DNA of 64,000 nucleotides from Paeniglutamicibacter psychrophenolicus. GTDB lineage: Bacteria > Actinomycetota > Actinomycetes > Actinomycetales > Micrococcaceae. The stretch is taken from NCBI RefSeq assembly GCF_030812255.1, contig NZ_JAUSSH010000007.1, forward strand, positions 62,001-126,000, written 5' to 3'. How positions within the stretch are numbered: position 1 is the first letter of the stretch; each line of letters begins with the position of its first letter. This document shows, one piece after another, positions 1-64,000 of the stretch. A program made the position numbers and the translations under genes. The notes below the pieces were generated by a model that saw nothing but the letters and a program-made list of their open reading frames with translations, was not told where the DNA came from and made no database searches.

Positions 1-872
1 CCGGCCATGTCGCACTTCATGGCGTGCATGCCGGCGGCCGGCTTGATGGAGATGCCGCCGGTGTCGAAGGTGATGCCCTTGCCCACCAGGGCCAGGTGCT
101 TGGCGGGCTTGGCCGGGGCGTATTCGACCTTGACCATCCGGGGCTTGCGCTCGGAACCGCCGCCAACTCCCATCAAGCCGCCGTAGCCGTCCTTTTCCAG
201 CTTCTTGTCGTCGAGCACGGTGACCTTCAGCGGCAGGCCCTTGGCATTGTCCTTGACCGCCTGGGCGAAGGACTCCGGGTAGAGCACGTTCGGGGCGACG
301 TTGACCAGGTCGCGGGTCGCGCGCACTGCGCGACCCAGGATCGCGGCGCGCTTCAGCGCGGCCGGCAGGTCCTTGTCCGCGGAGGCCGCGGTGGCGATGA
401 CGGCCTCGCCCAGCGGCAGCTTCTTGGCCGGGGTGGAGCGGTGGTTGTTGAACTGGTAGGCGCCCAGGGCCACACCCTCGGCGATGGCAGCGGCCTGTCC
501 CACGGTGGCCGCGGGCAGGGCGAAGAGCACGGTGGGGACGCCGGCGAGCTGGCGCGTGGCGGAGCCGGCGGCCCGGCGCAAGGCCTCCTCGGTGAGCGTG
601 GATTCCTCGAAGGCGCCCAGGCCGGCGAACGCCAGGGTCTCGGCCTTGGTCTCGGCGGTGGCAGGCAGGCGGACCAGTTCATCTGCGGCACCGGTGATGT
701 TCAGGGCGGCCAGGGAACCCTGGAGGGATTCGGTGACCTTGGCGCTGAAGGGCGAGGCCACCAGAACCGGACCGTCGGTGCCCTTGGCGACGCCAAGAAC
801 CAGTGCGCCGGCACTGATGCGCTTGATGTCGGTGGAGACAGCGGTCAGCTTGAGATCCATGGAGTTGATCAC
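1..872 (-). CDS. pepA: leucyl aminopeptidase (M17), C-terminus outside window
   Basis: Cytosolic di-metal aminopeptidase that releases N-terminal residues from peptides. About 290 codons are visible. The N-terminal macrodomain-like part fills roughly residues 1-165. At the window edge is the start of the catalytic domain, with the motif VGKGITFDTGGISIKP followed by MHAMKCDMAG, which carries the first Lys and Asp metal ligands of family M17. The GTG at 872 is chosen because AGGA lies about 8 nt upstream; an in-frame ATG at 860 is the alternative. It is divergent from the PAC2 gene across a 412-nt gap. The rest of the catalytic domain lies beyond the left edge, so completeness cannot be judged. 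Confidence 0.93.
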   Translation of the reverse strand, partial: MINSMDLKLTAVSTDIKRISAGALVLGVAKGTDGPVLVASPFSAKVTESLQGSLAALNITGAADELVRLPATAETKAETLAFAGLGAFEESTLTEEALRRAAGSATRQLAGVPTVLFALPAATVGQAAAIAEGVALGAYQFNNHRSTPAKKLPLGEAVIATAASADKDLPAALKRAAILGRAVRATRDLVNVAPNVLYPESFAQAVKDNAKGLPLKVTVLDDKKLEKDGYGGLMGVGGGSERKPRMVKVEYAPAKPAKHLALVGKGITFDTGGISIKPAAGMHAMKCDMA

Positions 873-1284
873 GAAACGATTCCTGTTCGTTGGTTGTGTA
901 CATGCACGTCGAATGCCCATGCACCGAAGGAGCCGAAACGGCCGCGTGTTCCCGGGGTTCCCGGGACGCAAACGCCGATTGGCCTTTATCGATCGTATCG
1001 CTGAGACCGAGCCCACAGCGCATCGGTGTGGCAACCGGCCTAGAATTGGAGACGGGCCACGGGAAGAAAATACCTTCCGAAGAGGTTGACCACGTCAGTA
1101 GGCAACCGAACGAATCATCTTTGGGTTCACCCGGCCCCGCACCTGCCCCCGGCTTTCTTGTGGTTTGCACCGTACCGATTCGGGTGCTGCGGCAAGGAAT
1201 AGGCGAGGGCCGCACGAAGGCCTTGGCCGTCGGTGGCGGTGTGGCCGGCGGAACCCATGACGCAACCTGAAAGGAGCAGCGGCA
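873..1284. other. divergent intergenic region pepA / PAC2 gene
   Basis: No ORF here has a recognisable product. It must hold the promoters of both flanking genes. A possible rightward -10 hexamer of the TANNNT type (TAGAAT) is at 1041-1046, but I see no convincing -35 at the right distance. A 9-bp tandem repeat (GTTCCCGGG twice) lies at about 948-965. The PAC2 gene has a clear Shine-Dalgarno (AAAGGAG) just before its start. Confidence 0.4.
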
Positions 1285-2220
1285 ATGCTTGACCCCCAAT
1301 CCCTGATCAGGTTCGAAGACCACGACCTGGATTCACTCGAACTTCAGGGCCTTGACCTGCTCATTGGCCTTCGCGGCCACGCCGATGCCGGACACGCGCT
1401 GTCCCAAGTCCGCACCGAACTGCTGGACTCGCTCGAACCTCGGCTGATCGCCTCCTTCGACATCGACCAGCTGATCAACTACCGCGAACGACGCCCCCAG
1501 ATTTCCTTCCTTGGCGACCACTTCGCCGCCTACCAGCCGCCGCGCCTGGAACTTTACCGGCTGACCGACGGGCTGGAACGGGACTTCCTCTTCCTGACCG
1601 GGCCCGAGCCGGACCTGGCCTGGGAACGGGTCACCGCCGCCGTCGTTGCCCTGGTCAAGGCCTTCAACGTGCAGTTGGCCGTTTCATTCGACGCGGTGCC
1701 GATGCCCGTTCCGCACACCCGCCCGCTGGGCGTGACCGCCCACGGAAACCGCATGGACCTGATCGAGGGGATCTCCACCTGGACCCCCACTGCGGAGCTG
1801 CCGGCGAGTCTGGCGGCCCTCATCGAGGTCCGGTTGATCGAGGCGGGGCGCGACGCGGTGGGATATTCCATCCACGTGCCGCACTATCTCTCCGAGGCCG
1901 AATACCCCCAGGTTGCCGTCGGCATCCTGGAATACGTGGGTGCGGCCATGGAACTCGGCCTGCCCACGGACCGGCTGCGCGAAGCCGGCCGCAACCTCGA
2001 ATCGCAGATCGCCGAGCAGGTTGCTGCGACCCCGGACGTGGCCCGGATGGTGGAGAACTTCGAAACACGCTTTGACCAGCACATCCCGGAAATCGAGCGG
2101 CGTTCGCTGCTGGTGACCGCCGATGCAGAGGTCCCCGACGGCGAAGAACTCGCCCTCGCCGCGGAGGCATTCCTCTCCGGCTTCCCCGAACAAGGTGGCA
2201 CGGCTGCCAAGGAATCCTAG
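1285..2220 (+). CDS. PAC2 family protein
   Basis: A 311-residue protein of the PAC2 (proteasome assembly chaperone 2-like) family, widespread in actinobacteria. It reads through the typical PAC2 pattern: an early Leu/Gly-rich strand segment (LLIGLRGHADAGHA), the FDIDQLINYRERRP segment, and a conserved central segment around PVPHTRP. No signal peptide or membrane segment is seen. A good ribosome site (AAAGGAG) precedes ATG 1285. The stop TAG overlaps the GTG start of the following MFS gene, so the two are translationally coupled. The biochemical role in bacteria is not settled; a chaperone role is only suggested by the family name. Confidence 0.85.
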   Translation: MLDPQSLIRFEDHDLDSLELQGLDLLIGLRGHADAGHALSQVRTELLDSLEPRLIASFDIDQLINYRERRPQISFLGDHFAAYQPPRLELYRLTDGLERDFLFLTGPEPDLAWERVTAAVVALVKAFNVQLAVSFDAVPMPVPHTRPLGVTAHGNRMDLIEGISTWTPTAELPASLAALIEVRLIEAGRDAVGYSIHVPHYLSEAEYPQVAVGILEYVGAAMELGLPTDRLREAGRNLESQIAEQVAATPDVARMVENFETRFDQHIPEIERRSLLVTADAEVPDGEELALAAEAFLSGFPEQGGTAAKES

Positions 2221-3539
2221 TGACCAAGGCCGAACACCTCGACTCCGCCCGATCATGGGTGGTGTGGGCAGCCAGCCTCGGCGCCTATCTCATTGCCGTC
2301 ACGCAGCGCACCAGCTTTGGCGTGGCCGGATTGGAGGCCACCGACCGCTTTGACGCCTCGGCCTCGATCCTGGCCACCTTCTCGGTGGTGCAACTGGTGG
2401 TCTACGCCGGGCTGCAGATCCCCGTGGGCATCCTGGTGGACCGGTGGGGCCCGCGGGCCATGATCACCGGGGGAGCGGCATTGATGATCGTCGGCCAGTT
2501 CCTGCTGGCCATGGCCGATTCGGTCGCCTCCGGCCTGGTGGGAAGGTTCTTCGTCGGGGCCGGGGACGCGATGACGTTTGTCTCGGTCATCCGGCTGCTG
2601 CCCATCTGGTTCTCCGGCTACCGGATTCCCATGCTCACCCAGGTGACAGGCATGATCGGGCAATTGGGCCAGCTGCTCTCGCTGATCCCGTTCGTGGCGC
2701 TGCTTCACCTGTGGAGCTGGACCCCGGCGTTCCTCTCCCTGGCCGCATTGTCCGTGGTGGGCTTTGCCCTGGCGCTGGTGTTGGTCAGCAACGGGCCGCG
2801 CACCGACGAGGCGCCGCCGGCACCGGTCAAGGCCCGGACGCTGCTGGCCGGCGCCTGGCGGGAACCGGGGACCCGGCTGGGATTCTGGACGCACTTCACC
2901 ACGCAGTTCACCACCAACGTCTTCCTGCTGACCTGGGGTTACCCTTTCCTGGTCTCTGGCCAGGGGGTCAGCCCCGCAGTCGCCTCCGGGCTGCTGTCGA
3001 TCTTTGTGGTGGTTGCGCTGCTGGCCGGCCCGCTGCTCGGGGCTGCCGTGGCCCGCCATCCCCACCGGCGCTCGGCGATCGCGTTCAACGTCATCGGGAT
3101 GATCGCACTGACCTGGCTCGTGGTTATTCTCTGGCCCGGCCGGGCACCGATCTGGATGCTGGTCATCCTGATCGTCTGTGTCGCCTTGGGCGGACCGGCG
3201 TCGATGATCGGCTTCGACTTCGTGCGGACCTTCAATCCCGCCCACGTCATCGGCACGGCAACCGGGATCGTGAACGTCGGCGGGTTCCTGGCCGCCTTGG
3301 TCACCGTCTACGTGGTGGGTTGGCTGCTGGACATCCAGCAGCGGGCCGCCGGTGCCGGCGCCGAACTCTACAGCCTCGACGCCTTCAGGTGGGCGCTGTC
3401 CTTCCAATTCGTGGTGATGCTTGGCGGCATCATCGGCATGGTGGTCACCCGCAACAAGGCCCGCCGGGCCATGGCCCTGCGCGGCGAATACACGCCGCGC
3501 AGCCAACGACGCCAAGGCAACATCTCCGGGAACCAGTAG
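2220..3539 (+). CDS. MFS transporter
   Basis: A 439-residue integral membrane protein with about 12 hydrophobic segments in two halves, characteristic of the major facilitator superfamily. A typical MFS loop motif lies after TM2 (GILVDRWGPRAM, roughly residues 70-80). It starts on GTG 2220, sharing bases with the stop of the PAC2 gene (TAGTG), so it is cotranslated with it. The tail is short and basic and probably cytoplasmic. The substrate cannot be read from the sequence; an uptake or efflux role for a small organic solute is possible. Confidence 0.85.
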   Translation: MTKAEHLDSARSWVVWAASLGAYLIAVTQRTSFGVAGLEATDRFDASASILATFSVVQLVVYAGLQIPVGILVDRWGPRAMITGGAALMIVGQFLLAMADSVASGLVGRFFVGAGDAMTFVSVIRLLPIWFSGYRIPMLTQVTGMIGQLGQLLSLIPFVALLHLWSWTPAFLSLAALSVVGFALALVLVSNGPRTDEAPPAPVKARTLLAGAWREPGTRLGFWTHFTTQFTTNVFLLTWGYPFLVSGQGVSPAVASGLLSIFVVVALLAGPLLGAAVARHPHRRSAIAFNVIGMIALTWLVVILWPGRAPIWMLVILIVCVALGGPASMIGFDFVRTFNPAHVIGTATGIVNVGGFLAALVTVYVVGWLLDIQQRAAGAGAELYSLDAFRWALSFQFVVMLGGIIGMVVTRNKARRAMALRGEYTPRSQRRQGNISGNQ

Positions 3540-3672
3540 CAGATCTCCCCCGGTCCCGCCGGCACCAACGGACGGTCCCTCGACTGTTCCGCACACGCAG
3601 CAGGGGCCCGGGAACCGCGGCATCCACAGCTGCCCGGATGCCCCCTGCCGAACCCTGCACCACGAGGGAAGC

Positions 3673-4839
3673 ATGGTGTGCATGACTACTACGCCTTCAG
3701 CTTCCAGCTTTTCCCTGGCCAGTCCCGAAGAGGTCTTGGCATACATCCCCCACGCCTTGGGGTTCTACCCGCGCAACGCGGTGGTCCTGTTGATCATGCA
3801 GGGACAGGGCCTGGCCGCCACGCTGCGAGTGGACCTGCCGCGGCCCGAAAACGGGCAGGACCAAGCTGTCCAGTGGGCAGAGCAGCTGGTCCAGCTGGTG
3901 CACAAGGTCCCGGAGGCCACGGCGGTGTTCATGGCCCTCTACACGGGGCAAACCCCGGGGGACGGGCATGACTCGCTGCCCAGGCACGATCTTGTCCGAC
4001 GGCTCGCCCCCGCCCTGGTGCGCTCCGGGATCCACGTTCGCGATGCCTGGAACGTGGGCGCCAAGCGCTGGCACAGCTATTTCTGCGCCAGTGAAAACTG
4101 CTGTCCGGCGGAGGGCTTTGACCTGCCGGACCTGGCGCTGACCGAGACCCACCTCAGGATGGTCGTGGCGGGATCGGCTCCCGAAGAGACCATTTGGGAC
4201 GGCAGCGGAGTGGCTCCGTGGTCCAACAAGGCAACCATCCGGCAGTACGCGGGGATCCTGGTGCAGGAGTACGACGGAAAGGTTCCGCGCGAAACGCTGA
4301 TCCGGGACTGGGCCCAGCTGCTGGAAGCCGATCCCGTGGTCGCCGAACGCAGGATGCGCACCGACGAGGCGTTCTGTGCCTCGCTCCTGGTATCGCTCGA
4401 CGACCGGATGGTCCGCGATATCCTTCCCTTCCTGGCCGGACGTGGCGCGGTGCGTGCTGTCGAGGCGTTCAAGGAGGTGAGCCGGGCCGAAGACTTCGGG
4501 CCGGCATCCCAGGACTTCTCCGATTTCCTGCTGGGCACCTCATCATGCACCCCGGACTGGGCCCGGATCGATCGTCTCTGGTATTTCTGCCGGGACCTGC
4601 TGGGAATCGCCGAGGGCACGGAGGCCTCGGCGCTGCTGTGCCTGCTGGGATGGATCAATTGGGCCAAGGGCAAGGGAAGTTCCGCGCTGACGCTCTTTGC
4701 CGCGGCTCTCGGGAAGGACCCGGAATACCGGCTGGCACTGCTCATGAAGAAATTGCTGGAAACCGGCGAGATGCCGGGATGGGTGGCCGATCCGCAGCGC
4801 GCCTGGCGGTTGCGGCTGGAAGGCCAGCTCAGCGCCTGA
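3673..4839 (+). CDS. DUF4192 domain-containing protein
   Basis: Actinobacterial protein of unknown function (DUF4192), about 388 residues. It begins with the family's typical segment (SPEEVLAYIPHALGFYPRN) and is soluble. Two in-frame ATGs compete: 3673 and 3682. The GAGGGA at 3664-3669 is 3 nt from the first and 12 nt from the second, so the start is uncertain; homologues often begin with an M-T-T type sequence, which would favour 3682. Upstream in-frame codons lie in noncoding-looking sequence. It sits directly before sigA, an arrangement common in Micrococcaceae. A small GC hairpin at 4848-4861 follows it but lacks a U-run. Confidence 0.8.
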   Translation: MVCMTTTPSASSFSLASPEEVLAYIPHALGFYPRNAVVLLIMQGQGLAATLRVDLPRPENGQDQAVQWAEQLVQLVHKVPEATAVFMALYTGQTPGDGHDSLPRHDLVRRLAPALVRSGIHVRDAWNVGAKRWHSYFCASENCCPAEGFDLPDLALTETHLRMVVAGSAPEETIWDGSGVAPWSNKATIRQYAGILVQEYDGKVPRETLIRDWAQLLEADPVVAERRMRTDEAFCASLLVSLDDRMVRDILPFLAGRGAVRAVEAFKEVSRAEDFGPASQDFSDFLLGTSSCTPDWARIDRLWYFCRDLLGIAEGTEASALLCLLGWINWAKGKGSSALTLFAAALGKDPEYRLALLMKKLLETGEMPGWVADPQRAWRLRLEGQLSA

Positions 4840-5135
4840 GCCGCACAGACCGGTGCCGGTCGGGCCCATTGCATCCCGCACGTGGGCCAAATGAATCCCC
4901 GCGTGGTCGAAACGTGAGAGACTATTAACCAACAGACCCGGTTGGGTTCGTGCTCCATGGCTATCAAGCCAGCACCATCGAGGTTCTCGATGGGAACAAA
5001 TGGCGGGAAAAAGGCGTTCCACTTATTGGACCCTGATTCCCGACTCGCCTTTATCCGGCGGGACGCGGACTTGACAGGGTCATAGTGGTGTTACCGGTAG
5101 GTGGCATCGCGGACGAACCGTGAGAAAGGTATTTC

Positions 5136-6368
<1,233 letters not shown>

Positions 6369-6389
6369 GCACCCGGCCCCAGGGCCAAG

Positions 6390-6441
6390 AAAAGGTGCCG
6401 GTGTTGCACCCAGCGTTGCTGGGTCGACACCGGCACCTTTT
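6390..6441 (+). terminator. strong terminator of sigA
   Basis: Perfect 15-bp arms (6390-6404 and 6427-6441) with AAAA at the 5' end and TTTT at the 3' end. A second nested hairpin (CCCAGC / GCTGGG) sits inside the loop. It lies 21 nt after the sigA stop. Confidence 0.9.
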
Positions 6442-6506
6442 GTTTCCCCCGGATGATGCCACTCACCAAGAGGTGCTTGGCACACGTGTTTTTCGGCTTA
6501 ACGCCC

Positions 6507-6537
6507 GCGGGACCCCGGCGCGATGCCGGGGTCCCGC
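6507..6537 (-). terminator. GC-rich hairpin downstream of the DUF7455 gene
   Basis: Perfect 13-bp arms (6507-6519 and 6525-6537) with a 5-nt loop. It lies about 40 nt past the stop of the leftward DUF7455 gene and has no clear U-run on either side. Probably the end of that transcript, possibly also a backup for sigA. Confidence 0.6.
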
Positions 6538-6573
6538 TGAAGGGGTCGATGCGGCCGGTGGCCGATGACCCGA

Positions 6574-6798
6574 TTAGTCCTCGTCGTCGTAAACGGGCTT
6601 CTCGTAGAGGCGAGCCGTTTCGTCTTGCCATTCATTGGTCAAGGGGCGCAACTTTTCTTCCACGGCTCGTGCGTGGTGTCCGCAGAAGAAGAGTTCACCA
6701 CCGGAGGTCTCCAATACCGCGCGCACGAAAGCCTGTGCACCGCACCGGTCGCAACGATCGAGTGCATTCAGCTCTCGGGTTACCGTCGTCGTTGTCAT
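6574..6798 (-). CDS. small DUF7455-type zinc-ribbon-like protein
   Basis: A 74-residue soluble protein. It carries a C-x2-C pair (CDRCGAQAFV, Cys16/Cys19) followed by a C-x2-H pair in FFCGHH (Cys39/His42), a layout suggesting one zinc site; such small proteins are annotated DUF7455 in actinobacteria. The start is well fixed: a very strong Shine-Dalgarno (AAGGAGG) lies 6 nt before the ATG. The strength of that site suggests high expression. It is read leftward between sigA and parE, divergent from parE. Function is unknown; protein or nucleic-acid binding is only a guess from the fold. Confidence 0.75.
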   Translation of the reverse strand: MTTTTVTRELNALDRCDRCGAQAFVRAVLETSGGELFFCGHHARAVEEKLRPLTNEWQDETARLYEKPVYDDED

Positions 6799-6996
6799 GA
6801 TGACCTCCTTATTCGATGTGTATCCAATACAACCAGCTATCCGGCCGTTTTCTTCTTGAATAATTGCGCTTTCGCTGACCGCGTAGCCCCGGGAGGGGTG
6901 AGCTACCGCTCACTGGAGGCACGCTTCAGCGATTTGTCGGGGCCAGAGACTATTGTGGATAGCGTCGTTCCGACGATTTGAGGAGTTTTAACAACC

Positions 6997-9102
6997 GTGG
7001 CCAAAAGCGCTGACTACAACGCCCGACACCTATCCGTCCTGGAGGGGCTCGAGGCGGTTCGCAAACGTCCGGGCATGTACATCGGATCCACCGACTCGCG
7101 TGGACTGATGCACTGCCTGTGGGAAATCATCGACAACTCTGTCGATGAAGCCCTCGCCGGCCACGGACAGTCCATCAAGGTCCTCCTGCACCCGGACGGA
7201 TCGGTGGAGATCCACGACGACGGCCGCGGCATCCCGGTGGACATCGAGCCGAAGACCGGGCTCTCCGGTGTCGAGGTTGTCTTCACGAAGCTCCACGCCG
7301 GCGGCAAGTTCGGCGGAGGCTCCTACACCGCTTCCGGCGGCCTGCACGGCGTGGGCGCCTCCGTGGTCAACGCGCTTTCGGCGCGCCTGGACGTCGAGGT
7401 GGACCGCGGCGGCAAGACCTACGGGATGCAGTTCCGCCGCGGCGAGCCCGGCCGCTTCACCGACTCGGGCAAGCCCAAGCCCGACACGGCCTTCGAGCCG
7501 TTTTCCACGGCCTCGGTCCTCGATGTGGTGGGCAAGGCCAAGCGCGGGGTCACCGGAACCCGCGTGCGGTACTGGGCCGACCGCCAGATTTTCACGCCCG
7601 ATGCCAAGTTCTCCTACACGGAGCTGCAGGCCCGTGCCCGCCAGACGTCCTTCCTGGTGCCGGGCCTGAAGATCACGTTGCGCGACGAGCGCGGCCTGGC
7701 CGACACCCTGGGGGCAGACGGCCCCTACGAGGAGGTCTTCCACCACGACGGCGGGATTTCCGAGTTCGTGGAGTACCTGGCCAACGACGCAGCGGTCACC
7801 GACATCTGGCGTTTCCACGGCTCGGGTACGTTCAAGGAATCGGTGCCCGTCATTGACGAGTCCGGCCACAGCAGGATCACCGAGGTCGAGCGCACCTGCG
7901 AGGTCGACATTGCCCTGCGCTGGGGGATTGGCTATGAGACCTCCCTGCGCTCCTTTGTGAACATCATCGCCACGCCCAAGGGCGGCACCCACCAGACGGG
8001 CTTCGAGCAGGCCCTGCTGAAGACCTTCCGCAAGGTCATCGAGGCCAATGCCCGCAAGCTCAAGGTCGGCAACGACAAGATCGAGAAGGACGACGTCGGT
8101 GCCGGGCTCACCGCAGTGCTGACCGTTCGCCTGGCCGAACCGCAGTTCGAGGGCCAAACCAAGGAGATCCTGGGCACCTCCGCGGTGCGCCAGATCGTGG
8201 CCAAGGTCGTGGAAAAGAGCCTGGCGGCAAAGCTGAACTCGACCGCCAAGGGCGACAAGACCCAGGCAGCGATGCTCCTGGAAAAGGTCGTCAGCGAAAT
8301 GAAGTCGCGCATCTCCGCGCGCGTCCACAAGGAAACCCAGCGGCGCAAGAACGCCCTGGAAACCTCTTCGCTTCCCACCAAGCTGGCCGATTGCCGCAGC
8401 ACCGACACCGAGAAGACCGAACTGTTCATCGTCGAGGGTGACAGCGCATTGGGCACCGCCCGGCTGGCGCGTTCCTCGGATTTCCAGGCGCTGCTGCCGA
8501 TCCGCGGCAAGATCCTGAACGTGCAGAAGGCCTCGGTGGCGGACATGCTCTCCAACGCCGAATGCGCGGCCCTGATCCAGGTCGTGGGGGCCGGCTCGGG
8601 ACGCAGCTTTGACATATCCGCGGCACGTTACGGCAAGGTCGTGCTGATGACCGATGCCGACGTCGATGGCGCGCACATCCGCACGTTGCTGCTGACGCTG
8701 TTTTTCCGCTACATGCGCCCCATGGTCGAGGCCGGGCGGGTCTACGCGGCCGTGCCGCCGCTGCACCGGGTCGAGGTCATCAACCACGGTGCCAAGGACA
8801 ACGAGATGGTGTACACCTATTCGGAGACCGAGCTGCACGAGGTGCTGGCCGCACTGGAGAAGGCCGGCAAGCGCTACAAGGAACCGATCCAGCGCTACAA
8901 GGGCCTGGGTGAGATGGACGCGGACCAGCTGGCCGAAACGACCATGGATCCACGCCACCGGACGCTGCGCCGGGTGGGGCTGGAACATGCGGAATCGGCC
9001 GAGCGGGTCTTCGACCTGCTGATGGGTTCGGATGTTGCGCCGCGCAAGGAATTCATCATCTCCGGTGCCGAACGCCTCGAGCGCGATCGCATCGACGCCT
9101 AG
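6997..9102 (+). CDS. parE: DNA topoisomerase IV subunit B (type IIA, ParE)
   Basis: ATPase subunit of a type IIA topoisomerase, 701 residues. The N-terminal GHKL ATP-binding domain shows KRPGMYIGS, the Mg-binding IIDNSVDEA segment and GRGIPVD. The TOPRIM domain carries EGDSALG near residue 480, PIRGKILNV, and the metal-binding DADVDGAHIRTLL near residue 550. Position next to sigA and upstream of parC fits ParE rather than GyrB, which normally sits near dnaA; this is inference from context. GTG start at 6997 with GAGGAG upstream. Together with the subunit A gene at 17474-20131 it would form the decatenating enzyme. Between them lies the cyd cluster. Confidence 0.93.
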   Translation: MAKSADYNARHLSVLEGLEAVRKRPGMYIGSTDSRGLMHCLWEIIDNSVDEALAGHGQSIKVLLHPDGSVEIHDDGRGIPVDIEPKTGLSGVEVVFTKLHAGGKFGGGSYTASGGLHGVGASVVNALSARLDVEVDRGGKTYGMQFRRGEPGRFTDSGKPKPDTAFEPFSTASVLDVVGKAKRGVTGTRVRYWADRQIFTPDAKFSYTELQARARQTSFLVPGLKITLRDERGLADTLGADGPYEEVFHHDGGISEFVEYLANDAAVTDIWRFHGSGTFKESVPVIDESGHSRITEVERTCEVDIALRWGIGYETSLRSFVNIIATPKGGTHQTGFEQALLKTFRKVIEANARKLKVGNDKIEKDDVGAGLTAVLTVRLAEPQFEGQTKEILGTSAVRQIVAKVVEKSLAAKLNSTAKGDKTQAAMLLEKVVSEMKSRISARVHKETQRRKNALETSSLPTKLADCRSTDTEKTELFIVEGDSALGTARLARSSDFQALLPIRGKILNVQKASVADMLSNAECAALIQVVGAGSGRSFDISAARYGKVVLMTDADVDGAHIRTLLLTLFFRYMRPMVEAGRVYAAVPPLHRVEVINHGAKDNEMVYTYSETELHEVLAALEKAGKRYKEPIQRYKGLGEMDADQLAETTMDPRHRTLRRVGLEHAESAERVFDLLMGSDVAPRKEFIISGAERLERDRIDA

Positions 9103-9110
9103 GGCAACAG

Positions 9111-9155
9111 GCAAAGGTCGGCGGGTTCCCATCGAGGGAATCCGCCGACCTTTGC
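9111..9155. terminator. bidirectional terminator between parE and the M56 gene
   Basis: Long 20-bp inverted repeat with one mismatch (9111-9130 and 9136-9155), loop ATCGA, outermost bases GCAAAGG / CCTTTGC. It lies between convergent genes and can serve both strands. Confidence 0.85.
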
Positions 9156-9186
9156 TTAACGGGTGTGGTTTGGGAGGGCCAGGTGG

Positions 9187-10149
9187 TCAGCTGAAGAGAC
9201 CCGGGGCCACCAGCATGGTGGTCGGCAGCGCCAGGAGCAGCAGCGCCGCCGCCAGGATCGTGGCGCGCAGGGCCGCGGACAGCGGCGGCTTGGGCGTCAG
9301 CAGGCGGCGCAGGCGATGCGAGGAAAGCTCCTCGGTCGGGGCGCCACCGGTCGCGGCGGCCGGCAGGGGTGCCGGGGACTTGCCGGACGGTTCGCCCAGG
9401 GCGCCGGTGGCAACCGTGAGCAGGGCACGCAACAGCACCGGGGCCTTGACCTCGCGCAGGGCTGCGTCGTCGGCAAGCATCTCGACCAGCTCCTGGACGG
9501 CGGCCAGCGACAACTTCGAGGTCGGCAGCCACGGCAGGGCGTCGTTCCACGAAGCGAAGGCCAGCAAGAGCAGGTCATGGCGTTGTTCCAGGTGGGCCTT
9601 TTCGTGGGCGAGGACCGCGCGCAGCTCCTCGGGGCTCAGCCGCTTGACCAGACCGCGGGAGAGCACCGTGACCGAGCCGGTGAAGCCCGGCAGGCAGTAG
9701 GCAATGGGCGTCTCGTGGTCCAGGACCAGCGTGCCGGGGGTGCCGGCGGACTCCTCGGTGAGCAGCGAAAGGATGTGCCGGTGCCGTGCCCGTTGGCGCG
9801 TGATGCGCCAGGCCGCCCGGATCAGGGTGAGGACCAGGTGGAAGCCCAGCAGGGCCGCGGTGCTCAGCGCAAAGATGTGGATGGTGCCGGGGGAGTTGGC
9901 CTCGGGGTCACCCAGGACGAGCCGAAGCCCGCCGCCAAGCGCTCCGATCAGGGTGTCGCCCAGCGGATCGAGGCCCCAAAAAAGAAGCGCTCCGATCATC
10001 GACAGCCCACCGGCCAGGGCGATGGCCTGCCACACGACCATCGCGGCAAAGGGGGATCTGGCGGTCCAGTGGGCGCGCGAAAGTGCGACGGGTATCGGCC
10101 ATGCAAGAAGCAAGGCGAGTCCCGCCAGAAGATAGGACGTCAGCAGCAC
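9187..10149 (-). CDS. M56 family membrane metallopeptidase (BlaR1-like, no sensor domain)
   Basis: A 320-residue membrane zinc protease. Hydrophobic segments lie at about 4-22, 36-58, 90-112 and near the C-terminus (about 290-318). The zinc motif HEKAH is at residues 182-186, with a probable third ligand Glu in VEMLADDAA near 223. This is the protease core of BlaR1/MecR1, in which it inactivates a BlaI repressor by cleavage. Unlike BlaR1 of Staphylococcus there is no penicillin-binding domain after the last membrane segment, so the signal it senses is unknown. It is the second gene of a leftward pair, 24 nt after blaI. Confidence 0.85.
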   Translation of the reverse strand: MLLTSYLLAGLALLLAWPIPVALSRAHWTARSPFAAMVVWQAIALAGGLSMIGALLFWGLDPLGDTLIGALGGGLRLVLGDPEANSPGTIHIFALSTAALLGFHLVLTLIRAAWRITRQRARHRHILSLLTEESAGTPGTLVLDHETPIAYCLPGFTGSVTVLSRGLVKRLSPEELRAVLAHEKAHLEQRHDLLLLAFASWNDALPWLPTSKLSLAAVQELVEMLADDAALREVKAPVLLRALLTVATGALGEPSGKSPAPLPAAATGGAPTEELSSHRLRRLLTPKPPLSAALRATILAAALLLLALPTTMLVAPGLFS

Positions 10150-10173
10150 GTTCGGTGACCGTGCCGATCGTCG

Positions 10174-10548
10174 CTAGGCGTTACGTGGGGTATCGAGGAG
10201 CAGGCGCAGGGACTGGGCTTCCTCGGCGGAGATCCCGCCGATGAAGCGCGCCAGCACGGCTTCGCGATCCAGCACGGTACCTAGTGCTTCGTTCATCAAG
10301 GACACGGTGTGTTCCTCGCGGCTTGTCACCGAGGTGTAACGGTGCGGGCGGATGTCGCGTTCGCGCGCCACCAAGCCCTTCTTTTCCAGCCTGGCCAGAA
10401 CCGTCAGGACGGTGGTCACGGCAAGTTCCTTGCTGTCGACGCCGCCGGGCGCCGCTAGCAGGTCGCGAAGTTCATTGGCCGTGAGCGGGGTTTCGGCATC
10501 CCAAAGTAGATCCATTACTGCGCGTTCAAGGTCGCCAAGAGTGGCCAA
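10174..10548 (-). CDS. BlaI/MecI/CopY family repressor
   Basis: A 124-residue winged-helix repressor. The N-terminal DNA-binding domain (about residues 1-80) has the BlaI family signature, starting with MATLGDLERAVMDLLW and including LAVTTVLTVLARLEKKGLV. The C-terminal part (about 85-124) is the dimerisation region, where BlaR1-type proteases normally cut. It is the first gene of the blaI-M56 pair and is divergent from cydA. Two strong palindromes of BlaI-like form (10659-10675 and 10677-10701) lie in the shared promoter region. It therefore probably represses itself and the cyd genes; this is inference. Confidence 0.88.
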   Translation of the reverse strand: MATLGDLERAVMDLLWDAETPLTANELRDLLAAPGGVDSKELAVTTVLTVLARLEKKGLVARERDIRPHRYTSVTSREEHTVSLMNEALGTVLDREAVLARFIGGISAEEAQSLRLLLDTPRNA

Positions 10549-10658
10549 TCTAATTCCTTACAAAGTGTTCCAGACCCCGTGCAGCTAACGCAGGGGTCAA
10601 CGGGCGGCACCATGGGCACCTCCCGTTAGGCACCAGTTTACCGTGTTCGGCCCGAATG

Positions 10659-10675
10659 TTCTACAGTTAGTAGAA
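10659..10675. promoter_or_regulatory. candidate BlaI operator O1
   Basis: Perfect inverted repeat TTCTAC-AGTTA-GTAGAA. BlaI-family operators are dyads containing TAC/GTA half-sites, so both sequence and position fit. A candidate -10 (TACAGT, 10662-10667) overlaps it, with a weak TTACCG 18 nt upstream. Bound repressor would block cydA transcription. Confidence 0.7.
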
Positions 10676-10676
10676 A

Positions 10677-10701
10677 CGAGTTCTACGATACGTAGAACTC
10701 G
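10677..10701. promoter_or_regulatory. candidate BlaI operator O2
   Basis: Perfect dyad with 11-bp arms (10677-10687 and 10691-10701) around a 3-bp centre, containing the same TTCTAC / GTAGAA half-sites as O1. Its centre is 22 bp from that of O1, close to two helical turns, so two dimers could bind on the same face. It lies about 50 bp before cydA. Confidence 0.75.
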
Positions 10702-10752
10702 GGGCGACGGGCCGACATTGCGCCCGCGAATTCCGGCAATGAAGGGCTTGGC

Positions 10753-12327
10753 ATGGATGCACTGGAAATTGCCAGATGGCAATTTGGTATCACCACCGTT
10801 TATCACTTCCTGATGGTCCCTCTCACCATTGGCCTGGGCCTGGTGGTCGCGGTGCTGCAGACCGTCTGGCACCGCACCGGCAAGGAAGAATACCTGCGCA
10901 TGACCAAGTTCTGGGGAAAGCTCTTCCTCATCAACTTCATCATGGGCGTGGCCACCGGCATCGTCCAGGAATTCCAGTTCGGCATGGCCTGGAGCGAATA
11001 CAGCCGGTTCGTCGGGGACGTCTTTGGCGCACCGCTGGCCATGGAAGCCCTGCTGGCATTCTTCGTCGAATCAACCTTCCTCGGGCTCTGGATCTTCGGC
11101 TGGGACAGGTTGCCCAGGCGCATCCACCTGGCCGCCATCTGGATCGCCTCGCTGGCCAGCATCCTCTCGGCCTACTTCATCCTCGTGGCCAACTCCTGGA
11201 TGCAGCACCCGGTGGGCACCGAAATGATCAACGGCCGGGCCGTGATGACCGACGCCTGGGCCGTGTTCACCAACAACACCGCCCTGGTCACCTTCCCCCA
11301 CACCATCTTCGGCGCCTTCGCGGTGGCCGGCGGATTCCTGCTGGGCATCTCCTGGTACCACCTGTACAGGCGCCGCCAATCCGGGATCGACACCGTCGAT
11401 GCCGACGGAAAGGTCGTGGTGGGGGAGTCCGCCACCCTGGGGAGGAACCGCGACAAGATCGACTACAGGGTCTGGATCAAGTCCCTGCGCATCGGTGCGG
11501 TCGTTGCCATGGTGGCCTTTGCGGGCGTTGCCCTTTCCGGCCACGCCCAGGCCCAGCTGATGATCCAGCAGCAGCCCATGAAGATGGCGGCGGCCGAAGC
11601 CGCATGCCACGACGGCACCGGATTCTCCCTGCTGTCCATCGGGGACCTGCGCAGCGGCGGGGCAACGACCTGCGACGACGTGGTCGGGGTGTTTGAGATC
11701 CCGGGACTGCTGTCCTTCCTCGCGCACGACAACTTCACCACCGAGGTCAAGGGCGTCAACACGCTGCTGCCGGAGTACCAGGAAAAGTACGGGACCCACC
11801 TGCCCGACAACCCGATCTACGGCGACCGCGCCGGAACCGAAATCAACTACCTGCCGGTCATGGAGGTCACCTACTGGGGCTTCCGCCTGATGATCACCCT
11901 CGGCGGCCTGTCGGCGGTGGCCGCCGCGGTGGCCCTGTGGCTGACCCGCAAGGGAACCGTGCCGCAAAGCCAATGGATCTCCCGGCTGGCACTGTTCGGC
12001 ATGCTGGCACCCTTCGGGGCCAACTCCGCCGGCTGGATCTTCACCGAGATGGGCCGCCAGCCCTTCGTCGTGGCACCCAACCCGAGCTTCGAGGGCATCG
12101 ACCAGGTGTTCATGTACACCGCCGCCGCAGTCTCCCCGGGAGTCAGCGCCGGGGAGATGCTCTTCTCGCTGATCGTCCTCACGCTGATCTACGCGGTCCT
12201 GCTCGTGGTCGAGGTCGTCCTGCTGACCCGCTACGTGCGCGGCGGCATCGGATCGGCCATGCCCGAACTGCACGACCGCCCCGACGGCAGCCAGAAGGAC
12301 ACCGACGTGCTGTCCTTCGCCTACTGA
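10753..12327 (+). CDS. cydA: cytochrome bd oxidase subunit I
   Basis: Haem-bearing subunit of the quinol-oxidising terminal oxidase bd, 524 residues, about nine membrane helices. The N-terminus has the conserved haem b595 ligand His18 in VYHFLMVPLTIGL, and near residue 430 the signature EMGRQPF, where most homologues have W in place of F. The Q-loop is of the short type common outside proteobacteria. Cytochrome bd supports growth at low oxygen and under respiratory stress. First gene of cydA-cydB-cydDC. A leader of about 50 bp separates it from the double palindrome that probably controls it. Confidence 0.97.
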   Translation: MDALEIARWQFGITTVYHFLMVPLTIGLGLVVAVLQTVWHRTGKEEYLRMTKFWGKLFLINFIMGVATGIVQEFQFGMAWSEYSRFVGDVFGAPLAMEALLAFFVESTFLGLWIFGWDRLPRRIHLAAIWIASLASILSAYFILVANSWMQHPVGTEMINGRAVMTDAWAVFTNNTALVTFPHTIFGAFAVAGGFLLGISWYHLYRRRQSGIDTVDADGKVVVGESATLGRNRDKIDYRVWIKSLRIGAVVAMVAFAGVALSGHAQAQLMIQQQPMKMAAAEAACHDGTGFSLLSIGDLRSGGATTCDDVVGVFEIPGLLSFLAHDNFTTEVKGVNTLLPEYQEKYGTHLPDNPIYGDRAGTEINYLPVMEVTYWGFRLMITLGGLSAVAAAVALWLTRKGTVPQSQWISRLALFGMLAPFGANSAGWIFTEMGRQPFVVAPNPSFEGIDQVFMYTAAAVSPGVSAGEMLFSLIVLTLIYAVLLVVEVVLLTRYVRGGIGSAMPELHDRPDGSQKDTDVLSFAY

Positions 12328-12358
12328 CCTGCCGACCAACGAGTTAGGACACTTTTTC

Positions 12359-13381
12359 GTGGAATTCCTTCCCACCTTGTGGTTCATCCTGATAGCAGTG
12401 CTCTGGGGCGGCTACCTCTTCCTCGAGGGCTTCGACCTGGGCGTGGGCATGCTCATGAAGACCTTCGCCCGGAACGAGAAGCAACGCCGCGTGCTGCTCA
12501 ACACCATCGGGCCGGTCTGGGACGGCAACGAGGTGTGGCTGATCACCGCCGGCGCCGCGACCTTCGCCGCCTTCCCCTACTGGTATGCCTCGCTCTTCTC
12601 CGCCCTCTACGTCCCGCTGGTGCTGGTGCTCGTGGCACTGATCTTCCGTGCCGTGGCGTTCGAATACCGCGGCAAGGCCCACACCCGGACCGCGCGCAAC
12701 GCCTGGGACTGGGCGATCTGCCTCGGATCCTTCACCGCGGCGTTCGGTGTCGGGGCGATGCTCGCGCTGAGCACCACCGGACTGCCGCTGGACGCCAACG
12801 GCGACCGCGTCGGCGGGCCCTTCGCCTGGTTCAACATGTATGCGGTCCTGGGCGGGATCGGGGTCGTCGCCTTCTGCCTGGTCCAGGGCCTGGCATTCCT
12901 CGGGTTGAAGACCGACGGGGAGATCCGCACGCGGGCCGCCCGGATCCTGGCCCGCTGGCTCCCGCTGGCACTCCTGCCGCTGGCCGCGTGGGCGGTGGCC
13001 GTGGTGCTGCTGAACCACAGCGCCACGGCACTGGCCCCGCTGGGACTGGCCGTGTGCGCACTGGTGTTCGCCTGGATCCATGCCCGCAAGACCAACGAGG
13101 GCCTGGCCTTCACCGGGATGGGCATCTTCCTGCTGGCAGGGGTGGCGGCGATCTTCACGGCCGCCTACCCCAACGTGCTGCCCTCCACCATCGACGCCGC
13201 CTACAACCTGACCGTCGCCAACGCATCCTCCAGCCCCTACACGCTGGGGCTCATGAGCATCGTGGCGGCGTTCGGGCTGCCGCTGGTGCTGGCCTACCAG
13301 GGATGGACCTACTGGGTGTTCCGCAAGCGCATCAGCGAGGCCCACATCCCCGACGCCCACGCCGTGACCCCGATCGTCTGA
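12359..13381 (+). CDS. cydB: cytochrome bd oxidase subunit II
   Basis: Second integral membrane subunit of cytochrome bd, 340 residues with about eight hydrophobic segments. It starts with the typical CydB N-terminus (FLPTLWFILIAVLWGGYLFL) followed by EGFDLGVGML. GTG start at 12359, 31 nt after cydA. It forms the heterodimer with CydA and is in the same transcript. The next gene, cydDC, begins 25 nt downstream. Confidence 0.97.
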   Translation: MEFLPTLWFILIAVLWGGYLFLEGFDLGVGMLMKTFARNEKQRRVLLNTIGPVWDGNEVWLITAGAATFAAFPYWYASLFSALYVPLVLVLVALIFRAVAFEYRGKAHTRTARNAWDWAICLGSFTAAFGVGAMLALSTTGLPLDANGDRVGGPFAWFNMYAVLGGIGVVAFCLVQGLAFLGLKTDGEIRTRAARILARWLPLALLPLAAWAVAVVLLNHSATALAPLGLAVCALVFAWIHARKTNEGLAFTGMGIFLLAGVAAIFTAAYPNVLPSTIDAAYNLTVANASSSPYTLGLMSIVAAFGLPLVLAYQGWTYWVFRKRISEAHIPDAHAVTPIV

Positions 13382-13406
13382 GCACCGGCAGGAGAAGACC
13401 CACGCC

Positions 13407-16400
13407 ATGAAACCCGTACTGCCCGCAGGGACCGGATCGCGTATTGTGCTGGCACTGCTCGCCGGGCTGGCAGCGCTCAAGGCCATCGGGCTGATCCTGC
13501 TCGCCGATGCCCTGGCCACGGCCATCGCCCAGCTGGCCGGCACCGGCACCGCCGATGTGCAAAGGCTGCTGGCCCTGGGGCTTGCCGGCGCGCTGCTGCG
13601 CGCCGGCGCCGTCTGGGGCACCCAATTCGCGGCACGGCATGCGGGGCTTGGGTCCAAGGAGAAGCTGCGCGGGCAGCTCATGAACGCGGGCCTGTCCGGA
13701 AACGGTGCGGAAACCGGATCGGGCCAGGACCACGGGGCACTTGCGGCCCTGGCCAGCCGCGGGCTCGACGGATTGGACAACTACTACACCAAGTACCTGC
13801 CGGCCGTGGTCGCCGCAATGGTCGTCCCGGTCATGGTCGTGGCGCGGGTGCTGGTGGCCGACTGGGTCTCGGCCCTGGTGATCGTGCTGACCTTGCCGCT
13901 GGTTCCGGTGTTCATGATCCTCATCGGCCTGCATACCGTCGAACGGGTCAAGGCGGCCGCCGCCGGGCTGGACCGGCTGTCGAACCAGCTGCTTGAACTC
14001 GCCCAGGGCCTGCCGGCGCTGATCGGCCTGCGCCGGGCCAAGGGCAAGGGCCGCGCCCTGGCGCAGGTCTCCGAGGGATACCGGGAAAGCAGCATGAAAA
14101 CCCTGCGCACCGCATTCCTTTCCGGCCTTGCCCTCGAACTGATTGCCACGATCTCGGTGGCGGTGGTCGCGGTGTTCATCGGCGTGCGGCTGGTCTACGG
14201 GCACATGGGACTCGAAGCCGGGCTGCTGGCGCTGGTCCTGGCCCCGGAGGCCTACCTTCCGCTGCGCGAACTCGGTGCCGCCTACCACGCCTCCGAGGAC
14301 GGGGTCGAGGCGCTGGAACGCAGCGAAAAGTTCATCGCGGGCGGCACCCCCGAACCGGCTGCAGGTGCCACGAGGTGCCCGTCCGCGGCGAACGTGCTTG
14401 AAATCCGCAACCTCACGGTGCGCCACCCCGGACGCACCGAACCGGTGTTGGAAAACCTTGACCTCGAGCTTGGGCGCGGCCGGGTCCACGTCCTGGACGG
14501 GGCCAGCGGCACCGGCAAGAGCACGCTGTTGCATGCGGTGCTCGGGCAGCTTGCTGCAAGCGGCCTGGAGGGCAGCATCGCCGTGCGCCCCGAACGTGCC
14601 GCCTGGATCTCCCAGCACCCGCGGTTCACCGAGGAAACCGTGCGCGGCGAAATCATGCTCCACGCACGGAACCTGCTGGATGAAGCGGGCCTCGCCAGGG
14701 TGTGTGAAGATGCGAACATCACCCACCTGGCCGAACGCAGGCTCGTCGATTGCAGCCCGGGGGAATTGCGCCGCGTCGCAGTGGCCCGGGTGCTGGCCCG
14801 TGTTGCCACGGATCCCGACGTCGAACTGGTCCTGGCCGACGAACCGACGGCGCACCTCGACGAGGTCTCGGCCGCCCGCATCAGGGCGGCACTGAATCGG
14901 CTTTCGATTGGCTGTGCACTGCTCGTGGCAACCCATGACCGCGCGCTGGCGGCCTCGCTGCGCGGCCGGGATGCGCCCGCCGCCAGCCGTCCGGGGCCCC
15001 AGACCGGTTCGCAGATCCCGCGCCCGGGTGCACCCGAGCTCCGCTTGGACCAGGCGCCCGCTTCCAAGCGCACGCTGTGCCACTGGAACCTGCTGCGTTC
15101 GCTGCCGTGGTTCCGGGGCGGCCTGGGCCTGGGGTTGCTGCTGGCGGTGCTGGCCGCGCTCTTCGGCGTGGGCCTGACCGGGATTTCCGGCTGGCTGATC
15201 GTCACAGCCAGCCACCAGCCGCCCATGCTCCACCTGATGGTCGCCATCGTCGGGGTGCGCACCTTCGGCATCGGCCGCTCGGTGCTCCGCTACGCCGAAC
15301 AGCTCAAGATCCACGATGCGGTGCTGCGATTCTCCGGCAACCTGCGCCAGCGGCTCTGGGATGCGCTTGTCGCCCAACCGAAGATGTGGGGCGGGCTCAC
15401 CCGCTCCGGTGCGGCGCTGGGACACCTGGTGGCCGAGGTCGACGAGGTCCGCGATGCGGTTCCGCGGGTGCTGGTCCCGCCGGTTGCCGGCGTGGCCACC
15501 TGGGTCGTAGTCAGCATCGGGATCGGTTTCTGGGCGCCGCAGGCCCTGTGGCTGTCGCTGCTGCTGGGCGTGCTCGCCTTCGCCGCGCTTCCGCTGGCAG
15601 TGCTGGCCGCCGAAAAGCGCACCACCATTGCCGTGAGCGAACACCGCATCTGGCTGGGCTTCAGGGTCCCGACCCTGTTGCGGGCCGCGCCCGACCTGCG
15701 CGCCAACCATGCCGCAGGCACCGCCCTTGCGCGGTTCGCCGGTGAAGACGCCGAGGCGACGGCATCGCTCCGGGCCACGGCCCGCGGTGCGGGCCTGGCC
15801 CAGGGCGGCGCAGCCTTGCTCAGTGCCGTCGCCGCGGTGCTGGCCGTCGCCGTGACAACCGGCGGGGGAGAGGCAGCAGCCGTTGCCGGGCTGCTGCTCC
15901 TTGCCCTGGGCGAACCGATCGCCAACACCGCAACCTCGGTCCAGCAGCTGCCGCAGCTCGACGACGTGCTCAAACGCGTGTGGGCCAACATCGAGGCTGC
16001 CCCGGTTCACGCCCCGCCCGTGGACGAGGAAGCCCCGAGGCAGGACGGAGCCCGGCAACCCGCCATGGGCATCCGGCTCTCCAATGTCAGCGCGGGCTGG
16101 GATGAAAGCCTGCCGGTCATTGAACACGCAGACATCGAGGTTGAGGCAGGTCGCTGGGTGGGCCTGACCGGGGAATCCGGAGCCGGCAAATCAACCATTC
16201 TTGCCACGTTCCTGGGGGCCCTTCCGCCACTTGGGGGAACGGTGCAGGTCAAGCACCGCGGCGGCCGATGGATGGAAGCAACCCCCGCCGACCTGGCCGC
16301 GGTGTCCTGGTGCCCGCAGGAGGCGCATCTCTTCGATTCCACGGTCCGCTCCAACCTGTGCCTGGGCCGCGGCCTCGAGGATCAGCCCGGCGACGGCGAG

Positions 16401-16742
16401 CTGGTGGCCGTGCTGGAGCAGGTGGGCCTGGGCCGGTGGATTGAGGCACTGCCCGGCGGTCTGGAGCAGCGCATCGGTTCCGGCGGACACCACCTCTCGG
16501 GCGGGCAGCGCCAGCGCCTGGCCGTGGCCCGCGCACTGGTCGCCCGCTCCGCGGTGCTGCTGCTCGATGAGCCCACTGCCCACCTCGGTGCCGATGAGGC
16601 AGTGGAACTCATGGAGGACCTGCGCGGGGCGCTGCGCGACCGCGCGGTGCTCGTTGTCACCCACGATGCCACCGTTGCGGCCCTCGCCGACAACGTCGTG
16701 GACCTGGCCGAGCTGAAGACCGGGGTACCGGTGGGCGTCTAG
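13407..16742 (+). CDS. cydDC: fused CydD-CydC heterodimeric ABC exporter
   Basis: Single 1111-residue chain containing both halves of the thiol/haem-linked ABC exporter needed to assemble cytochrome bd. Half 1: membrane domain about 10-300, then an ATPase with Walker A GASGTGKST and Walker B LVLADEPTAHLD. Half 2: membrane domain about 560-830, then an ATPase with Walker A GESGAGKST, signature LSGGQRQR and Walker B VLLLDEPTAHL. The first half's ABC signature is degenerate (SPGELRR in place of LSGGQ). Fusion of the two proteins is seen in other actinobacteria. ATG 13407 with AGGAGAAG upstream; a hairpin at 16751-16796 ends the operon. Confidence 0.95.
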   Translation: MKPVLPAGTGSRIVLALLAGLAALKAIGLILLADALATAIAQLAGTGTADVQRLLALGLAGALLRAGAVWGTQFAARHAGLGSKEKLRGQLMNAGLSGNGAETGSGQDHGALAALASRGLDGLDNYYTKYLPAVVAAMVVPVMVVARVLVADWVSALVIVLTLPLVPVFMILIGLHTVERVKAAAAGLDRLSNQLLELAQGLPALIGLRRAKGKGRALAQVSEGYRESSMKTLRTAFLSGLALELIATISVAVVAVFIGVRLVYGHMGLEAGLLALVLAPEAYLPLRELGAAYHASEDGVEALERSEKFIAGGTPEPAAGATRCPSAANVLEIRNLTVRHPGRTEPVLENLDLELGRGRVHVLDGASGTGKSTLLHAVLGQLAASGLEGSIAVRPERAAWISQHPRFTEETVRGEIMLHARNLLDEAGLARVCEDANITHLAERRLVDCSPGELRRVAVARVLARVATDPDVELVLADEPTAHLDEVSAARIRAALNRLSIGCALLVATHDRALAASLRGRDAPAASRPGPQTGSQIPRPGAPELRLDQAPASKRTLCHWNLLRSLPWFRGGLGLGLLLAVLAALFGVGLTGISGWLIVTASHQPPMLHLMVAIVGVRTFGIGRSVLRYAEQLKIHDAVLRFSGNLRQRLWDALVAQPKMWGGLTRSGAALGHLVAEVDEVRDAVPRVLVPPVAGVATWVVVSIGIGFWAPQALWLSLLLGVLAFAALPLAVLAAEKRTTIAVSEHRIWLGFRVPTLLRAAPDLRANHAAGTALARFAGEDAEATASLRATARGAGLAQGGAALLSAVAAVLAVAVTTGGGEAAAVAGLLLLALGEPIANTATSVQQLPQLDDVLKRVWANIEAAPVHAPPVDEEAPRQDGARQPAMGIRLSNVSAGWDESLPVIEHADIEVEAGRWVGLTGESGAGKSTILATFLGALPPLGGTVQVKHRGGRWMEATPADLAAVSWCPQEAHLFDSTVRSNLCLGRGLEDQPGDGELVAVLEQVGLGRWIEALPGGLEQRIGSGGHHLSGGQRQRLAVARALVARSAVLLLDEPTAHLGADEAVELMEDLRGALRDRAVLVVTHDATVAALADNVVDLAELKTGVPVGV

Positions 16743-16750
16743 GCGCCGCG

Positions 16751-16796
16751 GCCTGCATCCCGGGCCAAGGCCACCGCCTCGGCCCGGGATACAGGC
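16751..16796 (+). terminator. terminator of the cyd operon
   Basis: 16-bp arms with one mismatch (16751-16766 and 16781-16796), followed by CTTTGG. It starts 8 nt after the cydDC stop. Confidence 0.75.
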
Positions 16797-16800
16797 CTTT

Positions 16801-17405
16801 GGCTTGGCAAAGGCACTCGAGACATGGTTGCGCACCGGGGCCCCGTCCCGGCGCCGCCCGAGGGCGGCCTGGACCGGGGATGCGTCGAAATCGTCGGCAT
16901 TGAACGTGCTCACCACACCGTCATAGCCCCACAGCGTGGGCATCGACGCCGCACCGTTGCCGGAGTTCCGGCATTTGTCGAGGTTGTCGTGGACGATGGT
17001 GCGCAGTTGGCGCGCGACGGTGCGTTGGATGGTCTCGTCGTCGCGGATTTTGATGTACCAGTTCACGTGGCCGGCCACCGGCAGCGCCGCGACAAGGAAC
17101 AGTGCGACGCCGCAGTTGGGCATCGGCGTCCGGTCCTCCGGGTCCATGGCGCCGGAGCCGGCGGAGGGGATGAGCAGCAGCCCGATCGGCGCTACCAGCC
17201 GGCCCGCCATGGCGGTGATCCTCGGCAGGGGGAGTGTTTCGGCGTTGTCCGGGTCCCGGTTCGGCCGGCGCGTGGACCACCGGGCCACGGCAGTGGCCGG
17301 GAGCACGACGGACATCACGGTTCCCGGCAGGATCCATCGGTCTTCGGCCATGGGGACACCGCTATCCGCCGGGGGCTCACACGCCGGGAGTTTCGCCGGC
17401 TTCAC
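16801..17405 (-). pseudogene. probable decayed gene for a small membrane protein
   Basis: A leftward reading frame from about 17405 (or ATG 17351) shows GC-rich third positions and protein-like content: hydrophobic stretches such as WILPGTVMSVVLPATAVA, LVAPIGLLLIPSAG and VALFLVAALPVAG, then a polar segment (IKIRDDETIQRTVARQLRTI). It has no stop of its own; it runs through the cydDC terminator and on as an open frame antisense to cydDC until 16191. This looks like a gene that lost its 3' end, but I do not recognise the family. It could also be a true gene ending elsewhere by a frameshift. Confidence 0.35.
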
Positions 17406-17473
17406 GACCTGGCCGGGGGGCCTGGGTGGTCCGGGGCAGGCCCCCGGACCACGCGGTTGGCGGTTCAGCGGTG

Positions 17474-20131
<2,658 letters not shown>

Positions 20132-20256
20132 ATTGGGTGTGAATCCTCGATTCGGTACTGATGCCCGGCCTTTGGCAAGGCCAGGTTCATGTTCATGCTG
20201 CGGTTCCGGCGCGTCGATCCAAGTGCCGGAGTCGCGGCGGCCGCTAGGCTAAGCCT

Positions 20257-22959
20257 ATGGTGGATGGTCGTAAACCCGGTGAATATCCGTCCCATTGGGA
20301 AGCGGACGTTGTCTTGCGCAATGGCTCGACGGCACATCTACGCCCGATTCAACCAACCGACGCCGACAATTTGCAAAAAATGCATCGGAGCCAGTCGGAA
20401 TCCTCCGTCTACATGCGCTATTTTACGTACAAATCTGCGCTAACGGCCAAAGAGCTCAAACGCTTCACCGAAGTCAACCACGTGGACCGGGTCGCTTTCG
20501 TGGTGATCCGCGGCGAGGACATCATCGGGGTGGGCCGCTACGACCGGCTCGACGACCCCGCCGAGGCCGAGGTCGCCTTCAACATTTCCGACACCTACCA
20601 GGGCATGGGCGTGGGCTCGATCCTGCTCGAACACCTGGCCGCGGCGGCGCGCGAGAACGACATCGAGCGCTTCTCCGCCGAGGTGCTGCCGGAGAACCGG
20701 AAAATGCTCACGGTCTTCGCCGAGGCCGGCTACGCGGTGGCGCGGCACTTCGACGAGGGCGTGGTGATGCTCGAGTTCCCCATCGACCCCACCGAGAAAT
20801 CCCGGGCGGTGATGGAATCGCGCGAGCACCGCGCCGAGGCCAAGTCGCTGGCCGGGCTGCTGGCCCCGGCCTCCATCGCGGTGATCGGCGCCAGCCGCGA
20901 ATGGGGCACCATCGGGCACACGCTGCTGCACAACATCATCGAGGGCGGCTACACCGGAACCGTGTACGCGGTGAACCCGCAGACCTTCGAGCTCGGCGGG
21001 CTGGCCAGCTACGCCTCCGTGGCCGAAGTCCCCGGACCCATCGACCTCGCCGTGGTTGCCGTTCCCAAGGAATCAATCCACCAGGTCATCGCCGAATGCG
21101 CGGCGGTGGGTGCCAAGGGGCTGCTGATCGCCACCGGCGGCTTCGAGAAGGACGGCGAATCCGGGCTGGCGCACCAGCGCGACCTGGTCCGCCTGGCCCG
21201 CGCCAACGGCATGCGCGTGATCGGCCCCGCCTCCCTGGGCCTGGTGAACACCGATCCGGCCACCTCCATGAACGCCTCGGTGGCCCCGGGCATGCCCAAG
21301 CGCGGAACCTTGGGGCTGTTCAGCCAATCCGCCGCCGTGGGCGTGCTGCTCTATGCTGCCTCGGTGCGCCGCGGCGTCGGGGTCTCCTCGATCGTCTCGG
21401 CGGGGAACCGGGCCGATGTCTCGGGCAACGACGCCATGCAGTTCTGGGAGGACGACACCGCCACGAGCGCGGTCGGCCTGTACCTGGAATCCTTCGGCAA
21501 CCCGCGCAAGTTCTCCCGCATCGCCCGCCGGCTCTCGCACTCCAAGCCCGTGATCGTGGCCAAGTCCGATGTCATGGGACTGCGCCTGCCCCCGGGCCAC
21601 GCGGTGCGCACCACCCAGGCGCCCGCTGCCGCGGTCGATGCGATGCTGCGCCAATCCGGGGTGATCCGGGTGCGGACCAACGAGGAGTTGTTGGAGGTCG
21701 CCCAGGTCGTCGCCGCCCAGCCGCTGCCGGCCGGAAACGGGATCGCGGTGCTGGCCAACTCCGCGGCCCTGGCCTCGGTGGTCGCCGACGCCGCCGGGCA
21801 GAACGGGCTTGAAGTCGCGGTTTCCGATGCGGACATCGCCCTGCACGACGGGGCCTCCCGCGCCCTGCCGCGGCTGGCCGCGGCCCTGGTGCGGGCGCTG
21901 GAAAACCCGGCGGTGCATTGCGGGATCATCACGTTGCTGCCCGAACCCGGGCTCACCAACGCCATGCTGGCCAGGGCCCTCCGCGAGGCCGCGGCACCCT
22001 CGGGCAAGCCGGTGGTTGCCGTCTTCACCGGCCTGCTGGACCCGGAGTCCACCGCCGACGGGCTGCTCGATGCCGGCACGGATGCCCACGGGCGCGGCCA
22101 CGGGCTGCCCTGCTACTCCAGCCCCGGGGTCGCGGTCAACGCGCTGGCGGCCATTGTCCGCTATGCGCGCTGGGTCGCCCGGGCCCACGGGGAGGTCATC
22201 GCCCCGGAGGGCATCGACGTGGCGGCAGCCGCGGACTTCATCGAGGACGCGCTGGGCGCGGTTGTCGGGGTGGATTTGCTGCACCTGTCCAAGGCGCAAG
22301 CCGCGGAGCTGCTGGGCCACTACGGGATCCGGGTGCTCGAATCCGCCGGATTCGAGACCGCCGACCAGGCCGTTGCCGCCGCCGCGCGGCTGGGCTGGCC
22401 GGTGGCCATCAAGGCCCGCGACGAACACCTGCGCCACCGCCTGGATCTGGGCGGGGTCCGGCTGAACATCACCGATGAATCCTCGCTGCGCTCGAACATC
22501 GCGCACATGCGCGAAGTCCTGGACCCGTACGGGGCCACCGACCTGGAGATCCAGTCCATGGCCCCGGCCGGCCAGGGCTGCGTCATCCGCGCGGTCGAGG
22601 ATCCGCTGCTGGGCCCGGTGGTCTCCTTCGGGCTGGCCGGGGACGCGGTGAACCTGCTCGACGACTGGGCGCACGGGATCCCGCCGCTGACCACCACCGA
22701 CCTCTCGGACCTGGTGGGCACCCCGCGGGCCGCGGCCCGGCTGCGCGGCTACCAGGGGCTTCCCGCGGTGGACCTGGCGGCGATCGAGGACCTGGTCAAC
22801 CGCGTGGCGACGCTGAAGGACAACCACCCGGAGGTGTCCTTGCTGGAGATCAATCCGGTCATGGCCAACGCCAGCGGCACGGTGGTGCTCGGCGTGGACA
22901 CCTGGCTGGGCAACGCGGAGCAGCGCACCGATTCGGCCCGGCGGGCCATGAGCCACTGA
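20257..22959 (+). CDS. GNAT acetyltransferase / NDP-forming acyl-CoA synthetase fusion (Pat-like)
   Basis: A 900-residue fusion. Residues about 20-175 are a GNAT domain with the acetyl-CoA-binding pattern around YQGMGVGSILLEHL. Residues about 200-880 follow the NDP-forming acyl-CoA synthetase layout: CoA-binding domain (SIAVIGASREWGTIG), ligase-CoA domains, then an ATP-grasp-like domain (about 690-890). This is the architecture of protein lysine acetyltransferases of the Pat type, which silence AMP-forming acyl-CoA synthetases. The GNAT domain is N-terminal, as reported for Streptomyces PatA and opposite to Salmonella Pat. Likely targets here would include acyl-CoA synthetases such as that at 38366-39979 (inference). 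Confidence 0.88.
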   Translation: MVDGRKPGEYPSHWEADVVLRNGSTAHLRPIQPTDADNLQKMHRSQSESSVYMRYFTYKSALTAKELKRFTEVNHVDRVAFVVIRGEDIIGVGRYDRLDDPAEAEVAFNISDTYQGMGVGSILLEHLAAAARENDIERFSAEVLPENRKMLTVFAEAGYAVARHFDEGVVMLEFPIDPTEKSRAVMESREHRAEAKSLAGLLAPASIAVIGASREWGTIGHTLLHNIIEGGYTGTVYAVNPQTFELGGLASYASVAEVPGPIDLAVVAVPKESIHQVIAECAAVGAKGLLIATGGFEKDGESGLAHQRDLVRLARANGMRVIGPASLGLVNTDPATSMNASVAPGMPKRGTLGLFSQSAAVGVLLYAASVRRGVGVSSIVSAGNRADVSGNDAMQFWEDDTATSAVGLYLESFGNPRKFSRIARRLSHSKPVIVAKSDVMGLRLPPGHAVRTTQAPAAAVDAMLRQSGVIRVRTNEELLEVAQVVAAQPLPAGNGIAVLANSAALASVVADAAGQNGLEVAVSDADIALHDGASRALPRLAAALVRALENPAVHCGIITLLPEPGLTNAMLARALREAAAPSGKPVVAVFTGLLDPESTADGLLDAGTDAHGRGHGLPCYSSPGVAVNALAAIVRYARWVARAHGEVIAPEGIDVAAAADFIEDALGAVVGVDLLHLSKAQAAELLGHYGIRVLESAGFETADQAVAAAARLGWPVAIKARDEHLRHRLDLGGVRLNITDESSLRSNIAHMREVLDPYGATDLEIQSMAPAGQGCVIRAVEDPLLGPVVSFGLAGDAVNLLDDWAHGIPPLTTTDLSDLVGTPRAAARLRGYQGLPAVDLAAIEDLVNRVATLKDNHPEVSLLEINPVMANASGTVVLGVDTWLGNAEQRTDSARRAMSH

Positions 22960-22990
22960 GCCGTCGGCGCCCTTAGGTAGACTGGAGGGC

Positions 22991-23665
22991 ATGACCCCCC
23001 TTTCTTCTGCCTCGGACCCGGACCTGCAAGCTGACCTCAACCGCGCGGGTTTCTACCCCAAGATCGTTGCGGACGTCATTGACGAGGCCCTCGACGGCCG
23101 TGAACCCGGCGGCCACCTGGTGCACCTGGAGACCCACTTCGACCAGCACGAGGTCCACCGCCACATCACCGTGCTGGTGCTGGCCGAGGACGTCCTGCTG
23201 GTCACCCATGTCGATGACCAGCAGCTCGACGAAAAGGGCAAGGAAGTCATGGCCCAGATCTCCACCGAGCTGGTCCAGCTTTCCAAGGTCGCGACCGTGG
23301 CCACCAGCTACGTCTACCACCAGCCGCAGAACTACCGCACCGGCGACATGGTCAAGGAACTGACCCTGGGCATCGCCTGGGCCGGCGCCCAGCGCATCGA
23401 CCTGGCCCCGGCCGGGTGCGCGGACCCCAACTGCGATGCCGACCACGGCTACACCGGCACCTCCCAGCAGGAGGACCTGGTGCTGCGCGTCAGCGCCGAG
23501 GCCGACGGCGTCAAGGCCGTGACCGCAGCCCGCAGCTTCGCCAAGGCCATGCGCCGGGCCTCCGCCCCGCGCGGCACCGAGGTGCGCACCGTCCTTCCGG
23601 CACCAGCGGCAGAGGTCCGCGGCCGCGTCGGCTCGCGCTTCGGCCGCAACACCCACCAGGGCTAA
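22991..23665 (+). CDS. DUF5998 family protein
   Basis: A 224-residue soluble protein of an actinobacterial family of unknown function (DUF5998). It has the acidic N-terminal half and the conserved middle part around TSYVYHQPQNYRTGDMVKEL; a short Cys-containing segment (CADPNCDADHGY) might bind a metal. The C-terminus is basic. ATG 22991 lies 31 nt after the GNAT fusion gene, and the phosphodiesterase gene follows after 23 nt, so these genes are probably cotranscribed. The same order (parC, Pat-like, DUF5998, phosphodiesterase, sepH) is common in actinobacteria. Confidence 0.8.
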   Translation: MTPLSSASDPDLQADLNRAGFYPKIVADVIDEALDGREPGGHLVHLETHFDQHEVHRHITVLVLAEDVLLVTHVDDQQLDEKGKEVMAQISTELVQLSKVATVATSYVYHQPQNYRTGDMVKELTLGIAWAGAQRIDLAPAGCADPNCDADHGYTGTSQQEDLVLRVSAEADGVKAVTAARSFAKAMRRASAPRGTEVRTVLPAPAAEVRGRVGSRFGRNTHQG

Positions 23666-23688
23666 GGCCCCGGAAAGGCACACGCATC

Positions 23689-24870
23689 TTGGCAACCAGC
23701 ACCCGCAAGACCCCGGCCTCCGCACTTCCGGCGGCCCCGCCCTACGGCAGCAAGACCATCGCCGAGCTGCTTCCCAGCGCCGCCGCCGCGCTGGGGGTGC
23801 CGGGCTTCGACAACCACCTGGGGCTTCCGGCGGCCAACCGCATCGCCGTGGTGATGGTCGACGGGCTGGGCAAGGCGCTGCTGCGCTCGCGCGGGGGACA
23901 CGCCCCGTTCCTGCGCAAGCTCATGGAGAACTCCCAGACCCTGCTCTCCTCCTTCCCCTCCACCACCGCGGCCTCGCTGGCGTCCCTGGGCACCGGCCTG
24001 CCTCCGGGGCAACACGGGGTGGTCGGCTACGACTCCGTGGATCCGGCCCGCCGCCGCGTGGTGAACCAGCTCGGCGGCTGGCCCAAGGACCTTGACCCGC
24101 ACTCCTGGCAACCGCACCCGACGGTCTTCGAGAAGGCCGCCGAGGCCGGGGTGCACACCGCCACGGTGTCCCTGTCCCAGTTCAAGGGCTCGGCGCTGAC
24201 CGCGGCGGCGCTGCGCGGCCCGGTCTTCATGCCGGCCGAATCCACGCATGCCCGCGTGCGGGCCACCTGCGAGGTCCTGGCGGCCAACCCGCGCGCCCTG
24301 GTCTATTGCTACTTCAACGAGCTGGACAAGGCCGGGCACCGCCACGGCAAGGGCTCGGCGCAATGGGGCAACGCGCTGGAGGACCTGGACTCGCTCATGC
24401 GGACCCTGGCCGCCCGCGTTCCGGCCGGCACGCTGCTGCTGCTGACCGCCGACCACGGGATGGTCGACGTGGAGGAGAAGTGGCGGATCGACTACTCCGA
24501 ATTCCCCGACCTTGTCGACGGGGTGGAACTGACCGCCGGGGAACCGCGCGGGGTGCAGCTGCACTTCGACGCCGGCACCTCCGCAGCCCGGCGCGAGGCC
24601 GTGGCCGAGGCCTGGCGCGAACGCTTTGGCGCCAAGGCCTGGGTCCTTTCCCGCGACGAGGCAATTGCGCACGGGCTGTTCGGGCCGGTGGCCGAGGCGG
24701 TGCGCGACCGCATCGGGGACCTGCTGATCCTGGCCGCCGAGGACGTGGCGTTCCTGGACGGGCGCAGGGTCAAGCCCGCGGCGTTCGCGATGGTCGGGCA
24801 GCACGGATCGATGACCCGCGCCGAGTGCGAGGTCCCGCTGCTGGTGCTGGCGAAGCCCGCGAAGAAGTAG
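23689..24870 (+). CDS. alkaline phosphatase superfamily phosphodiesterase
   Basis: A 393-residue protein of the alkaline phosphatase / nucleotide pyrophosphatase superfamily. It contains the first metal-binding Asp in IAVVMVDGLGKALL, the nucleophile Thr in SSFPSTTAASLASLGTG, and the metal ligands in LLTADHGMVDV. No clear signal peptide is present, so it is probably cytoplasmic. The start is a rare TTG at 23689, chosen because GGAAAGG lies 10 nt upstream and there is no ATG or GTG nearby before the first conserved block. Substrate unknown. A long bidirectional terminator at 24884-24928 follows. Confidence 0.8.
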   Translation: MATSTRKTPASALPAAPPYGSKTIAELLPSAAAALGVPGFDNHLGLPAANRIAVVMVDGLGKALLRSRGGHAPFLRKLMENSQTLLSSFPSTTAASLASLGTGLPPGQHGVVGYDSVDPARRRVVNQLGGWPKDLDPHSWQPHPTVFEKAAEAGVHTATVSLSQFKGSALTAAALRGPVFMPAESTHARVRATCEVLAANPRALVYCYFNELDKAGHRHGKGSAQWGNALEDLDSLMRTLAARVPAGTLLLLTADHGMVDVEEKWRIDYSEFPDLVDGVELTAGEPRGVQLHFDAGTSAARREAVAEAWRERFGAKAWVLSRDEAIAHGLFGPVAEAVRDRIGDLLILAAEDVAFLDGRRVKPAAFAMVGQHGSMTRAECEVPLLVLAKPAKK

Positions 24871-24883
24871 CGGCACCAACGCC

Positions 24884-24928
24884 AAGGGCCCGCACCCGGC
24901 ATGGGAAACATGCCGGGTGCGGGCCCTT
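24884..24928. terminator. bidirectional terminator, phosphodiesterase / sepH
   Basis: Perfect 20-bp arms (24884-24903 and 24909-24928), 5-nt loop, with AAGGG / CCCTT ends, between convergent genes. Confidence 0.9.
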
Positions 24929-24993
24929 CGCTGTGCGGTCCGTGGCTCGCCCGGCCCGTCCGCTGGACGGCGCCGGGGCGAAACCGGGGGAAG

Positions 24994-26082
24994 TCAGTCG
25001 TTGTTGTTGCGGCGCCCGAAGACGATCTCGTCCCAGCTGGGCACCGAGGAACGCTTGGCCTTCTTCTTGCCGCCGGCCTCGTCTTCGCCGGACTCGGCCC
25101 CGTTCTCCGGGTCCTTGTCCTCGTCGGTGCCGTGCCGGGGGCCGGGCACCAGGGAAATGGAGGTGGTGCGGGTGCTGATGCCGTCGTAGAGCTTCGGCAG
25201 ACCGTCCTCCAGCGGGGCGGGGCCGGCCAGGCGCGGGTCGTCGTCCGGGTGCGGGGAGCGGGAGAGCATCGCGGCCAGGGCGTCGTCGCCCTCCTCGTCG
25301 AGGCCCAGGCGCTGCCCGCGACGGGCGCTGAGCACGTCCAGAAGCTGTTCGGAGTCGGCCACTGCGGCCTCGAAGTCCACCTCGTCGCCGTCGGCCTCGA
25401 CATCGAAGGGGGCGTCGGCGACGGCGGTCAGGCGGCGGGCGCCGACCGGGGCGTCGAGCGGCTCGAGCTCGCTGAGCACCTGGGCCCAGCGGTTTGCGTT
25501 CTGCAGCGACTTGCGGCTGGGGTGGAAGGCCCACTTGGCCATCGATTCCTCGGAACCGGAGTCCAGGGCGATGCTCGCATCGGTGTCCGGCAGCTCGAAG
25601 CGGGCCACCACGTCCCAGGATCCGTCGGAGGCGCGCCAGGCATCCCAGGCAAGGGTTTCGTTGTCGATGCCCAGCGAGTGGATGCGGTAGGCGACCATTT
25701 CGCCGAGGTTGGCCGGCTCCTCGCCGAAGATGCTGCGGTAGCCGTCGTGGGTCTGCGGGGCCGAGACCTCGACGTTGCGGGCCTGGGCGGCGATGTATTC
25801 GCGTTCGGCCAGCACCGGGCCCTCGTAGCGCATGATGCGTTCCAGCGGCATGCCCGAATCGGCTGCGACTTCCTCGGCGGTGGCCCCGGAGCGGATCCGG
25901 GTCTGGATGTCGCGCGGCGACAGCGGGGCAACGGGCTCCTGGGAACGATCGGCCCGGGCAGCTCGAGTCAATGCACTGCGCAGCGCTTCATCGATGGGCA
26001 GCACAAAGCTGTTGCCGTCCTCGCTGCTCAGGTGCAGGCTCTCACCGTTCTCGTGGATGCCCACCAGTCGGAGTTGACGCAT
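24994..26082 (-). CDS. sepH: septation protein SepH (DUF3071)
   Basis: A 362-residue cell-division protein; in Streptomyces and Mycobacterium SepH binds FtsZ and promotes its assembly. The N-terminal half (about 1-190) is the conserved DUF3071 region starting MRQLRLVGIHENG, with a helix-turn-helix-like stretch (LSPRDIQTRIRSGATAEEVA). The C-terminal part is acidic and of low complexity, and ends with the conserved tail VPSWDEIVFGRR. Start at 26082 is preferred over a codon five residues earlier because GGAGG is 6 nt before it. Read leftward, divergent from the DUF4193 gene. Confidence 0.93.
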   Translation of the reverse strand: MRQLRLVGIHENGESLHLSSEDGNSFVLPIDEALRSALTRAARADRSQEPVAPLSPRDIQTRIRSGATAEEVAADSGMPLERIMRYEGPVLAEREYIAAQARNVEVSAPQTHDGYRSIFGEEPANLGEMVAYRIHSLGIDNETLAWDAWRASDGSWDVVARFELPDTDASIALDSGSEESMAKWAFHPSRKSLQNANRWAQVLSELEPLDAPVGARRLTAVADAPFDVEADGDEVDFEAAVADSEQLLDVLSARRGQRLGLDEEGDDALAAMLSRSPHPDDDPRLAGPAPLEDGLPKLYDGISTRTTSISLVPGPRHGTDEDKDPENGAESGEDEAGGKKKAKRSSVPSWDEIVFGRRNNND

Positions 26083-26415
26083 GACTATCCTCCACAAACC
26101 GTCGTGTTATGGGTAAAACTCTGCCACCTGCACCGCCAAATACCTAAGAGGCGCCTTGGTGTGGCGCGCGGCGGCTTCATGATTATTCCCTCAGGGGAAC
26201 GCAAAAACCGGTAAAACCGGGCAATAAATCCAGACTTCGGCCCGGAAGGTGCAATGATAATCAGGCCGTGGGGAACCGGGCACAAAAACGACCTGTTCTG
26301 CGTTGAATCATAGGCGCATCCAAACGCGCGGGTTGACCGGGGCACCAACATGGCCCCCCCGTGCAGTCCCGATACGAACGACAGCTTGAACCAAGCGGAG
26401 TGTGAAGCAGCAATT
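26083..26415. other. divergent intergenic region sepH / DUF4193
   Basis: No gene seen. It must carry both promoters. A small hairpin-forming stretch (CCGGT-AAA-ACCGG) lies at about 26208-26220, in an A-rich patch of lower GC than its surroundings. I could not place a convincing -35/-10 pair. Confidence 0.4.
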
Positions 26416-26724
26416 ATGGCAACCGACTACGATGCACCTCGAAGGCATGCCGAAGACGATGAGAAGCCCGAGGCACTGCCCGAGCTGAAGGCGCAACGCA
26501 ACACGAACACCAATGCCTCGAACCTCATTGACGAAGACGAAGCGGCACTGGCCGACAGCTACGAGCTGCCCGGCGCCGACCTCTCCGGCGAGGAGCTGGC
26601 GGTCATGGTGCTTCCGGCGCAGGCCGACGAGTTCACCTGTGCCTCCTGTTTCCTGGTGCGGCACCGCTCGCAGATCGCACTGGAAAAGGACGGGCTGCTG
26701 TACTGCACCGACTGCGAGGGCTAG
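26416..26724 (+). CDS. DUF4193 zinc-ribbon protein
   Basis: A 102-residue protein, the usual size of the DUF4193 family. The N-terminus is MATDYDAPR, as in homologues, then a long charged segment, then two Cys pairs, CASC and CTDC, at the C-terminal end that would form a zinc ribbon. The start at 26416 is fixed by homology; the Shine-Dalgarno is poor (GAAGCAG). Widely conserved in actinobacteria next to sepH and dut, and often highly expressed; function unknown. It is followed by a terminator at 26744-26802. Confidence 0.88.
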   Translation: MATDYDAPRRHAEDDEKPEALPELKAQRNTNTNASNLIDEDEAALADSYELPGADLSGEELAVMVLPAQADEFTCASCFLVRHRSQIALEKDGLLYCTDCEG

Positions 26725-26743
26725 GCGCTTAGGCGAACAACAA

Positions 26744-26802
26744 AGCGCCCGCCGCTTCCGCTTGCCCCGTGTTCATGCGGGGGGACGGAGGCTGCGGGCG
26801 CT
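26744..26802. terminator. hairpin between DUF4193 and DUF3093 genes
   Basis: 9-bp arms AGCGCCCGC / GCGGGCGCT (26744-26752, 26794-26802) with a large, partly paired loop, between convergent genes; ATTTG follows on the plus strand. Confidence 0.65.
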
Positions 26803-26829
26803 ATTTGCTGCCGTGGGGACCGGTGGGGA

Positions 26830-27384
26830 CTAGGCCGTTTCCGGCCCGGCGGGGGAATCCGGGGTGTGGGCGCTGTCCGGCTCGTTCCCGGCCTCCTGTG
26901 CCTCGCGGTACTGCACCATCAGCCCGCCCAGGGCCGAGGTGAGTTCCTCCGGGCGGCGGGTGGACGCCAGCCAATAGGGGGTGGAATCGCGCTCATCGGT
27001 GATCTCGATGCGCACCACCGGGTCGATCCAGCCGCGGATGCACATGAAAGCGATGCCGTTCAGGCCCGGGCCGCGCTGGTGGTAGGCGGCCGAACCGCGG
27101 TAGCCGGTGACCTCGCCCACGAACTCGCGCTCGATGGTGGCCCGTCCCACGCGCACGGAGTGGTCGGTGACCTCGATGACGGGGGTGCTCATGACCAGCG
27201 CGAAGGCGATCAAGCCCAGGGCGACGATGCCGGCAACGACGCCCCAGGAGATGCCAATGGGCATGAAGGCGACGGCGGCGGTGCCGCCCAGGCCCAGCGT
27301 CACGACCCAGATCCACCAGGCGGGCCACAGCTTTTCGCGGAAGTGGACGGGGGCGGGTTGCGTTGGGGAAGGGTTCTCGGCCAT
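26830..27384 (-). CDS. DUF3093 membrane protein
   Basis: A 184-residue protein with two adjacent membrane segments near the N-terminus (about residues 20-67), then a beta-rich conserved domain (TDHSVRVGRATIEREFVGEV) and a disordered tail. This matches DUF3093, conserved beside dut in actinobacteria; function unknown. I chose ATG 27384 (MAENPS...); another ATG at 27396 is in frame and neither has a good ribosome site. Read leftward, divergent from dut. Confidence 0.82.
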   Translation of the reverse strand: MAENPSPTQPAPVHFREKLWPAWWIWVVTLGLGGTAAVAFMPIGISWGVVAGIVALGLIAFALVMSTPVIEVTDHSVRVGRATIEREFVGEVTGYRGSAAYHQRGPGLNGIAFMCIRGWIDPVVRIEITDERDSTPYWLASTRRPEELTSALGGLMVQYREAQEAGNEPDSAHTPDSPAGPETA

Positions 27385-27521
27385 ACCCACAAGCATAGGT
27401 GGTGGGCCGTTGCCCGGACGCCATCGCGAAGCGCCGCAAGGGACTAGAGTTAAGGACGAAACGCGCGCGTTCGCACCGACGGCGCGCACACCCCAACCCG
27501 AACCCCTGGAGTGGAAAACAC

Positions 27522-27992
27522 ATGTCCGCATCGAGTGTCGATATCGCCCTGAAAATGCTTGATCCCGACCTTCCGGTTCCAAGCTATGCACACGAAGGGG
27601 ATGCGGGAGCCGACCTGTGCGCCCGCGAGGACGTCACCTTGGAGCCGGGGCAGCGCGCCTTGGTTCCCACCGGTGTTTCCCTGGCGCTGCCGCTGGGCTT
27701 CGTCGGACTCATCCACCCTCGCTCCGGACTGGCGACCAAGCACGGTTTGACCGTGGTCAATGCGCCCGGAACCGTCGATGCCGGGTACCGTGGTGAGTTG
27801 AAAGTCACGTTGTTGAACACGGATGCAACCACCCCGATCGTGCTGAAGCGCGGGGACCGCATCGCCCAGCTGGTGGTTCAGCGGGTCGAACGGGCCCGGT
27901 TCATCCAGGTGCAGGAACTTGATGACACCGCGCGCGGCGCCGGCGGCTTTGGCTCCACCGGCGGCTTTGAAACCGCAACCACCAGCCACTAG
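27522..27992 (+). CDS. dut: dUTP diphosphatase
   Basis: Homotrimeric dUTPase, 156 residues; hydrolyses dUTP to dUMP and pyrophosphate, keeping uracil out of DNA and supplying dUMP for thymidylate. All five motifs are present: [15 protein letters not shown], the uracil-pocket segment [28 protein letters not shown], and the C-terminal P-loop-like [13 protein letters not shown] 27522 with TGGAGTGG upstream; in-frame codons further upstream are noncoding-like. It is followed at 48 nt by the DUF3710 gene in the same direction. Confidence 0.97.
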
Positions 27993-28040
27993 GTACGGCC
28001 GCCGAAACCCAGCGGTCGACACAGCAAGAGAGCTACTTCC

Positions 28041-28844
28041 ATGATTTTCAAGCGCAAGAAGAAGGCTGAAGCCCAGGCGCAGCCCGAGCAGACGATCGCC
28101 GAGCTCAATGCCGCGGCCGAGCAGGCCAGGGAACCGGCCGCGGACGTCCCGGCCGCCGCCAAACCTGCGCCTGCCCAGGGGGCCGGGGACAGCGCAGCGG
28201 CACCGGCCGCCGTGCGGGACACCGCCCAGGGCCCCTTTGACGGGGACGACTTCGGGGACCACGACGGCTACCTGGACCTCGGCGCCCTGCTGATCAAGCC
28301 GGTCCCCGGCCTGCAGCTGCGCCTCGAGGTCGAGGAATCCACGCAACGGGTCATCGCCGTGGCCCTGGAGATCGGCGGCTCGCGCATGCAGCTGCAGGTC
28401 TTTGCCGCACCCAAGACCGATGACCTGTGGCCCGGGATCTCCACGCAGATCGCCACCGGGATCGCCGACCAGGGCGGGGAAACCGAAATGGTCCCGGGCC
28501 GCTTCGGCAATGAACTACTGGCCCGGGTTCCGCAGGTGGCTCCCGACGGACGCCAGGGCCATGTGGTGCTGCGTTTCCTGGGCATCGACGGCCCGCGCTG
28601 GTTCCTGCGTGCGGTGATCGGCGGCGCCGCGCTGACCGACATCGAGGAAGCCAAGGCCATGGAGGACGCACTGGCCCAGGTCGTGGTGGTGCGCGGAGAC
28701 ACCCCGATGCCCCCGACCGAGCTCTTGCCGTTGACGGTCCCCGCCGGCGCGCTGGCCCGCCCGAACGAGTCACCGGATGCCGCGGAGCAGATCCCTGACA
28801 CCGAGCGCCCCGATCGCGGCCCGGAAATCACCCAGATCGGCTAG
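28041..28844 (+). CDS. DUF3710 domain-containing protein
   Basis: A 267-residue soluble protein. A basic start (MIFKRKKKAEAQAQ) and an Ala/Pro-rich, acidic linker (to about residue 75) precede the conserved DUF3710 domain, recognisable from DGYLDLGALLIKP and WPGISTQIATGIADQGG. It is part of the conserved dut-DUF3710-OB-fold-DUF3159 row. Function unknown; the conserved partnership with a nucleic-acid-binding OB-fold protein hints at DNA or RNA work, but this is inference. Confidence 0.85.
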   Translation: MIFKRKKKAEAQAQPEQTIAELNAAAEQAREPAADVPAAAKPAPAQGAGDSAAAPAAVRDTAQGPFDGDDFGDHDGYLDLGALLIKPVPGLQLRLEVEESTQRVIAVALEIGGSRMQLQVFAAPKTDDLWPGISTQIATGIADQGGETEMVPGRFGNELLARVPQVAPDGRQGHVVLRFLGIDGPRWFLRAVIGGAALTDIEEAKAMEDALAQVVVVRGDTPMPPTELLPLTVPAGALARPNESPDAAEQIPDTERPDRGPEITQIG

Positions 28845-28848
28845 CGAC

Positions 28849-29259
28849 GTGCCCAAGGACAAGGCGCCCAGGGCCAGGCGGGGCCAGCCGGCACCCGCCG
28901 CGTCTGCGGCCGCGGCAGGTGTCCTGCCGCAGACCGGATTCCAGCGCCTGGCCTCGCTGGCCGAACTTCCGGTGCGCGGGCGCATCGCGCACCGCGGCTA
29001 TGTCGAATCCATCACGATCCTTCCCCCGCAGCAGGCCCCGGCCTTCACCGTGACGATCGTGGACCACCCCGCACCCCCGGGGGGCCGCCGCAACGCGGTG
29101 CCGCACCTGCGGCTGGTCTTCGTGGGCCAGCGCCGGGTGCCGGGGCTCCTGGCCGGGTCAAGGATCCGCTACGAAGGCATGGTGGCGCCCATCGACCTGG
29201 TCCCCACGATCTTCAACCCGCGCTACGAGATCCTTCCCGAGCGCACCGCCGCCAAGTAG
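28849..29259 (+). CDS. OB-fold nucleic acid binding domain protein
   Basis: A 136-residue protein: a basic, Ala-rich N-terminus (residues 1-25), then an OB-fold type beta-barrel region (about 40-130) containing LPVRGRIAHRGYVESI and GSRIRYEGMV. The GTG start at 28849 lies 4 nt after the DUF3710 stop, suggesting translational coupling; the in-frame ATG upstream at 28777 lies inside DUF3710 and is not used. In this syntenic position, actinobacteria have a small OB-fold protein of unknown function. Confidence 0.78.
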   Translation: MPKDKAPRARRGQPAPAASAAAAGVLPQTGFQRLASLAELPVRGRIAHRGYVESITILPPQQAPAFTVTIVDHPAPPGGRRNAVPHLRLVFVGQRRVPGLLAGSRIRYEGMVAPIDLVPTIFNPRYEILPERTAAK

Positions 29260-29319
29260 CGGGCACCCGGCAGCGCCCCCCATCCACAGCACCCCGCCAC
29301 CCAAGGACAAGACAGCGCG

Positions 29320-30048
29320 ATGAGCGAGCACAGCGAAAACACCCCCAAGCCCGAGGACCCCGGCGCCGACAGCGGCCCGAACGCCGAGGACGTGGCCCGG
29401 CGCATCGGTGCCAATGCCGGGATCGAACGCCGCGACGACGGGCAGATCGACGTGCTCAAGACCATTGGCGGGGTGCGCGGGCTGGTCGAGTCGCTGCTTC
29501 CGGGCCTGGTTTTCCTGGTCATCTTCACCCTCTGGCAGCAGCTGAACCCGGCGCTGATCGCCTCGGTGGCGGTGGCGGTGGTGTTCACCGTGGCCCGGCT
29601 GGTGCGCCGCGGAACCCTCACCCAGGCGCTGACCGGGCTGGTGGGCGTGGCAATCTGCGCGATCTTCTCCCGCGTCACCGGGGAGGCCAAGGACTACTAC
29701 GTCCCGGGTTTCTACACGAACCTGGCCTACGGCGGCGCGCTGGTCGTCTCGATCCTGGTTCGCTGGCCGCTGATGGGCGTGATCTTCGGGTTCATCCGCT
29801 CGGAAAACACGAAGTGGCGCTCCAGCAAGTCCCGCACCAAGGCCTACGCCTGGGCGACCTGGATCGTGGTGGGGGTCTTCGCCGCGCGCCTGGCCGTGCA
29901 GGTTCCGCTGTACCTCGCCGACAACGTCCCGGCCCTGGGCGCCGCGCGCCTGGCCATGGGCGTCCCGCTGTATGCCGCGGGCCTGTGGGTCGCCTGGATG
30001 GTTTCCCGCCCGCAACCCGGCACCCCGGCCACCGACCCTGCCGCATAG
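29320..30048 (+). CDS. DUF3159 membrane protein
   Basis: A 242-residue protein. Residues 1-45 are polar and acidic; then five to six membrane segments follow (from about residue 55: LLPGLVFLVIFTLW, to LYAAGLWVAWMV). It shows DUF3159 features such as IGGVRGLVESLLP and the FTVARLVRRG loop. Conserved between dut and the trkA/ceo genes in actinobacteria. No transport activity is established for this family. It is convergent with ceoC, 19 nt apart. Confidence 0.85.
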   Translation: MSEHSENTPKPEDPGADSGPNAEDVARRIGANAGIERRDDGQIDVLKTIGGVRGLVESLLPGLVFLVIFTLWQQLNPALIASVAVAVVFTVARLVRRGTLTQALTGLVGVAICAIFSRVTGEAKDYYVPGFYTNLAYGGALVVSILVRWPLMGVIFGFIRSENTKWRSSKSRTKAYAWATWIVVGVFAARLAVQVPLYLADNVPALGAARLAMGVPLYAAGLWVAWMVSRPQPGTPATDPAA

Positions 30049-30067
30049 GCCGGGGCGGCGCCGCCGG

Positions 30068-30742
30068 CTACCGCTGTTCGGAATCCGAGTTGCGCAGCAC
30101 CGCGCGCAGCTGGTCCTCGGCCACGATCGTGGTCACGAAGAACAGCTCGTCCCCGCCCTCGACGACGTCGTCCGGGCTGGGGGCCAAGGGCACGTCGTCG
30201 CGCAGGATCGCCACCACCGTGGCGTCATCCGGCCACGGCACCGAGCCCAGGGTGCGCCCGATCAGCGCCGAATCGTGCGGCACGGTGAACTCCACCATCG
30301 ACACGACCCCGGACTGCAGGGTCATCAGGCGCACCAGGTCGCCGATCTCCACCGCCTCCTCAACCAGTGCGGTCATCAGGCGCGGGGTGCTCACCGCGAC
30401 GTCCACGCCCCAGGCGTCGTCGAACATCCAGTCGTTCTTCGGGTTGTTGACCCGGCCCACGGTCCGCCCGACCCCGAACTCGCTCTTGGCCAGCAGCGAG
30501 ACCACCAGGTTCACCTTGTCGTCGCCGGTCGCCGAGACCACCACGTCGAACTCCTCGAGCTTGGCCTCCTTGAGCACCGAGAGCTCGCAGGCATCCCCGA
30601 AAAGCCAGCGCGCGCCCTGGACCCCGGCGCGCGAGACGACCTCGGGCTTTTCGTCGATGAGCAGCACCTCGTGCCCGTTGGTGATCAATTCCTTGGCAAT
30701 GGAACTTCCCACGGAGCCGGCTCCGGCAATCATGACCTTCAT
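30068..30742 (-). CDS. ceoC: TrkA family potassium uptake regulator (CeoC)
   Basis: A 224-residue cytosolic RCK protein. The N-terminal RCK_N Rossmann domain shows the NAD-binding motif MIAGAGSVGSSIAKEL with the acidic LLIDEK strand end; the C-terminal RCK_C domain follows (about 140-224). Such proteins gate a K+ channel or transporter according to NAD(H) or nucleotide binding. Its ATG overlaps the stop of ceoB (ATGA at 30739-30742), so they are coupled. With the divergent APC-type permease at 31582 it forms a likely K+ homeostasis group. Confidence 0.9.
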   Translation of the reverse strand: MKVMIAGAGSVGSSIAKELITNGHEVLLIDEKPEVVSRAGVQGARWLFGDACELSVLKEAKLEEFDVVVSATGDDKVNLVVSLLAKSEFGVGRTVGRVNNPKNDWMFDDAWGVDVAVSTPRLMTALVEEAVEIGDLVRLMTLQSGVVSMVEFTVPHDSALIGRTLGSVPWPDDATVVAILRDDVPLAPSPDDVVEGGDELFFVTTIVAEDQLRAVLRNSDSEQR

Positions 30743-31425
30743 TGTGCGTTCTGCTCCGTGGTTGGCTTGGGGGCGACGGAAAGGACCTTTTCGATGTCCT
30801 TGTCGGCATTGACCGGCATCATCGCGTGCACGATGTCGCCTTGCTGCAGCCGCATGCCGGGCACCGGCAGCACCCCTTCGCCAAAGCGCGAGAGGTAGGC
30901 GATGCGGATCGGGGCGGCGGCCTCGAGCTCCTCAAGGCCGGAGCCGTACCAGCCCTCGTGGACATTGACCTCGCCGAGGATCAGCCGTCCGGAGGCCTCG
31001 CGGAAGTCGCCGTTGAGCGAGTGTTCGGGCAGGATCCGGCGCAGCACCTGGTCCGAGCTCCAGCGGACCGCGGCGACCGTGGGGATGCCCAGGCGCTGGT
31101 AGATTTCCGCGCGTCCGGGATCGTAGATGCGGGCCACCACGTGCGGGACGTGGTAGGTTTCGCGGGCCACCCGGGTGGCCAGGATGTTGGAGTTGTCGCC
31201 GCTGGAGACCGCGGCAAAGGCGTAGGCCTCGGAGATGTTCGCCCGTTCGAGGGTTTCGCGGTCGAATCCGACCCCGGAGACCTTCAGCCCGGAGAAGTTG
31301 CGCCGCAACCTGCGGAAGGCGCGGTCGTCCTGGTCGATGATGGCCACCGAGTGGCCGGCGTCGTCGAGCGTGTGGGCCAGTGTCACCCCGACCCGGCCGC
31401 AACCCATGATAACGAAGTGCGCCAT
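30739..31425 (-). CDS. ceoB: TrkA family potassium uptake regulator (CeoB)
   Basis: A 228-residue RCK protein, paralogue of the downstream one. RCK_N with MGCGRVGVTLAHTLDDAGH and the acidic end of strand 2 (VAIIDQDD), RCK_C from about residue 135. The start is set at 31425 (MAHFVIMG) with GGGGATGG before it; the reading frame is open further upstream but noncoding-like. Known as CeoB/TrkA in mycobacteria, where the pair is needed for K+ uptake. Divergent from the APC permease gene with 156 nt between. Confidence 0.9.
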   Translation of the reverse strand: MAHFVIMGCGRVGVTLAHTLDDAGHSVAIIDQDDRAFRRLRRNFSGLKVSGVGFDRETLERANISEAYAFAAVSSGDNSNILATRVARETYHVPHVVARIYDPGRAEIYQRLGIPTVAAVRWSSDQVLRRILPEHSLNGDFREASGRLILGEVNVHEGWYGSGLEELEAAAPIRIAYLSRFGEGVLPVPGMRLQQGDIVHAMMPVNADKDIEKVLSVAPKPTTEQNAQ

Positions 31426-31581
31426 GATCCATCCCCTTGTTCCCACCGTGTGCCTGCGGTCCTCCGCGGCACGGTTCACCACCAGTGTTTCACGGTTCGA
31501 GGCCCGGATGCGTGATTCTTCACGTGCCCGGGTGCGGTGTGGTGTATGACAGGGCAGGGCAAAGACGGCTAGCTTTGGATC

Positions 31582-33630
31582 GTGCTTTCATTCCTTGCCG
31601 CGCTGAAGCGGATTCTGGTGGGGCGCCCCTTCAGGACCGAGAGGCTGAAGCAGGCGCCGCTTCGCAAACGCCTTGCGCTGCCCATTTTCTCCGCCTCCGC
31701 GTTCTCCTCCATCGCCTACGCCCCGGACGAGGTGATACTCACCCTGGCGCTGGCCGGGCTGGGTGCCATGGCGTTCTCGCCCTCGGTGGGCCTGGCCGTC
31801 ATGGTCGTCATGCTGGTCATCATTGCCTCCTACCGGCAGTCGGTGAAGGCCTACCCCTCCGGCGGAGGGGACTACGAGATCGCGTCGGTGAACCTGGGGC
31901 ACCGCGCCGGGACCACCGTGGCGGCCGCCCTGCTGGTGGACTTCGTGCTCACCGTGGCCGTGTCGATTTCCTCGGCTTCGCACTACGTCATCGCCGCGTT
32001 CCCCGCCATGGCCGGATCCCAGCCGTGGATCGCGACCGCCGGGGTCGTGATCCTCGCGGTGCTGAACCTGCGCGGGCGCGGCCGCTCCCGGATCGGGAGC
32101 GCCGCACCGGTGTACCTCTTTGTCGGGGTGGTGTTGGTGATGCTGGCTGCCGGCGGCATCCTGGCCGCCACCGGGAACCTGGGCACCGCACCGAGTGCCG
32201 GGTTCGAGGTCGTCCCTGACCCGGACTACCCGCACGGGCTCACCGGGCTGGCCGGCGTGCTGCTGGTGCTGCGCGCCTTCTCCACCGGCTCGGCCGCCCT
32301 GACGGGCGTGGAGGTCCCGATCTCCAACGTGCACACGCTGGCTGCGCCCAAGGCCCGCAATGCGGCGATCGTGTTGCTTTTGCTGGGGCTGATTGCCGGC
32401 GCGCTGACCCTGGGGACGATGTACCTGGCCCGGGCCGTGCAGGTCCACGTGGTCGAGGATCCGGCGACCGGGCTGCGCCTGGACGGCGGGCCGATCCCGG
32501 CGGACTACATCCAGCACCCGGTGCTGGGCCAGCTGGCCGAGGCGATCTTCGGCGGCGAATCGGTGGGCCTGTACCTGGTGCTGGCATTGACCGTGGCGGT
32601 GCTGTTGATGGCCTCGCACACCTCCTTCAATTCCTTCCCGAACCTGGCCTCGCACCTGGCCACCGACGGCTACCTGCCCCGCCAGCTGCGCACCCGCGGG
32701 GACCGGCTGGGGTTCTCCAACGGCATCCTCGCCCTGGCCATCGCCGCCATCGTGCTGATCTGGGTGTTCAACGCCCACGTGCCGACGTTGATCCAGCTCT
32801 ACGTGGTGGGGGTGTTCGTCTCCTTCACGCTGAGCCAGCTGGGCATGATCAGGCACTGGGGCCGCGAACTGGCCCAGACCCCGGACAAGCGGGTGCGCGC
32901 CCGCATCCACCGCTCGAGGCTGCTGAACCTGGTGGGCTTCGGCCTCACCGCGGCGGTGCTGGTGATCGTGCTGGGCACCCGGCTGGTGCACGGCGCCTGG
33001 CTGGCGGTGCTGGGCATCGCGGTGCTCTTCTTCATGATGGATGCGCTGCACCGGCACTACGTGCAGGTCGATGGGGAACTGGCCATCGGCGCCGACGACT
33101 CGGCCACCGCGCTGCCGGCCCGCGTGCACGCCCTGGTGCTGGTCTCCACGCTGCGCAAGCCGGTGCTGCGCGCCGTGGCCTTCGCCCGCGCCGCCCGGCC
33201 CTCGAAGCTCGATGCCATCGTGGTGGACGCGGACTCCGAGCGCACCGAGGCGACGCTGAAGCAGTGGGAGGCCCTGGGTATCCCGGTGCCGATCACGGTG
33301 CTGGCCTCCCCGTACCGGGAGATCTCCGCCCCGCTGATCGAGTACATCCGCTCCATCAAGCGCGATTCCCCGCGCGATTTGATCGTGGTGTACATCCCCG
33401 AATACGTGGTGGGCCGCTGGTGGGAGCAGCTGGTGCACAACCAGACGGCGATGCGCATCAAGAACCGACTGCACTACGAGCCCGGGGTCGTGGTGGCCTC
33501 GGTGCCGTGGCGCCTGGCCTCCTCGGACGTCTCGACGTTCCTGGGTCCCACCGAGCAGGGCTCGGCCGGGACCAAGCCCCGCAACACTTCCGCAACACTT
33601 CCGACCCCCAAGCCGAAAGACACGCCATGA
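31582..33630 (+). CDS. APC superfamily permease, KimA-like
   Basis: A 682-residue membrane protein. About 12 membrane segments occupy residues 30-485, with the APC/KimA-type opening SASAFSSIAYAPDEVI; the C-terminal 190 residues form a soluble domain resembling the universal-stress-type domain of KimA (VHALVLVSTLRKPVLRAV). KimA of Bacillus is a high-affinity K+ importer, and the neighbouring ceoBC genes support a K+ role; amino acid transport cannot be excluded. GTG start at 31582. The stop overlaps the ATG of the methyltransferase gene (ATGA). The 3' end contains an 11-bp tandem repeat (33581-33602). Confidence 0.8.
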   Translation: MLSFLAALKRILVGRPFRTERLKQAPLRKRLALPIFSASAFSSIAYAPDEVILTLALAGLGAMAFSPSVGLAVMVVMLVIIASYRQSVKAYPSGGGDYEIASVNLGHRAGTTVAAALLVDFVLTVAVSISSASHYVIAAFPAMAGSQPWIATAGVVILAVLNLRGRGRSRIGSAAPVYLFVGVVLVMLAAGGILAATGNLGTAPSAGFEVVPDPDYPHGLTGLAGVLLVLRAFSTGSAALTGVEVPISNVHTLAAPKARNAAIVLLLLGLIAGALTLGTMYLARAVQVHVVEDPATGLRLDGGPIPADYIQHPVLGQLAEAIFGGESVGLYLVLALTVAVLLMASHTSFNSFPNLASHLATDGYLPRQLRTRGDRLGFSNGILALAIAAIVLIWVFNAHVPTLIQLYVVGVFVSFTLSQLGMIRHWGRELAQTPDKRVRARIHRSRLLNLVGFGLTAAVLVIVLGTRLVHGAWLAVLGIAVLFFMMDALHRHYVQVDGELAIGADDSATALPARVHALVLVSTLRKPVLRAVAFARAARPSKLDAIVVDADSERTEATLKQWEALGIPVPITVLASPYREISAPLIEYIRSIKRDSPRDLIVVYIPEYVVGRWWEQLVHNQTAMRIKNRLHYEPGVVVASVPWRLASSDVSTFLGPTEQGSAGTKPRNTSATLPTPKPKDTP

Positions 33631-34979
33631 GCACGCACGAAAACATCCTGAAGGTGCGCCTTGGCGCACCCGCCCACGGCGGACACACCGTCGCCCGCCA
33701 CGAGGGCCGGGTGATCTTCGTGCGCCACGGGATCCCCGGCGAACTGGTGTCCGTCGCGGTGCGCGAGGACGGCGAGAAGGCCCGCTTCTGGCGCGGCGAC
33801 GTCGTGGAGGTCCACGAGCCGGCCGAATCCCGCGTGCCGCATTTCTGGACGCAGGCCGATTCCCTGCACGCCGCCGCACGCGGCGCGCTGCCGGTGGGCG
33901 GCGCCGAATTCGGGCACATCTCACTGGAGGCCCAGCGGGAGATCAAGGGCCGGATCTTCATCGAGCAGCTGGAGCGCCTGGGCGGCATTGACGCGGCCGA
34001 ACACGGTTTCACCGGTGTGCGGGCGCCCGAGGGCGAGAGCGCGGACGCGCTGGGCTGGCGCACCCGCACGGCGTTCGCCGTCGATGCCAAGGGCCGCCTG
34101 GCCATGAGCCCCTTCCGCTCCAACGACCTGGTCCCGGTCAAGGAGATGCCGCTGGCGCATCCGAAGATCAACGAGCTCAAGCTCTGGGAGCTGCCGCTGG
34201 TGGGCATCAGCCGAGTCGAGGTTGCCGTTGGCTCGGGGGAGGACTCCGGCGTGCTGGTGCTCTTCGTCGAGGACGGCACCGTCGCCGGGGCCGCCGGGCG
34301 TGCGGCCAAGCGCCTGCCCGAAGGGGTTTCCGCGGCCTCCGTCACCCAGGTCGGCGGCTCGGTGGCCGACGGGCGCGGCGCGCTGCAGCGCCTGCGCGGC
34401 CGCACCTGGCTTTCGGAGTCCGTGGCCGGACACGACTACCGGATCACCGGCGAGGGCTTCTGGCAGATCCACCGCCTGGCCCCGGCCACCCTGGTCGAGC
34501 GCGTCATGGCCCAGCTGGCCCCGGGCTACGGCGCCCGGGTTGCGGACCTCTACGCCGGCGCGGGGCTCTTCAGCGCCCCGCTGGCCCGGGCCGTGGGCGA
34601 CGACGGCATGCTGCTGTCCATCGAGGGTGCCCCGGGCACCAGCAAGGACGCGGTCAAGAACCTGCGCGAGTTCCCCCAGGCGATCATTTCCCAGGGCCGC
34701 GTCGAGAAGACGCTGTCGCGGGAATTGAACACCCGCAAGGCCAAGCTCGACTCGATCGTGCTTGACCCGCCGCGCACCGGTGCAGGCAAGACGGCGGTGG
34801 CCGCGATGGCCCGTTCGGGTGCCCAGAAGATCTCCTACGTTTCCTGCGACCCGGCCTCGTTCGCCCGAGACACGGCCGACCTGGCAGCTGCCGGCTTCCG
34901 CCTGGACGAGGTCGAGGTCATCGACCTGTATCCGCACACGCACCACATGGAGACGGTCGGATTGTTTGTCCGCCGCTGA
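33627..34979 (+). CDS. TRAM-domain class I SAM-dependent RNA methyltransferase (TrmA/RumA family)
   Basis: A 450-residue m5U-type RNA methyltransferase. N-terminal TRAM RNA-binding domain (about 1-60, with GAPAHGGHTVARHEGRVIFV), then the catalytic domain: SAM motif VADLYAGAGLFSAPLA, LDPPRTGAG, and the catalytic Cys in SYVSCDPASFARD. The target (23S rRNA or tRNA uridine) cannot be told from sequence. The start at 33627 overlaps the permease stop; the upstream reading frame is the shadow of that gene. Same gene order exists in mycobacteria. Confidence 0.9.
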   Translation: MSTHENILKVRLGAPAHGGHTVARHEGRVIFVRHGIPGELVSVAVREDGEKARFWRGDVVEVHEPAESRVPHFWTQADSLHAAARGALPVGGAEFGHISLEAQREIKGRIFIEQLERLGGIDAAEHGFTGVRAPEGESADALGWRTRTAFAVDAKGRLAMSPFRSNDLVPVKEMPLAHPKINELKLWELPLVGISRVEVAVGSGEDSGVLVLFVEDGTVAGAAGRAAKRLPEGVSAASVTQVGGSVADGRGALQRLRGRTWLSESVAGHDYRITGEGFWQIHRLAPATLVERVMAQLAPGYGARVADLYAGAGLFSAPLARAVGDDGMLLSIEGAPGTSKDAVKNLREFPQAIISQGRVEKTLSRELNTRKAKLDSIVLDPPRTGAGKTAVAAMARSGAQKISYVSCDPASFARDTADLAAAGFRLDEVEVIDLYPHTHHMETVGLFVRR

Positions 34980-35087
34980 GCGAGGATGTGACCCCGTTGA
35001 ACCCGTAAATGTCGGGTTGGCGGGGTTCGATGGGCGGTGGGGGATAGACTGTCTATAGCTCTGTCGCAAGAATCCACGAGTTGAACT

Positions 35088-35107
35088 CAGTTAGGACCGC
35101 CTAACTG
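35088..35107. promoter_or_regulatory. palindrome in the acnA leader
   Basis: Perfect 8-bp arms CAGTTAGG / CCTAACTG around ACCG, about 55-75 bp before the acnA start. A candidate -10 (TAGACT) is at 35045-35050, so the element would be in the 5' leader: either an RNA hairpin or an operator. Half-site spacing differs from an IdeR/DtxR iron box. Confidence 0.5.
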
Positions 35108-35160
35108 GATTTCCTTGTGGGTGTGCAACGAAGATGAAGAATCCGGCGAGAGGAGTCCCC

Positions 35161-37866
<2,706 letters not shown>

Positions 37867-37889
37867 CCAGCCAGCGCACGATCCACGCA

Positions 37890-37939
37890 CCGCAAGGGCG
37901 GACCGTTCCCGAGCAATCCGGAACGGCCCGCCCTTGCGG
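37890..37939 (+). terminator. terminator of acnA
   Basis: Long near-perfect inverted repeat (CCGCAAGGGCGG ... CCGCCCTTGCGG, extended inward by CCGTTCC / GGAACGG), followed by CATTTAA. Confidence 0.88.
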
Positions 37940-37993
37940 CATTTAACATGCAGGAATTCTTTGGAGCAGGTCCAGGCGAATAGGATGGTGGCC

Positions 37994-38344
37994 ATGGGAA
38001 TCGCGCGGCTGGTCAACCTTCTGAAACGGGACCGGAAACGGCAATCCATTGACGAGGTCATCGAGATCACCCGGCGGCTGGAGCAACATTTCGCCAGGCA
38101 TGCCAATCCCGGAACGCCAGGCTCCGCCGATTCCGTCGCCCGCAGCGCAGCCTGGATCAGGAACCGGGTCACCGGGGCGGAGACCGGCGAGCAGCTGCGC
38201 AACGGGGCCAGGGACGGGCTGCATGCCATGCGCGGCGGCATGGCGTCGCTCACCGACACCTATGTCGGCGAGGATCCAGCGGACTACGCAATGATCGAGC
38301 GCTCGTGGAAACAATTGCGAACCGCCCTCGAGCTCCTGCTCTAA
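37994..38344 (+). CDS. small conserved-looking hypothetical protein
   Basis: A 116-residue basic, helical, soluble protein. I do not recognise the family. It starts MGIARLVNLLKRDRKRQSI, suggesting an amphipathic, positively charged N-terminal helix that could touch membrane or nucleic acid, and ends with helices around DYAMIERSWKQLRTALELLL. Two in-frame ATGs (37985, 37994) are possible; the later one has AGGATGG just upstream. It lies between the acnA terminator and the convergent acyl-CoA synthetase gene (21 nt apart). Coding potential is moderate. Confidence 0.6.
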   Translation: MGIARLVNLLKRDRKRQSIDEVIEITRRLEQHFARHANPGTPGSADSVARSAAWIRNRVTGAETGEQLRNGARDGLHAMRGGMASLTDTYVGEDPADYAMIERSWKQLRTALELLL

Positions 38345-38365
38345 GTCGGCATCACCGGAAACGAC

Positions 38366-39979
38366 TTAAAGGCCGAGCCTGGCCGAGGCTTCCTCTCGGA
38401 GCTGGATCTTGCGGATTTTCCCGGTCACCGTCATCGGGAATTCATCGACGATGACCAAATGCGCCGGAACCTTGTAGTGGGCCAGCCGGCCGCGGACGAA
38501 ATCCTGCAGTGCCGGCAGGTCCAGCGGTGTGGCCCCCGCCTTCATCTTGATGCAGGCACACAGCGCCTCGCCGTACTTTTCATCGGGCACCCCGATGACC
38601 TGGACATCCTCGATGTCGGGATGGCGGTACAGGAATTCCTCGATTTCCCTGGGGTAGATGTTTTCCCCGCCGCGGATCACCATGTCCTTGATCCGGCCCA
38701 CGACGTTGCAGTACCCGTCGTCGCGCATCTCGGCGAGGTCTCCGGTGTGCATCCAGCCCTCGGCGTCGATCGCTTCGGCGGTTTTTTCCGCATCGTTCCA
38801 GTAGCCGAGCATCACCGAGTAGCCGCGGGTGCACAATTCGCCGGTGCGGCCCCGCTCCAGGGTTTCGCCCGTGGCCGGGTCGACGATCTTGATCTCCAGA
38901 TGCGGGTGGACCCGGCCGATGGTTGCCGTGCGGCGCTCAAGATCGTCATCCGCACGGGTTTGGCAGGAGACCGGGCTGGTTTCGGTCATCCCGTAGGCGA
39001 TGGATACCTCGGACATGTTCATTTCCGTGATGCAGCGCTGCATGACCTCCACCGGACAGACCGAACCGGCCATGATTCCGGTGCGCAGGCTGGAAAAGTC
39101 ATGGGTTCCAAACGTGGCGTGGTTCTGCATGGCGATGAACATGGTTGGCACCCCGTAGACGGCCGTGCATCGCTCCGCTGCGATGGTTTGCAGGGTGGTT
39201 TCGGCGTCGAACCCCGGTGACGGGATCACCATGGTGGCGCCGTGGGTCATGCAGCCGATGTTGGCCATGACCATTCCGAAGCAATGGTAGAACGGGACGG
39301 GGATGCACAGGCGGTCGGCGGGGCCCAGGCCGATCAGCTCGGTGGTGAAGTGCCCGTTATTCAGGATGTTGCGGTGGCTGAGCGTTGCCCCCTTGGGGAA
39401 CCCGGTGGTGCCCGAGGTGTATTGGATGTTGATCGGGTCGTCGGGCAGCAACGACTCCATGCGCCGGGCCACGGCGTCCGGGGCGATCTCACGCCCCGAC
39501 TCGATGAGTTCGGCCCAGTCGGCCGTGTCGAGGTAGACCACGCGTTCCAGCCCCGGGGTCTCGCCCGCGGTCTGCTCGATCATGGACCGGTTGTCGCTGG
39601 TCTTGAAACTCGATGCGGCGATGAGCATCCGCAGGCCACTGTGGTTGGCGGCGTATGCGTATTCATGGGTTCGGTAGGCCGGATTGATATTGACCAGGAT
39701 GACTCCGATCTTCGCCGTGGCGAACTGCACCAGGGTCCATTCGGCGCAATTGGGTGCCCAGATGCCCACACGGTCGCTCGGTGCCATTCCCGCCGCAAGC
39801 AGGCCCCTGGCCAAGTCGTTGACGTCGCGATCAAGTTCCGTCCAGGTCCAGCGTCGCCCGGTGGCAACCTCGACCAGGGCTTCCGATGCGCCGTGCCCCT
39901 GAACCGTCGATTCAAAAGCGCGGCCAATCGTTTCGCTCAACAGCGGAACCAGGGTCTCGCCCTTCGCGTAGGACTTCAT
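38366..39979 (-). CDS. AMP-binding acyl-CoA synthetase
   Basis: A 537-residue ANL superfamily enzyme that activates a carboxylic acid (probably a fatty acid) to its CoA thioester through an acyl-AMP. Motifs: P-loop [19 protein letters not shown]5-like [10 protein letters not shown], hinge [16 protein letters not shown], and the C-terminal catalytic Lys in [11 protein letters not shown]. Start at 39979 (MKSYAKGET) is chosen because it begins the conserved region; earlier in-frame codons give a non-protein-like stretch. The Pat-like acetyltransferase in this window could acetylate that Lys (inference). It is leftward, after a long gene-poor region. Confidence 0.9.
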
Positions 39980-40838
39980 GCCCGCGTCCACATCCGGCAC
40001 TGGATGATGCCGGGTTGCTGTTTCGGGAAACCCGTCCGGGGCGCGGCATCGGCGTGGGGGAATCTCTGGGTGGTGACAGCACTCATGGTGCATCCAATCT
40101 TGCTAGGTGCCTCGAGGGCAGACCGCTGAAGGGACGGGATGGGTCGGCCGGCATCCAACCTGGAAATCCCTTGGTCGGTGGCGCCCGCGTATGTCGATTT
40201 CAAGTCCTGGGCGGTCTCGAAGCCGACAATTACACCGTATACCGCAACTCCGCCTCCGGTGTGTTGGACATCACGATTGATGGACAATGCCCAAATCCGT
40301 GACGGCCGAAACCGGACGGGTTGCTTTGCTTCAGGGGGAGCCCTGCCGCAACGGGCGGGAATCGCTCGGATGCATCGAGGGCACCTGTCGGGGCATTGAA
40401 GCCCGTCTCGCCCGTTCCGGGGAAATCGCGGCACCGGCGCACGTGACCGGCATCGGGCTGGATTCCTGCGGACCCGGAGTCCAATGCAACAATGCTGCGC
40501 CATGCGCGAGGTGGGCCAGTGGCCGCGGAGCCAATCAGTCGGCCTCGAATCGCACACCGCTGTGAAAGGGCGGCATCCGCCAGGGAGGAATCCAGGCCTG
40601 GTACGTGGGGATGCTGGCCAGCATGGCCCGCATTGTCGCGGTGCTCTGCCCGGTCTGCCGGCATTTTCCCGCAGAGGTCAAGCGCCGGGAAGGCCCAGCG
40701 CTCGGTCCGGCAACTCCCAAGGACCTCCGGAGACTTCCGCCTCCGATTCATGGCGCGGCAACGAGCCGGAGCACTGGCTGTGGCAGCGGATCACCGCATG
40801 TGTGACGATGGGATCCATCCGGTGGGTTCGGCATTGAA
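39980..40838. other. 859-nt gene-poor region
   Basis: Only short open frames occur here, none with a recognisable product, ribosome site or consistent third-position GC. It contains the promoter of the acyl-CoA synthetase on the left. The absence of genes over this length is unusual for this window and may reflect decay. Confidence 0.5.
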
Positions 40839-41693
40839 TCACCATTGGATCCCGGCGGCCGAGTCCAGCGGCATGCGTTCCTCGGCGGCGCGGGTCGTGG
40901 CGGTCGTGGGGGCGTCGGCCGCATGCAGGGCTTCGGGGAAATGGAGCATGGTGCGATCCTCGAGTTCGGCCAGGGTGATTTGGTAGACCCTGAATTCGTC
41001 CAGGTCCATCAGTGCCCGAAGCTGGTCGAGGTTCTGGGTGAGCAGGAACGCACGCGACTTCAGGACGCCGCCCTCGAAGAAGGCCACGAGCTTCCAGTAT
41101 TCGTGCGGCAGCGCTGTGCCGCGGTAGATGCGGTCATCCTCGTGGAAGACCGGGCCGCCGAAGACGCTGACGCGCAGGTCATCGACGTCGACGTCCTCAA
41201 AGACCGCGTTCTCGAGGCGGCCCCAGATCCCTTCCTTGCTGCTTTGGTTGAAATCGTCCATTTGCGGCGTGATGTTGGTGTAGTAGAACGAATCCTTGTT
41301 CGCCTGCTTGGCCCCGGGCAAGTCGCCCCAGAGCAGGTCGGCGCGGCGTGCCAGGTGCCCGCGGTCCAGGCGGTTGTTGGCGTATAGCTCGTTGCCGGTT
41401 TGTGCGTCGTCGGGAAGCCGGGGGTCGTCGGTGAAGTTCGAGTTGGCACGGCTGAGGCGCTTGATGCTGGCGCCGTCGATGTTCCACGCGACCCAGCGGG
41501 CGAATCGCCGCGAACGGCTCAGGGTGAGGGAGAAATGCGTATAGGGGACGGTTGCGGCCCCCTCCCACAGCACCGCATCGTCACGGATGCTTTCATCGAG
41601 TGCGGGGACCTCGATATGGATTGCCAGGAAATCCGGATCGTATCCGGTGCGGGCGGCGGAGTCTTGGTCGTCTGGTGCGGTCGTGTCGGTCAT
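40839..41693 (-). CDS. DNA/RNA non-specific endonuclease (NUC1 family)
   Basis: A 284-residue beta-beta-alpha-metal nuclease. The active-site motif DRGHLARRADLLWG is at residues 110-123 with the general base His113, and the metal-binding Asn is in FYYTNITPQMDDFNQ (about residues 137-151). No signal peptide is visible, so unlike the Serratia enzyme it is not evidently secreted; it may be intracellular or exported by another route. The start at 41693 is where the conserved region begins; its ribosome site is weak. No immunity-like partner gene was seen next to it. Confidence 0.82.
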   Translation of the reverse strand: MTDTTAPDDQDSAARTGYDPDFLAIHIEVPALDESIRDDAVLWEGAATVPYTHFSLTLSRSRRFARWVAWNIDGASIKRLSRANSNFTDDPRLPDDAQTGNELYANNRLDRGHLARRADLLWGDLPGAKQANKDSFYYTNITPQMDDFNQSSKEGIWGRLENAVFEDVDVDDLRVSVFGGPVFHEDDRIYRGTALPHEYWKLVAFFEGGVLKSRAFLLTQNLDQLRALMDLDEFRVYQITLAELEDRTMLHFPEALHAADAPTTATTRAAEERMPLDSAAGIQW

Positions 41694-42379
41694 GACAGGG
41701 TCTTCGTTCTCTGAAATTCCCAATGCCGCGCCGCACGCGCCAAGGGAATTCACCGGGGTGTCCGCGCAAGTGCTTGGTGTCCCGGGTGCGTCGGCGGACG
41801 CGGCGGCCCGGTGGCGCCATCTTCCACTCGAATCGAGGGGGATGGGATGCCTGGAATCATGCGCAAGAAGGTTCCCGCGCGAACAAGGCGCGGGGCCCTC
41901 CGGCGGGGGCCTTGAGGGTTGCGGCCGGAAGCAGGAACCGGCGGCAGCCGCTTCTGAACCGCCCGCCGTTCCAGAGGCCCGCCAATGAGGCGAGAAGCTG
42001 GCCCAGGTACATGCCCTGGAACAAGGGCCCGCGGGGCAAGAGAACCTGAATCCCGCCCCGTTGCGGGAAGCTGCGCGATGGAACGGCAAATGCCATGGTC
42101 CTGCTATCGGTACGCCCGGTTGCTCTGGCCAGGGCTGTCAACAGGGAGCCGGCGGTCGCGTATGTGGCGCCGATACCGGGCCTGCACGTACGCGGTTCGC
42201 CCGACCAGCTCAAGTGTTGCTGCGGGTCGGCGGCGTTCCGGTCCATGTGGAGGGGGATTCCACGCGGCATGTCGATTCCCTGGCTTCAGGGGGCCCGAAA
42301 GGGTCCCTGCAAGGTTCATTGAACCACCTGATGCATTACCGCGTCGTTATCGGTCGCCGGTGGGCCCTCCCGCGCTGGC
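41694..42379. other. 686-nt gene-poor region
   Basis: No convincing gene. Open frames on both strands lack conserved motifs and ribosome sites. It lies between the endonuclease gene (its promoter must be here) and the stop of the arsenate reductase-like gene. Confidence 0.5.
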
Positions 42380-42802
42380 CTACCCGGCTGCGGCGGAACC
42401 CAGTTCCCTGTTCAGGTTCGAGACCCGGGCGGCAATGTCGTCGCGCAGGAACTCCATGCGTTCGCGCTCGGTGGCCAGCTCGGCCGGGGCCTCGGCGGGA
42501 ACCCAACGCTCCATGGTGACGCCCTCGAGCTCGGGCACCTGGGCCTCGCCCACGATGACGACCCGGTCCGCGGCACGCAGCGCCTCCTCGGTCAGCGCGG
42601 TGGGGACCTCGGCACGCATGTCCGCGCCCAGCTCGGCGACCACGTCTGCGGCCAACTCGTTGATGTGGTGTGCCGGGACCAGGCCGGCCGAGTGGACTTG
42701 CACGCCCTCGCCCGCAACCTGGCGCAGCAATGCGGCGGCGAGCTGGGACTTGCCCCCGTTGGTGTTGCAGACGAAGAGGACATTGGGTTTCTTATCCGAC
42801 AC
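42380..42802 (-). CDS. arsenate-mycothiol transferase-like low-Mr phosphatase family protein
   Basis: A 140-residue protein of the low-molecular-weight phosphatase / arsenate reductase fold. P-loop VLFVCNTNGGKSQLAA has the catalytic Cys12, and Lys18 where most phosphatases have Arg. As far as I recall, the mycothiol-dependent ArsC proteins of Corynebacterium also have GNGGKS there, so the Lys is probably a family feature. The C-terminal ERWVPAEAP and RDDIAARV segments fit that group as well. It probably reduces arsenate via mycothiol. It is read leftward, has no ars operon around it, and a broken copy lies at 46800-47135. Confidence 0.75.
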   Translation of the reverse strand: MSDKKPNVLFVCNTNGGKSQLAAALLRQVAGEGVQVHSAGLVPAHHINELAADVVAELGADMRAEVPTALTEEALRAADRVVIVGEAQVPELEGVTMERWVPAEAPAELATERERMEFLRDDIAARVSNLNRELGSAAAG

Positions 42803-43295
42803 GGTGGCAGGTCCTTTACTGGTGGTCGGGGCCCGGCAGCAGGCCCATCGTACCGATCCATCCTATGGTCCCGGGCCTTCGGGCACCTACGTTGAAGGTG
42901 GCGGCCGCATGTGTGGCGCTTGGGAACCGCTGGAATCCCGCCCTGGAGGTACTCCGTGCCATCTCCCGACTCATCCAACACCGTGCGGCCGCGGCCCGCG
43001 GCCCGACGGATCGACGCAGTACGGGACACACCGTGGGCACGCCGAATCCAGGACCGGCAGCCGTGGGATTCGGCGAGCATCTCTCCGGGACTCCCCAAGA
43101 CGTTGTCGACGAATCCCGCACCGGTGCCCTTGCCCATCCGGTGTTGAACACGTACGTTGGGGCCATTGGTCCCGTTTGGCAATCCAGATGAATTGCGAGG
43201 TCCGCCATGAACAACGGAGTTGTAGCCTTCCGCCGATGCGTGTCCCGGGGTGCAGCCTCGGCCGATGTCCGGGTCCTGGGAACCGGCATGCGGGC
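42803..43295. other. 493-nt region upstream of sdhC
   Basis: Divergent region between the arsenate reductase-like gene and sdhC. No supported gene. Parts of 42808-42960 show visible similarity to 47152-47290, the corresponding flank of the pseudogene, so this is duplicated sequence. It must also contain the sdhCAB promoter. Confidence 0.5.
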
Positions 43296-44012
43296 ATGAT
43301 GGCGGTGACCGCGGCCCGGCGTCGGGCCACCGGATCCTCTACGGCCCTGCATGGGCTGATGGCCGTCGGCGGGATCATTATGGTGCTGTTCCTGGTTGCG
43401 CACATGTACGGAAACCTGAAGGTCTTTTCCGGGCAGGCGGCCTTCGACGGGTATTCGGCCTACCTCCGCACCATCCTCGAACCCCTGCTCCCGTATGCCG
43501 GGGCGCTGTGGATCCTGCGGGTGATCCTGCTGCTGAGCGTCGGTGCCCACATCCTGGCGGCCTTCGTGCTCTGGCACCGCGCGCGGGCGGCGACCGGTGG
43601 GCGGGGCGGATACCGCTACCTGAGCACCGCGAACCGGCGCGGGGTCCAACGAAGCTACGCCTCGTTTACGATGCGCTGGGGCGGGATCACCATTGCGCTG
43701 TTCGTCATCTACCACCTGCTTCACCTGACCGTGAACGTGATCGCCCCGGGCGGGGCCTCCGAGAGCCCCTACACGCGGATGGTCAACGGGTTTTCGATCT
43801 GGTGGGTGGTGCTGTCCTATGCGGTTGCCTTGGCCGCGCTGGGCCTGCACCTGCGCCACGGGATCTTCAGCGCGCTGGCCTCCCTGGGCGCAAACACCTC
43901 GACGACAACCCGGCGCCGGTACAACCAAGCGGCGGTGCTGGTCACCGCCGTGCTGCTGATCGGCTTCCTCGTCCCGCCGCTCTGCATCCTGGCCGGATGG
44001 GTGGGGCCATGA
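43296..44012 (+). CDS. sdhC: succinate dehydrogenase cytochrome b subunit
   Basis: A 238-residue membrane anchor with five hydrophobic segments, of the single-subunit di-haem type (B-type succinate:menaquinone oxidoreductase, as in Bacillus). Haem-ligand candidates are His in [12 protein letters not shown], in [10 protein letters not shown], in [11 protein letters not shown] and in LGLHLRHG. The start is one of two adjacent ATGs (43296, 43299); the ribosome site is weak. Its stop overlaps the sdhA start (ATGA). It passes electrons from SdhB to menaquinone. Confidence 0.9.
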
Positions 44013-45952
44013 ACGGGTACTACGCCGGCGGAGACCCGCTGGTCGACACCAAGGACCCGGGCGGGCCGCTCACCGAACGCTGGGACAAGCGCCGCTTCGA
44101 AGCCAAACTGGTGAACCCGGCCAATCGCCGCAAACGTACGGTCATCATCATCGGCACCGGACTGGCCGGGGGATCGGCCGCGGCAACGCTCGGGGAGGCC
44201 GGCTACCAGCTGAAGGTCTTCTGCTACCAGGACAGTGCCCGCCGGGCCCACAGCATCGCCGCCCAGGGCGGGATCAACGCCGCGAAGGACTACCGCAATG
44301 ACGGGGACAGTGTCCAGCGGCTGTTCTACGACACGGTCAAGGGCGGTGACTACCGCTCACGCGAATCCAACGTGTACCGCCTGGCCCAGGTCAGTGCCGC
44401 GATCATCGACCAGGCCGTCGCCCAGGGGGTTCCGTTTGCCCGGGAATACGGCGGACTGCTTGACACCCGCTCCTTCGGCGGCGTGCAGGTCTCCCGCACG
44501 TTCTACGCCCGCGGGCAGACCGGGCAGCAGTTGCTGCTGGGCGCCTACCAGGCGTTGGAACGCCAAGTCGCGGCCGGAACCGTTGAGCTGAACACCCGCC
44601 ACGAGATGCTCGAGCTGATCGTCATCGACGGCAAGGCCCGCGGGGTCGTGGTGCGGGACATGGTCACCGGTGCCTTTGAAACGCATCTGGCCGATGCGGT
44701 CGTGCTGGCCTCGGGTGGCTACGGCAACGCGTACCACCTCTCCACCAATGCCATGGGCTGCAATGTGAGCGCCACCTGGCGGGCGCACCGCAAGGGCGCC
44801 TACTTCGCGAACCCCTGCTACACGCAGATCCACCCGACCTGCATCCCGGTCAGTGGGGAACACCAGTCCAAACTGACCCTGATGAGCGAGTCGCTGCGCA
44901 ATGACGGACGGATCTGGGTTCCTGCGGTCGCCGGGGACACCAGGGATCCCGCCCTGATCCCGGAGGCCGAACGCGATTACTACCTGGAACGGACCTACCC
45001 GGCCTTCGGCAACCTGGTGCCCCGCGACGTGGCCTCCCGCGCTGCGAAGCAGCAATGCGATGCCGGGCGCGGGGTGGGCCCCGGTGGGCTGGGCGTCTAC
45101 CTGGACTTCAAGGATGCGATCAAGCGGCTGGGCCGCGAAACGATCGAGGAGAAATACGGGAACCTGTTCGACATGTACGCAAAAATCACCGACGAGGACC
45201 CGTACTCCACCCCGATGCGCATCTACCCGGCCATCCACTACACGATGGGCGGGCTGTGGGTGGACTACGACCTGGAAAGCACGGTCCCCGGGCTGTTCGT
45301 CATCGGGGAGGCAAACTTCTCCGACCACGGCGCCAACCGGCTCGGTGCCAGTGCGCTGATGCAGGGGCTCGCCGATGGATACTTCGTGCTACCCGGCACC
45401 ATCGGGGACTACCTGGCCACCAATCCGCTGCCCGCCGGGATCGACGCCACCCATCCGGCGGTCCTCGAGGCGGAGGCCGCCGTGCGGGAACGCACGGCGA
45501 GGCTGCTGGCCGTCAACGGGTCGCGCACAGTGGATTCCTTCCACCGGGAACTGGGCTCCATCCTGTGGGAGTACTGCGGGATGGAACGCAACGAGGAGGG
45601 CCTGACCAAGGCGATCGGACTGATCCGGGAGCTTCGCGAAGCCTTCTGGGCCGATGTGAAGGTCACCGGTGTCAACGAGGAACTGAACCAGTCGCTGGAG
45701 CGCGCCGGGCGGGTGGCGGACTTCTTCGAACTGGCCGAGCTGATGTGCATCGACGCGCTGCACCGGCGCGAATCCTGCGGCGCCCACTTTCGCACCGAAA
45801 GCCGGACCCCCGAGGGCGAGGCGCTGCGCATCGACGAGGAGTACTCCCACGTGGCCGCCTGGGAATTCGCAGGCGACGGGGCGCCGCCCATCCTGCACCG
45901 CGAGCACCTCGGTTTCGAGCACATCAAGGTCCAGGCAAGGAGCTACAAGTGA
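44009..45952 (+). CDS. sdhA: succinate dehydrogenase flavoprotein subunit
   Basis: A 647-residue FAD subunit oxidising succinate to fumarate. FAD-binding motif [17 protein letters not shown]; the His for covalent FAD attachment is in [16 protein letters not shown]; substrate-site residues are around [14 protein letters not shown]; the conserved GGLWVDYD and [12 protein letters not shown] follow. Start at 44009 overlaps the sdhC stop; its own stop overlaps the sdhB GTG. The length and close match to the B-type enzyme support succinate:menaquinone oxidoreductase. Confidence 0.96.
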
Positions 45953-46707
45953 AGATCACGCTGCGCATTTGGCGCCAGCCAGACCGCGATGCCGCCGGGG
46001 CCATGGCCACCTACGAGGTGGACGGCATCTCCCCGGACATGTCGTTCTTGGAAATGCTCGATGTGCTCAATGAGGAGCTGGCGCTCGCCGGCGGGGATCC
46101 GGTGGCCTTCGACCACGACTGCCGGGAAGGGATCTGCGGGATGTGCTCGTTGGTGATCAACGGCCTGGCCCACGGGCCCGAGGCACTGACCACCGCCTGC
46201 CAGCTCTACATGCGCCACTTCACCGACGGGCAGGTCATCGACGTCGAGCCGTGGCGGGCCACACCGTTCCCGGTGCTCAAGGACCTGGTGGTGGATCGCG
46301 GTGCCTTGGACCGGATTGTTGCCGCCGGGGGATACATCAGCGCGCCCACCGGAGCGGCACCCGAGGCGCACTCGGTGCCGGTGCCCCGGAAGGATGCCGA
46401 GCGCGCCTTCGACGCCGCGGCGTGCATCGGATGCGGCGCCTGCGTGGCCGCGTGCCCGAACGGGTCGGCCTCGCTGTTCCTGGGGGCGAAGATCACCCAC
46501 CTGGGAGCGCTGCCGCAGGGGCAGCCCGAACGCGATGCCCGTGCCCTGGCCATGGTGGAGCAACACGATGCCGAGGGCTTCGGTGGGTGCAGCCAGATCG
46601 GCGAATGCACAGCGGTGTGCCCGGCGGGCATCCCGCTGGACATGATCTCCCAGCTGAACCACGACGTGCTCGCTGCCCTGCCGCGCGGCAAGGACCAGCG
46701 CGGGTAG
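45949..46707 (+). CDS. sdhB: succinate dehydrogenase iron-sulfur subunit
   Basis: A 252-residue iron-sulfur protein. The N-terminal [2Fe-2S] site is in [12 protein letters not shown]; the C-terminal clusters are in [14 protein letters not shown] and [21 protein letters not shown] start overlapping the sdhA stop (GTGA at 45949-45952). It links SdhA to the haem subunit SdhC. Last gene of sdhCAB. I see no clear terminator; the duplicated remnant follows. Confidence 0.95.
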
Positions 46708-46799
46708 CAGGTGGCCGGGTGGGGAATTCCCGCGGTGGGCAGGCTGTACGGTGGCAGCGCGGATACCCCGGCGCCGGCATTGTGCCCATTGGTGCCACC

Positions 46800-47135
46800 G
46801 TCACGGGCGGGGGCCGGACGAGTGCGTTGCCGGCCGAACGCACCGGGGCCCGCTGCATCGGACTGGAGGACCTGCGTGCCGGACACCATGCGCGGGCGCG
46901 GTGCGACGATGCGGCGGCCCGGAGTCTTGGGCCCGGATCCGGGGTCTCTGCGATGCCGGCCCGCCGGAAGCCGATTGGGGCGGCCGGCTCGTCGGCGTTG
47001 CGTGCCGGGAGCAGGCCGGTCGAGAGGACCTGCGCACCCTCGCCGGCGGCCCGGTGCGGCACTGCGGCGGCAAGCCGGGACTTGCCTCCCGTTGGCGTTG
47101 CCGACAAGGCGGGCCCTGGATGCGTGGGATTTCGA
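46800..47135 (-). pseudogene. broken copy of the arsenate reductase-like gene
   Basis: Leftward reading gives protein segments like those of the intact gene at 42380-42802: one frame reads ARLVGNANG, the other GGKSRLAAAVPHRAAGEGAQ and then LSTGLLPARNADEP. Plus-strand bases 47004-47103 match 42672-42770 at about 83% by hand count, with one extra base near 47085-47090, inside the P-loop codons. That base shifts the frame, and the catalytic Cys is Gly. The C-terminal half is barely recognisable. The gene is therefore dead. It has the same orientation as the intact copy, on the other side of sdhCAB. Confidence 0.72.
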
Positions 47136-47338
47136 GGCGCCCACGACGGGAAGCGGGTCTTTGCATTGGTTGGGGCAGCAGGCGACGGCTCCCGCGATCC
47201 CAGGCACGGACGTCGCCGGCGGCCAACGGCCCGTCGCGGCGGGCCGGGACAATGTGGCGTGCACCGCCATGGTGCCCGGGTCCAAACACGGAGCGGTAAG
47301 ATTGAACGGGTATTTGTCATCTCGAAAGGACTGCCTCC

Positions 47339-49306
47339 GTGCCATTGCTTCAGACCATCAAGGAACCGCGGGACCTTCGTGGCCTGGACGCGGCCCAAAT
47401 GCAGCAACTGGCCAAGGAAATCCGCTCGTTCCTGATCAAGAACGTGGCACGAACCGGCGGACACCTGGGCCCAAACCTCGGCGTGGTCGAACTGACCCTG
47501 GGCATCCACCGGGCCTTCGATTCACCGACCGACTCCATTATCTTCGACACCGGGCACCAGTCCTACGTGCACAAGCTGCTCACCGGCCGCCAGGACTTCT
47601 CCACGCTGCGCCAGGCCGGCGGGCTCTCCGGATACCCGGAACGCGCCGAATCCGTCCACGACATCGTCGAATCCTCGCACGCCTCCTCCTCGCTGTCCTG
47701 GGCCGACGGGATCTCCCGCGCCCGCAAGCTCACCGGCGAAGCCGAGCGCTACGTGGTGGCCCTGGTGGGCGACGGCGCCCTGACCGGCGGCATGGCCTGG
47801 GAAGCGGTCAACAACATCGCCGCCGACAAGGACCGCCGGGTGGTCATCGTGGTCAACGACAACGGACGTTCCTACGCCCCGACCATCGGCGGGCTCGCCG
47901 ACCAGCTGGCCGGGCTGCGCCAGCGCCTGGACCAGTTCCGCACGCACCCCGCCTACGAAGACACCATGGACAAGCTCAAGAACCGCCTGAAGGACTCGGG
48001 CGCCGTGGGCCAGTTCGCCTACAAGTCCCTGCATGCCACCAAGAAGGGGATCAAGGACTGGTGGGCCCCCCAGGGACTCTTCGAGGACCTGGGCATGAAG
48101 TACATCGGCCCCATCGACGGGCACAACCAGGCCGCCGTCGACGAGGCGCTGCTGCAGGCGCGGAAGTTCGCCGGACCGGTCATCGTGCACGCGCTGACCG
48201 AGAAGGGCCGCGGCTACGCACCTGCCCGCGCCGACGAGGCGGACCAATTCCACGCCGTGGGGGTCATCGACCCGCAGACCGGCGAACCGGTCTCCAAGGC
48301 CTCGGCCCGCTCCTGGACCAGTGTTTTCGGCGAGGAGATCGCCGACATCGCCGACGAGCGCAAGGACATCGTGGCGATCACCGGGGCGATGCTGCAGCCG
48401 GTGGGCCTGAAGACCATGTCCGAACGCCACCCCGACCGCGTGCTGGATGTCGGCATCGCCGAACAGCACGCGATGACCTCCGCCGCCGGCCTGGCCTTCG
48501 GCGGCCTGCACCCGGTGGTCTGCGTCTACGCGACCTTCCTGAACCGCGCCTTCGACCAGCTGCTCATGGACGTGGCCCTGCACAAGGCAGGGGTCACCGT
48601 GGTGCTGGACCGCGCCGGGGTCACCGGCCCGGACGGCCCCAGCCACCACGGCATGTGGGACATGGCACTGATGCAGATCGTGCCCCACCTGCACCTGGCC
48701 GCCCCGCGCGACGCGGTGCGGCTGCGCGAGGAATTGCGCGAGGCAGTGGCCATCAAGGACGCGCCCTCGGTGGTGCGGTTCTCCAAGGGCAACGTGGGAC
48801 CGGAGATCGTCGCCATCCAGCGCCTGCACGACGGGGTGGACATCCTGGCCAAGCTCGGTGCCGGCGAGGAACGGGACGTGCTGATTGTCTCGGTGGGCGC
48901 CATGAGCGAACTCTGCCTGGACGTCGCCGGGCGACTGAACGCCCAGGGCATCACCGTCACGGTGGTGGACCCGCGCTGGGTGCTGCCGGTGCCGCGCTCC
49001 ATCATCGGCCTGGCCGCCCGCCACCGCATCGTGGTGTGCGTCGAGGATGGGGTCCGCGCCGGCGGCGTGGGGTCTCGGATCCGCCAGGAAATGCGGGCCG
49101 CCGGGGTCGACACCGCCCTGAACGAGGTCGGGCTGCCCACCGAGTTCCTCGCCCACGGCACCCGCGGCGAGGTCCTGGAGCGGGTGGGGCTCACCGCCGA
49201 CCGGATCGCCAACGACACCTTGGCCCAGGTGCTGGGCACCAAGGTCCCCTTCGCCCGGCCGCTGCCCGGGGCCGAGATGCCCACCGGACAGATTCCCCAG
49301 CTGTGA
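47339..49306 (+). CDS. dxs: 1-deoxy-D-xylulose-5-phosphate synthase
   Basis: First enzyme of the MEP isoprenoid pathway, 655 residues: condenses pyruvate and glyceraldehyde 3-phosphate to DXP, using thiamine diphosphate. The ThDP/Mg motif [13 protein letters not shown] to [12 protein letters not shown] lies at about 140-180; the transketolase pyrimidine domain has [17 protein letters not shown] and [17 protein letters not shown]; the C-terminal domain follows. GTG 47339 with AAAGGA upstream; a candidate -10 (TAAGAT, 47297-47302) is near. Product isoprenoids supply menaquinone and cell-wall lipid carriers. Its stop overlaps the DUF402 start. Confidence 0.97.
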
Positions 49307-49902
49307 GCGCAGCAGCACCGGTGCCCGCGAACCTGCCCCGCGACCCGGCCGGCGCCGCCCCCGGGGACCTGGTGGTGGCCCGCGCCTGGAAATACGACGG
49401 GCACCCGCACTGGGTAGTGCCCGGGCGCTACCTGGGCGCGGATGCCCATGGCCATTGGATCTACCAGCCCGCCGGCTCGCTGGTCTCGCGTCCCGGCCAC
49501 GGGCACTGGGCCGACACCGATGCGGTCTGCCTGGTGCCGCGTGCCGGAGAATGGCTGGGCACGTTCTACGACGACCCCGGCGAGGATTTCCGCATCTACC
49601 TCGATCTGTCCACGCAAATCGGTTGGCGTGAACTGTCCCGCGGCGGCTGGGAAGCGAACTCCGTGGACATGGACCTTGATGTCGTCGACTCGCGCTCGCG
49701 CGGGATCTACCTCGATGACGAGGACGAATTTGCGCAGCACGCCGAGGCCATGGGCTACCCGCCGGCGCTGGTCCGGAGCATCGGGGCCCAGGCACGGACG
49801 CTGCTGCATGCGGTCGGGCAGGGACATGCCCCCTTCGACGGCACCGCCATCGGCTGGCTGGCCCGCGGCCGCACCGAATTTTCACAGACACCATCCCGCT
49901 AA
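49303..49902 (+). CDS. DUF402 domain-containing protein
   Basis: A 199-residue soluble protein of the DUF402 family, related to FomD-type nucleotide hydrolases. It has the typical [18 protein letters not shown] and [11 protein letters not shown] segments with acidic metal-binding residues. GTG start at 49303 overlaps the dxs stop (GTGA), so it is coupled to dxs. A nucleotide-diphosphate hydrolase role is possible from the family; the substrate is unknown. Confidence 0.8.
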
Positions 49903-49915
49903 GGAGCACCACCAT

Positions 49916-50488
49916 ATGTCAATAGTTCGCACCTACCGCCGCGACGAAGATGGAACCCTGTACTTCCGCGAGGCCTGGTTCTCCACCTACGAGGGCGAGG
50001 AGCTTGGCCAGTTCGTCGTCAACCACGGCACCGTCGGGCACATGTCCACGACCGAGACCGCCAAGGACGTCAACGAGGCCACTGCCGTTGGCCTGTTGGA
50101 CGCCTTCACCGAGCAGTGCCAGGCGGACGGCTTCGCGACCCTCACGGACGCCGACCAGAGCTGGGTCGTGGTGCAGTACGCGTTGAAGACCGCCGAGGGC
50201 ACCGACCGCGACCGCTACCTTGAAGCCACGGCCAAGGAGGCCCTGGTGGGCCACCTGGCGTGGCGCGGGCTGGGCACCGTGGAGTCCTCGGACTTCGCGA
50301 CCCGCAAGCTGAACATCCGCATCCTCTCGCCGGAGCCGAAGAAGGCCGTGTCGGCCATCAAGACCTGCCTGCGCGAGGCCAAGCTGGACTTCACCAAGCT
50401 GTCCATCGCGACAGCGCCGTTCGAGGACGTCGAGAAGCTCCGCCAGGCATACCCGCTGCCGGCCAAGGCACCCTTCACCCTGGGCTAA
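49916..50488 (+). CDS. hypothetical protein, unknown family
   Basis: A 190-residue soluble protein starting MSIVRTYRRDEDGTLYFREA. A strong ribosome site (AAGGAG) is 9 nt before ATG 49916, and third positions are GC-rich throughout, so it is a real gene. I do not recognise the family. No membrane segments or catalytic motif are visible. It lies 13 nt after the DUF402 gene, probably in the dxs operon, and ends before a terminator at 50501-50534. Confidence 0.75.
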   Translation: MSIVRTYRRDEDGTLYFREAWFSTYEGEELGQFVVNHGTVGHMSTTETAKDVNEATAVGLLDAFTEQCQADGFATLTDADQSWVVVQYALKTAEGTDRDRYLEATAKEALVGHLAWRGLGTVESSDFATRKLNIRILSPEPKKAVSAIKTCLREAKLDFTKLSIATAPFEDVEKLRQAYPLPAKAPFTLG

Positions 50489-50500
50489 GTGCCCCGGACA

Positions 50501-50534
50501 AACGCCCGGCAACCAAGAATCGTTGCCGGGCGTT
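50501..50534. terminator. hairpin after the dxs operon
   Basis: Perfect 13-bp arms AACGCCCGGCAAC / GTTGCCGGGCGTT with an 8-nt loop, between convergent genes; no U-run. Confidence 0.75.
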
Positions 50535-50561
50535 GTGCTGCCCGAATTCGGTGCGCCGTGG

Positions 50562-51191
50562 CTACCATGGTTCCAGATTCGTGGAGGGGTCCAGGGGACC
50601 GCGGCCGGCCAGCCAGGCCATGAACAATCGTTTTTCGGCGGGGTTGCCCAGCCTATCCGGGGCGGTTGCGAGGAGCATCGGGAGATCCCAGCCCACATAT
50701 TCCTCGGGCCAGTCCAATGGCGTGTAGCCGAGTCCGAGATCCACGTGGTGCATTTCCACTTCACGCAGCCGGTGGGCGGGGCAGCCGGAGACGCCGTAAT
50801 GCCCGCCGCCGAGGAAACCGCCGTTGGGCCACCCGGCTTCCGAGGACCGGGCAAACACCGCTTCCAGGTTCGACATGCTGGTGCGGAGGTCGGCAATGAC
50901 CTGAACGGCCGGTCTTCCGGCCCCATCCTCGATCTCGTCCCGGCGCTGGCCCTCTCCACTGGCGTACTTGGGAACATCCTGTCCGTCCAGGGCACCGGCC
51001 AGGCGGCGCGCGTGTGCATCGGCGTTGCGGGCCAGATGGGTCAGGACATGACCCACGGTCCAGCCGGGCAGTAGGCTCGGTGCGCGAACCTCGGGGTCCG
51101 CCAGGTTTGCCACATTGTCCATCAACCGCGCCTGCGCCTCGCGGCATAGCCGGGAGGCGCGCTCCGGATCGTTCTCAAGGTCCACGGCCAC
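50562..51191 (-). CDS. maleylpyruvate isomerase family mycothiol-dependent enzyme
   Basis: A 209-residue protein of the MDMPI / DinB-like fold. The N-terminal helical bundle has a metal-binding pattern around LLPGWTVGHVLTHLARNADAH, and EVEMHHVDLGLGY is the second His site. This fold is used by mycothiol-S-transferases and maleylpyruvate isomerase. The GTG start at 51191 is supported by AGGAAAGG upstream. First of three genes in a row with related folds (with 51315-51956 and 52136-52900). The actual substrate is unknown. Confidence 0.82.
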   Translation of the reverse strand: MAVDLENDPERASRLCREAQARLMDNVANLADPEVRAPSLLPGWTVGHVLTHLARNADAHARRLAGALDGQDVPKYASGEGQRRDEIEDGAGRPAVQVIADLRTSMSNLEAVFARSSEAGWPNGGFLGGGHYGVSGCPAHRLREVEMHHVDLGLGYTPLDWPEEYVGWDLPMLLATAPDRLGNPAEKRLFMAWLAGRGPLDPSTNLEPW

Positions 51192-51314
51192 ACCAACCTT
51201 TCCTGTTCACTCTTGCCCACGCGATTCCTCCACACGCGTCTCGGGCGTCGTCCATCGGGCCACCAAGTCAAAGACTCCTCCGTGTCCAAGGCTGCCCGTG
51301 GCGCTGCCCGGGAG

Positions 51315-51956
51315 TCAGGAACACCGCTCCCGCAGGGTTTCGACGCCTTCCCCGGTGAGCTGCCCACAGTAGGCGCCGCGTCCGGCCATGGCCATCACCA
51401 GCGCCAGGGTTGTGCCCGTGACGAGCGGGCCGGCACCGCTGGCGAACGGGCCGTCGGTGGCCTCAAGCCGCAAACCGGCTATGTTCGTCTTGCTCGGAAC
51501 GGTGAAATCTCCCTTCGCGAGGAAGCGGGCGACCGCGGTGGCGGCCGCAACGTCGACGTCGTGATCGATCCCCAGTGGATGGCGGATGTCTTGGCCGTGG
51601 ATGACCACCTCGCCCACCCATGCCTCGATCGGCCCAAACGTCGAGGTGGTGCTGGAAAGGATTGAGCGAAAACGTGCCAGCGTTTCGGCGGGAGTTGCGC
51701 CGCGGTGCTCGGCCAGCCGCCGGTCGTTGTGCAGGTCGAAATCGAACCTAGCACCCAGCACGCTGGCGACCCAGCGGACCGGGCCAACGCTTGCCGCCGC
51801 GGTAAGGTGCGCCACGACCTCTTCCACGCTCCAGCGCCCGCACAGCGAGCCGGTTGCCCACTGGGCATCCTCGAGGCCGGCAAGATCCCGGGACAGGGCC
51901 GCGCGCTCGGCGTGCGCCCACGACCAGAGCCGGTGGCGTGAGGTGTTTGGGGGCAT
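51315..51956 (-). CDS. maleylpyruvate isomerase family protein (TIGR03083-like)
   Basis: A 213-residue protein with an N-terminal DinB-like bundle: LCGRWSVEEVVAHLTAAASVG and a second conserved His in EVVIHGQDIRHPLGID, matching mycothiol-dependent maleylpyruvate isomerase-like proteins. Start at 51956 (MPPNTSRHRL), with GGAG 5 nt upstream; the open frame further upstream is noncoding-like. It is transcribed leftward in the same direction as the 50562 gene, 123 nt before it. Substrate unknown; divergent from the DinB/pentapeptide gene. Confidence 0.8.
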   Translation of the reverse strand: MPPNTSRHRLWSWAHAERAALSRDLAGLEDAQWATGSLCGRWSVEEVVAHLTAAASVGPVRWVASVLGARFDFDLHNDRRLAEHRGATPAETLARFRSILSSTTSTFGPIEAWVGEVVIHGQDIRHPLGIDHDVDVAAATAVARFLAKGDFTVPSKTNIAGLRLEATDGPFASGAGPLVTGTTLALVMAMAGRGAYCGQLTGEGVETLRERCS

Positions 51957-52135
51957 GGTTTCTCCGGACGTAGGCAACGGGGCGTGGTCGAGAAGTCTAG
52001 CAAGCCGATGCCGCTGCCGGCATCCGGGAACCGCCACGCCGGTGGTACCGTGGGCTCGCGGCCACACGAGTGGCCGCCGCGCACCATCCCGCCCGGCGGC
52101 CCTCGCCGTGGCGAGCTGCCTGGGGGAGGACCAGC

Positions 52136-52900
52136 ATGGCAATCTTCGACTCGAGCGACGACCTGCAGGGATCGCGATTCAGCGACGCAGACCTGCGCGG
52201 GTCCCGGTTCAACGGCTGCGACCTCTCGGATGCGAAGATGCGCGGGGGCAACATGCAGGGAGCCGACATCGATGACCCGTGGCTGCTGCGGGACGGGGGA
52301 GTCCTGCTGGTCAACGGCGTGGACGTGGTGCCCTTCGTGCGTGGGGAAATGCTGCGCCGCTTCCCGGGCAGGGCAACGATGCGGGCCGCGGACCCCGAGG
52401 GCCTGCGCGGTGCCTGGGCGGCCGTCGAACAGGCCTGGGCGTCCACCATGGAGCGGGTCGCGGCGCTGCCGGCGGGGGCCGTCGACGAGTCGGTGGACGG
52501 GGAATGGTCTTTTTCCCAGACGCTGCGCCACCTGGTCATGGCCACCGACATCTGGCTGCGCCTCACCATCTTGGGCATCGAGGCCCCGTTCCATTCCCTG
52601 GGCCAGCCCAACGACGGCTTTGCGGAATACGGCTACGACGCCTCCGTGTTCACCCCCGGCGTTCCCTCGTTTCCCGAGGTACTCGAGGCCAGGGCCGGGC
52701 GCGTGGCGATGGTGCGCGGGTTCCTGGCCACGCTCACCGACGCGGATCTCGAAGAGAAGCACGCCAACCCCGGGAACCCGGATCGCGAGGAGAGTACGCG
52801 CTCCTGCCTGCACGTGATCCTGTCCGAGGAGTGGGAACACCTGCGCTTTGCCGTGCGCGACCTCGACGCGATCGGGAAACGGGACTGGGGCCGGGTGTGA
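52136..52900 (+). CDS. pentapeptide-repeat / DinB-fold fusion protein
   Basis: A 254-residue protein. Residues about 8-45 are pentapeptide-like repeats (LQGSRFSDADLRGSRFNGCD); residues about 85-250 form a DinB/DUF664-like four-helix bundle with EWSFSQTLRHLVMATDIW and a later His in SEEWEHLRFAVRD. Such bundles bind a metal, often with mycothiol or bacillithiol. ATG 52136 with GGGGGAGGA upstream. It is the third related-fold gene in this stretch and is divergent from the previous one. Convergent with argG, separated by a hairpin. Confidence 0.8.
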   Translation: MAIFDSSDDLQGSRFSDADLRGSRFNGCDLSDAKMRGGNMQGADIDDPWLLRDGGVLLVNGVDVVPFVRGEMLRRFPGRATMRAADPEGLRGAWAAVEQAWASTMERVAALPAGAVDESVDGEWSFSQTLRHLVMATDIWLRLTILGIEAPFHSLGQPNDGFAEYGYDASVFTPGVPSFPEVLEARAGRVAMVRGFLATLTDADLEEKHANPGNPDREESTRSCLHVILSEEWEHLRFAVRDLDAIGKRDWGRV

Positions 52901-52904
52901 AAAA

Positions 52905-52946
52905 GGGCGGGGCCCCTCACCGAGAAACCGGTGAAATGCCCCGCCC
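52905..52946. terminator. bidirectional hairpin, DinB-fusion / argG
   Basis: Arms GGGCGGGGC / GCCCCGCCC (52905-52913, 52938-52946) with an inner TCACCG / CGGTGA stem, between convergent genes. Confidence 0.75.
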
Positions 52947-52983
52947 GTCCCGGCGGCCCGAGCGGGCCACCGGCATAGTGCTT

Positions 52984-54495
<1,512 letters not shown>

Positions 54496-54593
54496 TCATA
54501 CTTGGATTTTCCGGGACCGTGGTCGCGGGTCCGCGCCGGGGATGCCTTCGCGGGCGGCACTGAATGCATAATTATTTGAAGGGATGAATCCTT

Positions 54594-55577
54594 ATGAGCA
54601 CTGTGGAGTATCGCCGTTTGGGCAATTCCGGGCTGGTGGTTTCGGCCGTCGGGCTCGGCTGCAACAACCTGGGCCGTGCCGGGACCGCCACCGAGGACCA
54701 GGCCGGAACCAACGCCGTCATCAACGCCGCCCTTGAGTCCGGAATCACATTCTTCGACGTCGCCGACACCTACGGCAGGGAGCCCGGCCTCTCGGAGACC
54801 CTGCTCGGGGCGGCGCTGGGCAAGCGCCGCGATGAGGTCGTGATCGGCACCAAGTTCGGCATGGACATGGGCGGGGCCAACGGCAACGACTTCGGTGCCC
54901 GCGGCTCGCGCCGCTACATCGTCCGCGCCGTGGAAGCCTCCCTGCGCCGGCTGGGCACCGGGTACATCGACCTGTACCAGTTCCACAGCCCGGACCCGCT
55001 GACCCCCATCGAGGAAACGCTGGCCGCCCTGGACGACCTGGTGGCCGCCGGCAAGGTGCGCTACATCGGGCACTCGAACCGCGCCGGCTGGCAGATCGCC
55101 GAGGCCGAATTCACCGCCCGCATCTCCGGCGGCACGCGCTTCATCTCCTCGCAGAACCACTACAACCTGCTGGATCGGCGCGCCGAGCTCGAGGTGGCCC
55201 CGGCCGCCGAGGCGTACTCGCTGGGCCTGCTGCCGTACTTCCCGCTGGCCAACGGGCTGCTCACCGGCAAGTATTCCGATGGCCGGGCCCCGGAAGGCTC
55301 CCGGCTGACCCACGCCCGGCAGCACCTGATGCACACCGTGGACTTCGGGCAGCTGCGCACCTTCTCCGACTTCGCCCGCGAGCGCGGCTTCACCGAACTT
55401 GAGATCGCCTTCTCCTGGCTGGCCGCCCAGCGATCGGTCGCCAGTGTCATCGCCGGGGCCACGCTGCCCGAGCAGGTCGCGCAGAACGCCGCGGCGGTCT
55501 CCTGGAAGCCGTCGGCAGAGGACCTGGCCGAACTCGACACGATCTTCCCGCGCGTGCCGAAGATCGCACTCTTCTAG
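54594..55577 (+). CDS. aldo/keto reductase
   Basis: A 327-residue NADPH-dependent TIM-barrel oxidoreductase. The catalytic tetrad is visible: Asp and Tyr in DVADTYGREPG, Lys in VIGTKFGMD, His in YQFHSPDP. The cofactor-binding end shows VIAGATLPEQVAQNA. Substrate not predictable. ATG 54594 with GAAGGGA upstream. The nucleoside hydrolase gene begins 3 nt after its stop, so they share a transcript. Confidence 0.92.
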   Translation: MSTVEYRRLGNSGLVVSAVGLGCNNLGRAGTATEDQAGTNAVINAALESGITFFDVADTYGREPGLSETLLGAALGKRRDEVVIGTKFGMDMGGANGNDFGARGSRRYIVRAVEASLRRLGTGYIDLYQFHSPDPLTPIEETLAALDDLVAAGKVRYIGHSNRAGWQIAEAEFTARISGGTRFISSQNHYNLLDRRAELEVAPAAEAYSLGLLPYFPLANGLLTGKYSDGRAPEGSRLTHARQHLMHTVDFGQLRTFSDFARERGFTELEIAFSWLAAQRSVASVIAGATLPEQVAQNAAAVSWKPSAEDLAELDTIFPRVPKIALF

Positions 55578-55580
55578 GCG

Positions 55581-56651
55581 ATGGACTTTCCGCGGATCAG
55601 GATCCTGCTCGACAACGACACCGGGATCGACGACGCCCTGGCCCTGGCCTACCTGGCGGCCTGCGAACACGTCGAAATCGTGGCGGTCACCGCCACGCCC
55701 GGCAACGTTGGCGTCGACCAGGTCGCGGCGAACAACCGGGCGCTGCTGGCGCTGTGCGGGGCGCCGGAAGTGCCGGTGCTCATCGGGGCACGCAAACCGC
55801 TGGCCGTCCCGCTGCTGACCACTCCGGAAACCCACGGCCCGCAGGGCGTCGGGTACGCCACGCTGCCCGATCCGGCACCGGCGGACCCGAACGCGGGGGA
55901 GCAGGACGCGGTTGATCACTGGATCGAGGCGGCCCGCGCCAACCCCGGGGAGCTGACCGCGCTGCTGAGTGCCCCGCTGACCAACTTCGCGCTCGCACTG
56001 CGCCGCGAACCGCGGCTGCCCTGGCTGCTGGGCAGGGTCGTGATCATGGGCGGGGCCTTCTACCACCAGGGCAACACCACACCGACCGCCGAGTGGAACA
56101 CGCACGTGGACCCGCATGCCGCCGCGGAGGTCTACGCCGTATACACGGCCGCCGCCGCGGCCGGGCTGGAGGCGGCCAAGCTGCCGATCGTCTGCTCGCT
56201 GGACACCACCGAGCGCTTTGAGATGCGCCCCGAACTGCTCGCCGACCTGGCCGCGGCCGCCGGATGCACCGAACCGGAGATCGTGCGCGGGGACGACCCG
56301 GAAGGCACCCGCAGCATGGCCTCGAACCCGCTGGTGCGCTACCTGTCCGATGCGCTGCGCTTCTACTTCGAGTTCCACCGCGACTACGACCAGGGCTACA
56401 TCGCCCATGTGCACGACTTCTTCGCCGCCGGGATCGCCGCCGGCACCCTGGAATACAAGGCCCGGGAGGCAACCGTGGCCGTGGAAACCCAATCGCCGCT
56501 GCTCATCGGCACCACCGTGGCCGATTTCCGCGCGCTCTGGGGCAAGCCGGCCAACGCCCACGTGGTCACCTCGAACGACCCGGAGGCCGGCTTCGCCGAA
56601 CTCGTGAAGAAGCTCGGCGCCCTGGCCCGGCGGATTGGCCAAGTTGCCTGA
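55581..56651 (+). CDS. nucleoside hydrolase
   Basis: A 356-residue calcium-dependent N-glycosidase that releases bases from ribonucleosides. Signature LLDNDTGIDDALAL at the N-terminus, the substrate region VIMGGAFYHQGNTTPTAEWN with the following HVDPHAA, and the later helical segment. Cytosolic. It is directly behind the aldo/keto reductase gene. Which nucleosides it prefers cannot be told. A hairpin at 56789-56833 follows. Confidence 0.9.
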   Translation: MDFPRIRILLDNDTGIDDALALAYLAACEHVEIVAVTATPGNVGVDQVAANNRALLALCGAPEVPVLIGARKPLAVPLLTTPETHGPQGVGYATLPDPAPADPNAGEQDAVDHWIEAARANPGELTALLSAPLTNFALALRREPRLPWLLGRVVIMGGAFYHQGNTTPTAEWNTHVDPHAAAEVYAVYTAAAAAGLEAAKLPIVCSLDTTERFEMRPELLADLAAAAGCTEPEIVRGDDPEGTRSMASNPLVRYLSDALRFYFEFHRDYDQGYIAHVHDFFAAGIAAGTLEYKAREATVAVETQSPLLIGTTVADFRALWGKPANAHVVTSNDPEAGFAELVKKLGALARRIGQVA

Positions 56652-56788
56652 GTGGCACGTGCCGGGCAACCGAATTTCCTGGCTTGGACGCCGGAACCCA
56701 CCCGCCGGCCATGCCTTTGCCAGCGCGGACAGCGGAAGTGGGGTGCCGCAAAAAAGCGCCGATCCCGGGTCGGCTCCTCGGGGAAAGT

Positions 56789-56833
56789 CCGGACCGCCGG
56801 GGGAGCACCTTGCCAGCGGGAACGGCGGTCCGG
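56789..56833. terminator. inverted repeat after nucleoside hydrolase
   Basis: Perfect 11-bp arms CCGGACCGCCG / CGGCGGTCCGG with a 23-nt loop; no U-run, so termination is uncertain. Confidence 0.5.
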
Positions 56834-56861
56834 GGCTCTGGCGTTATGCCTGCGCCCTTGG

Positions 56862-56867
56862 TAGTTT
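56862..56867 (+). promoter_or_regulatory. candidate -10 of a leaderless transcript (VOC gene)
   Basis: TAGTTT, a TANNNT hexamer, ends 7 nt before ATG 56875. That is the spacing expected when transcription starts at the ATG, and no Shine-Dalgarno is present. No clear -35 was found. Confidence 0.45.
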
Positions 56868-56874
56868 TCACCAC

Positions 56875-57312
56875 ATGGCTATCTAACTTGAGAACGTCGG
56901 CATTGCGGTTCGCGACCTTGAAGAGGCGATCGCCTTTTTCACGAACCTTGGTCTTGCTGTCGTCGGCCGAGACACCGTCAGCGGCGAGTGGACCGACACC
57001 GCGGTGGGACTCGATGGAAACCACGCCAACATCGCGATGCTCCAGACCCCGGACGGACACGGACAACTGGAGCTCTTCGAATACATCCATCCCGAGGCGA
57101 TCGAATCGGCCCCCACCCGTCCCAACGACATCGGCATGCACCGTGTGGCCTTCTCGGTGGATGACATTGACGAGGCCCTGGCGCTTGCCGCAAGGCACGG
57201 ATGCCACCCCCTGCGCGGCGTGGCGACCTACTCCGACATCTACAAGCTCACCTATCTCCGTGGCCCGAGCGGAATCCTGGTGATGCTCGCGCAGGAGCTG
57301 AAGAAGGGCTGA
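56875..57312 (+). pseudogene. VOC family protein (glyoxalase fold) with in-frame stop at codon 4
   Basis: The reading frame is ATG GCT ATC TAA, then a complete VOC-domain protein of about 141 residues: LENVGIAVRDLEEAIAFF at the start, and a conserved C-terminal YLRGPSGILVMLAQ. The close homologues I know begin with a similar MAI-x-LENVGIAV pattern, so TAA probably replaced a Glu codon (GAA). The frame is otherwise intact. The first in-frame ATG/GTG after the stop is GTG 57004, which would delete the first beta-alpha unit and a metal ligand. So it is a recent nonsense mutation or a sequencing error. Methylmalonyl-CoA epimerase-like function is possible from the family. Confidence 0.75.
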
Positions 57313-57352
57313 CTTTCCCCATCCGGCCGGGCCGCAATTGCCGGCGACAGGG

Positions 57353-57868
57353 CTAGGCGGTTTCCCCGGTGCCGTGCCCCGGACGGGGCGATGGCTTCTT
57401 CCGAAGGACTGGCATGGCGAGCGCGGCCAGCATCGTGGCCGTGGCGCCCAGGAACGCGACCCCGCTGGCCATATAGAGGGGTGCCTCCAACGCGAATGCG
57501 GCCTCGGCGTTCCAGTTGTAGTAGGTATCGCCCACCGAATTCATGTTGCCGAACGCCGTGAAGAAGAATGCCGGTGCGCCCAGGGCAAGGATTCCTGCCC
57601 ACATTGACGCTGTTGCCCATATCGGCAAGGTGGCTCGGCGGGATATCGTCGCCACACCCCATGCGAGGGCGAGCACGATACCCAGCGACGCGAAGACGGC
57701 CCCTGGAATTGCGCTGTAGGGTTGGTTCGCCGCAGCCATGTCGGTGATCGCCGTCTCGAGCGGCACGCCGCTGGCGGCAACCACGGCCCAGTCGTTCATC
57801 AGCATTGCCCCGAGCACCGCATAAGCGATGATCGCAACCATTCCGAGGATGGTGAAGATTGTGCGCAT
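57353..57868 (-). CDS. hypothetical four-helix membrane protein
   Basis: A 171-residue protein with four hydrophobic segments (about 5-25, 53-75, 85-107 and 130-152). The family is not recognised. The N-terminus (MRTIFTILGMVAIIAYAVLG) could be a first membrane helix rather than a signal peptide. The C-terminal tail is basic. It is read leftward, divergent from the ECF transporter genes and 40 nt from the end of the VOC gene. Confidence 0.7.
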   Translation of the reverse strand: MRTIFTILGMVAIIAYAVLGAMLMNDWAVVAASGVPLETAITDMAAANQPYSAIPGAVFASLGIVLALAWGVATISRRATLPIWATASMWAGILALGAPAFFFTAFGNMNSVGDTYYNWNAEAAFALEAPLYMASGVAFLGATATMLAALAMPVLRKKPSPRPGHGTGETA

Positions 57869-57954
57869 CTCGAAAGACTAGCAGTCTGCTGTTTCTGGCC
57901 TGAGCCGCACCACCCAGGAACCTCATTCCGGCCGGGGACGGAGCCGCGGTGCGC

Positions 57955-58027
57955 TAGAATCTTTCCCGGGCCAAGGTGACATAGGCCCCGCTCACGCTCC
58001 GTGGCGCATCCGGTCTTTCCGGGATGT
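57955..58027 (+). promoter_or_regulatory. promoter and structured leader of the ECF transporter operon
   Basis: A candidate -10 (TAGAAT, 57955-57960) would give a leader of about 88 nt. It can form two hairpins: GGGCC...GGCCC (about 57968-57988) and a stem with one bulge at 58006-58027 (GCATCCGG / CCGGGATG). The second ends about 13 nt before the ribosome site (GAGGAA). No known riboswitch class was recognised. Confidence 0.4.
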
Positions 58028-58054
58028 GCCCCCGCAATCGAGGAATTCCATCCC

Positions 58055-58861
58055 ATGTCACCGAACCTGATCCTGCCCGAGACCGCCACCGGGCACCCGA
58101 TGCGCCGCCGGATGCTGGCAGCCGCCGGCGCCCTGTTGCTCGCCGGAACCTACACCGCACTGGTCCTCACCCAGCCCACCGGCCTGGTCGACGGGCTGGG
58201 CCAGACCGTCGCCCTGGCCACCTTCGCCGCCTACCTGGTGGCCGCATTGCTGCTGTTGGCCGCGGTGCTGCCCGAGCTTCCGGTTTCCACCCTCACCCTG
58301 ATCCCCGTCGCACTGGCGCTGAACATCGTGCTGGGCCAGTTCGTCGGCTCCGTGATGGTCCCGCTCTACCTGGACTCGCTGGGCACCGTGCTGGTCGGAT
58401 TCCTGGCCGGACGCCGGGCCGGGGCCGCCACCGGCGTGCTCGGCACGCTGATCTGGTCGCTGTTCAACCCCACGGTGCTGCCCTTTGCCGCCGGCGCCGC
58501 ACTGGTTGGCTTCCTGGCCGGCACCGCCGCCCGCTTCGGCGCGCTGCGCCGCCCCTACCTGGCCCCGGTGGCCGGGCTGGCCGCCGGCGTGCTGGTCGGC
58601 GTGCTCTCCGCACCGGTGGCCGCCTTCGTCTTCGGCGGCACCTCCGGGGTCGGGACCGGCGCACTGGTCGCCGCGTTCCGCTCCATGGGCGACTCGCTGC
58701 TCTCGGCGGTGACCAAGCAGGCACTGATCTCCGACCCCGGGGACAAGGCCATCGTCTTCCTGGTCGCCGCGCTGCTCATCTACGCGCTGCCCCGGCGGCT
58801 CAGTGCAGGCTTCGCGTTCGTGCGCCGCCACAACGTGCTCGGCTCCCGCGGCTCCAGGTAG
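58055..58861 (+). CDS. ECF transporter S component (substrate binding)
   Basis: A 268-residue membrane protein with about six hydrophobic segments, resembling ECF S components: SVMVPLYLDSLGTVLVGF and GVLGTLIWSLFNPTVLPF in the middle are typical of this group. It captures a vitamin-like micronutrient and is used with the T and A proteins encoded next. ATG 58055 with AGGAA upstream. The substrate is not identifiable from sequence; a vitamin or vitamin precursor is usual. Next gene starts 8 nt after the stop. Confidence 0.75.
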   Translation: MSPNLILPETATGHPMRRRMLAAAGALLLAGTYTALVLTQPTGLVDGLGQTVALATFAAYLVAALLLLAAVLPELPVSTLTLIPVALALNIVLGQFVGSVMVPLYLDSLGTVLVGFLAGRRAGAATGVLGTLIWSLFNPTVLPFAAGAALVGFLAGTAARFGALRRPYLAPVAGLAAGVLVGVLSAPVAAFVFGGTSGVGTGALVAAFRSMGDSLLSAVTKQALISDPGDKAIVFLVAALLIYALPRRLSAGFAFVRRHNVLGSRGSR

Positions 58862-58869
58862 CCGGTCCC

Positions 58870-59628
58870 ATGCCCCGCACCTCGCCGCTGCACCCCTTCA
58901 CCGTGCTCGCCCTCGCCGCGGCCGCCACCGCCACCACGGTGGCCATCGGCCGCTGGTGGCTCAGCGTCGCGGTGCTGCTGGCGTGCCTGCTGCTGGCTGC
59001 CTGGGCACGGCGCGCGCGCAGGCTGGCCGGGCTGGCCGTGGCCATCCTGGCACCGGCCTTCGGCTCCCAGCTGCTGATCCATTCGATGGCGGACGCCGCC
59101 GGCGGCCACGTGCTGGCCGCCGCGGGCCCGCTGCGGATCACCGCCGAGGGACTGGCGACCGCCGGGGCGCTGGGCCTGCGCACCGGGGTCCTGGTGGTGG
59201 CGGGGTTGCTGTGCACGTTGCTGATCGACCGGCATGACCTGATTGCCGCGGTCGACCTCTCACCCGCCCCGCCGCAGCTGGGCTACCTTCTCGCGGCCAC
59301 GCTGTTGCTGCTTCCGGCCCTGGAACAGCGGCAGCGGGCCATCGGCCAGGCGCAATTGCTGCGCGGGGCGACCCTGGGAGGCGGGCCGCGCGGCTGGTTC
59401 CGGCGCGTGCGGCTGCGCTCGGTCCCGCTGGTGCTCGGTGCCCTGCAGGACGCCGCGGACCGCTCCGCCCACCTGGCCGCCCGCGGGTTCCCGGCCGCGG
59501 GTCCGCACACCCGCCTGCGCACGGTGCCGGACTCGGCCGCCCAGCGCCGGGTGCGCCGGATCGCCCTGGCCTGCATCGTGCTGGGACCGGTCGCGGTGCT
59601 GGCGCCCACCTGGGCCGGTGCCGCGTGA
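58870..59628 (+). CDS. ECF transporter T component (transmembrane)
   Basis: A 252-residue protein with about five hydrophobic segments. Cytosolic coupling helices show the two Arg-containing motifs of T components: AQLLRGATLGGG and the AARGFPAAG segment. It anchors the S component to the two ATPase domains. ATG 58870, 8 nt after the S gene stop; its stop overlaps the start of the ATPase gene (GTGA). The frame further upstream is a shadow of the S gene. Confidence 0.82.
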   Translation: MPRTSPLHPFTVLALAAAATATTVAIGRWWLSVAVLLACLLLAAWARRARRLAGLAVAILAPAFGSQLLIHSMADAAGGHVLAAAGPLRITAEGLATAGALGLRTGVLVVAGLLCTLLIDRHDLIAAVDLSPAPPQLGYLLAATLLLLPALEQRQRAIGQAQLLRGATLGGGPRGWFRRVRLRSVPLVLGALQDAADRSAHLAARGFPAAGPHTRLRTVPDSAAQRRVRRIALACIVLGPVAVLAPTWAGAA

Positions 59629-61052
59629 GCACGGGGCCGAACCGGGTGCTCGGGCTGGAACTGGCGCGCTTCCGCTATTCCGGGGCCTCCCGCGACACGC
59701 TGTCCGGGATCAACCTTTCCCTGGCGCCGGGCTCGCTGACGGTGGTCCTGGGGGACTCGGGATCGGGCAAGTCCACGCTCGGGGCCGTGCTGGCCGGGAT
59801 GCTGCCGCGCCACGACGGCGACGCACTGGACGCGACGCTGCACCTGGCCGGCCAGCGGATCCGCCACCGGCCCGGCGCTGCGGTGCGCATCGACCCGGTG
59901 GGCTGGGCCCGGCAGGTCGGGTTGTTGCCGCAGGATGCGCGCCACTACCTCTCCGGGGTGCGCGCGACCGTGGCAGAGGAACTGGCCCTGGGCCTGGAGA
60001 ACGCCGGGGTGCCGCGCGCGCAGATGCACCGGCGGATCGCCGCCCTCGCGGACCGACTGGAGCTGCACGCGTTGCTGGATCGCGATCCGGCCCAGCTCTC
60101 CGGCGGGCAGGAACGCCTGGTGGCGCTGGCCGCCCTCGCGCTCGATACGCCGACGGTGCTGGTCCTGGACGAACCGCTGGCCGGCCTGGACGCCGCGGCC
60201 GCGGCCCGGATCTGCGAGATGCTGGACCGGCTGCGCAGCGGGGGCACCGCACTGGTGCTGCTCGCCCGCGCCGTCGACCGGCTGACGGCCGGTGCCGACA
60301 CCGTGCTGGCCCTGCGGGCCGGCAGCTGCCACGAGTTGGACACCGCGGTGCCGGCGGACCCGGCACCCCTGGCACCGGCGGTGCGCGGGGCACCGGGGAC
60401 ACCAGACGAGGTGCTGCTGGGCTTCTCCGGGGTCGGGATCGGCTACCCGGGATCCGCACACCCCGTCGTGGAGTGCCTGGAGCTGACGGTGCGGGCCAGT
60501 GAATGCGTGGGGCTGGCCGGGCCCAACGGAAGCGGCAAGACCACGGTGCTCAAGGCCGCCGCCGGCCTGCTGCGCCCGAGCGCCGGGCAGGTGCACGGCA
60601 AATCCCTGGCCGCCGGCACAGTGGGGCTGCTGCTGCAAAATCCCTCCGACCAGCTCTTCGAGCGGACCGTTGCCCGCGAGGTCGCCTTCGGCCTGCCCAG
60701 GCGCGGCCCGGCGGCGGCGCGGATCCCCGCGGTGCTGGACTCGCTGGGACTGGGAGAGCATGCCCAGGCCCACCCCTACGAGCTGCCGGCCTCGGCCCGC
60801 CGGCTCGTCGCCCTGGCCACGGTGCTGGTGCGCGAGCCGGAGGTGTTGCTGCTTGACGAGCCGACCGAGGCACTGGACGCCCACGGGTTGGCCCTGCTGC
60901 ACGCGGCGCTCGCGGTGGTGCTGGACCGCGGAGGGGCGGTGCTGCTGGCGACCCACGACGAGGCGTTCATGGCCGCCACCGCGCACCGGGTGCACCGCAT
61001 GGGCCCGGCCGTTGCAGCCCGCGTCCGGGACAGGACCGGCGGCCCCGGGTAG
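59625..61052 (+). CDS. ECF transporter ATPase, two domains fused
   Basis: A 475-residue protein with two ABC ATPase domains in one chain, as in other fused EcfA-A' proteins. Domain 1: Walker A GDSGSGKSTLG, signature LSGGQERLVAL, Walker B VLVLDEPLAGLD. Domain 2: Walker A GPNGSGKTTVL, a degenerate signature (LPASARRLVALA), Walker B VLLLDEPTEALD. It powers the S and T proteins upstream. GTG start overlaps the T gene stop. Together the three genes form one operon. Confidence 0.92.
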   Translation: MSTGPNRVLGLELARFRYSGASRDTLSGINLSLAPGSLTVVLGDSGSGKSTLGAVLAGMLPRHDGDALDATLHLAGQRIRHRPGAAVRIDPVGWARQVGLLPQDARHYLSGVRATVAEELALGLENAGVPRAQMHRRIAALADRLELHALLDRDPAQLSGGQERLVALAALALDTPTVLVLDEPLAGLDAAAAARICEMLDRLRSGGTALVLLARAVDRLTAGADTVLALRAGSCHELDTAVPADPAPLAPAVRGAPGTPDEVLLGFSGVGIGYPGSAHPVVECLELTVRASECVGLAGPNGSGKTTVLKAAAGLLRPSAGQVHGKSLAAGTVGLLLQNPSDQLFERTVAREVAFGLPRRGPAAARIPAVLDSLGLGEHAQAHPYELPASARRLVALATVLVREPEVLLLDEPTEALDAHGLALLHAALAVVLDRGGAVLLATHDEAFMAATAHRVHRMGPAVAARVRDRTGGPG

Positions 61053-61078
61053 AGTGGGGGAACTTTAGGCAGGGGCAG

Positions 61079-61759
61079 ATGGGCGACGGGAGTGGCATGC
61101 CGCAGGATTTTGAGCGCTGGGAAGTGCTGGTGCGCGATGAGGCGCGCGTCGGGGTGCTCTACCGGTTGCTGGAATCCAATGTCTTGCTCACCCGCGTCCT
61201 GGTCGAGGACGACGGCGAGCCCTACCGTGCCGAATCGCGCCTCCGCCTGGAGCCCGGGAACGGAAGCTGGGAACTGAGTTGGTACCGGGACCGGAACCTG
61301 GGCGCGGCCAAGCTGATGCGCCGGGAACCGCAGGGCCTGCCCAGTATTTCCATGCCGAGCTACGGAGATATCCTGATGCTATTCAAGGCCATCGAGGATC
61401 CGGGGAACCGGTTGCGCTACTGGCGGCTGAACGAGGCCGCCTGGGACGCGCAGGATGCCAACGGACACCTGGGTGCCGAGCCCAATGCGCGCATCCTGCG
61501 GGTCGGTGCGCTCGAGCAGCTGCCCATCCCGTTGGGTGCCACGGTGTCGACCCACCGCTACGAGGCATGGGCCGACGGCGTCCTGGTCGCCACCCACTGG
61601 GTCGATGAAGGCAACGAGCTCCTCTGCACCCGGTGGGGCGCGGACCTGCACAGCTACCGGGTGCCGGGGACGGCCAGCGAGGCCGGATGGATGTCACTGT
61701 CCGGGCTCGACGACGGAACCGTCGAGTTCATGACCAGGGGCTTTGACGCAGGTGGCTGA
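61079..61759 (+). CDS. hypothetical protein, unknown family
   Basis: A 226-residue soluble protein, in the same direction and 26 nt after the ECF ATPase. No family recognised; no membrane segment or catalytic motif. Third positions are GC-rich over its length. The start could be ATG 61079 or ATG 61097 (MPQDFERWEVLV), the latter preceded by GGGAGTGG. Convergent with the hydrolase gene, 6 nt apart. Possible ECF operon member. Confidence 0.65.
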   Translation: MGDGSGMPQDFERWEVLVRDEARVGVLYRLLESNVLLTRVLVEDDGEPYRAESRLRLEPGNGSWELSWYRDRNLGAAKLMRREPQGLPSISMPSYGDILMLFKAIEDPGNRLRYWRLNEAAWDAQDANGHLGAEPNARILRVGALEQLPIPLGATVSTHRYEAWADGVLVATHWVDEGNELLCTRWGADLHSYRVPGTASEAGWMSLSGLDDGTVEFMTRGFDAGG

Positions 61760-61765
61760 CGGATC

Positions 61766-62401
<636 letters not shown>

Positions 62402-62511
62402 GGCTGGTCGGCTCCTTCGGGACAAGAAAACGGGTAGGCGCCCACAGGGCACCCACCCACCAACCTATGACGCCTTGCCCTCCAAGGGAAGGGAGGCTGC
62501 CACCAGCGGGC

Positions 62512-62991
62512 TTAGACGTAGATGAGGACCTCGTCGCCCTTGATCCCGGCGGCGAAGCGTTCCAGCGCGGCACGGGCCGGTCCGGCAACGGCCTTGCCGT
62601 CCTCGGGCTGGAAGTAGGAGCCGTGGCAGGGGCAGTAGAAGGCCTCGCCGTTGGGGTCCTTGGTGGTCACCGCGCAGCCCTGGTGGGTGCAGATCGCGGT
62701 GTAGGCCAGCACCGTCTTCTCGTTTGGACGGAAGAGCAGGAACCCTGCCTGCTTGCCCGCTTCCTCGCCCCGGGTGCGCACCGCGGCGACCGACAGCCGC
62801 GTTCCCACGGGCAGCTCGGCCACGGTGGCCACGACGGTTCCCTCGCCTTCGGCTGCCGGGGGAGCGGAGGGCTCGTTGTTCGGTGCGGCCGAGGAACCGT
62901 CGCCGCAGGCGGCCAGTGCCAGGGTGGCGCCGGCGGCCACGGTGGTGCCGACAAAGGCGCGGCGTGTGCAATCAGGGATGGGCAAACTCAT
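62512..62991 (-). CDS. Tat-exported Rieske [2Fe-2S] lipoprotein (copy 1)
   Basis: A 159-residue protein. The twin-arginine signal (CTRRAFVGTTVAAG) is followed by a hydrophobic region and a lipobox-like LAAC, so it is predicted to be exported folded and lipid-anchored. Rieske domain with CTHQGC and CPCHGS (one Cys and one His of each pair bind the cluster). No transmembrane or quinol-oxidase partner is encoded nearby. It is a paralogue of the adjacent gene at 63076. Start 62991 chosen; an ATG at 63003 is in frame. Confidence 0.88.
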   Translation of the reverse strand: MSLPIPDCTRRAFVGTTVAAGATLALAACGDGSSAAPNNEPSAPPAAEGEGTVVATVAELPVGTRLSVAAVRTRGEEAGKQAGFLLFRPNEKTVLAYTAICTHQGCAVTTKDPNGEAFYCPCHGSYFQPEDGKAVAGPARAALERFAAGIKGDEVLIYV

Positions 62992-63075
62992 GGGACCCAT
63001 CATTCCATGCGGGCGCACCACCCAGGCGCAGCCAGGGCTGCGATGTCACTTACAACCGTGCCGGGATGCCGCCCG

Positions 63076-63507
63076 CTAGAGGAGGATCTTGACCTCGGGT
63101 CCATCGACCTCGGTGGCAAAGCGGGCCAGGGACTTCGGGGCCGGACCCTGGATGACCGAACCGTCCAGCTTCGAGTACTCCGAGCCGTGGCAGGGGCACT
63201 TGAAGGCCTCGCCGCTGCCGGTGCCGACCTTGCACCCCTGGTGGGTGCACACCGAGGTGTAGGCCAGGACCGTGGCCTCGTCCGGGCGGTAGAGCAGGTA
63301 GCCGGCACCGTTGACGGTGACCGAGGCGGTGCCCTTGACCGGAAGCTTCGCCAGCGCGATCGCGTCGACGGGCTTGCCGGTGGCTTGCGGGAGGTCCTGG
63401 GCCTTCCCGCCGGACCCGCACGAAACCAATGTCACCGCGGCGCCGGCAACCAGGGAAGCCTCGATGACGCTTCTGCGGGTGGGCATGAGAGTGATGTGCT
63501 GTTTCAT
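63076..63507 (-). CDS. Tat-exported Rieske [2Fe-2S] lipoprotein (copy 2)
   Basis: A 143-residue protein, homologous to the next gene downstream on the same strand. Twin-arginine-like signal ([15 protein letters not shown]) and a lipobox LVSC; Rieske domain with CTHQGC and CPCHGS. The order leftward is this copy, then 62512-62991. The pair arose by tandem duplication. They may be membrane-linked electron carriers, but partner and donor are unknown. The start could also be 63486. Confidence 0.86.
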
Positions 63508-63591
63508 AACCAAAGTGTCGCGCACAATCGGGCCAAGGTCGATGGATGGGAGCCGGGATTATTTTTTTGGCCCGGACCATCGGGAAACGGT

Positions 63592-63629
63592 GAAGGCGGG
63601 ACGCCGGCCGTTGCCGGCATCCCGCCTTC
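63592..63629 (-). terminator. hairpin after the 3-hydroxyacyl-CoA dehydrogenase gene
   Basis: 17-bp near-perfect arms (63592-63608 and 63613-63629; one mismatch), 4-nt loop, 27 nt after the stop of the leftward gene. Confidence 0.75.
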
Positions 63630-63655
63630 ACCCGCCCCGGTGCGCGGGGACCCGG

Positions 63656-64000
63656 CTAGTGCTGGTGGAACTTCTTGCCGTTGACCCGCTCGGAGGCGCC
63701 GACCTGGTCAAGGTACGGGGTGATGCCGCCCAGGTGCATGGGCCAGCCGGCACCCAGGATCATGCACAGGTCGATGTCCTCGGGACCCGCCACGACGCCC
63801 GCCGCGAGCATCAACCCGATCTCCTCGGCCAGCGCGTCCTGGGTGCGCAGCAGCAGTTCCCCGGAAGTGCTCGGGGTGTTCCCGAACTCCAACAGCCCCA
63901 GCGTGGAGGCCGGGATCTCCATCCCGCCGTCGCCGGTGGGCGCCCACAGGGACTTGATGCCGTTGGAGATGAGCACCTGCTGGTTGCCCGAGACGTGGAA
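63656..64000 (-). CDS. 3-hydroxyacyl-CoA dehydrogenase (FadB/FadJ-type), C-terminal part
   Basis: The last 114 codons of a larger gene that runs off the right edge. The sequence matches the C-terminal helical domain of the multifunctional beta-oxidation protein: DALAEEIGLMLAAGVVAG, then EDIDLCMILGAGWPMHLGGITPYLD, ending in KKFHQH. The enoyl-CoA hydratase and NAD-binding parts would be outside the window. It would oxidise 3-hydroxyacyl-CoA in fatty acid degradation. Confidence 0.88.
   Translation of the reverse strand, partial: FHVSGNQQVLISNGIKSLWAPTGDGGMEIPASTLGLLEFGNTPSTSGELLLRTQDALAEEIGLMLAAGVVAGPEDIDLCMILGAGWPMHLGGITPYLDQVGASERVNGKKFHQH

Follow-up and report, generated by a model that had tools for sequence, protein, structure and literature searches.

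A palindrome shared by blaI, cydA, and respiratory genes as a candidate BlaI operator for respiration and haem synthesis in Micrococcaceae

In Paeniglutamicibacter psychrophenolicus, a BlaI-type repressor gene lies divergent from the cytochrome bd genes, and the gap between them holds both exact copies of the palindrome TTCTAC-N5-GTAGAA found in the window (the whole 64-kb stretch of DNA that was analyzed). These dyads are very probably BlaI operators and part of a genome-wide regulon of respiration and haem genes, which BlaI would repress and which an adjacent M56 protease would release by cleaving BlaI.

Paired dyads between blaI and cydA

The blaI gene (positions 10174 to 10548, minus strand) encodes a Penicillinase_R repressor that passes the curated cut-off of PF03965 (75.6 versus 22.6 bits) and is the sole member of that family detected in its own genome, by a single match. 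The protein missed the NCBIfam cut-offs for BlaI_of_BCL (25 versus 180) and CopY_TcrY (29.5 versus 121.95). Its best PDB match is 2g9w (E value, 1.8e-19), which we take to be Rv1846c of Mycobacterium tuberculosis. The plus strand carries cydA (10753 to 12327; cytochrome bd subunit I; PF01654, 508 bits), cydB (12359 to 13381; subunit II; PF02322, 337 bits), and a cydDC fusion, one open reading frame (ORF) of 1111 amino acids (13407 to 16742) that scored above the cut-offs of both TIGR02857 and TIGR02868. GyrB/ParE-like (6997 to 9102) and GyrA/ParC-like (17474 to 20131) genes, named by eye, border the blaI-cyd block, and in 32/52 BlaI loci the DNA fetched included the GyrB-like gene.

A preliminary description of this DNA had placed two dyads with TTCTAC/GTAGAA half-sites between the divergent blaI and cydA genes, and their positions and sequences confirm this. 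Dyad 1 (candidate operator O1; 10659 to 10675) reads TTCTAC AGTTA GTAGAA, an exact palindrome, and dyad 2 (candidate operator O2; 10677 to 10701) contains the conserved core TTCTAC GATAC GTAGAA at 10681 to 10697, from which the palindrome extends to 11-bp arms; neither has a strand. When the gap of the window was aligned with those of nine near relatives, both TTCTAC/GTAGAA pairs were invariant in all 10 sequences, as was an AGTTTAC block at 10635 to 10641, while the spacers and the outer arms, including those of dyad 2, varied. Among 71 exact sites located 5′ of blaI in 50 loci, the spacer was nearly information-free apart from its outermost bases. The dyad centers (10667 and 10689) lie 22 bp apart, as previously described, although the suggestion that two helical turns are the rule does not extend to relatives: the spacing is 22 to 23 bp in the nine near relatives and 18 to 26 bp or at least 35 bp elsewhere, and a strict two-turn phasing rule was therefore rejected.

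The palindromes could instead form RNA hairpins, acting as a terminator or attenuator, and one terminator-like match was found on the minus strand at dyad 2. However, the conserved part consists of the 6-bp half-sites and their 5-bp spacing, the long arms and a T-run are not conserved, and dyads are found 5′ of genes on either strand. We regard a hairpin function as extremely improbable and rejected it because conservation is confined to the half-sites.

The arrangement of the gap is consistent with a repressor that would act on both genes. No consensus sigma-70 promoter was called in a promoter scan of the gap. A candidate cydA −10 element assigned by eye, TACAGT (10662 to 10667, plus strand), lies within dyad 1, and five of its six columns are invariant in the 10 aligned gaps, with the sixth nearly so. 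The AGTTTAC block is a candidate cydA −35 element, a candidate blaI −10 element (TAAACT on the other strand), or both. Dyad 1 would thus cover the probable cydA −10 region, with dyad 2 just downstream, and BlaI bound there would block the polymerase. The dyad pair also faces blaI, so that BlaI on it would shut down cydABDC and at the same time restrain its own production.

Co-occurrence of the dyad with BlaI

If the dyad is the operator of this repressor, it should accompany blaI across genomes. A total of 52 loci were found by BlaI similarity, and 50 of them were scanned upstream of blaI (L097 and L098 were omitted, as their BlaI is encoded elsewhere). An exact dyad was located 5′ of blaI in 44/50 loci and a dyad with at most one mismatch in 47/50; the three loci without one carry a BlaI of 40 to 45% identity. 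A candidate palindromic operator is thus present and conserved in the promoter region of blaI itself. Where cydA is divergent from blaI, the exact dyad is present without exception (34/34 loci), so that the dyad is retained before cydA in relatives, a check that the preliminary description had proposed.

The dyad also follows BlaI at the level of whole genomes. In 61 genomes of the family, with close BlaI homologs defined by an E value of up to 1e-30 (a threshold set by us), at least two exact dyads were present in 52/52 genomes with a close BlaI and in 0/9 of the others (Fisher's exact test, 6e-11, with genomes treated as independent of phylogeny). The three genomes with a distant BlaI have one exact dyad each, and the six without a BlaI match have 0, 0, 0, 0, 0, and 1, the single retained dyad belonging to G059. 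Two BlaI matches contain one internal stop codon: that of G043 (C1:238043-238402; one of the 52), where four exact dyads are kept, and that of G044 (C1:592131-592475), where one is kept.

A sample of 197 genomes from the class, counted by hand, gave a similar picture: in families f1, f4, and f21, which were grouped after the table had been seen, the dyad was found in 22/22 genomes with BlaI and in 0/3 without it. Exact dyads occurred in 3/172 genomes of the other families, although 95/172 have some match to the BlaI family. Within genus g37, three genomes with BlaI have two dyads each, and two genomes without BlaI have none. Sites matching at least 10 of the 12 half-site bases lay within 350 bp of blaI in 19/21 loci of f1, f4, and f21, although exact dyads lay within that distance in only 3/14 loci of f21. 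For BlaI groups near or under 50% identity, no operator was found in the nine loci searched (L323 to L331), three of which held weak 10/12 sites. The dyad therefore seems to serve a single BlaI subgroup as its operator, not BlaI proteins in general.

These data bear on the possibility that another regulator binds the dyad and BlaI is a mere neighbor. hmp and other predicted targets (see below) have dedicated regulators in other bacteria, which would fit a different binding protein. Against this, several lineages without BlaI also lack the dyad, a pattern seen even within genus g37, and the dyad stays with blaI where cydA was not found: in nine Nesterenkonia loci whose fetched stretch lacks cydA, an exact dyad precedes blaI in eight, and a dyad with one mismatch precedes it in the ninth. 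We consider a different binding protein unlikely. Under the preferred reading, BlaI recognizes the dyads and controls cydABDC and its own gene, as the preliminary description had proposed; this is strongly supported by co-occurrence and footprinting, both by sequence comparison.

A predicted regulon of respiration and haem genes

A genome-wide pattern search, also suggested by the preliminary description, returned six exact dyads and 11 with one mismatch in P. psychrophenolicus. Both counts exceed expectation, which was 0.03 exact and 1.3 one-mismatch copies under an independent-base model and 0 and 0.3, respectively, in three Markov simulations, each using the base composition of the window. 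The pattern read backwards, serving as a control, yielded three exact copies in the same genome. With up to two mismatches, the reversed control (210 matches) outnumbered the dyad pattern (83), and the 66 two-mismatch matches were therefore not used. Across the 61 family genomes, hand sums gave 284 exact dyads versus 28 for the reversed control. With a simple gene caller, 14/81 sites fell well within an ORF, and several of these ORFs are evidently wrong, as they span the cyd/blaI promoters.

The 17 sites of P. psychrophenolicus with at most one mismatch occupy 16 places. Two sites (L010 and C23:18486) fall inside coding sequence; they were discounted as probably due to chance. The remaining sites precede cydA/blaI, the flavohaemoglobin gene hmp (L006:1501-1517), a PNPOx-like gene, a Usp gene, a membrane protein gene with a CopC-like gene behind it (an exact site at C12:47690, L384:2501-2517), sucC, a DUF3054-like gene, ctaE-qcrCAB (with trpD divergent), a run of ABC genes ending in ctaA (this site also lies within an over-long reverse ORF of the gene caller), ctaB, lpd (at a distance of about 260 bp), hemA/hemE, a phosphatase-resA-ccdA-resB run, and atpI of the ATP synthase. 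The CopC-like, DUF3054, ctaA, qcr, ccdA, resB, and atpI genes were named by eye. By our count, 10 of the 14 places that remain are assigned to respiration, haem, or the tricarboxylic acid (TCA) cycle. The hemQ gene has no site directly upstream in this genome and is located in the run behind hemE. The hmp dyad separates hmp from an Rrf2/NsrR-like gene (named by eye), and nitric oxide control and BlaI control may meet there. A CopC gene also adjoins a dyad in two further genomes (G017 and G012), which hints at a copper supply for oxidases.

To view the targets across genomes, 78 fetched regions from 15 genomes, with 93 exact sites, were surveyed. This is a subset of the existing sites: the survey took 4/6 exact sites of P. 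psychrophenolicus, 2/5 of G053, and 6/10 of G008 and skipped G019, which is near-identical to G047. The genes most often beside the dyads were blaI (12 regions), hemQ (11), cydA (10), hmp (8), a small membrane protein without a Pfam match (8), and PNPOx (6), followed by an ABC gene and another unnamed membrane protein (3 each) and ctaC, qcrC, a truncated-haemoglobin-like gene, CopC, YceI, and a SufR-like gene (2 each). Single regions include SURF1, sdhC, ctaB, a ResA-like gene, isocitrate lyase, and atpI; as the reference proteins were drawn partly from the same site regions, categories seen in a single genome are circular. Eight of the 78 regions matched no reference protein.

Pfam or NCBIfam models support HemQ, HemA, HemE, CtaE, CtaB, SucC, COX2, SURF1, Sdh_cyt, CopC, ICL, YceI, PNPOx, Usp, and the cytochrome c domains of QcrC. 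Hmp scores high yet under the equivalog cut-off, and the truncated haemoglobin and AtpI, named by eye, had no Pfam match. Some dyads precede genes of no known respiratory role (Usp, PNPOx-like, and YceI). The small membrane protein has an exact dyad close to its 5′ side in eight genomes (e.g., L143:2075-2467 and L363:2009-2437; the two proteins scanned gave no Pfam match) and may be an unnamed respiratory factor.

Sites were also sought directly upstream of selected targets, at a threshold of at least 11 of the 12 half-site bases, within 480 bp of hemQ, ctaE, sucC, and hemA and within 1500 bp for the ATP synthase (30 loci were returned from 31 genomes). Among BlaI-positive genomes, a site was found for hemQ in 19/27, ctaE in 12/27, sucC in 12/26, hemA in 7/27, and the ATP synthase in 12/26, in counts that include the discovery genomes and concern targets chosen after sites had been seen there. 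Ten of the 12 ATP synthase sites read TTCTAT-N5-GTAGAA; the position relative to atpI was checked in P. psychrophenolicus alone. In genomes that lack BlaI or carry a distant one (G011), the corresponding counts were 0/3, 0/3, 0/4, 0/3, and 0/4. At the same threshold, 59 permuted palindromes gave a mean of at most 0.03 loci and a maximum of one, and control regions downstream of the genes gave none for hemQ, sucC, and hemA and 3/27 for ctaE. Many BlaI-positive genomes have no site at a given target, and no exact dyad was among the sites of ctaE and the ATP synthase.

A narrower explanation is that BlaI controls blaI and cydABDC only, the remote dyads being chance matches or sites of other factors. 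Tandem sites are indeed located at cyd/blaI, and 11 of the 17 sites in P. psychrophenolicus carry a mismatch. Yet the same genes are preceded by sites in different genera, controls were near zero, the BlaI-negative genomes tested had no such site, and a single BlaI was found in P. psychrophenolicus; so restricted a role for BlaI seems improbable. The presence of the same palindrome before haem synthesis and respiratory genes in many relatives suggests instead that this BlaI, of a family mostly known for its role in penicillin resistance, here controls respiration. The link between blaI and cytochrome bd in the preliminary description is thereby supported, but a private link is too narrow, as the dyad also marks genes for haem, cytochrome oxidase, ATP synthase, succinyl-CoA ligase, and flavohaemoglobin. 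The predicted regulon would comprise the bcc-aa3 oxidase, haem synthesis, haem O/A synthesis, cytochrome c maturation, the ATP synthase, succinyl-CoA ligase, and flavohaemoglobin.

The M56 protease and related systems

Beside blaI lies a gene for an M56/BlaR1-like membrane zinc protease without a sensor domain (9187 to 10149, minus strand). The protein falls below the PF05569 cut-off (25.2 versus 31 bits), and its M48 score is higher (43.5 bits). It carries the zinc motifs HEKAH and EMLADD (of the HEXXH and EXXXD types); both motifs are present in all 26 relatives examined, and two His residues, both Glu residues, and the Asp residue are invariant in an alignment of 25 sequences. A sequence search against PDB gave no useful match. 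With an AlphaFold model of long helices (pLDDT of 84.8), Foldseek ranked BlaR1 entries 1 to 5 in the PDB (probability of 1.00), at TM-scores of only 0.33 to 0.38, with Ste24/ZMPSTE24 (M48) close behind (probability of 0.97 to 0.99). The chain of 320 amino acids stops past its last long hydrophobic helix, as judged by eye and from the model, and the C-terminal extracellular beta-lactam sensor domain is therefore absent.

The family names, together with a beta-lactamase that mycobacterial BlaI regulates (PMC5473688), would suit a beta-lactam response system that stands beside cyd by coincidence. The missing sensor domain speaks against it and led us to reject it; moreover, no beta-lactamase occurred among the 29 neighbor proteins scanned, which are part of the neighbors. 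A beta-lactam response is thus highly unlikely. Proteolytic derepression by the M56 protease is plausible for the respiratory regulon, by analogy: the protease would cleave BlaI, and so lift repression, when a signal carried by the membrane reports on respiration or haem. Because the chain ends after the last long helix, sensing would have to take place within or close to the membrane or fall to a partner. The trigger might be failing respiration or a shortage of haem, a guess by analogy with BlaR1 of Staphylococcus aureus.

The closest known system appears to be BlaI-BlaR of M. tuberculosis (Rv1846c-Rv1845c), the source of the best PDB match. According to an eLife paper (PMC5473688), the mycobacterial BlaR likewise lacks a beta-lactam sensor domain, and BlaI occurs at the cytochrome bd and ATP synthase promoters (Sala et al. 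2009, as cited there). PMC7924339 places blaI in the IdeR iron regulon, and PMC7058343 reports blaR as essential on haem or haemoglobin iron by TnSeq. The systems differ in that exact TTCTAC-N5-GTAGAA is rare outside the three class families (3/172); the proximity to cydABDC and the targets among haem and oxidase genes emerged in the present analysis, although the overlap with the 2009 regulon may be larger. BlaR1-BlaI of S. aureus also pairs a Penicillinase_R repressor with an adjoining membrane zinc protease bearing HEXXH and EXXXD, whereas the M56 protein described here has no C-terminal penicillin-sensing domain and the targets predicted here are those of respiration. In Corynebacterium glutamicum, HrrSA (PMC7337898) is a functional parallel and likewise a single regulator of haem synthesis, the respiratory chain, and terminal oxidase choice, but it is a two-component system with a haem-responsive kinase, whereas the present system is a repressor-protease pair.

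The name BlaI does not occur in the main text of either of two reviews, one on haem regulation (PMC10991733) and one on mycobacterial terminal oxidases (PMC7719681). Among the matches listed in searches on BlaI and respiration or haem, no paper concerned BlaI in Micrococcaceae, and a search for BlaI with hemQ returned none. Within those listings, the view that the link was undescribed stands for Micrococcaceae and not for mycobacteria, where BlaI at cytochrome bd and ATP synthase is in print. What appears new is the operator in Micrococcaceae, its reach, the haem synthesis targets, and its loss together with BlaI; the BlaI-cyd link has a mycobacterial precedent.

A broader reading, which we offer tentatively and would not call probable, is that one BlaI, paired with an M56 protease that has no sensor domain, acts as a switch responding to haem or respiration status over much of the aerobic chain, including haem synthesis, both terminal oxidases, and the ATP synthase, in Micrococcaceae and related actinobacteria. 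The pair would then do the job of HrrSA, and this might be the older role of BlaI-M56 in the phylum, with beta-lactamase control coming later. For actinobacteria of soil and food, a large group, the analysis names a candidate regulator of both respiration and the supply of haem, and its exact operator and predicted targets can be tested directly. Two mycobacterial reports, one placing BlaI at the promoters of cytochrome bd and the ATP synthase and the other finding that blaR is needed on haem, may share a common frame here. Should the proposal be true, BlaI-M56 pairs in many actinobacterial genomes would be a respiration switch and not a sign of penicillin resistance.
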